From NCBI GenBank assembly GCA_029210545.1, contig JARGFV010000027.1, positions 1 through 27,095 on the forward strand: DNA of 27,095 nucleotides, given 5' to 3'. Both the position numbers and the translations under genes were made by a program. Position 1 is the first letter of the stretch; each line of letters begins with the position of its first letter. Positions 1 to 27,095 of the stretch are shown piece by piece. This DNA comes from a bacterium. Its GTDB lineage: Bacteria; BMS3Abin14. Below the pieces are notes generated by a model that ran no database searches, was not told where the DNA came from, and saw only the letters and a program-made list of their open reading frames with translations.

Positions 1-108
1 AGGAGTTTTTCGTTCCGGCAAGGCGACTGAGGAGTGAGCGCGGAGGCATACTTTAGTATTCCGCACAAGCGAACGACAAAGCAACGCCGCCGGAACGGAA
101 AAGAACCT
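1..108. repeat. Long imperfect palindrome (MITE/REP-like)
   Basis: The first 108 bases fold back on themselves almost end to end. CGTTCCGGC at 11-19 pairs with GCCGGAACG at 89-97. The centre is ATAC (48-51), loop TTTA, GTAT (56-59), continued by GCGGA and TCCGC on either side. The outermost AGGAG/AACCT parts are only partly matched. No ORF of note is present. It looks like a non-coding dispersed hairpin element; the window may cut its left edge. Confidence 0.6.
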
Positions 109-207
109 CGTGAATAGTCCGGGCTAGGAAAGCGCCCCGATGCCGCCCATCCGCCGCACAAATCCGACCGGAGGTGTCCCATCGCCGGATTTCGGGTCTG
201 CACTCCG

Positions 208-276
208 CTAAAACCGCGACTCCCGAATTGACATCGGTTTATGCTATATAAACTTATATGAGAGTCGCGGTTTTAG
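208..276. promoter_or_regulatory. 15-bp perfect inverted repeat around the phosphoesterase start
   Basis: CTAAAACCGCGACTC at 208-222 is exactly complementary to GAGTCGCGGTTTTAG at 262-276. The second arm covers codons 2-7 of the phosphoesterase gene. Between the arms lie TTGACA (228-233) and an extended -10-like TGC-TATATA (242-250). No Shine-Dalgarno sequence precedes ATG 258. A start site about 7 nt after the -10-like box would give a nearly leaderless mRNA, while an upstream start would bury the AUG in a hairpin. The repeat is directly visible; the regulatory reading is inference. Confidence 0.5.
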
Positions 277-1001
277 CTGACGTCCACGCCAATCTCCCGG
301 CCCTCGAAGCGGTCGTCGAGGACATCAGGAAACAGGGCGCCGATACACTCTGGCACCTCGGGGATGCCGTAGGTTACGGTGCCGAGCCCTTTGCGTGCCT
401 GCAGCTCCTGGCGGACCTGGACACCGTTCTCATCGCAGGCAATCACGAGCAGGCTGCCTGCAACCTGGCCGAAGCTAACGGTTTTAACTCCGCGGCGGCA
501 GACGCCATAAGGTGGACCAGGGATATCCTGACCCACGACGCCCGCAAGGGACTTTGCGAACTCCCGCTTAACGCCATGCCTGCCCCCGGCGTTTTCCTTT
601 TCCACGGCCTCCCCGGTAGCGCAGCCGGCTACCTGCGCACGGTTGAGACGGCCGAACTTGTTTTCGACCACCTGGCGGACAGGGACCCGAGAATAAGGGC
701 CGCATTTTTCGGGCACACTCACCGCCCCGCGATTTTCACCCACCTCGCCGGACGCCCCGTACACACCATTGAGCCGGATGAAGAGCTCATAACGGCTCCC
801 GGTCGGCGATACATGGTCAATCCGGGAAGCGTGGGTCAGCCGCGGAACTCAGATCCTCGAGCCCAGTACCTGATCTACGACATGGATGGAGGTCGCGTGT
901 CCTTCCGCCGCGTCTCCTATGACATCGCCGCGGCCCAGGAGCGGATCCTCGAAGCGCAGCTGCCGCCTGCCCTGGCTGCCCGCCTGTCCCAGGGGATATG
1001 A
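258..1001 (+). CDS. Metallophosphoesterase (calcineurin-like, YfcE/MJ0936-type)
   Basis: A 247-aa cytosolic phosphoesterase of the calcineurin-like Metallophos_2 type. The dinuclear metal site is complete: D8-x-H10 in LADVHAN, D36 in HLGDAVGYG, N62-H63 in AGNHE, H116 in FHG, and H153/H155 in FGHTHRP. Length is normal for single-domain members, which act as phosphodiesterases, nucleotidases or occasionally protein phosphatases. The substrate cannot be read from sequence. ATG 258 is chosen because the first metal motif begins at residue 5; there is no visible ribosome binding site. The stop overlaps the start of the kinase gene (ATGA, 998-1001), so translation is probably coupled. Acting as the cognate phosphatase of that kinase is an attractive but unproven idea. 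Confidence 0.85.
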   Translation: MRVAVLADVHANLPALEAVVEDIRKQGADTLWHLGDAVGYGAEPFACLQLLADLDTVLIAGNHEQAACNLAEANGFNSAAADAIRWTRDILTHDARKGLCELPLNAMPAPGVFLFHGLPGSAAGYLRTVETAELVFDHLADRDPRIRAAFFGHTHRPAIFTHLAGRPVHTIEPDEELITAPGRRYMVNPGSVGQPRNSDPRAQYLIYDMDGGRVSFRRVSYDIAAAQERILEAQLPPALAARLSQGI

Positions 1002-2695
1002 TGGGGGCCGCCACCCACCCCAGTGTCGTCCTTCTCCACCCCGACGAAGGGCGGGCCGGTGAACTGGCCGGGCACCTGTCCGGGGGAGGTCTGACGGTGG
1101 TAATTAAGCCGGACCTTCCCTCGGCTCTCCGCTCCATCGGTGACGCGGACGTTATCATTGCCGACATAACCCACAGCGACGACGGAGCGGCCCTTTGCCG
1201 GAAGCTGCGCACGGACCCGGTCGCCAGGAACATCCCCCTCCTCGCCCTTTCGGAAAAAACGCTGGACGACTCATCCCTTGGAGACATCCTTTCAGCCGGA
1301 GCCATGGATGTCCTCACTCCACCCGTGAGCCCGCCACTGCTCCTCGCCAGGGTGGGCAACCTGGTCAGGATCCACAGGGAGGAGGTCCACCTCAAGGAAA
1401 CGGAAAAACGGTACAGGCGCATTTTCGCCTCATCCCATTACGGCTATTTTCTGTCCACCCGGGAGGGACGATTCCTGGAAGTCAACGAGGCCCTCCTGGA
1501 CATCCTCGGCTACACTTCCCGGGAAGAAGTGCTGAAGCTCAAGCTTCCCGACGACCTCTACGTCAACCCTGCTGACAGGGAACTGCTCCAGCACCTCATC
1601 GAGAAACAGGGGTTCGTCAAGGACTACAAGGTCGATTTCAAGCGCAAGGACGGTACCAGGATCACCATTCTCCTCACCGCCAACCTCTACAAGAACCTCG
1701 AGGGGGAGACCGTGGGTTACGAGGGGTTCAACATCCCCCTCAATGACATTAAGATCCCGGTTCGAAGCCGCCTTTTAAATGCCCTGTTTCGCCCCTTCAG
1801 GCGGGTCATGGCCGAGAAGAGCAACTTCATGTCGGTGGCCCGGATCAGCGAGATGGTGGCCAATCAGTACGAGAAGGTCGAGGAACTGTCCGAGGGGTTT
1901 TACACGTCGGTGTGGAAGGGGCGCGACGTCCTCGGGTTCGAGGAGGGTCCACTCGTCATCAAGACCTCCAAGAGCGAGGCCATAAACCCGAGACTCCTCC
2001 TCGAAGCCAAGGTCCTGCGCGGGCTCTCCGGTCACCCCGGTGTCCCGGAGCTCGTGGATGTGGCCCGCCACAGGGACCGCACCGTCATCGTCACCCGGTT
2101 TATCGAAGGCGTTCCCTTGTCGAAGATGATGCCCCTCAAAGACAACGCTGCCAGGGACCGCATCTCATATCAGCTCATGGACGTGGTTTCCCACCTGCAC
2201 GACCACAACATCGTGCACCGGGACATCAAACCGGACAATATCATCGTGCGCCCTGACGGGACGATCGTCCTGCTGGATTACGGCATCGTCAAGCGCATGG
2301 GAGAAAAGGAGACCTCGCCAACCATCATCGGGACCAGGCCGTACATGAGCCCGGAGCAGATCAACGGCCGCAGCGAGCGGCGCAGCGATGTGTGGGCCCT
2401 GGGTGTCGTCCTTTACCAGCTTTACACCGGTTTCCTCCCCTTTGACGGCAATACGGAGATCGAGATGATGGATCATATCCTCAACCGGGGGCCGACCCTG
2501 CCCCGCGCCATCGACCCTACCCTGCCTGCCCAGATGGAGAACGTCCTCATCCGGGCCCTCAGGAAAAGACCTGAAGGCCGCTATCACAACGCGGGGGAGA
2601 TGCGGGAAGAGGTTATGGCCATCGTGCCGGAGTTCAAGAAGAACGTGAAAGATCTCATCCGCCAGCCTGAAGAGGCTGCGGTGCTGGTACCGTAA
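998..2695 (+). CDS. Receiver-PAS-Ser/Thr protein kinase fusion
   Basis: A 565-aa cytosolic signalling protein. Residues about 9-125 form a receiver-like domain with a candidate phospho-acceptor D56 (VIIADI) and acidic D16. The usual KP motif reads TPPVSP (107-112), so the conserved Lys is missing and phosphotransfer may be altered. Residues 136-250 form a PAS domain (YFLSTREGRFLEVNEALLDI). Residues about 296-545 are a Hanks-type kinase: VIK with K322, E336, HRDIKPDN (407-414), DYG (427-429) in place of DFG, and SPE (451-453) in an activation segment holding Thr/Ser. There is no transmembrane segment, unlike PknB-type kinases. It overlaps the phosphoesterase gene by 4 bp. It probably couples a PAS-sensed or phosphorelay signal to Ser/Thr phosphorylation; the ligand and targets are unknown. 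Confidence 0.88.
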   Translation: MMGAATHPSVVLLHPDEGRAGELAGHLSGGGLTVVIKPDLPSALRSIGDADVIIADITHSDDGAALCRKLRTDPVARNIPLLALSEKTLDDSSLGDILSAGAMDVLTPPVSPPLLLARVGNLVRIHREEVHLKETEKRYRRIFASSHYGYFLSTREGRFLEVNEALLDILGYTSREEVLKLKLPDDLYVNPADRELLQHLIEKQGFVKDYKVDFKRKDGTRITILLTANLYKNLEGETVGYEGFNIPLNDIKIPVRSRLLNALFRPFRRVMAEKSNFMSVARISEMVANQYEKVEELSEGFYTSVWKGRDVLGFEEGPLVIKTSKSEAINPRLLLEAKVLRGLSGHPGVPELVDVARHRDRTVIVTRFIEGVPLSKMMPLKDNAARDRISYQLMDVVSHLHDHNIVHRDIKPDNIIVRPDGTIVLLDYGIVKRMGEKETSPTIIGTRPYMSPEQINGRSERRSDVWALGVVLYQLYTGFLPFDGNTEIEMMDHILNRGPTLPRAIDPTLPAQMENVLIRALRKRPEGRYHNAGEMREEVMAIVPEFKKNVKDLIRQPEEAAVLVP

Positions 2696-2697
2696 AT

Positions 2698-2795
2698 AAC
2701 AGTAGTCAGAAGTCAGTAGCCGGTAATCAGTAGAAAGGCGTGAGACAGATCTTATTCCTGGATGCTGGACCTTAGATCTTAGACCTTGGATGTTC
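2698..2795. repeat. Degenerate short-word spacer
   Basis: The spacer after the kinase gene consists of drifting copies of short words: AGTAGTCAGAAGTCAGTAG and GTAATCAGTAG near 2702-2734, then GGATGCTGGACC, TTAGATCTTAGACC and TTGGATGTT up to 2793. It has no ORF. The same style of sequence recurs in many other intergenic gaps of this window. Confidence 0.5.
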
Positions 2796-2806
2796 GCATC
2801 TCCCCA

Positions 2807-2842
2807 CATTGAAAGGGCCGCCCTGAGGCGGCCCTTTCAATG
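2807..2842. terminator. Bidirectional hairpin terminator
   Basis: A perfect 16-bp stem, CATTGAAAGGGCCGCC paired with GGCGGCCCTTTCAATG around a 4-nt CTGA loop. It lies between convergent genes: the plus-strand kinase gene ends at 2695 and the minus-strand small gene ends at 2837, its TGA lying inside the stem. The long U-tract is short or absent, so termination strength is uncertain, but the position and symmetry fit a shared terminator. Confidence 0.75.
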
Positions 2843-3097
2843 TCTTGTCTGGCTATTCAGGTACTGCAGGAAGTAGGCGCTTGCCCCGAGGCCGTTGATG
2901 GCGTCGGCCAGGGCCTTGCCCCTGTCGCTTGTTACGTCGGTGACGATGGTCAGCGGCTTGGTCCTTCCGATGAGGGCGATGAGCTCGGTGGGAGGCACCT
3001 CACGGTAGATCCTGGTGAGGTAAAGGGCCACCTTCATCTCGACATCCTTGCTGGGCACTGACCGTAGAACAACCGTTCCTCTCCCTGTCTCAGCCAT
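2837..3097 (-). CDS. Small protein resembling the L7/L12 C-terminal fold
   Basis: An 86-aa protein. ATG 3097 is preferred over the upstream extension because GAAAGGGGTG lies just before it. Residues about 21-75 follow the pattern of the ribosomal protein L7/L12 C-terminal domain: KVALYLTRIYRE, then LIALIGRTKPLTI, then a helix ending LADAINGLGASAYF, which parallels KVAVIK..., LVESAP... and L..AGA in bL12. It lacks the L7/L12 N-terminal dimerisation region, so it is not the ribosomal stalk protein. L7/L12-CTD-like modules occur in stand-alone proteins of unknown role. The gene is alone on this strand and ends in the shared terminator. The family assignment is by eye and tentative. Confidence 0.55.
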   Translation of the reverse strand: MAETGRGTVVLRSVPSKDVEMKVALYLTRIYREVPPTELIALIGRTKPLTIVTDVTSDRGKALADAINGLGASAYFLQYLNSQTRH

Positions 3098-3412
3098 CTT
3101 GCGCACCCCTTTCTTTTCACTCCCCTTTCGACATCTTCCGGCGAAGTTCAAGAAGGTTCCGACTGGACAACTTCATCTGTTCTACCCGATGATAGGCATA
3201 AAGCGTGCCAGTGAACATATGGCAATATTGGCATTTTTATGCCATTTTTTACCCGTACATACCCGGTACTATGAAATTATTTCACGGATAGGGGGGAAAT
3301 CACACGTGATCGCGTGGAGTGTACGAACGTGGATGCCGAAAGGTCTGACAAACACGTGCCTTACGCACCTACGGACTCTCAGTTTCCAGTTTCTGGTTCC
3401 AGACACCAGATA
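3098..3412. other. Gene-free spacer with a TGGCA/TGCCA cluster
   Basis: No credible gene is seen here. An AT-rich part holds TGCCA (3206-3210), TGGCA (3220-3224), TGGCA (3229-3233) and TGCCA (3240-3244), two successive inverted pairs. The rest includes CACGTG-type words near 3302-3357 and, at 3380-3412, the short-word sequence TTTCCAGTTTCTGGTTCCAG. It should hold the promoter for the minus-strand small gene, but no convincing -35/-10 pair was identified. Confidence 0.4.
3229..3250 (+). terminator. Weak hairpin plus T-run
   Basis: TGGCAT (3229-3234), loop TTTT, ATGCCA (3239-3244), then TTTTTT (3245-3250). The 6-bp stem with a U-tract is terminator-like on the plus strand. No plus-strand gene ends just upstream, so an operator-type role for the TGGCA pairs is equally possible. 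Confidence 0.3.
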
Positions 3413-3471
3413 CTAGGAGTCTGTCGGAGAACCTGCCTGTCTGGTTAGACAGGCAGGGCACAGACTCCTAG
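3413..3471 (+). repeat. Hairpin A repeat, solo copy
   Basis: A 59-bp double hairpin. The outer arms CTAGGAGTCTGT (3413-3424) and ACAGACTCCTAG (3460-3471) are perfect. The inner arms CCTGCCTGTCT (3432-3442) and AGACAGGCAGG (3447-3457) enclose GGTT. The asymmetric internal loop is CGGAGAA on the left and GC on the right. The element sits at the 3' end of the Nudix gene and its right CTAG provides that gene's stop codon. Near-identical copies are at 11079-11135 and 13968-14026, with diverged copies at 5816 and 6041. Confidence 0.85.
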
Positions 3472-3875
3472 ATACTGGAGCCGCGCTTTTTGAAATAGTG
3501 CTCCAATATTTCCTTATGATCGAAGGCGATCTTCGCCGGCAGGGTGTCGGCCGTGAACACCCCGGCCCCGGCAGCGTCATCGGCAGCCGCCGGCTGTCCC
3601 CCGGCTGTCCCGACAAACACGGTGGATATGGTATGCAGCCGCGGATCCCGGGAAGGGTCGGAGTACACACCCAGGAGACGGGTCAGGATCACGTCGAGGC
3701 CCGTCTCTTCTTTCGCTTCGCGCACGGCCGCCGCCTCGACGGTCTCCCCCAGGTCCACGAACCCCCCGGGGATGGCCCAACCGTGGGGCGGATTTTTCCT
3801 CTCGATGAGCACGATGCCGCCCTCGACCTCGATGATGATGTCAACTGTGGGGACAGGATTTTTGTGTTCGCTCAT
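3468..3875 (-). CDS. Nudix hydrolase
   Basis: A 135-aa Nudix-fold pyrophosphohydrolase, cytosolic, cleaving a nucleoside diphosphate linked to another moiety. The Nudix box is intact at residues 38-60: G38, E44, R52-E53, E56-E57, G59. The following region resembles ADP-ribose pyrophosphatase/MutT-like members, but the substrate cannot be assigned. ATG 3875 is chosen because GGGAG lies 4-8 nt upstream; an in-frame GTG at 3890 is possible. The stop TAG lies in the right arm of the hairpin A repeat, so the C-terminus (GSSI) was probably set by that insertion and may be truncated. It stands alone between two spacer regions. Confidence 0.88.
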
Positions 3876-4109
3876 GGCACTCCCGTTCACAATTCAAGAT
3901 CAAACCCGGCCTCTCGCAGAGACGCAGAGAACGCAGGGGGAATTCAAAACTCAACTGAAAACAGCTCCAAGGAAAACAAATCCATCGTTTTTCCTCGGTG
4001 GTCCCCTGTGGTTAGACCTGGGAGAGGTCGTCTCCGTGGCCCTCCGTGTTATGGCTCTGATGTCTGAGATCGCTTCGCCCAACAGTCAGCTCGCGATGAC
4101 AAGCTCCTG
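3876..4109. other. Spacer with short-word repeat
   Basis: A 234-bp spacer with no recognised gene. GCAGAGACGCAGAGAACGCAG near 3916-3936 is one of the window's degenerate short-word stretches. The remainder has no clear promoter or terminator. Confidence 0.35.
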
Positions 4110-4463
4110 CTACCCCATGCTGTTCGGCAGCAGATACTGGTGCACTGCCGCCGCTCCGATGAACACGACGAAACTGATAACCAGCACCATGGGGAACGAC
4201 ACACCTTTCCTGAACAAAGCCAGGGCGGTGATGAAGAAAAAGATGGTGGGCACAATGGCGAACAGGACCGACCTGGTAAAGGCCCTGGCCAGATCGTAAT
4301 CGCCCGTGTCGGTGTAAAGCCAGATAAGGGTCAAAAGGGTGGTCAGCGGCATGGCCGCTATGAGCCCACCCAGAGAGGGCAGTCTTTTGGCGAGTTCACT
4401 GACGCCGGCGATAAGGAGGGCTGAGATCAGGGTCTTGAACAGGAAAAAGACAGCCGGCGACAC
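4110..4463 (-). CDS. DUF3147-type inner-membrane protein
   Basis: A 117-aa very hydrophobic protein with about four transmembrane segments (residues about 5-25, 30-50, 62-85 and 88-108). The pattern SELAKRLPSLGGLIAAMPLTTLL is typical of DUF3147 membrane proteins, whose function is unknown. The start is GTG 4463; AAGGAG, overlapping the stop of the upstream thioredoxin-fold gene, serves as ribosome binding site. It is the last gene of the trmJ / thioredoxin-like / DUF3147 run, separated by 8 bp from the preceding gene, and is probably translated from the same mRNA. The membrane topology is clear; the role is unknown. Confidence 0.7.
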   Translation of the reverse strand: MSPAVFFLFKTLISALLIAGVSELAKRLPSLGGLIAAMPLTTLLTLIWLYTDTGDYDLARAFTRSVLFAIVPTIFFFITALALFRKGVSFPMVLVISFVVFIGAAAVHQYLLPNSMG

Positions 4464-4471
4464 CGGAGACT

Positions 4472-5002
4472 TTACTCCTTTGTCAACCTGTCGATGGCAT
4501 CCGAGATCGCCTTGATCGGCTCCGGCTCCAGACTCTGGATAGCCATGACCACCGTGCCGTCGCGGTCTACAAGGACGGCGAAAGGGATGATCTCCACGCC
4601 GTAGCTGTCGAAGATCTCCAGCTCCGGATCAAGGATGACCTGGTAATGCATCTTGGCCGCGTACTTTTTGACCTGGGAGAGCATCCGGTCGGTTGGCGGA
4701 TCGCCTGCGATCCCGATAAGCTCGAATTCCCGCTTCTGGTAAAGGTCGTTGATTTTGTTTAACGCCTCGATCCGGCTGATGCAGTCCCGGCAGAAAACGG
4801 ACCAGAAGTTGAGCAGGACCACTTTTTCGCCCAGGTGGTCCTTGAGTTCGAACTTCTCCCCCTGCAGAGTCGTTGACGTGAACAGGGGAGCCCGGTCACC
4901 CTTTCCCACGGTGACGGCATGACACGGCGCCACGAAAGCCGCAGGGACGAGGAGGATAACCGCAGCGAACGACAGTATCAACGATAAACCGTGCCTTTTC
5001 AT
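4472..5002 (-). CDS. Secreted TlpA/ResA-like thioredoxin-fold protein
   Basis: A 176-aa exported redox protein. Residues 1-29 form a signal peptide (MKRHG, hydrophobic core, cleavage probably after CHA). The rest is an AhpC/TSA-redoxin domain: GDRAPLFTSTTLQGE, FWSVFCRDC with C71 and C74 as the CxxC pair, and the cis-Pro loop EIIPFAVLVDRDG. TlpA/ResA relatives reduce cysteines of apocytochrome c or other periplasmic proteins; that would fit the cytochrome operon downstream of trmJ, but proximity is the only link. ATG 5002 is chosen for GGAG 8-11 nt upstream and the proper signal peptide; longer in-frame extension upstream is antisense-like noise over trmJ. The start overlaps the trmJ stop (ATGA). 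Confidence 0.85.
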   Translation of the reverse strand: MKRHGLSLILSFAAVILLVPAAFVAPCHAVTVGKGDRAPLFTSTTLQGEKFELKDHLGEKVVLLNFWSVFCRDCISRIEALNKINDLYQKREFELIGIAGDPPTDRMLSQVKKYAAKMHYQVILDPELEIFDSYGVEIIPFAVLVDRDGTVVMAIQSLEPEPIKAISDAIDRLTKE

Positions 5003-5799
5003 TGTTTCTCTCCTGATCCCGTGTTTTTGGCGCTCTTTCCGCCTTCGAGCGCCCATACGATCCTCCTGAAAACCCCCCTGACGATCCGGGCATCCTGGGA
5101 GGTCTTCACCCCATGATTCAGGATCTCTTTCAGGTGCAGAAGGGCACGTTCCCTGGGGTTCCGGATAAAAAAACCGCTCCTTTCGAGAACCGATGTCATC
5201 TGCTCGATCATCTGCGAGATCTCCACGGATGAAGCGTCTCCGAAGGACCGTACCAGGGGCAGATCGTCGGCGCCCATTCTCAATTCGTACGCCATGACCA
5301 TGACCGATTGCGCCAGGTTCAGGCTGGCATACTCCCCATCCACCGGGATGGAAACCACGGCGTGGCAAAGAGCCAGCTCTTCGGATGTCAGTCCGCAGTC
5401 CTCCGGACCGAAGACCAGAGACGCCATTCCGCTGCCCCCAACGCTTCCCAGGTGACCAAGCAGGTGGCTCGATGCCTCGCGGGGAGTCATGATGCGGGAC
5501 CTCCCGCTCTTGACCCTTCGGGAGGTGCCCAGGACGATCTCCTGATCCCTGAGAGCCTCCTCAAGAGTATCAAAAGTCCGCGCGGCTTCCAACACATCCT
5601 TCGCCGAGGCTGCGAACATCCTCGACTCGGATACATGGTACTCCCCGGGAGCGACCAGGGCAAGTTCACCCAGGCCCATGTTCTTGACTGCCCGCGCAGC
5701 CGCGCCGATGTTCCCCCCATAACGGGGGCGGCACAGCACGACCCTTACCTGCCTCAGAAGTCTCGAAGGCCTTCCGCCTTCAATGTTTGGCATTGCCAT
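4999..5799 (-). CDS. trmJ: tRNA (cytidine/uridine-2'-O-)-methyltransferase TrmJ-like
   Basis: A 266-aa SPOUT (TrmH/SpoU class) methyltransferase. The hallmarks are RYGGNIGAAARAVKNMG near residues 26-42, SLVFGPEDCGLTSEEL, and PVDGEYASLNLAQSVMVMAYEL, which form the knotted SAM site. The domain order and the C-terminal helical tail match TrmJ (RNA methyltransferase, TrmH family group 1), which methylates the ribose of tRNA position 32. ATG 5799 is preferred: GGGAA lies a few bases upstream, while the longer reading frame continues into the repeat element at 5816. That insertion ends only 16 bp from the start, so the native promoter may have been displaced or replaced. First gene of a three-gene run. 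Confidence 0.85.
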   Translation of the reverse strand: MAMPNIEGGRPSRLLRQVRVVLCRPRYGGNIGAAARAVKNMGLGELALVAPGEYHVSESRMFAASAKDVLEAARTFDTLEEALRDQEIVLGTSRRVKSGRSRIMTPREASSHLLGHLGSVGGSGMASLVFGPEDCGLTSEELALCHAVVSIPVDGEYASLNLAQSVMVMAYELRMGADDLPLVRSFGDASSVEISQMIEQMTSVLERSGFFIRNPRERALLHLKEILNHGVKTSQDARIVRGVFRRIVWALEGGKSAKNTGSGEKQ

Positions 5800-5815
5800 G
5801 ATGTTCCCAATCACA

Positions 5816-5867
5816 CTAGGAGCCTGTCGGAGAACCTCCCATTTTCTTAGCAGGGAGGGCACAGGCT
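5816..5867 (+). repeat. Hairpin A repeat, diverged copy upstream of trmJ
   Basis: It starts CTAGGAGCCTGTCGGAGAACC and ends with the inner arm CAGGGAGGG then CACAGGCTAG. The outer stem AGCCTGT/ACAGGCT is kept; the terminal bases of the right arm are shortened. It directly abuts an inverted hairpin B at 5868. Together with the inverted hairpin A at 6041-6076 it makes 5816-6076 a 261-bp unit with inverted ends. Confidence 0.75.
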
Positions 5868-6076
5868 AGCAGCGTGTCGGAAAACCTCTTGACACGCTGC
5901 TGTAAGTTTTTCGGAAAGCTCTTTTTGGGGTCTTTTCTTGAAAACAAGAGCAGTAAACCGGTGAATAACTCCAGTGAATTACCAAATGTGCCATATATTT
6001 GTTCTTTTCGGTCTAAATGCTGCTTCCGTAAAACTATATCCAGGAGCCTGCATGGGGTTCTCCGACAGGCTCCTAG
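5868..6076 (-). mobile_element. MITE-like element, hairpin A/B family, inverted copy
   Basis: Read on the minus strand the order is hairpin A (6076 to 6041, CTAGGAGCCTGTCGG...), spacer GATATA, inner repeat GTTTTACGGAAGC (6034 to 6022), a non-coding body of about 100 bp, inner repeat GCTTTCCGAAAAAC (5919 to 5906), and hairpin B (5901 to 5868), whose arms AGCAGCGTGTC/GACACGCTGCT are perfect. The body shows no transposase similarity, so mobilisation would be in trans. It lies between the cytochrome gene and trmJ. Confidence 0.65.
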
Positions 6077-6322
6077 TGGGGTTTTTGGGCGCAGGAAAGG
6101 CTGCCCTTGAAACCCGTCACAGTCGGTGGCCGCTTGGTAAGGAGGGGAACTGTGCCGGGCTGGAGAATCGGATATCGACTCACGCTCATGGATACCAAGC
6201 GTTTCCGATTCTCCCAGGCAGCCTGATACAAGTATACCTCTCCATCCGAAATCCGCAACGGGTTCAGTGTAACTCCGACGAATTTCGGTTTCCGTTAGCA
6301 AAGGCGCGGCTCCGCAGCCGGA
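6077..6322. other. Structured spacer with interlocking inverted repeats
   Basis: There is no credible gene in 246 bp. Three inverted repeat pairs interlock: CACAGT (6118-6123) with ACTGTG (6149-6154), GCTTGGTA (6132-6139) with TACCAAGC (6193-6200), and GGAGAATCGGA (6162-6172) with TCCGATTCTCC (6204-6214). A further loose pair, CCGAAAT near 6246 and ATTTCGG near 6281, lies beyond them. It could be a structured RNA 3' of the cytochrome gene or a remnant of a mobile element. No known riboswitch consensus was recognised. Confidence 0.45.
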
Positions 6323-7759
6323 TCATCTCGCGAAGATGAATTTGTGGTCGTGGATGCTGGGCCTGCCGAGACCATTGTCAAGGGGCTCGTGACAGGAACT
6401 GCAGTCCACGTCGGACACCGTTTCAAAGCGGTGATCGGGATCGTCGTGTATCTCTTCGTGGCAGCTCAGGCAGTACTGGGCCTTCGTCAGGTCGACCCGG
6501 CCGGCGGCTTCATCCCAAGAGTAGTGGATATGCAGGCTCTTGCACTGTTTGCAGGTGAAACGGGATGGTTTAAAAAACTGCTCGAGCCAGTAGGCAAAGG
6601 ACCGCAACCGGTCCTCCAGGGATCCGTCACCTTTAAAAGTGTCCTCGCCCTGCCCGACGTGGGGCAGCAGCCCCCGGTAGTAATGCGCCAGGTCGTCCCC
6701 CGGCAAATAACCGACCGGGAACCGGAACTGTCCGGTCCTGTCGTGGCCGTTGGTGTGGCACGAGGCGCAGATGGAACTGGACAGGCGCCACTCGAGGTCA
6801 GCAGGATTGACGATGTGACCGCTCTTGCCCGTCCGGACATGGTCTCCCCCGGGACCGTGACACATCTCGCAGCCCACCCCCTTTTCCACCCACGTATCCT
6901 GATAGGGGTCGTACCCGGTAAGATGACAGCCGGAGCAGGACTCTCGCCAAAGCTGTTCACGCCAGGTAGAACGGACCCATTTATCCTCGTCCAATGACCA
7001 GACACCCTTTGCGATCCGCAGTTCCCCGTCGCGCTCGATAGCGTACCTTTGGGTCCAGTGAACACCGATGACGAACTCCACATCGGCGGCCTTGAACGTT
7101 TCTTCTCCGGTGAACACGGCGGCAATCGCCCGGGGATTTTCCCTCGGGTCCCGGAGAGTCCTGGCGTGGGATGTAAGAGACCATTGACGGTACACATCCT
7201 CGTGGCACCGCTCGCAGGCCCGTGAACCCGTATAATCTCTTTCGAGGGTAGTGGTGATCTCGAGGTAACCCTCGTCCACTTCCTCACGTTCATGACAGGA
7301 AAGACACAATTCCCCTTCGGTGTTGGGCTTTCTGAGGTAGTACGTGGAATAACCGGCGGATGAGAACATCCCTTTCAGACGCTCCACGATCCCCCGCCGC
7401 AGATACGGTTTGGACGAGAAGGAGGCCGAGTGGGGATCGTGGCATGTGGCGCAGGTCATGGTCCCTTCATTGTCGAGGGACAGGTCATCGGAAATTTTAC
7501 CCTGCGGCCTGATGTCCACTGGGTGCGACATACGGTGGACGACCGAATGACAATCCCGGCACAGGCTGACGATGTCCTTGACAAAACGGCCGCCCTGTTT
7601 GATCGGTCTGGACTCGTGACAGTGCAGGCATCTGGACGGCTCATCCATGAAGGCATGGGGGTTCCTGGCCCCTGCTGCGGACACGGGGGCCAGGATGAGA
7701 AGCACCAGGAGAGTGCCTATGACCGACCGCTCAGCTCCTGCTGAAAAAACCCAGCGCAT
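6323..7759 (-). CDS. Multiheme cytochrome c (ten CXXCH motifs)
   Basis: An approximately 478-aa exported electron-transfer protein. In order the heme-binding motifs are CLHCH, CRDCH, CATCH, CLSCH, CERCH, CSGCH, CEMCH, CASCH, then a degenerate CKQCK, then CLSCH and CSSCH: ten canonical sites. GSRACERCHEDVYRQWSLTSHA and GVGCEMCHGPGGDHV are typical of the cytochrome c554 / octaheme cytochrome class. The N-terminus is a hydrophobic signal sequence or anchor (SVIGTLLVLLILAPVSAAGA). The likely location is periplasmic, in anaerobic respiration; the partner and substrate are unknown. The start is uncertain: ATG 7759 lies inside the end of the HAMP gene (29-bp overlap), and a TTG at 7777 is possible. 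Last gene of the 9284-to-6323 run. Confidence 0.85.
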   Translation of the reverse strand: MRWVFSAGAERSVIGTLLVLLILAPVSAAGARNPHAFMDEPSRCLHCHESRPIKQGGRFVKDIVSLCRDCHSVVHRMSHPVDIRPQGKISDDLSLDNEGTMTCATCHDPHSASFSSKPYLRRGIVERLKGMFSSAGYSTYYLRKPNTEGELCLSCHEREEVDEGYLEITTTLERDYTGSRACERCHEDVYRQWSLTSHARTLRDPRENPRAIAAVFTGEETFKAADVEFVIGVHWTQRYAIERDGELRIAKGVWSLDEDKWVRSTWREQLWRESCSGCHLTGYDPYQDTWVEKGVGCEMCHGPGGDHVRTGKSGHIVNPADLEWRLSSSICASCHTNGHDRTGQFRFPVGYLPGDDLAHYYRGLLPHVGQGEDTFKGDGSLEDRLRSFAYWLEQFFKPSRFTCKQCKSLHIHYSWDEAAGRVDLTKAQYCLSCHEEIHDDPDHRFETVSDVDCSSCHEPLDNGLGRPSIHDHKFIFAR

Positions 7760-8294
7760 CTTCCAGCTCGTTGGCAATGTCCCTGATCCTTTTCATTACA
7801 TCATCATCCGGTCCACCGGCCTGATCGGCACGATCCAGCTCTCCGCGGAGCCTGGCCAGGACTTCCTGAAGACGCCCATCCATCCTGGAGAGGTTCCCGG
7901 ACAAGGTGTTGATATCGTCATCCAGCCCCTTGAGCAGGTCGCCTTTTCGAACCGTACCGACGTAACTGATCCGTCCCTCCGCCAGGTCGGCCAGCGCTCC
8001 GGTTAGACGCTCCACCGGACCGACGACCCGGTGACTCTCCCTCAGTGCTATGACTGCGCTGATGGCCGAAACCAGGATAAAGGTGACGAGGCTGGTGCCG
8101 GTAATGACAGGAAGGAGAAGTTCCTTTAGATCCCAGGTGTCCCTGTGGGCAAGGTAAAAGGCCGCGCTGACCTCACGGTTGGCCAGGATAAAAGTCGCAA
8201 TTGCCGAGACACTGGTGGCCACGATCACGAGGATCACGATCTGCGCCATCAGCCGCACCTGGTATTTTCGATCAACGAGATATTTCTTGCGCAT
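7731..8294 (-). CDS. Two-TM HAMP-domain membrane protein without output domain
   Basis: A 187-aa inner-membrane protein. Transmembrane segments at about residues 16-38 and 60-86 flank a short periplasmic loop of some 20 residues. A HAMP domain follows (SHRVVGPVERLTGALADLAEGRISY, then a linker and a second helix), ending in a predicted coiled coil (about 130-180). There is no kinase, cyclase or methyl-accepting region, so it is a truncated signalling scaffold or a dedicated partner. ATG 8294 is preceded by the strong GGAGGGGAG. Its 3' end overlaps the cytochrome gene, arguing for coupled expression. A role in anchoring or sensing for the cytochrome is inference. Confidence 0.75.
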   Translation of the reverse strand: MRKKYLVDRKYQVRLMAQIVILVIVATSVSAIATFILANREVSAAFYLAHRDTWDLKELLLPVITGTSLVTFILVSAISAVIALRESHRVVGPVERLTGALADLAEGRISYVGTVRKGDLLKGLDDDINTLSGNLSRMDGRLQEVLARLRGELDRADQAGGPDDDVMKRIRDIANELEDALGFFSRS

Positions 8295-8333
8295 CTTCTC
8301 TCCCCTCCGGAAAGAACGCGTTCCTGCCAGTGA

Positions 8334-8894
8334 TCACCTCCTGGAAACAGCCCCCAGGAGCGATTGCAGAAAGGTCAGTTTGCCGGGAAGTGTCAGGTCT
8401 ATAAAAACAGCCTCGGCTTCTTCGTGCTCCCCATCCCGATGGATACCGTGCTCGCACATGGATAAGATCATGAAGTCTGAAGCGCTCATAAGGGTCTGGA
8501 GAGGGACTCTCCTCAACTCGCTGATGAAATGGACCGATTCGATCCCGGGTCCCCTGCTGTCGAACTTTTCCATCACTTTGCCATCCCGGTAAAGGATGTA
8601 ACTGTATTCCTCCCCTTCCGGCTTGAAGTGGCTTGTCAGGACTTCATCCAGGGGATCGTGCGCGACGAGGGCCTCCAGCAGCAGGTCGACACCCTCCTGG
8701 GCACCTTCGACCTCCAGACGGCACCACTTCCCGGACCACCTGGAAATTCCCACGCGGACCATGCCGTCAGCCGGCTCTTTTCCCCCGGGGTAATCGATCC
8801 TCAGGTTAAAAGGCCCATGGTCAGACAACCGCTGGACGATCAGGTCCGCCAGGCCATCAAAGCCGGTACGGACAAATATCCCGCTGGGAACCAT
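8334..8894 (-). CDS. Unknown 186-aa cytosolic protein
   Basis: No family is recognised. The protein has no signal peptide or membrane segment. It contains alternating beta-like stretches (FNLRIDY, RVGISRW, WCRLEVEG, YSYILYRDGKVMEKF) and acidic loops, and a Cys-containing segment MILSMCEHGIHRDGEHEEAEA near residues 142-162 with several His/Glu that could bind metal. ATG 8894 starts 15 bp after the stop of the upstream secreted-protein gene; no good Shine-Dalgarno sequence is seen, so translation may depend on reinitiation. It is 39 bp from the HAMP gene and lies in the same run as the multiheme cytochrome. Confidence 0.65.
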   Translation of the reverse strand: MVPSGIFVRTGFDGLADLIVQRLSDHGPFNLRIDYPGGKEPADGMVRVGISRWSGKWCRLEVEGAQEGVDLLLEALVAHDPLDEVLTSHFKPEGEEYSYILYRDGKVMEKFDSRGPGIESVHFISELRRVPLQTLMSASDFMILSMCEHGIHRDGEHEEAEAVFIDLTLPGKLTFLQSLLGAVSRR

Positions 8895-8909
8895 GGATCG
8901 TACGACCGC

Positions 8910-9284
8910 TTATCTCAGCAGTCCGACAGCAACGGGGACATCCCAGCCCGGAACCATGACGAGCACTGAATCGAGAGCCTCGGAAGCCGGATCGGGCACT
9001 TCGAAGGTCATGTCACCCGGCATGTCGGAAGACAGTTCACCGACCTTGACGGCACCCCCCAGGTCGAACCCCTTCGCCAGGTAGAACTCCAGGGTCTTGT
9101 CGTAGGTGCTGGTGACTCCGCTCAGGACAACCGAGATGCCGTCCTCACTGATGCTGACCGTACCTTGCACCAGTTCGGCCTTTTCGTATCCGACCAGGCT
9201 GGCGGTCTTTCCCTGGCCCAGAACCAGGGTTGGCAGAAGTAGAACGATAACCGTGATGGCCAGGAGCAATCTGTTCTTTAACAT
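8910..9284 (-). CDS. Small secreted protein, unknown
   Basis: A 124-aa exported protein. Residues 1-22 are a signal peptide (KNRLLLAITVIVLLLPTLVLG). The mature part has no cysteine and looks beta-rich (GYEKAELVQGTVSISEDGISVVLSG; VKVGELSSDMPGDMTFEVPDP). No family is recognised. ATG 9284 is chosen over an upstream in-frame start because GGAAGGGGGAAGG sits directly before it and it begins a clean signal sequence. It is the first gene of the probable operon that ends with the multiheme cytochrome. The product would share the periplasm with the cytochrome; a stabilising or assembly role is possible but unsupported. Confidence 0.65.
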   Translation of the reverse strand: MLKNRLLLAITVIVLLLPTLVLGQGKTASLVGYEKAELVQGTVSISEDGISVVLSGVTSTYDKTLEFYLAKGFDLGGAVKVGELSSDMPGDMTFEVPDPASEALDSVLVMVPGWDVPVAVGLLR

Positions 9285-9478
9285 GGCCTTCCCCCTTCCA
9301 GGCAGGCTGTTGGACAAATTCATAACTTGCGCCAATCTATCACAGTTTCCCGGCCTTGAAAAAGTAGCAAAAACCCTGAATCTGCAGGGGACTGCGTCTG
9401 AATCGGGATTCCGGGATTTAAAGTGCTCGTTCTTGTGCTAGGATGTTGTGTTAATAGCAGGTCAAGGAGGAGCAGCAA

Positions 9479-10471
9479 ATGATCATGGCTGGGGACATCG
9501 GCGCGACAAAGACCATCCTGGCTCTTTTCAACAAGGAAACCGGTCCCGGAAAAACTATAGCTGAAGCCGTTTTCCCCAGCGGCGATTATCCGGGCCTGGA
9601 GGAGATAGCCTCCGAGTTCCTGTCCCACGCCGCCCACGGAATCCCGACGGCAGCCTGCTTCGGTGTCGCGGGGCCGGTTGTCAACGGACAGGCAAACATC
9701 ACCAACCTTTCCTGGAATGTGTCCGTAACCAGGCTGCGCTCCATTCTGGGGATCCCGCACATATCCCTCATCAACGATGTCCAGGCTGTCGGGTACTCTA
9801 TCGGGTCCCTGGATGCGACAGACCTGAAGACGATCAATGAGGGCAGGCCTGTCAAGGGCGGCGCCAAGGCGATCATCGCGCCCGGGACAGGCCTCGGGGA
9901 AGCGATCCTTTTGTGGGACGGACGCGGTTACCGATGCTATCCTACTGAGGGCAGCCACGCGGATTTTGCCCCGGCGGATGAGCAGCAGGTTGGACTGCTC
10001 AGGCATGTGGGACGGAAATTCGGACATGTCAGCTGGGAGCGCGTATGTTCAGGGATCGGTATCTCCAACCTTTACGATTACCTGAAGGCTACAGGTGATT
10101 ATGAGGAACCGGACTGGTTAAAGGAAAAACTTGCGGTTGCGATCGATCCGGTACCCGAGATCTTCCGTGGAGCCATGGAAGCAGACCCTCCTGCAGAGGT
10201 CTGCAGGACCACCGTGAAGATGTTCGTATCCATCCTTGGAGCCGAGGCCGGGAACCTCGCCCTGAAAACACTTGCAACCGGGGGGATCTATATCGGCGGA
10301 GGCATCGCGCCAAGGGTCCTGGATCTCATCATCGACGGGACGTTTATGGAGTCGTTCACCAACAAGGGCCGGCTGGCCGGCCTGCTGCGCGACATTCCCG
10401 TACGCATCGTGATGAACCCAAGGGCTGCCCTTATGGGCGCAGCGGTGGTAGGATTGGGGATGGAGGGATAG
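9479..10471 (+). CDS. glk: Glucokinase (glk type)
   Basis: A 330-aa ASKHA-fold sugar kinase of the non-ROK bacterial glucokinase family, ATP + glucose to glucose 6-phosphate, cytosolic. The phosphate-1 loop is GDIGATKT (5-12); the catalytic Asp is D100 in LINDVQAVGYS; the phosphate-2 region is APGTGLGEA (134-142); EGSHADFAP (157-165) is the family signature before the sugar pocket. The C-terminal GGIYIGGGIAPR is also typical. Length matches the family (about 320-340). ATG 9479 follows AAGGAGGAGCAGCAA, a strong ribosome binding site. It is divergent from the secreted-protein gene, so the 194-bp gap should hold both promoters. A DUF427 gene follows 40 bp later. Confidence 0.9.
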   Translation: MIMAGDIGATKTILALFNKETGPGKTIAEAVFPSGDYPGLEEIASEFLSHAAHGIPTAACFGVAGPVVNGQANITNLSWNVSVTRLRSILGIPHISLINDVQAVGYSIGSLDATDLKTINEGRPVKGGAKAIIAPGTGLGEAILLWDGRGYRCYPTEGSHADFAPADEQQVGLLRHVGRKFGHVSWERVCSGIGISNLYDYLKATGDYEEPDWLKEKLAVAIDPVPEIFRGAMEADPPAEVCRTTVKMFVSILGAEAGNLALKTLATGGIYIGGGIAPRVLDLIIDGTFMESFTNKGRLAGLLRDIPVRIVMNPRAALMGAAVVGLGMEG

Positions 10472-10511
10472 AAGTTAACTGTTCACTGTTCGCTGCGAAT
10501 TTAGGAGAACC

Positions 10512-10796
10512 ATGCCCAAGGCCGTCTTTAAAAATACGACCATAGCCCAGAGCGACGACACCACCCTTCTCGAGGGGAACCACTACTTCCCGCCCGAGAC
10601 GGTGAACCGGGAATATCTGGTGGCAAGCGACACCCGTACCGTCTGCCCGTGGAAAGGGACAGCCAGTTATTACCATGTCGTCGTGGGCGGCGAGATCGAT
10701 GAGGATGCCGCCTGGTATTACCCGGAACCTTCCGCTCCTGCCGTCTCCATCAAGGATCACGTGGCTTTTTGTGGGAAAGTGGAGGTTATTCCGTAG
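10512..10796 (+). CDS. DUF427 domain protein
   Basis: A 94-aa single-domain protein of the DUF427 family, recognised by the order AQSDDTTLLEGNHYFPPE, CPWKGTASYYHVVVGG, DAAWYYPEPSAPAVSIKDHVAF. These compact beta proteins occur in many bacteria and are of unproven function. No signal peptide is present. AGGAG lies 8 nt before ATG 10512. It is probably co-transcribed with glucokinase; the 40-bp gap holds the short-word repeat TGTTCACTGTTCGCTG. Confidence in the family is high, in the role nil. Confidence 0.85.
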   Translation: MPKAVFKNTTIAQSDDTTLLEGNHYFPPETVNREYLVASDTRTVCPWKGTASYYHVVVGGEIDEDAAWYYPEPSAPAVSIKDHVAFCGKVEVIP

Positions 10797-11078
10797 GAAT
10801 TTCGAAACGCGGGGACGCGGGTATGGCGAGACGCGGAGGAGAGAACAGACTCAGCGTACAGCCTTTTCACCGTGTCTCCGTGTCAGGCGGTTGTCTCCGG
10901 ATTCTCATGGTCTTTGTGTCTCACCTGAAATCTCAAACTCATCCCTCCCAGTTAAAAACATGACTTTATTACCGATCCACACCTCCCTTCCCAACCAGCC
11001 GGCAGCGGCAATTATCTACCGGGACCTGACGGGGACCTCACAACTGGACGGTCTGAGGGTCATCAAACGGGAAGCCAC
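10797..11078. other. Spacer with degenerate inverted words
   Basis: A gene-free 282 bp. Words such as ACGCGGGGACGCGG and GAGACGCGGAGG (10806-10842) face CCGTGTCTCCGTGT (10870-10883), giving a loose inverted arrangement. A 40-codon frame from ATG 10961 runs into a TAG supplied by hairpin A at 11080; it has no ribosome binding site and no recognised family. Nothing else is seen. Confidence 0.35.
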
Positions 11079-11662
11079 CTAGGAGTCTGTCGGAGAACCT
11101 CCCTGTTTTTTAACAGGGAGGGCACAGACTCCTAGATATATTTTGTCGGCCCATGGTACTATGATGTCATGGAAAAACATATAATTCTGAAGAAGTTAGC
11201 CCTCAGAATTATATGTCTTGAACGGATTTACGCATCCTATGACGGTTCGGCCGGCGGGCAGCCACCCTACGATCCCCAGATGATGGTGAGCTTGCTGCTT
11301 TACGCCTACTGCGTGGGGATCGTTTCCTCGCGCAAGGTTGAACAGGCGACCTGGCATTCGGTTCCTTTTCGGGTTCTTGCCGGTAACCGTCATCCGGACC
11401 ATGACACGATCGCGGATTTCCGTAAGCGTCATTTAAAACCCGAAATCCACGCTATAATAACCTTCCGGGTGGATTTCGGGTGTGGAACCCGCGATTAGCC
11501 TGAAAAGGCCAACAGGCCACTTTCCGCCATCAAATCCGGACTATTTCCCGTTTTTCAGGCGCATGGTCCGGAAAATATATGATCCAGGTCCTAAAAAAGA
11601 CCACGGCCGACAAACTTTCTAGTCACGCCGACGGCGTGATCGGGGTTTTCCGACACGCTGCC
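11079..11662 (+). mobile_element. Internally deleted IS1182-like element framed by hairpins A and B
   Basis: Hairpin A (11079-11135, outer arms CTAGGAGTCTGT/ACAGACTCCTAG, inner arms around TTTTTTAA) is followed by the inner inverted repeat TTTGTCGGCC (11142-11151), a transposase 5' fragment, and the opposite repeat GGCCGACAAA (11605-11614). A hairpin B remnant follows: a replacement mini-hairpin TCACGCC/GGCGTGA at 11623-11639, then GGGGTTTTCCGACACGCTGCC to 11662. At about 470 bp between inner repeats the element is far too short for a full IS, so it is non-autonomous. The order of modules is the same as at 5868-6076 and 13968-14203. Confidence 0.7.
11169..11498 (+). pseudogene. Transposase N-terminal fragment (IS1182-like, DUF772 region)
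   Basis: An 109-codon reading frame. Residues about 22-90 match the N-terminal region of IS1182-type transposases: YASYDGSAGGQPPYDPQMMVSLLLYAYCVGIVSSRKVEQA, VPFRVLAGNRHPDHDTIADFRKRHL. The DDE catalytic core is absent, because the frame diverges right after FRKRHL and stops 25 codons later, so this is a 3'-deleted remnant. Near the break is a 13-bp inverted repeat, ACCCGAAATCCAC (11438-11450) and GTGGATTTCGGGT (11469-11481). A second perfect 13-bp hairpin covers codons 4-16 (11178-11190 with 11203-11215). It cannot encode an active transposase. Confidence 0.8.
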
Positions 11663-11675
11663 AGAGAGATCTTTA

Positions 11676-12245
11676 GTGAACCGCTCCCCGGCCTAAAGGC
11701 CGGGGCTTCAAGCCTTCTGGCATGATCTGTCATGGCAAAGGAGTTTACCGTTGTTGCTGGCGTATATACTTTCGAACAACCTCTTCATTCGCCACGCCAA
11801 CCGTCTCGGCAAAGTAGCCATCCGCCCAAAAACTATCGCCCCTCAGAAACTCTTCCAGCTCAGGGAACTCTTTCCGGATCACTCTGCTGCTTCCACCCTT
11901 CAATATCTGAACCGCTCCGCCCACACTATCGCTCGCGTTCAACTGGATCACCACATGCACGTGATCAGTTTGAATACTCAGTTCGCTGATCCACCACCGA
12001 TTGACACGACACGCCTCATACAGCAATTGTCGCAGGCGGATGGCTACTTTGCCTCTAAGCACCCGCTTCCGATATTTCGGTATCCATACCAGGTGGTACA
12101 GAAGCCGATGTTTCGTGTGACTACCTGTGCGATATCTGGCCATAACCAGATCATGCCGAAATTTCCTCCGCTCCGCCAACTAACGCTGACTGCGCTACGG
12201 GCGGCCATTCATCCCCGGGCTTGAAAGCCCGGGGTTTTCTGGCCG
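11676..12245 (-). mobile_element. IS200-type insertion sequence
   Basis: A single-gene element of the IS200/IS605 family. It carries subterminal hairpins characteristic of the family: CCCCGGCCT/AGGCCGGGG (11686-11705) at one side and CCCCGGGCTT/AAGCCCGGGG (12213-12234) at the other, and no inverted terminal repeats. The only gene is tnpA on the minus strand; there is no tnpB. Exact ends cannot be fixed without an empty site. It sits next to the hairpin B remnant of the deleted IS1182-like element. Confidence 0.8.
11745..12143 (-). CDS. tnpA: IS200/IS605-family transposase TnpA (Y1 HUH)
   Basis: A 132-aa single-strand DNA transposase. From ATG 12143 the protein begins MARYRTGSHTKHRLLYHLVW, the typical IS200 N-terminus. 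The HUH motif is H61-V-H63 in TDHVHVVIQ, and the catalytic tyrosine is Y126 in VRKYIRQQ; all active-site residues are present, so it may be functional. An earlier in-frame TTG at 12179 would add 12 residues, but the IS200 family start is normally at MxxYR. The length is within the usual 130-155 aa. It would excise and insert the element through the flanking hairpins. Confidence 0.88.
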   Translation of the reverse strand: MARYRTGSHTKHRLLYHLVWIPKYRKRVLRGKVAIRLRQLLYEACRVNRWWISELSIQTDHVHVVIQLNASDSVGGAVQILKGGSSRVIRKEFPELEEFLRGDSFWADGYFAETVGVANEEVVRKYIRQQQR

Positions 12246-12285
12246 ATTTTATAAATTTCATTATATCAGACCGAACTCTCTCCCA

Positions 12286-13113
12286 TTACTCAACTCTGAG
12301 TTGAGTTGAGTGCTTCGACCCATCGTCCAACAATACATTGATTTCCCAGGTTCCCTCCTCCAGATCGCTGATGTCCATAAGATAGGTGTATTGTCCTTTG
12401 TCCGGATGGTATTGAAACAGGTTTTCACGGTACTGCATGGAGCCTGATTGGGCATCCAGAGGATTACCTGCAGGTTTGTCGACCACCATACGCTGCAACT
12501 GCAATCTGGCATGGACGTCATGAGCTGGTTCGTCATTTTGCCGTGTGAGGACGAAGCAGATTGAAATCTCCCCCGTTGCGCGGTTGGTAGAGTATCCGCC
12601 GTCAGGCTGAATGTTTCTGAATCCGCGGAATTGATAGGTAGCAGGTAGAACCGCACTGTTCTCCACATTTGTTTTGTCAAAACTGAGCAGGTAGGAATAG
12701 TTCATCCCGGCAAACATGAAGCCTTCAACCGTCTTGGTCAGCATCTTCCTTCCGCTGCCCTTGAATTCAATTTCAAGCGAGAAGGGAAAATCCCGTTGGC
12801 CGGTGATCTCCAGCCTGTATCGTCCCGAATCCGGTTTTTTCAAATAGAGAACGTACCAAGGCTGCGGATCTTCGACACTTTCATTGAGCACGTTCGAACC
12901 GGGGATCTCCCGGAGCCTGATACCTTTGACAGGATCCCAGCCACTCCGACGACCTTCAGCGTCCACAAGGATGAAACCAAGATCTGGACTCGGGTCAGGG
13001 TAGATGATGACAGAGCTCATGTCCCGCTGCTGGTCAGAATGCGCCTGTTCATGACAGTAAAAAACAGCTGTTATAACTAAGAGCCCCAGAAGGAAAATCC
13101 GCATTCTCATCAT
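12286..13113 (-). CDS. Secreted PxKF-like domain protein
   Basis: A 275-aa exported protein. Residues about 1-26 are a signal peptide (MRMRIFLLGLLVITAVFYC). A middle region (about 45-150) is beta-rich and includes DPQPWYVLYLKKPDSGRYRLEITG, like extracellular beta-sandwich proteins. The C-terminal 120 residues, starting LPATYQFRGF and ending EGTWEINVLLDDGSKHSTQLRVE, parallel the adjacent truncated gene and resemble the PxKF-type domain, although the PVKF core reads ISICFVL here. ATG 13113 follows GGGGGTTAGTTTTTG. It starts 16 bp after the upstream PxKF gene stop, a tandem duplicate arrangement. A cell-surface role is likely but unspecified. Its 3' side is next to the IS200 element. Confidence 0.7.
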   Translation of the reverse strand: MMRMRIFLLGLLVITAVFYCHEQAHSDQQRDMSSVIIYPDPSPDLGFILVDAEGRRSGWDPVKGIRLREIPGSNVLNESVEDPQPWYVLYLKKPDSGRYRLEITGQRDFPFSLEIEFKGSGRKMLTKTVEGFMFAGMNYSYLLSFDKTNVENSAVLPATYQFRGFRNIQPDGGYSTNRATGEISICFVLTRQNDEPAHDVHARLQLQRMVVDKPAGNPLDAQSGSMQYRENLFQYHPDKGQYTYLMDISDLEEGTWEINVLLDDGSKHSTQLRVE

Positions 13114-13129
13114 CAAAAACTAACCCCCA

Positions 13130-13495
13130 TCATTTGAGGCCAAATTGCATCTCTTTCTGCGAACCGTCGTCCAGAACAACCTGTAATTCCCAGGTTCCCG
13201 TAGTCAAATCTTTCGTGGACAGATTGTATATGTATTGATCAGCCTCCTGATCATATCGGAAAACACCGTCATCATGCACAGCACCAGAGGCAACCGGATC
13301 AATGGGATTCCCTATAGGGATGGCATTATCCATCTGTTGGAGTGTTAGTCTGGCAATGATGTCGTCGTGAGGAGTACCATCATTCCTCGCTACCCTGAAT
13401 TTTACAGGAATTGTCCGGTTTAATTTGAAGATTTTCAGGCTTTCCGACGACAGCGGAGGCTCGAAACCACCGAAGGAGTAGGTTGTCGGTATCAC
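13130..13495 (-). pseudogene. 5'-truncated PxKF-domain gene
   Basis: Its C-terminal 120 residues are preserved: IPTTYSFGGFE, then NRTIPVKFRVARNDGTPHDD, IARLTLQQMDNAIPIGNPIDP, GVFRYDQEADQYIYNL and TGTWELQVVLDDGSQ. This is a good PxKF-type domain, clearly paralogous to the C-terminus of the next gene. Upstream of about 13495 the homology stops, and the DNA instead encodes the end of a transposase on the other strand. The reading frame stays open to 13591 but that extension (FEKQTSLTPSVFAFRR) is antisense transposase, and no signal peptide remains. The gene therefore appears decapitated by an insertion or recombination. Confidence 0.7.
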
Positions 13496-13778
13496 AAAGG
13501 ATAATCTTCGGAACGCGAAGACGGATGGCGTTAAGGATGTCTGTTTTTCGAAGAAGCGGGGCCTCAGCGTCCAGGACATGGTCAAGAGCAACTGGGTTTA
13601 CAGAAGGCTTCGGAACTTTCGCGCGGGGATTGAAGCGAACATATCCGTACTCAAGCGTTCCTATGGCCTTTACCGCTGCAACTGGAAAGGCTGGGCAGGT
13701 TTCCAGCAGTACGTATGGAGTTCGGTTGTCTCGTACAATCTGCTGGTGATGGCCAGACATAGTCTGGCCTCGGCTTAG
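13482..13778 (+). pseudogene. Transposase C-terminal fragment (DDE, IS5/IS1182-like)
   Basis: A 98-codon open stretch from 13482 to TAG 13778, without a start codon of its own. It reads ITKDNLRNAKTDGVKDVCF, then WVYRRLRNFRAGIEANIS, then LKRSYGLYRCNWKGWAG and YVWSSVVSYNLLVMARHSLA. FRAGIEA.IS.LKR.YGL.RC..KG is the conserved block holding the last catalytic Glu (IEA) of DDE transposases of the IS5/IS1182/ISNCY type. The 5' part is missing. It is fused head-on to the truncated PxKF gene; the joint lies within about 13482-13500. Confidence 0.8.
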
Positions 13779-13967
13779 AAAAGCGGAGGAGTTCAAAAAA
13801 CCCGCGTTAAGGGGCGAGTCTGTCCCGATGAAGTAGTTTCCTTCATTTAAAGCCGAGGTTGGCACCAATTTAATCGTCCCCTTAATTGCGAGGTCGCGCC
13901 GGCATCGTCATGGAGTGAATTGTCACTTATTCGTTGATAAAATCCGGGCTTTTCGGATGCGCTCGAG
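13779..13967. other. Spacer between transposase fragment and hairpin A
   Basis: A 189-bp stretch without a gene. It may be the right end of the element whose transposase fragment precedes it. ATCCGGGCTTTTCGGAT (13941-13957) is a short hairpin. No terminal inverted repeat partner was found in the window. Confidence 0.3.
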
Positions 13968-14203
13968 CTAGGAGTCTGTCGGAGAACCTACCTGTCTGGT
14001 AAGACAGGCAGGGCACAGACTCCTAGCTGGAGTTTGTCGGAACATATTTTTTGAGTCTTTTTTTATATAATACCTTGTGTTAACAATAACTTGCAATCTT
14101 CACCCGCAACTTTATCACCTGTTGATTCGAAGGCAAAAAGCATTAGAAAAGTCGTTCCGACAAACTTTTACGCAGCGTGTCAGGGTTTTCCGACACGCTG
14201 CCA
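13968..14203 (+). mobile_element. MITE-like element, hairpin A/B family, best-preserved copy
   Basis: Hairpin A (13968-14026, outer arms CTAGGAGTCTGT/ACAGACTCCTAG, inner arms CCTGTCT...AGACAGG) is followed after CTGGA by GTTTGTCGGAAC (14032-14043). Then come a 110-bp AT-rich non-coding body and the exact complement GTTCCGACAAAC (14154-14165), followed by hairpin B (GCAGCGTGTC 14172-14181 with GACACGCTGC 14192-14201). The whole is about 236 bp, has no ORF, and ends just before the terminator upstream of the response-regulator gene. Confidence 0.75.
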
Positions 14204-14242
14204 GGGCCGGGGATGAGATGAGAGTTTCTTTTCCCTGTGTCA

Positions 14243-14282
14243 GAGGCACCCCGGCTCGCGGGGCCGTGGGTGCCTCGTTTTT
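14243..14282 (+). terminator. Strong intrinsic terminator upstream of the response regulator
   Basis: GAGGCACCC and GGGTGCCTC form a 9-bp stem, extended inward by CGGC/GCCG, and GTTTTTG follows. It is the strongest terminator-like structure in the window. It lies 50 bp before the response-regulator start and after no plus-strand gene, so it either insulates the operon from the mobile elements or acts as an attenuator if the promoter is further upstream. Confidence 0.65.
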
Positions 14283-14292
14283 GTGATAAAGT

Positions 14293-14326
14293 TCGGAATG
14301 TGGAATATGGAATGTGGAATGAGGAA
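14293..14326. repeat. GGAATGTGGAATAT short-word repeat
   Basis: GGAATG, TGGAATAT, GGAATGTGGAAT and GAGGAAT follow one another directly in front of the response-regulator gene. GAGGAA at the end may double as its ribosome binding site. Confidence 0.55.
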
Positions 14327-14335
14327 TCAGCTGAG

Positions 14336-15010
14336 ATGAAACTTCTCATCATCGAAGATTACGAACCCCTCCGCGAGTCCCTGAAACAGGGTTTCGAGGA
14401 GAACGGATGCGCCGTTGACGCCACAGGGGACGGCGAGGAGGGCCTTTGGCTCGCCACAACGGGTCAATACGAAGTCATCGTCCTTGACCTCAGGCTTCCC
14501 GGCCTGGACGGGCTGGAGATCCTCAGAAGGCTCAGGGTGGCGAAAAATCCCGTCCACATCCTTATCCTGACCGCGAAAGACTCCCTCGACGACAGGGTGG
14601 CCGGCCTGGATCTTGGCGCCGACGATTACCTCGTCAAACCGTTCGAGTTTTCCGAACTTCTGGCAAGGGTAAGGGCACTCGTCAGGAGGAGTTACGGACA
14701 GAAGGCTCCCGTGATGCTGATCGGTGACCTGGAAGTGGACACCACGGCCCGGACCGTCAGGCGCGCAGGGCGGATTATCGACCTTACGGCGAGGGAATTC
14801 GCCATTATCGAGATCCTTGCCCGCAAGAGGGGAAAGGTCGTTTCGAGGGAATCCATCATGGAAGGTGTCTACGATTTTTCGGCTGAACTGGGTAGCAACG
14901 TCATCGATGTGTACATCGGGCGGCTGAGGCGAAAACTCGGCAAGACTGGTGAGACCGATCTTATCAGGACTGTGAGGGGCTTCGGCTATGTCATGGGAGA
15001 GGAGAGCTGA
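14336..15010 (+). CDS. OmpR/PhoB-family response regulator
   Basis: A 224-aa two-domain DNA-binding response regulator. The receiver domain (1-115) has the acidic pair E7-D8, phospho-acceptor D51 in IVLDLRLPG, T79 and K101 in DYLVKPF. The C-terminal winged helix (about 125-222) carries IDLTAREFAIIEILARKRGKVVSRESI and NVIDVYIGRLRRKL...IRTVRGFGYV, the OmpR/PhoB signature. ATG 14336 is used because the receiver begins MKLLIIED; the longer frame would translate the terminator. GAGGAA about 12 nt upstream is a modest ribosome binding site. The stop overlaps the kinase start (TGATG). The regulon is unknown; by similarity to QseB/CusR-like pairs, envelope or metal stress is possible. Confidence 0.9.
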   Translation: MKLLIIEDYEPLRESLKQGFEENGCAVDATGDGEEGLWLATTGQYEVIVLDLRLPGLDGLEILRRLRVAKNPVHILILTAKDSLDDRVAGLDLGADDYLVKPFEFSELLARVRALVRRSYGQKAPVMLIGDLEVDTTARTVRRAGRIIDLTAREFAIIEILARKRGKVVSRESIMEGVYDFSAELGSNVIDVYIGRLRRKLGKTGETDLIRTVRGFGYVMGEES

Positions 15011-16479
15011 TGAACTCCCTGAGAGGAACCCTGTTCAAGGGTGTAGTGCTCGGCACCGCCCTGGTTCTTTCAGCGGCCGGGCTGGCTTTGTATTTTTCCG
15101 TTCGAGCCCACGTTGTGGACGAGATGGATCGATCCCTGTCGGACAAGGCCAGGCTGCTGATCCAGTCGGTGGAGGAGAAAAATTACGGCCTGGAGGTGGA
15201 TCTTGAGGAGATGAGGGTCCGGGACATGGCCGAGTCCGACGCCCCGGAATACCTGCACGTCGGTTCCCTTGGCGGCAGGGTTATCTTCCGCACCGGGGGA
15301 CTCGAAGGTGTAGACATTCTCAGCCTGGTTGAACCGTCCCTGGTTGAGGAGCACAACTGGCACAGTCTTCCCGACGGCAGAAGGTTAAGATCCGTTCTTG
15401 TCGCCTTCGTTCCCCAACGTGACGAGGAGGATGAGAACCTGGTCCCGGATACGGATGACACCATCGTGGTCGATACGAAAGGTTCACCGGGAGAGATCGT
15501 TCTGTTCCAGCTGTTCAGGGACACGGCCGGCCTGGACCGCTTCCTGGCAAGCTTCCTGATCATGCTTCTGGGGACCGGTCTGGGGTCCCTTGGAATCCTG
15601 TCCTTCATGATCTGGACGGTCATCAGCAGGGGATCGGGACCGATCAACGACCTGGCAGCCAGGATCGGGGAGATCAGGGACGAGGACCTGGGCGTGAGGA
15701 TCGGCGAGAATACGGTGTTTAAAGAGCTGCGCCCGGTTGTCTCCAGGCTCAATCACCTCCTGGGCAGGCTGGAGAGCTCCTTTGCCAGGGAAAAAGGTTT
15801 TACAAGCGACGCGGCCCACGAACTGAGAACACCCCTCGCGGGACTGAAAACCACCATCGAGGTGGCCCTGGGAAGGGAGCGGGAAGGCACTGAATACAGA
15901 AAAGCCCTTCAAAAATCCCTCGAAATGGTGTTGCAGCTTGAGCATCTCGTCGCCGGCCTGCTTTCCCTTGCCAGGCTCGAGGCCGGTCAGGAGACCGGTA
16001 AACCGACCCGGGTCAGCGTGGACAGCTGTGTCCGGACAGTCTGGGAGGAGTATGGCCAGGCTGCCGTCGAGAAGGGTGTGAACGTCTCACTGGATCTTGG
16101 TAATGGTGGGGAGGGAGACAACGGTTTTACGGCTCTCATGGACCGGGAATTCTTTGTCCAGGTCCTCGAGGAGCTTTTTAAAAACGCCCTTTACTACGTG
16201 GATCCGGGCGGATCCATCCGGGTCCGTCTGGACACGAATGACCGCCCGGCCCGGCTCCAGATCCGGAACACCGGTAGCGCCGTCGATGGGGAGGACGCGG
16301 AAAAAGTGTTCGACCGGTTCTGGAGAGGGATTTCCACGCGGGAAGATACGGGCACCCGTTTCGGCCTTGGTCTCCCCATCGCCCGTATGGTCGTCCAGAC
16401 CATGGGGGGGGGAGTGGAGGTCGACACCGAATCGGGTGGAGAGTTCGTGGTGACGGTGGTTCTGCCGGAGGGGAATTAG
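15010..16479 (+). CDS. Sensor histidine kinase (HAMP, HisKA, HATPase)
   Basis: A 489-aa inner-membrane kinase. TM1 is at about 8-30 and TM2 at about 180-205; the 150-residue periplasmic sensor between them is acidic (PQRDEEDENLVPDTDD near 135-150). A HAMP domain (206-258) precedes the HisKA domain with H270 in SDAAHELRTPL. The catalytic domain has the N box N392 (EELFKNALYYV), the NTG motif near 420, the F box FDRFWRG and the G2 box FGLGLPIAR (451-459). The overall form is that of QseC/CusS-type kinases paired with OmpR regulators. It overlaps the regulator by 1 nt, so the two are translationally coupled. The stimulus is unknown; the acidic loop suggests cation or cationic peptide sensing, which is inference. 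Confidence 0.9.
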   Translation: MNSLRGTLFKGVVLGTALVLSAAGLALYFSVRAHVVDEMDRSLSDKARLLIQSVEEKNYGLEVDLEEMRVRDMAESDAPEYLHVGSLGGRVIFRTGGLEGVDILSLVEPSLVEEHNWHSLPDGRRLRSVLVAFVPQRDEEDENLVPDTDDTIVVDTKGSPGEIVLFQLFRDTAGLDRFLASFLIMLLGTGLGSLGILSFMIWTVISRGSGPINDLAARIGEIRDEDLGVRIGENTVFKELRPVVSRLNHLLGRLESSFAREKGFTSDAAHELRTPLAGLKTTIEVALGREREGTEYRKALQKSLEMVLQLEHLVAGLLSLARLEAGQETGKPTRVSVDSCVRTVWEEYGQAAVEKGVNVSLDLGNGGEGDNGFTALMDREFFVQVLEELFKNALYYVDPGGSIRVRLDTNDRPARLQIRNTGSAVDGEDAEKVFDRFWRGISTREDTGTRFGLGLPIARMVVQTMGGGVEVDTESGGEFVVTVVLPEGN

Positions 16480-16908
16480 CGGAGCGCAAAGGTCAGCTCC
16501 GCGCATGAGGGGGCGACACGGTGAGGGGGCGCGTGGGCGCGTGGGCGAGGGGGCGAATGAACCTGACGCGGGGACGCGGAGACACGGGGAGACCCCTGTG
16601 TCGGAGTATCGGGGTAACGGGGTAACGGTGATTCACCCCGCCCTAGCTTGCCACCCGTAGCCTTGGCGAATGGTGGTCATTCCGGAAATCACGTGTGCGT
16701 GATTATCCGGAATCCATTACAGGTGCTTGGGTGCAAAAAAACAACATCAAACTTTTTACACAGGAGGCTATTTGGCCTGCCTTTTTCATATCCAAGGTAT
16801 AAAGTCGCAAAATCCAAAGTGGTGCTTCAAAGCTCAAACCCTAATCTTCCTTTGACAACCATTCTCCATCCCCCTGATAATGCAGTATGAGGTGGATGGA
16901 GGTGCGTA
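16480..16908. other. Long spacer with G-rich short-word repeats and a hairpin
   Basis: No gene is supported in 429 bp. 16505-16560 repeats GGGGGCG and GTGGGCGCGTGGGCG; 16567-16630 continues with GACGCGGGGACGCGGAGAC and GGGGTAACGGGGTAACGG. ATTCCGGA (16679-16686) and TCCGGAAT (16706-16713) with inner ATCACG/CGTGAT form a clear hairpin that could be a terminator or operator. AAAGTCGCAAAATCC near 16801 is a half copy of a repeat also found at 18653 and 26977. The region should contain the promoter of the Cys-rich gene. Confidence 0.45.
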
Positions 16909-17136
16909 ATGAGTACCAACTACAGCCAGTCGGAGTTCAAGACCTTCGGAACGGTGGACCTGTGGTGTGACGAGTGCGGCGCCAGGATCGAAGGGGATCC
17001 GTACCAGACCAGTTTTTGCGGTATCTGTGTCTGCTTCGAGCCGGTGGACTTCTGCTTGAAAGGGTGCTGGGACGCGTCGGAGATGTACAACACCGACAAC
17101 TGGCCGCCTGCGCCCAAGGCACCCGAAGGGTGGTGA
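16909..17136 (+). CDS. Cys-rich miniprotein, probable zinc-binding
   Basis: A 75-aa protein with seven cysteines: C20-x2-C23, C37-x2-C40-x-C42, C49 and C53. The first two CxxC pairs (LWCDECG and FCGIC) have the spacing of a zinc ribbon; the remaining cysteines suggest a second site or a metal cluster. The C-terminus is Pro/Trp-rich. There is no signal peptide. GGAGGT is well placed before ATG 16909, supporting a real gene. It is isolated between two repeat-rich spacers, with no operon partner. No family is recognised; a regulatory or adaptor role would be typical of such proteins but is not shown. Confidence 0.7.
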   Translation: MSTNYSQSEFKTFGTVDLWCDECGARIEGDPYQTSFCGICVCFEPVDFCLKGCWDASEMYNTDNWPPAPKAPEGW

Positions 17137-17635
17137 TTCCCTCACTCAGACATCCAGTGAGGGAAGTGTCTAGTTTCTGGTGTCTAGTGTCTGGATGCTG
17201 GTGGGGCATGGAACGATATTACCAAGACCTGTGATACTGGAGATACGCTGAATGATGAAATAAAAAACAAGAGAATACAGAAATTGCTTGAATAGAAAGA
17301 TATCTAATTCACTCTCCCTGCGCTATTGCAGAAGACCCTGCGTTTTAACTAGACACTAGACTCTAGACACTGTTCTTCTTCCTGTTATAATCAAATGATT
17401 TGGAACCGTTGAGCGGAACTAACGGTTTAAATCAGTGGAAAGGAGAAGGTGGAAAGAGGAAAGTGAACGCGAAGTTCCTTTCTAATTTTACCTTTAACCT
17501 TTTCCCTGAACCGAAAGCCGGTGGTCGGCGGGTTCAAGATTGTATTACCTATGTCGAGGCTTTAATGATTTTTCGCACCCACGCACCCACGCACCCATGC
17601 ACCCACGCGAAGAATGGTGCCGCGAGGAGGCACAG
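17137..17635. other. Long spacer: short-word repeats and a possible decayed gene end
   Basis: TCTAGTTTCTGGTGTCTAG and its variants fill 17168-17195 and return as CTAGACACTAGACTCTAGAC at 17348-17367. AACCGTT/AACGGTT (17404-17410, 17420-17426) is a small hairpin. GGAAAGGAGAAGGTGGAAAG (17436-17455) and a CACCCACG run (17576-17606) follow. Between the first two repeat blocks, 17188-17295 is open for 35 codons up to TAG and looks protein-like (see the separate entry). Confidence 0.4.
17188..17295 (+). pseudogene. Possible 3' remnant of a lost gene
   Basis: Thirty-five codons with no start, reading CLDAGGAWNDITKTC and then DEIKNKRIQKLLE before TAG. The Cys-x2-AGG-x-W...C pattern is seen in small bacterial exported proteins. 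The DNA is AT-richer than the surrounding genes. Upstream of it the frame is closed by TAG inside the short-word repeat, as if that repeat had replaced the gene body. It could also be chance. Confidence 0.3.
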
Positions 17636-18127
17636 TTGAAAGTTCTCTGGGCCCCATGGCGCATGGAGTACATCCTCTCCGACAAGGAGGGCGGGTGCTT
17701 CATCTGCGACCTCGCCGGGGCCGAGCCCTCGGAGGACAACCTGCTGCTCTACCGCAGCGAACACGCCGTGGTCCTCATGAACAAGTTCCCCTACAACAAC
17801 GGGCACATCCTTGTGGCTCCCATAGCTCACACAGCCGACCTTTCGGAGTTGACCGAAGACGAGTACCGGGAGACCATGGAGCTGTTCCGGTTTGGCCTCA
17901 AGGCCCTCGAAAGGTGCATGGAGCCGGAAGGGTTCAATACCGGGTTGAACCTGGGAAAGACGGGAGGGGCCGGTCTGGAGGAACACGTGCATTTTCACAT
18001 CGTCCCCCGGTGGCACGGCGACACCAACTTCATGCCGGTGGTGGCCGATCACCGGGTGATCCCGGAGGCGATCAGGGAAACTTACAACGGTTTGAGACCG
18101 CTGTTTGATAATTACGAGAGACGGTGA
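17636..18127 (+). CDS. HIT-family nucleotide hydrolase/phosphorylase
   Basis: A 163-aa histidine-triad protein. The triad HVHFH is at residues 117-121 (EEHVHFHIVPRW), with H119 expected to be the nucleophile. LWAPWRMEYI and the CFIC pair (C21, C24) resemble the N-terminus of Rv2613c/Ap4A-phosphorylase-type HIT proteins, which cleave dinucleoside polyphosphates or AMP conjugates. NKFPYNNGHILVAP is the usual core strand. The TTG at 17636 is chosen as start: GAGGAGG is 5-11 nt upstream and the protein begins where relatives do; the longer frame runs into a CACCCACG repeat. It stands before the LapA gene, separated by a short-word spacer (18128-18180). Confidence 0.85.
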   Translation: MKVLWAPWRMEYILSDKEGGCFICDLAGAEPSEDNLLLYRSEHAVVLMNKFPYNNGHILVAPIAHTADLSELTEDEYRETMELFRFGLKALERCMEPEGFNTGLNLGKTGGAGLEEHVHFHIVPRWHGDTNFMPVVADHRVIPEAIRETYNGLRPLFDNYERR

Positions 18128-18182
18128 AAGGTTCACGGTTCACGATTCACCCTGAACCCTGGTCGCTGGACTCTGGACGACT
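18128..18182. repeat. GGTTCACGGTTCACG short-word spacer
   Basis: AGGTTCACGGTTCACGATTC, then CCTGAACCCTGG, then GCTGGACTCTGGACGACTAG: near-repeats with point changes filling the gap between the HIT and LapA genes. No ORF. Confidence 0.55.
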
Positions 18183-18200
18183 AGAACTGGAGAGTTCGTA

Positions 18201-18647
18201 ATGAAATACATCTATTCAGCATTAATTCTCCTCCTGGCCCTCTTCCTGGCTGCCTTTATCCAGCAGAACGGCCAGCCCATTTCCCTGAAATACTTCGCCT
18301 GGTCCACAATGGATCTGCCCTTGTCCCTCTACGTGATCCTGGCGTTTGCGGCAGGTTACCTCCTGGCCGTTATCGTGGGGTTCTCTTCGGGAATAAGGCA
18401 CAAGTTCCGTACAGCAGGCGCCGAAAGGGAGGTGCGGAAGCTCAAGTCCGAACTGGATGAAGTGCGCGGGAAGCAGCAAGGGCAGGCGGAACCTGTCTCC
18501 CAATTACAGACCACAGCCCGGCTCTCCCCGGATCCACCGCCTGTCCCGGAACCCTCCCCGGTCAAGGACGACGTGGAAAGGTCTGGAACTTCATCCTTAA
18601 AGGGCGTTTCCGCCGATGAACTCCGCCGGGCCCTGGAAGATGATTGA
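18201..18647 (+). CDS. LapA-domain (DUF1049) membrane protein
   Basis: A 148-aa inner-membrane protein. Two transmembrane segments (about 3-20 and 40-62) flank NGQPISLKYFAWSTMDLPLSL, the LapA/DUF1049 pattern. A coiled-coil helix (REVRKLKSELDEVRGKQQ, about 75-95) and a Pro/Ser-rich acidic tail extend into the cytoplasm. LapA partners LapB (YciM) in controlling LPS synthesis in enterobacteria; no lapB is visible here, though a TPR protein lies 250 bp downstream. GGAG precedes ATG 18201 by about 10 nt. The TGA lies at the edge of a repeat hairpin (18642 onward) that may act as a terminator. Confidence 0.8.
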   Translation: MKYIYSALILLLALFLAAFIQQNGQPISLKYFAWSTMDLPLSLYVILAFAAGYLLAVIVGFSSGIRHKFRTAGAEREVRKLKSELDEVRGKQQGQAEPVSQLQTTARLSPDPPPVPEPSPVKDDVERSGTSSLKGVSADELRRALEDD

Positions 18648-18683
18648 TGGACTCGCAAAATGTCCCGCCTGGACTTTTTACGA
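18642..18683. repeat. GATTGAT-TCGCAAAA hairpin repeat, copy 1
   Basis: Arm TCGCAAAATGTCC (18653-18665) pairs, with two mismatches, with GGACTTTTTACGA (18671-18683). The leading GATTGATGGAC matches GATTGATAGAG at 26966, where the same hairpin follows. It overlaps the LapA stop codon and may also help terminate transcription. Confidence 0.6.
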
Positions 18684-18766
18684 CCCGGTCAGGATTGATG
18701 GGGCCACGCACATGGCGTGGGGGCCTGAAATAGTCCACATTCCTGATTCTTCCTCCCCCTTGAGGG

Positions 18767-18864
18767 CCCCTCGACCTTGCTCGGGACGGTGAGCCTGCCC
18801 TTCGACTCACTTTCGTTTGCCCAGGGCCATGTGCCTGTCGCCTGTCCCGAGCCATGTCGAGGGG
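18767..18864. repeat. 21-bp inverted repeat element
   Basis: Positions 18767-18787 (CCCCTCGAC...CTCGGGAC) and 18844-18864 (GTCCCGAG...GTCGAGGGG) are complementary over 21 bp with two mismatches. The 56-bp middle contains TTCGACTCACTTTCG and CAGGGCCATGTGCCTGTC. It is non-coding and MITE-like, directly upstream of the TPR gene, so it may influence that operon's promoter or leader. Confidence 0.55.
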
Positions 18865-18901
18865 AATGGTCGAACCGCACGCCGGGGGGAGGGAGAATGA
18901 G

Positions 18902-19753
18902 GTGAAAACCTGCCATATTATGCCATCCCCAGCCCCGCAAAATGGCTCAAAGGGAATTTTTACGAAGTTATCAAGGCCGGTCGTAACTCTGACCCTTCTG
19001 GCGATCTGTTTTCTGCCCTTTTCCGTCCAGGCTGGACCGATGGAGGATCTTACCGTCGGTGAGGCCTTCTACATGGTCGGCAACCTTGCCGAAGCGTCCC
19101 TGAGGCTTTCCGGGGCCGTTAAAACCGGTGAACCGGCGCAGGTCACCCGGGCCCTGTACATTCTGGGAAGGATCAGCCTGCTCACCGGCGATTTCCGGCA
19201 GGCCAAGGAGTATTTTGAACGTTCCGCTGAGAGCACTGACCGGTCGGCAGACAGCTGGATGGCATTCGCGGGGATCGGCGACGCTCTTTATGCCGGGGGG
19301 ATCTACGAGGAAGCGATCAGGCGCTACCGGATCGCCCAGGGGAAAGCGGGAGGTGATGTGGAGAGGGCCATCATTGCCCTGAAAATGGCCCTCTGCGAGA
19401 ACGCCCTCGGCAAGGAAAAAGAGGGTCTTGCCCACCTGAGGGAAGCGTTGAAGCGTATCCCGGTCCTTTCAGGATGGGTCGGACGGGAAGAGGAATTTTA
19501 CCACTCCATGGCCATGGTCGGGATTGATGTACGTGAAGGGGAAAAGCAGGAGATCTACGTTCTCGCCGGGCCGGTCAGGGGCAATTTCAACTCGGACGAG
19601 GTGGTCGGTTCCGACGTCCCGGTCCGTGAAGTAAGAAAACAGGGGAAGACATACCTGGAATACGGGCCCCTCACAGATCAGGTGGAGGCGATGATCCTTT
19701 CCGAGGACATAAAAACCAGTCTCGGGGTTCCGGTAGAGGTGGTCACGCGGTGA
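18902..19753 (+). CDS. Exported TPR protein with SPOR-like C-terminus
   Basis: A 283-aa protein. The N-terminus carries a signal sequence (LSRPVVTLTLLAICFLPFSVQA). Residues about 50-200 are TPR-like helices (GNLAEASLRLSGAV, ALYILGRISLLTGDFRQAKEYFERSAE, AFAGIGDALYAGGIYEEAIRRYRIAQ). The last 65 residues, EIYVLAGPVRGNFNSDEV...TSLGVPVEVVTR, resemble a peptidoglycan-binding SPOR domain. GTG 18902 is used, with GGGAGGGAGAATGAG upstream; an ATG at 18854 lies within the repeat arm and is rejected. The stop overlaps mutS (GTGA). The combination of TPR and SPOR suggests a cell-envelope or division role, in line with the amidase two genes downstream. Confidence 0.75.
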   Translation: MKTCHIMPSPAPQNGSKGIFTKLSRPVVTLTLLAICFLPFSVQAGPMEDLTVGEAFYMVGNLAEASLRLSGAVKTGEPAQVTRALYILGRISLLTGDFRQAKEYFERSAESTDRSADSWMAFAGIGDALYAGGIYEEAIRRYRIAQGKAGGDVERAIIALKMALCENALGKEKEGLAHLREALKRIPVLSGWVGREEEFYHSMAMVGIDVREGEKQEIYVLAGPVRGNFNSDEVVGSDVPVREVRKQGKTYLEYGPLTDQVEAMILSEDIKTSLGVPVEVVTR

Positions 19754-22416
19754 AGCAGACCCGGTCTAAAAACTCCGGCGGGACCAGCACTCCCATGATG
19801 AAGCAGTATCTCGCCATCAAGGGCGAGCATCCGGATGCCATCCTCTTTTTCCGGATGGGAGACTTTTACGAGATGTTCCTGGACGACGCCGTGGTCGCCG
19901 CCCAGGTCCTGAAGATCGCCCTGACCACGAGGGACAAGGGCAAGGACAACGCCGTACCCATGTGCGGCATTCCGTATCACGCCGCCCAGGGGTACCTGAC
20001 GAAACTGGTCCAGGCCGGCCACAAGGTCGCCATCTGTGAACAGGTCGAGGATCCCGCCCTGGCCAAGGGCCTTGTGCGCCGGGAGGTGACCCGCATCGTG
20101 ACCCCCGGGACGGTCGTGGAAGAGACCCTCCTCGACGCGGACTCGCCGTCCTACCTGGCGGCGGTCAACCCGGTTTCCGGGGGCTACGGCCTGGCCCTGG
20201 TTGAGGCGTCTACGGGAGAGTTCATGGTGACCGGTTTCGAGGGGGACGGCGCCGCGTCCCGGCTGGCCACGACCCTTGCCCAGTACGAACCACGGGAGGT
20301 CCTGATGCCTGAGGGGGCAGGCGGGCCGGATGCCCTCCTCCACGCCGCCGGCCACCTCACCGCCATTGAAAAGTACCGTTTCAACCAGGATGCGGCCCGG
20401 GAAACCCTCAAGAGGTCCTTCGGTGTCGGGACCCTTTCCGGGTTCGGAACCCACCTCACCGGTCCGGCTCTGGGCGCTGCCGGAGCCGCCCTGTGGTACC
20501 TGGGAGAGGTGCACGGAGAGCCTCCAGGCCACCTCAAGCCGCCACGGACCATCCAGGACGACGAGATCCTGGTCCTCGACCCCAATACCCTGGGCAACCT
20601 GGAGATCCTGAGATCGGCTACCGACGGACGCCGCGAAGGGAGCCTTCTGGCCGTCATGGATATGACGGTGACTCACCAGGGTTCCAGGCTTTTGAGGGAG
20701 ATGCTGATCCGCCCGCTCCTCCAGGTCGGTCAGATCGACGAACGGCTCGACCTGGTGGAGGAACTGGTCGGAGAGGTCATCTTGAGGGGCCGCATCAGGA
20801 AAAAACTGCGCCAGGTCTCGGACATCGAGCGTATTGTGGCCCGGTTCGCCTCTGGAACCGCCGGACCGAGGGACGCCGTTTCCCTGGCCCAGTCGCTGGA
20901 AGAGCTCCCGCGGGTAAAGGGGCTGCTGGCCGACCTCGACTCCGACCTCGGGGAGCAGGTGTGCAGGATGATCCATCCCCTGGACGAGCTTTCGGCCTAC
21001 CTCGAAAACGCCCTCGTGTCTTCACCCCCGGCGACTCTCAGGGAGGGGGGCGTTTTCAGGGAAGGGCACAACGTGGAACTGGACGAACTGCGTTCCCTGA
21101 CCACGGATGGGAGGAAGTTCCTTTCCGACATGGAGGCCCGTGAAAAAGAGGCCACCCGGATACCGAGCCTCAAGATCGGGTTCAACAGGGTTTTCGGTTA
21201 CTACCTGGAGGTCACCAACGCGCACAAGGAGATGGTGCCGGAAGCGTGGATCCGGAAACAGACCCTGGTCAGCGCCGAAAGGTACATTACCGAGGAGCTC
21301 AAAGGCCTCGAGGAGAAGATCCTCTCGGCCCAGGAGCGGATGGTTGCTTTGGAGAGGGAGCTTTTCGAGGACCTCCGGCGGGAGATCGGGCGCAGCACCG
21401 GACCTCTCCAGGTGTCCGCCCGGGGCCTTGCCATGGCTGATGTGTTCACGTCCCTGGCCGAGCTGGCCCATTGTTCCTCCTACGCCCGCCCGACGTTCCT
21501 GGAAGACGACCCGGAGGGCCGGATTTCCATAACCCAGGGCAGGCATCCCGTTCTCGAAAAGGGAGGGGTGAGCGGGACTTTCGTTCCCAACGATCTTTAT
21601 ATTGATTCGGGTCTGAACCGGATGATGATCATCACGGGCCCCAACATGGCCGGGAAGTCCACTTTCATGAGGCAGGTTGCCCTCATCGCCATCATGGCCC
21701 AGGCGGGCTCCTTCGTACCGGCCAGGGAGGTGCTCATCAGCCCCGTGGACAGGGTGTTCACCCGCGTGGGCGCATCCGACCAGCTGGCCAGGGGTCTGTC
21801 CACCTTCATGGTGGAGATGGTGGAGACGGCCGAGATCCTCAACAACGCCACCGGCAGGAGCCTCGTGATCCTCGACGAGATCGGGCGGGGGACCAGCACC
21901 TTCGACGGGATCAGTATCGCCTGGGCAGTGGCGGAGGAGCTCCTGGAAGGTTCCCCGCGAGGATGCCGCACCCTTTTCGCCACCCACTACCACGAGTTGA
22001 CGGAGCTGGCGCTGACAAGGGAGGGTGTGAAAAACTACAACGTCTCCATCCGGGAGTGGGGGGAAAAACTGGTCTTTTTGCACCGGGTCCAGGAAGGCGC
22101 GTCGGACAAGAGCTACGGGATCTCGGTGGGTAAACTGGCCGGACTTCCGGGAACGGTGGTTACCAGGGCCAGGGAGATCCTGGGAAACCTGGAGTCCCAC
22201 GCTCTTGACAGGGAAGGGATGCCCGTCCTGGTCTCGGGTGAGGAAGGTGTTTACGGGGAAGGGGCGTCCGAATCACAGATGGGGCTGTTTAACGACGGCA
22301 CGCGGAACATCCTCGACATGTTGGGCGACGCCGACATCGACGCCCTTTCTCCCCTGGAAGCGCTGAACCTGCTTGCCAGGATGAAAAAATACAAGATCCT
22401 GGAGACGGATGATTGA
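19750..22416 (+). CDS. mutS: DNA mismatch repair protein MutS
   Basis: An 888-aa full-length MutS1. It recognises base mismatches and small loops, then recruits MutL. The mismatch-binding Phe-x-Glu is F39-Y-E41 in RMGDFYEMF. The Walker A motif GPNMAGKST is at 630-638; the Walker B region LDEIGRGTSTFDG begins at 708; SDQLARGLSTFMVEM and FATHYHELTELA (signature and switch histidines) are intact. The connector, lever and clamp regions are present (e.g. KIGFNRVFGYYLEVT). The start is GTG 19750, overlapping the upstream TPR gene by 4 bp. No mutL is adjacent. The gene is directly followed by the amidase gene, whose reading frame opens at the stop codon. Confidence 0.97.
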   Translation: MKQTRSKNSGGTSTPMMKQYLAIKGEHPDAILFFRMGDFYEMFLDDAVVAAQVLKIALTTRDKGKDNAVPMCGIPYHAAQGYLTKLVQAGHKVAICEQVEDPALAKGLVRREVTRIVTPGTVVEETLLDADSPSYLAAVNPVSGGYGLALVEASTGEFMVTGFEGDGAASRLATTLAQYEPREVLMPEGAGGPDALLHAAGHLTAIEKYRFNQDAARETLKRSFGVGTLSGFGTHLTGPALGAAGAALWYLGEVHGEPPGHLKPPRTIQDDEILVLDPNTLGNLEILRSATDGRREGSLLAVMDMTVTHQGSRLLREMLIRPLLQVGQIDERLDLVEELVGEVILRGRIRKKLRQVSDIERIVARFASGTAGPRDAVSLAQSLEELPRVKGLLADLDSDLGEQVCRMIHPLDELSAYLENALVSSPPATLREGGVFREGHNVELDELRSLTTDGRKFLSDMEAREKEATRIPSLKIGFNRVFGYYLEVTNAHKEMVPEAWIRKQTLVSAERYITEELKGLEEKILSAQERMVALERELFEDLRREIGRSTGPLQVSARGLAMADVFTSLAELAHCSSYARPTFLEDDPEGRISITQGRHPVLEKGGVSGTFVPNDLYIDSGLNRMMIITGPNMAGKSTFMRQVALIAIMAQAGSFVPAREVLISPVDRVFTRVGASDQLARGLSTFMVEMVETAEILNNATGRSLVILDEIGRGTSTFDGISIAWAVAEELLEGSPRGCRTLFATHYHELTELALTREGVKNYNVSIREWGEKLVFLHRVQEGASDKSYGISVGKLAGLPGTVVTRAREILGNLESHALDREGMPVLVSGEEGVYGEGASESQMGLFNDGTRNILDMLGDADIDALSPLEALNLLARMKKYKILETDD

Positions 22417-22484
22417 TCCGGCGCAGTCTCCATGATCTTGTATGTGGGAAAATACCTTTGGAAATAACAAGGAGTAAATACAGC

Positions 22485-24179
22485 TTGAAAGTACTGATGG
22501 ACAAGACAATATCTCCATTGTCCTGGCTTATGCTCTTCTTTGCCGTCGCCCTTTCATATAACTTTTTTCATGTCGATCCCGCACATGGAAAAAGTTATTG
22601 TGAGCGGCTTTACGACTCGGCACGGAAAGATTACTACTCCCTCCTCGAAAGCGAGAGGAAACAGCGGTTCCACGACAGCTGGGAAAAGGTCATCGGCAAG
22701 TTCGACGATCTCGTCGACCGCTATCCCGAATGCTCCAGGGCCCCGGACGCCCTTTTCAACATGGGAGTCCTGTACCAGAAGCTCTACCGGAAATCGTGGC
22801 TTAGAGGTGACCTGACAAAAGCCCTGGAAAGTTTCCGGAAGGTGGCGGAAAGCTATCCAAAAAACAGCCTCGCGGATGACGCTCTTTTCGCCGCCGCCGG
22901 GATCCTCGAGGAGATGGGGGACAAGGAAGAGGCATACGAGGTTTACTCTTCCATCAGGTCGTCCTATTCCAAGGGGGATATGGCGAAAAAAGCTGGCAGG
23001 AAGCTCACCGAGCTCGCGGATTACGCGCCGAGGCAGGAACCCGTCGAAACGGTCGCCGTAACGGGGGACAAGGTCAATATATCGGACATCAAGTACTGGT
23101 CGAACCCGGACTATACCCGGGTCGTTGTCTACGGATCAGGGAAAATGGCCTTTTCCGAGAACCAGCTCAAAAAGGACCCGGTCACGGGCAAACCGCCCAG
23201 GCTTTACGTCGATATCATGGGAGCGGCCATTCCCCGGAGCCTGTGTGAGACGATCCCCATCGCCGACGGGCTTTTGCTCCAGGCCCGGGTGGCCCAGTAC
23301 AATACGACGACGGTCAGGCTGGTCCTGGACATCGACAGCATGAAGGATCATCGGGTTTTCAGCATGGAAAACCCCTCGCGCCTGGTCATCGACGTCATGG
23401 GAGAGGGGGGCAAGTACGCCGACGACCAGCCTGCCATGGAGACCGCCGAAAGCTCGGAGCCCCTTCCCCTGGCGCAGCAGTTCGGTTTGAGTGTGCAGAA
23501 GATCGTCCTGGATCCGGGCCACGGGGGCCGGGATCCAGGGGCGGTGGGACCAAACGGCCTCAAGGAAAAGGACGTGACCCTCGCCCTTGCCTTGAGGCTC
23601 AAACCGATCCTGGAGGAGAGAGGGTACCAGATCCTCATGACCCGGCAGGCCGATGTCTACGTGGGTCTCGAGGAACGGACCGCCATGGCCAACGACAACG
23701 GGGCCGACCTGTTTATCTCGATCCACACCAACGCCTCGAGGAGCCGCAAGGCGAGGGGGGTGGAGACATACTTCCTGGGGGTCGCCAAGACCAGGGAAGC
23801 CAGTGAAACGGCCATGCTGGAGAACGCCATCTCCCAGCAGGCCCTGTCCGACCTGGAAAAGATCCTTCTCGACCTTACCCGAACGTCGAACCTCAAACAG
23901 TCCAGCGTCCTTGCCGAATCGATCCAGGACAGCCTTTATGCCGGCCTGTCGGAGAGCTTTGGCGACGTCAGGAACCTGGGTGTCAAGCAGGCTTCATTCT
24001 ACGTTCTCATCGGCGCCCGGATGCCGTCCGTCCTCGTGGAGACCTCATTCATCAGCAACCCCGGGGAAGAGAAGCTTCTTTCGAGGAAAGATTACCGTGA
24101 CACGGTCTCCCAATCCCTCCTCAACGGGATCATCAAGTTCGTCAGGGCCCTTTCATCGGCGTCGGGGCCGCGGCCGTGA
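22485..24179 (+). CDS. N-acetylmuramoyl-L-alanine amidase with TPR and AMIN domains (AmiC-like)
   Basis: A 564-aa exported cell-wall amidase that cleaves the MurNAc-L-Ala bond. A signal peptide (1-about 30, LSWLMLFFAVALSYNFF) precedes a helical repeat region (about 35-170) with TPR-like pairs (ALFNMGVLYQKLYRKSWL, LADDALFAAAGILEEMGDKEEAYEVYSSI). An AMIN domain (about 196-305) targets peptidoglycan. The Amidase_3 domain begins IVLDPGHGG with zinc ligand H346; SIHTNAS and VLVETSFISN supply further active-site residues. TTG 22485 is preferred: AAGGAG is 11-16 nt upstream and the signal peptide starts there; a TTG at 22413 right after mutS would add 24 non-signal residues. The stop overlaps glnD (GTGA). 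The TPR extension is unusual for AmiC, which has AMIN only. Confidence 0.92.
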   Translation: MKVLMDKTISPLSWLMLFFAVALSYNFFHVDPAHGKSYCERLYDSARKDYYSLLESERKQRFHDSWEKVIGKFDDLVDRYPECSRAPDALFNMGVLYQKLYRKSWLRGDLTKALESFRKVAESYPKNSLADDALFAAAGILEEMGDKEEAYEVYSSIRSSYSKGDMAKKAGRKLTELADYAPRQEPVETVAVTGDKVNISDIKYWSNPDYTRVVVYGSGKMAFSENQLKKDPVTGKPPRLYVDIMGAAIPRSLCETIPIADGLLLQARVAQYNTTTVRLVLDIDSMKDHRVFSMENPSRLVIDVMGEGGKYADDQPAMETAESSEPLPLAQQFGLSVQKIVLDPGHGGRDPGAVGPNGLKEKDVTLALALRLKPILEERGYQILMTRQADVYVGLEERTAMANDNGADLFISIHTNASRSRKARGVETYFLGVAKTREASETAMLENAISQQALSDLEKILLDLTRTSNLKQSSVLAESIQDSLYAGLSESFGDVRNLGVKQASFYVLIGARMPSVLVETSFISNPGEEKLLSRKDYRDTVSQSLLNGIIKFVRALSSASGPRP

Positions 24180-26872
24180 GCCTCATCGGCGTCGACGCGC
24201 TGGCGGAGATAAAAGATCAGAAGGAGCTTGGAAAAGAGCTCCAGAAGATCCACCAGGCAGCCTGGGATACACTCAAGCTGGAGCATGACAGCGGGCGTGA
24301 CAGCCTGGAGATCATTACGCAGCTCACCCGCCTCATGGACGAGATCATCGGTTTCGTCTTCGAACACACGGCGGACCGGCTCAGGAAGGAAGGGGTGAAG
24401 GAAGACAGGCGGCTGACCCTTCTTGCCCTGGGAAGCTACGGCCGCAGGGAGCTGGCCCCGCACTCAGACGTGGATCTCCTCTTTTTCGTGCCGGAGGAGA
24501 TCAGCGAGTGGACCCGCAAGTTCACGGAACGGATGCTTTACGTTCTCTGGGATACCGGGCTCGATGTGGGTTACAGCACCCGAACGACCAGGGACTGCTT
24601 CAGCCTCGCCCAGGATAACTACGATGTCCTGACCTCCATCCTGGACGCGAGGTTCCTCCAGGGAGACCCCGCCTTTTTCGAATCGTTCAAGACCGGGTTT
24701 AAAAAAAAGGTGCTCGACAAGGTGGGCACCGATTTCGTGCGTGCCAGGCTGGACGGGATGGAGGAACGCCTCCAGCGGCAGGGAGGGACCATCTACGTCC
24801 TGGAACCCAACCTCAAGGAGGGAATGGGGGGCCTCCGTGATATCCACACCTCCCTGTGGGTGGCCAAGGTCCTGTTCGCGGTGGATAGCTTCGAGGAACT
24901 GACCGGTATCGAGGGGTTCAGCATCCTGGACAGGGAGGATTACCTGGCCCTGGCAGAGTCGCTGAACTTCCTTCTCCGGGTCCGGTGCGATCTGCACTTC
25001 GCCTCCAATACGGCCCGGGACCTCCTGACCATGGAAAGGCAGCAAATGGTCGCCGACAAGTTCGGGATCCGCCACCGCAAGGGGATCCAGGCCGTGGAGA
25101 GGTTCATGCAGGAGTATTACCGCCATACGGGGCAGGCGCACCATATAACAATGGGGATCATCAAAAGGTCCATGGAGAGCCGCCGCCGGTCTCCAAGGAT
25201 CCTCCAGAGGTTGAGGGAAAGGGATCTCGGGAACGGGTTTTTCGCCAGGGAGGGGAACCTCTACACCAGGGAAGATCCGGTGGAGCTTTTCGAAAAGCAG
25301 CCGGCCCTCATCATGGAGCTTTTCAAGCGCTACCAGACCACGAACCTGGAACTGTCCCCTGCGCTCTCCCAGGGAGTGCGAAGATCCCTGAAACTGGTCA
25401 ATAACAGCTTTCGCAGGAACAGCGCTGTGAGGGACCTGTTTTTTTCCATTCTCGAACAGGACCGGCGGCTTTACGACACCCTCCTGCTCATGAACGAGCT
25501 GCGGTTCCTCGGGAAATACCTTCCGGAGTTCGCCACCATCCACTGCAAGATGCAGCACGATTACTACCACACCTACACCGTGGACGAGCACAGCATCAGG
25601 GCCATCAAGGAGATCGTGGAACTGCCCGGCGCGAAAGAGCCGGGGATGCAGGTCTATCAGCAGGTCTGGGAAGAGGCCCGCGGTGAGAGGACCCTCTTGT
25701 TCCTGACAGCCCTCATGCACGACGTCGGAAAGGGGAAGGGGGCGAACCATGCGGAGACGGGCGCGGAGATGGCAGCCAGGGCAGGCCGCCGGTTCGGGCT
25801 GCCGAAGGACCAGATCGAGACCATGATGCTTCTCATCAGGCAGCATCTCCTGCTCTCCCACGTCGCCCAGAGAAGAGACCTGCACGAGGAGAGGACGATC
25901 CTGGAAACCGCCCGGCTTGTTGGAACGGTGGACCGTCTCAAGCTCCTCTTCCTTCTGACCATGGCCGACCTGAAGGCCGTCGGGCCGGGAGTCTGGAACG
26001 ACTGGAAAGCCAGCCTCATCACCGAACTTTTCCTGGAGACCTACCAGGCCATCGAACAGGGGGGTGTCAGCAGGGAAGAGGTCCTCGAGAGGATGCTGCT
26101 GGCGAGGACCATCATTTTACAGCGTCTGTCGGAGGAGTTCGGCGCCGACAGGGTCGGGGCCGAACTGGATGTCCTCACCGAGAGGGCCTATATGCTCTAC
26201 CGGCCCAAGATGTTGTCCCATCTGGTGAAGATACGCTTCAAGATGGGCGACGACCCGATCTACGTTTCGTGGCGGCAGGCCAGGGAGGGCGGCTACACGG
26301 ACATGTACGTGGTCGCCAGGGACCACACGGGTCTTTTTGCCAAGATCGCCGGGGTGCTTTCCGCCAACAACATCAACATCCTGGGCGCCCAGATCCTTAC
26401 CAGGAGGGACGGTATCGTCTTCGACGTCCTGCGCGTCACCGACACCGTCATGAAACCGATCCAGGATCGTGTCAAGACGCGCATCGTGAATCGGGAGCTG
26501 AGGAAGGTCATCGACGGTGAGTTCGATGTGGAGGAGCTGTTCACCAGCCGGAAGCTCTCCATGCCGCTGAACAAGAGGGACCGCACCGCCATCGGGGTTC
26601 CGACACGGATAGAGATCGACAACGACATTTCCGAAGAACACACCGTTATCGACGTCTACGCGACCGACCGCATTGGCCTGCTTTACAGGATCACTTCGAC
26701 CCTTGCCGGTCTCGGTCTTTCTATCCACACGGCCAAAGTCTCCACAAAGGTGGACCAGGCGGTGGACGTCTTTTACGTCAAGGGGTCGCAAGGGGAAAAG
26801 GTGTCGGATCCCGGGGAACTCGAAAGGATCAGAAAGACCCTTCTGGAGTCACTGGCGGCAAGTGGGTCTTAA
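24176..26872 (+). CDS. glnD: [Protein-PII] uridylyltransferase/uridylyl-removing enzyme GlnD
   Basis: An 898-aa bifunctional nitrogen sensor that uridylylates PII when glutamine is low and removes UMP when it is high. The nucleotidyltransferase motif is LGSYGRRELAPHSDVDLLFF, with G86-S87, D98 and D100. The GlnD helical region follows (EGMGGLRDIHTSLWVAK). The HD domain has LMHDVGKGKGANHAE with H515-D516. Two C-terminal ACT domains (about 705-790 and 820-895) carry RDHTGLFAKIAGVLSANNINILGA and DRIGLLYRITSTLAGLGLSIHTAK. Length and order match the family, so all functions should be retained. GTG 24176 overlaps the amidase stop. No glnB, glnA or ntr gene is in the window; the target PII must be encoded elsewhere. 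Confidence 0.96.
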   Translation: MSLIGVDALAEIKDQKELGKELQKIHQAAWDTLKLEHDSGRDSLEIITQLTRLMDEIIGFVFEHTADRLRKEGVKEDRRLTLLALGSYGRRELAPHSDVDLLFFVPEEISEWTRKFTERMLYVLWDTGLDVGYSTRTTRDCFSLAQDNYDVLTSILDARFLQGDPAFFESFKTGFKKKVLDKVGTDFVRARLDGMEERLQRQGGTIYVLEPNLKEGMGGLRDIHTSLWVAKVLFAVDSFEELTGIEGFSILDREDYLALAESLNFLLRVRCDLHFASNTARDLLTMERQQMVADKFGIRHRKGIQAVERFMQEYYRHTGQAHHITMGIIKRSMESRRRSPRILQRLRERDLGNGFFAREGNLYTREDPVELFEKQPALIMELFKRYQTTNLELSPALSQGVRRSLKLVNNSFRRNSAVRDLFFSILEQDRRLYDTLLLMNELRFLGKYLPEFATIHCKMQHDYYHTYTVDEHSIRAIKEIVELPGAKEPGMQVYQQVWEEARGERTLLFLTALMHDVGKGKGANHAETGAEMAARAGRRFGLPKDQIETMMLLIRQHLLLSHVAQRRDLHEERTILETARLVGTVDRLKLLFLLTMADLKAVGPGVWNDWKASLITELFLETYQAIEQGGVSREEVLERMLLARTIILQRLSEEFGADRVGAELDVLTERAYMLYRPKMLSHLVKIRFKMGDDPIYVSWRQAREGGYTDMYVVARDHTGLFAKIAGVLSANNINILGAQILTRRDGIVFDVLRVTDTVMKPIQDRVKTRIVNRELRKVIDGEFDVEELFTSRKLSMPLNKRDRTAIGVPTRIEIDNDISEEHTVIDVYATDRIGLLYRITSTLAGLGLSIHTAKVSTKVDQAVDVFYVKGSQGEKVSDPGELERIRKTLLESLAASGS

Positions 26873-27095
26873 AAACCTGAGGCGGGGACACGGGGAAGAG
26901 TAGGGGCGGTAATAGTAATGGTAATAGGAAGCCCTGGACCTGGTGCCTGGATGTCCCGAATTCAAGATTGATAGAGTCGCAAAAAGTCCAATCCGGGACT
27001 TTTCGCTCCACGGAAAGGGAAAAGCGTGGTTTTCGGTTCCCTCACGGATCGAACACACAGCCATTGGCACTCGATCCGGGCGCCTCTCCCAGGCG
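26873..27095. other. Spacer after glnD with repeats
   Basis: No gene is seen to the window end. GGCGGGGACACGGGGAAGAG and GGTAATAGTAATGGTAATAG (26881-26928) are short-word repeats. CGGATCGA (27045-27052) and TCGATCCG (27071-27078) make an 8-bp inverted repeat. A hairpin repeat at 26966-27006 is listed separately. Confidence 0.4.
26966..27006. repeat. GATTGAT-TCGCAAAA hairpin repeat, copy 2
   Basis: GCAAAAAGTCC (26979-26989) pairs with GGACTTTTCGC (26996-27006) with one mismatch. Lead-in GATTGATAGAGTCGC corresponds to that at 18642. It lies about 95 bp after the glnD stop. Confidence 0.55.

Follow-up and report, generated by a model that had tools for sequence, protein, structure and literature searches.

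Hairpin-tipped copies of a probable IS1182-family insertion sequence and derived MITEs in a BMS3Abin14 bacterium

IS1182 is a widespread family of insertion sequences whose biochemistry is little known. In a distant system, the eukaryotic Tc1/mariner element Sleeping Beauty, ends of the IR/DR type carry two transposase sites in direct order per end; the elements described here also have two direct-order sites per end, but spacing and family are unrelated and the likeness is an analogy only. Within IS1182, the staphylococcal IS1272 targets stem-loops without sequence specificity and removes them in whole or in part, with no target duplication (PMC5678879, PMC4923244). Our elements share its transposase family and palindromes are involved in both, but here the hairpins belong to the element itself and CTAG is duplicated. 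A four-base target, GGCC, has been reported for ISPsy36 (PMC8027508) and a 4-bp duplication for ISPse1 (PMC3281130); the CTAG duplication of the present family has the length described for these IS1182 members, although the word of ISPsy36 differs, and the available portions of both reports mention no hairpin ends. In addition, MITEs of 160-169 bp have been attributed to ISMac2, an IS1182-family element of Methanosarcina acetivorans (table in PMC3852290), and the available part of that source describes no hairpin-tipped architecture for them. The closest systems are hairpin-less IS1182 elements with ends CTAGGAGYSTGTCGGARAACC, present in a Syntrophaceae MAG, Archangium lansinium, a WOR-3 MAG, Phycisphaerae and others, which have the same outer terminal repeats with CTAG at both tips, and an IS1182-type transposase 44-64% identical over the matched part to the protein of our relative genome G003. 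These have one simple terminal repeat per end, and neither hairpins nor the inner repeat pair were seen there; the earlier premise that ordinary IS1182 elements carry one terminal pair and no hairpins holds in the full-length members read. A literature search, with ISfinder and most subscription journals outside its reach, yielded no account of IS1182 elements with hairpin tips.

The window (the whole 27,095-nt stretch of DNA analysed) contains three loci that we read, with a probability of roughly 0.8, as copies of an IS1182-family insertion sequence and MITEs derived from it, together with the mechanism proposed below as a whole. All three show, far above chance, the order noticed in the sequence-only reading, in which a body between two opposed inner repeats is bounded by hairpin A on one side and hairpin B on the other. 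The element at 11079–11664 preserves a piece of the transposase and a decayed or variant hairpin B. On the plus strand, it starts with a 57-nt hairpin A of type A1 (11079..11135), whose CTAG foot at 11079 doubles as the TAG stop of the ORF at 10675-11082, followed by the inner left repeat ATTTTGTCGGCC (11140..11151) and by the deleted transposase already proposed as one of the bodies, a 109-aa IS1182-family remnant comprising the DUF772 part (11169..11498; Pfam DUF772, 58.5 bits). Against NF033551 this fragment scores 74 bits, below the cut-off and in the N-terminal part only, and a shorter derivative of it, sharing its altered start, is found in C119. On the minus strand follow the inner right repeat, AGTTTGTCGGCC (11605..11616), and a right end that combines the outer arm CTGGCAGCGTGTCGGAAAACC with a short stem of unrelated sequence, TCACGCCGACGGCGTGA, and with an internal CTAG (11619..11664). 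The regular hairpin B claimed for this locus was not borne out, since no inverted counterpart exists for the GCAGCGTGTC arm and the end folds little better than its shuffles (z -1.1); hairpin B is here decayed or variant.

The locus at 13968–14204 is a 237-bp miniature element with a 59-nt hairpin A (13968..14026, plus strand), an inner left repeat AGTTTGTCGGAA (14031..14042, plus), a non-coding body (14043..14154), the same inner repeat on the minus strand (14155..14166) and a 33-nt hairpin B with its outer arm (14172..14204, minus). The third, at 5866–6076, is an inverted 211-bp miniature element consisting of hairpin B (5866..5900, plus), the B-side inner repeat AGTTTTTCGGAA (5905..5916, plus), the A-side inner repeat AGTTTTACGGAA (6024..6035, minus) and a hairpin A of the 37-nt type (6040..6076, minus). 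Two details of this locus had been misread: its A end is the single 37-nt hairpin, the supposed double hairpin being a separate solo hairpin A of type A' (5816..5869, plus) that adjoins the B end and has CTAG 5866-5869 in common with it, and the inner repeats are TTTTACGG and TTTTTCGG, not TTTGTCGG.

A genome map of the family, built from two covariance models, showed that this layout is dispersed over the 2.72-Mb host genome in 28 A/B pairs, with element lengths of 106–586 bp. CTAG is present at the foot of A in 23, at that of B in 19 and at both in 17 of the pairs, and the remaining feet are mostly one change away from it. The genome contains 35 occurrences of GTCGGAGAACCT and none of its reversed control, and 34 of GTTTGTCGGAA compared to two for its control. 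Folding against shuffles supported both hairpins, with z values of -5.3 (13968), -7.5 (11079) and -8.1 (3413) for A and of -4.5 (14155) and -4.7 (5866) for B; furthermore, six of 12 stem pairs are changed on both sides, and none of 500 shuffles reaches the covariation score. The refuting pattern set out in the sequence-only reading holds by half: nearly every inner repeat is accompanied by hairpins and paired A and B hairpins face inward, but hairpin A also stands without a partner at about 20 places. Hairpin types recur on differing bodies, and a chimaeric body is present at C40:18973. The small copies are short, non-coding and numerous and share terminal repeats and target site with a parent IS, as MITEs do, and they form subfamilies of 211, 235-239 and 170 bp in the host. 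G003, a genome of a second genus, has its own 168-bp MITE subfamily, built in the same way and bearing CTAG at 4/4 hairpin feet. No Rfam family matched in the window, and no match was obtained in the plasmid records searched with the element.

A full-length parent lies in G003 (L112), where an open 464-aa transposase with DUF772 and DDE_Tnp_1 lies between hairpins B and A and scores 343.6 bits against NF033551 (IS1182 type; cut-off 270). In many phyla, ordinary IS1182 elements without hairpins have 21-bp terminal repeats that the outer arms of our hairpins match; compared with the tips of those copies, the outer A arm is identical and the outer B arm differs at one base. At least 119 stretches of public genomes contain the outer-arm motif, and full-length hairpin-less copies have it at both tips with CTAG outside. 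The host genome contains transposase fragments only, none intact; many of its contigs end inside these repeats, and an intact gene is possibly hidden by these breaks. On these comparisons, the family is a variant of an IS1182-family element and no unknown class, and the suggestion of an undescribed design outside known kinds is not supported, given the relative's transposase between the same two hairpins, the canonical outer arms and the duplicated CTAG. No sign of the suggested protection function emerged.

This duplication was read from empty sites sought in related genomes. The rpsE-rpmD junction has a single CTAG where it is empty (G003, G011, G004 and G009), whereas the filled junction, at the rpsE stop codon, has the element flanked by CTAG/CTGG in the host and CTAG/CTAG in G008. 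The same pattern was found for a nested insertion into a family relic. Insertion is thus read as duplicating the 4-bp CTAG. The rpsE insertions seen in two genera may go back to a single old event, with loss in the other genomes. Several copies are located at gene stop codons. In a reading-frame check for duplication, the Archangium IS1182 copy showed no sign of a position inside a gene.

Each end consists of a short palindrome and an inner copy of the terminal repeat, with AGTTTGTCGGAA agreeing with that repeat at 12 of 13 positions at a fixed 3-nt offset. Four lineages have an inner pair with matching changes on the two sides, and one lineage has such changes in its outer pair. The proposal of a single modular family with two concentric inverted repeats stands, with an outer pair of CTAGSAGYSTGTCGGARAACC arms and an inner AGTTTGTCGGAA pair that changes in step. 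In a possible alternative order of events, the inner repeats would be the original tips, with capture of the hairpins at a later stage, although it is the outer arms, not the inner repeats, that match canonical ends and keep the left/right differences.

As judged from sequence, the A-B order is fixed, the outer ends are canonical, a relative carries the parent transposase and empty sites have one CTAG. We propose that the DDE transposase acts on the outer 21-bp arms of hairpin A (upstream of its gene) and hairpin B (downstream) and that the element inserts at CTAG with target duplication. Each end has acquired an inverted part-copy of the terminal repeat, which makes up a palindrome bounded by CTAG, and further inside a copy in direct order; this yields the two concentric inverted repeats. 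The inner pair may serve as a second, coadapted pair of putative transposase-binding sites that aids assembly of both ends, although the inner repeats could also be passive relics. The small palindromes would be minimal elements that this transposase mobilises in trans, and this would account for the solo A copies; end palindromes would be exchanged between copies, giving the modular look. This swapping can also be explained by homologous recombination, given the chimaeric body.

Solo hairpins bear on the proposed mobility of the small palindromes. Besides the A' copy at 5816, the window holds a type A2 hairpin (3413..3471, plus strand) overlooked earlier, both CTAG feet of which are stop codons of converging ORFs (3048-3416, plus; a NUDIX ORF at 3468-3890, minus). 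Their distribution suggests that solo hairpins may be mobile. Tentatively, and at well under even odds, the 37-59-bp end palindromes could themselves be mobile, which would place them with the smallest self-standing transposable elements, and could act as exchangeable end cassettes that jump alone, stack at CTAG and re-end larger bodies, repeatedly yielding composites whose two nested sets of transposase sites evolve separately. The solo copies could instead be footprints of deletions that ran from the inner CTAG of A to the outer one of B, with no movement of their own, which predicts exactly the sequence they have and finds CTAG at both breakpoints. We consider this doubtful, since type A' occurs at six places, always solo and never with an inner repeat, so that every A'-bearing parent copy would have to have been lost, and Myxococcales assemblies hold perfect 39-bp palindromes of the same motif. 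It is also unlikely that the hairpins persist as transcription terminators for host or element, for example to shield the transposase gene or to stop transcription of converging genes. The stems are strong, and the placement at 3413-3471 and at other stop codons fits such a role, but CTAG targeting alone accounts for those positions, the ends have no consistent U-tract and only one weak terminator-like match lies within an element.

Two other origins of the hairpins fare worse. In the first, A and B are host palindromes (terminators or REP-like) targeted or replaced by an IS1182-type element in the manner of IS1272; this has a precedent in the same family, and some copies adjoin other palindromes (5816/5866, C5:34566 and C40:18973). 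Nevertheless, the arms of the hairpins consist of terminal repeats that belong to the element, A and B keep to the same ends in every case and what empty sites reveal is a duplicated CTAG rather than lost hairpins. Moreover, the flanks of 53 insertion points, taken as joined sites, are not hairpin-enriched and are less structured than DNA further off. This explanation is very improbable. Barely credible is that the hairpins are palindromes of the REP/REPIN type moved by a tyrosine (Y1/RAYT) transposase, with the IS1182 gene as a bystander. Short intergenic palindromes are indeed many and a Y1 transposase gene (11745-12179) adjoins one copy, but this gene, the one assessed for a RAYT identity, is of the IS200/IS605 type (128.9 bits; REP-transposase, 27.7 against a cut-off of 80), and the arms match IS1182 ends with CTAG duplicated.

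IS1272 had suggested that IS1182 transposases handle stem-loops, and the present family is a branch with stem-loops in both ends, in which two nested inverted repeats evolve as separate matched pairs. Lineages in which the outer pair is kept and the inner pair changed are natural experiments on which sites the transposase reads. Additionally, CTAG can overlay TAG stops, which duplication restores, and this suggests a low-damage build-up of copies in a compact genome. Lastly, the family offers a candidate route by which minimal palindromes may spread through intergenic DNA without RAYT transposases.

The window holds five hairpin-bearing features of one family. One is a 237-bp miniature element (13968-14204), in which a 59-nt hairpin A and CTGG precede the inner repeat AGTTTGTCGGAA; a non-coding body of 112 nt follows, then the inner repeat in inverse orientation and hairpin B. 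A second subfamily is represented by an inverted element of 211 bp (5866-6076), whose B end adjoins a solo hairpin (5816-5869), one CTAG being common to both. The remaining two are a parent-element remnant with a 109-aa transposase piece (11079-11664) and a solo hairpin A (3413-3471). In DNA folding the main hairpins lay 4 to 8 standard deviations lower than shuffled sequence, and both miniature elements, folded as single strands, formed three consecutive stems (hairpin A, a stem of the body that the inner repeats close, and hairpin B; z of -8.5 and -6.1). The B end at 11605-11664 folded no better than shuffles, indicating that hairpin B of the remnant is lost or variant. Beside this remnant lies a Y1 transposase gene of IS200/IS605 type (11745-12179, minus strand; NF033573, 128.9 bits), accompanied by palindromes at about 11685-11710 and 12213-12234; its profile score rules out a REP-associated Y1 transposase. 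An open stretch at 13483-13779 (plus strand) had no Pfam match; it resembles by eye the C-terminus of a DDE transposase (...LKRSYGLYRCNWKGWAGFQQYVWSSVVSYNLLVMARHSLA), and we read it as a relic of another element.

The sequence-only reading had proposed that the order hairpin A, inner repeat, body, opposing inner repeat, hairpin B defines an element family. Two covariance models, one for hairpin A and one for hairpin B together with the inner repeat, were searched against the host genome (2.72 Mb, 241 contigs) and bore this out as a well-defined family, with 28 A/B pairs facing inward at most 700 bp apart. The dominant subfamilies are one of 211 bp, with ten paired copies in addition to 5866-6076, and one of 235-239 bp, with five copies; CTAG stands at the A foot in 23 of the 28 pairs, at the B foot in 19 and at both in 17. 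Deviating arrangements were few: a C6 copy has hairpin A reversed, the C20 copy and the window copy are stacks with one CTAG in common, and those on C46, C41 and C131 are weak or distant matches. Many contigs stop within these elements, so further copies are cut. As to whether A and B always mark opposite ends, the check suggested with the sequence-only reading, the pairs do face inward, but hairpin A also occurs alone, with unrelated DNA on either side, at about twenty host sites. Inner repeats lacking hairpins, the other pattern that would speak against such a modular family, were scarce: 30 of the 34 host copies of GTTTGTCGGAA lie inside model-found elements, and three of the other four in apparent decayed remains with partial hairpin or B-like sequence.

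The solo hairpin A at C4:4612-4648, apparently just 3' of a gene, is nested in a longer palindrome (AATTTAAATGGG ... CCCATTTAAATT), so that its stem is unusually long. Another solo copy, at C40:11048-11106, separates non-coding DNA from what appears by eye to be the middle of a malic enzyme gene, and may therefore mark a rearrangement junction. In addition, a second abundant palindromic repeat (TTGATGGACYCGCAAAAAGTCC ... GGACTTTTTGCG...TCTATCAA), with multiple stems in tandem, is inserted in bodies of the hairpin-tipped miniature elements (C1:23181-23369, C39 about 10850-11020 and C10:1-160; stretches L005, L012 and L064) and is present in relatives (L112, L305).

The inner repeat is one more copy of the terminal repeat (12 of 13 bases agree in the best subfamilies), at a constant 3 nt from the A foot. 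Comparison of copies showed that inner left and inner right repeats altered in step across groups: the 237-bp group has TTTGTCGGAA, the 211-bp group TTTTTCGGAA, C115 TTTTTCGAAA, the transposase-bearing group TTTGTCGGCC and the related genome G003 TTTGCCGGAA. The outer pair is constant as TGTCGG in all groups, with a joint change further in for C115 (GGACTATCC / GGACTTTACC). When 21 copies of the 37-nt hairpin A were compared, two-sided changes appeared at 6 of its 12 pairs, with a covariation score unmatched by any shuffle; relatedness inflates such counts, and sliding the partners, which preserves relatedness, destroyed the signal.

The 109-aa window fragment carries the DUF772 domain of IS1182/IS5 transposases. 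Only fragments of a transposase were found in the host genome (241 contigs, many ending within elements), and the full-length copy that had been sought came from G003, of the same family and a different genus: on its stretch L112, an open 464-aa frame with DUF772 and DDE_Tnp_1, above the NCBIfam IS1182 cut-off, is flanked by hairpin B and a 37-nt hairpin A. G003 also has a 168-bp miniature element (four complete copies examined) that shares the host architecture, bears CTAG at its hairpin feet and differs in its body. Hairpin A occurs in 6 of 12 genomes examined of the phylum. Furthermore, at least 119 stretches of named genomes contain the motif CTAGSAGYSTGTCGGARAACC (among the matches listed: WOR-3, Myxococcales, Chloroflexota, Krumholzibacteriota, Zixiibacteriota, Planctomycetota and others), as do four viral contigs. 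Elements of full length (1.5-1.7 kb) that encode IS1182 transposases have it at each tip, with CTAG and without a hairpin, and two more distant relatives have simple CTAGGAGCCTGTCCGAGTAA tips. By this sequence comparison, the outer arms of hairpins A and B correspond to ordinary IS1182 ends.

Three lines of evidence agree on CTAG as the target, with a 4-bp duplication. At the host rpsE-rpmD junction, a 162-bp element sits at the CTAG containing the rpsE stop codon. Empty sites had been sought in relatives: four (G003, G011, G004 and G009) have an empty junction with a single CTAG, whereas G008 holds a 213-bp copy of the same family with CTAG on either side; the host and G008 insertions may be one old event or two. 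Likewise, the element at C117:1949 adjoins a conserved, coding-like stretch at its CTAG end, where G001 has one CTAG, and the copy at C5:34566 sits within an older family relic whose undamaged relatives show one CTAG or a close variant of it. In the window the word CTAG occurs about five times less often than base composition predicts (19 against about 101), and ten of the 19 belong to family elements. In several copies a foot stands at an open frame's stop codon, as at 11079 and at both feet of 3413-3471; this frame is modestly favoured over the others (23 against 18 and 9 of 98 sides). Other elements, which have ends CCCGSAYTATTCAYGAKG and are perhaps IS1380-like, adjoin hairpins A or B at these same CTAG feet (C36 about 9510-9612, C2:53479, C11:39673, C68:13845, C89:7344 and C25:8096), so that different mobile elements seem to use common CTAG sites.

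Of the long hairpin A, two loop types (TCCCTG…CAGGGA and TGCCTGTCTGGTTAGACAGGCA) are each shared by two or more bodies, the transposase-bearing one among them, and a third type, A', is known from six copies, all solo. We read this pattern as exchange of end palindromes together with a putative independent spread of the smallest ones. Such exchange could arise by recombination, as a chimaeric body exists (C40:18973). If deletion had instead produced solo hairpins, the A' copies would be harder to explain than under independent spread.

IS1272, also of the IS1182 family, targets a stem-loop and removes it, leaving no duplication (PMC5678879, PMC4923244), in contrast to the CTAG duplication of the present family; folding of insertion flanks and the empty sites both argue against such targeting and removal here. 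Other papers report a GGCC target for ISPsy36 (PMC8027508), a 4-bp duplication for ISPse1 (PMC3281130) and IS1182-derived miniature elements in Methanosarcina (PMC3852290), so a four-base target and miniature elements are expected of the family. In the literature covered, which excluded ISfinder and most subscription journals, we found no account of ends that are tipped by hairpins and carry a second inner pair. Among the 127 matches to the tip listed, about 20 have an inverted copy nearby (up to 2 mismatches), which lies at hairpin distance in some cases and roughly 100 bp off in others; compact pairs occur in Myxococcales MAGs, SZUA-204, CSMAG_1715 and PFL40, the last with the same hairpin A followed by TTTGTCGGAAG. 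Hairpin-tipped ends are thus a minority design in a common family. The present elements are largely explained as an IS1182-family element with elaborated ends and its miniature offspring.
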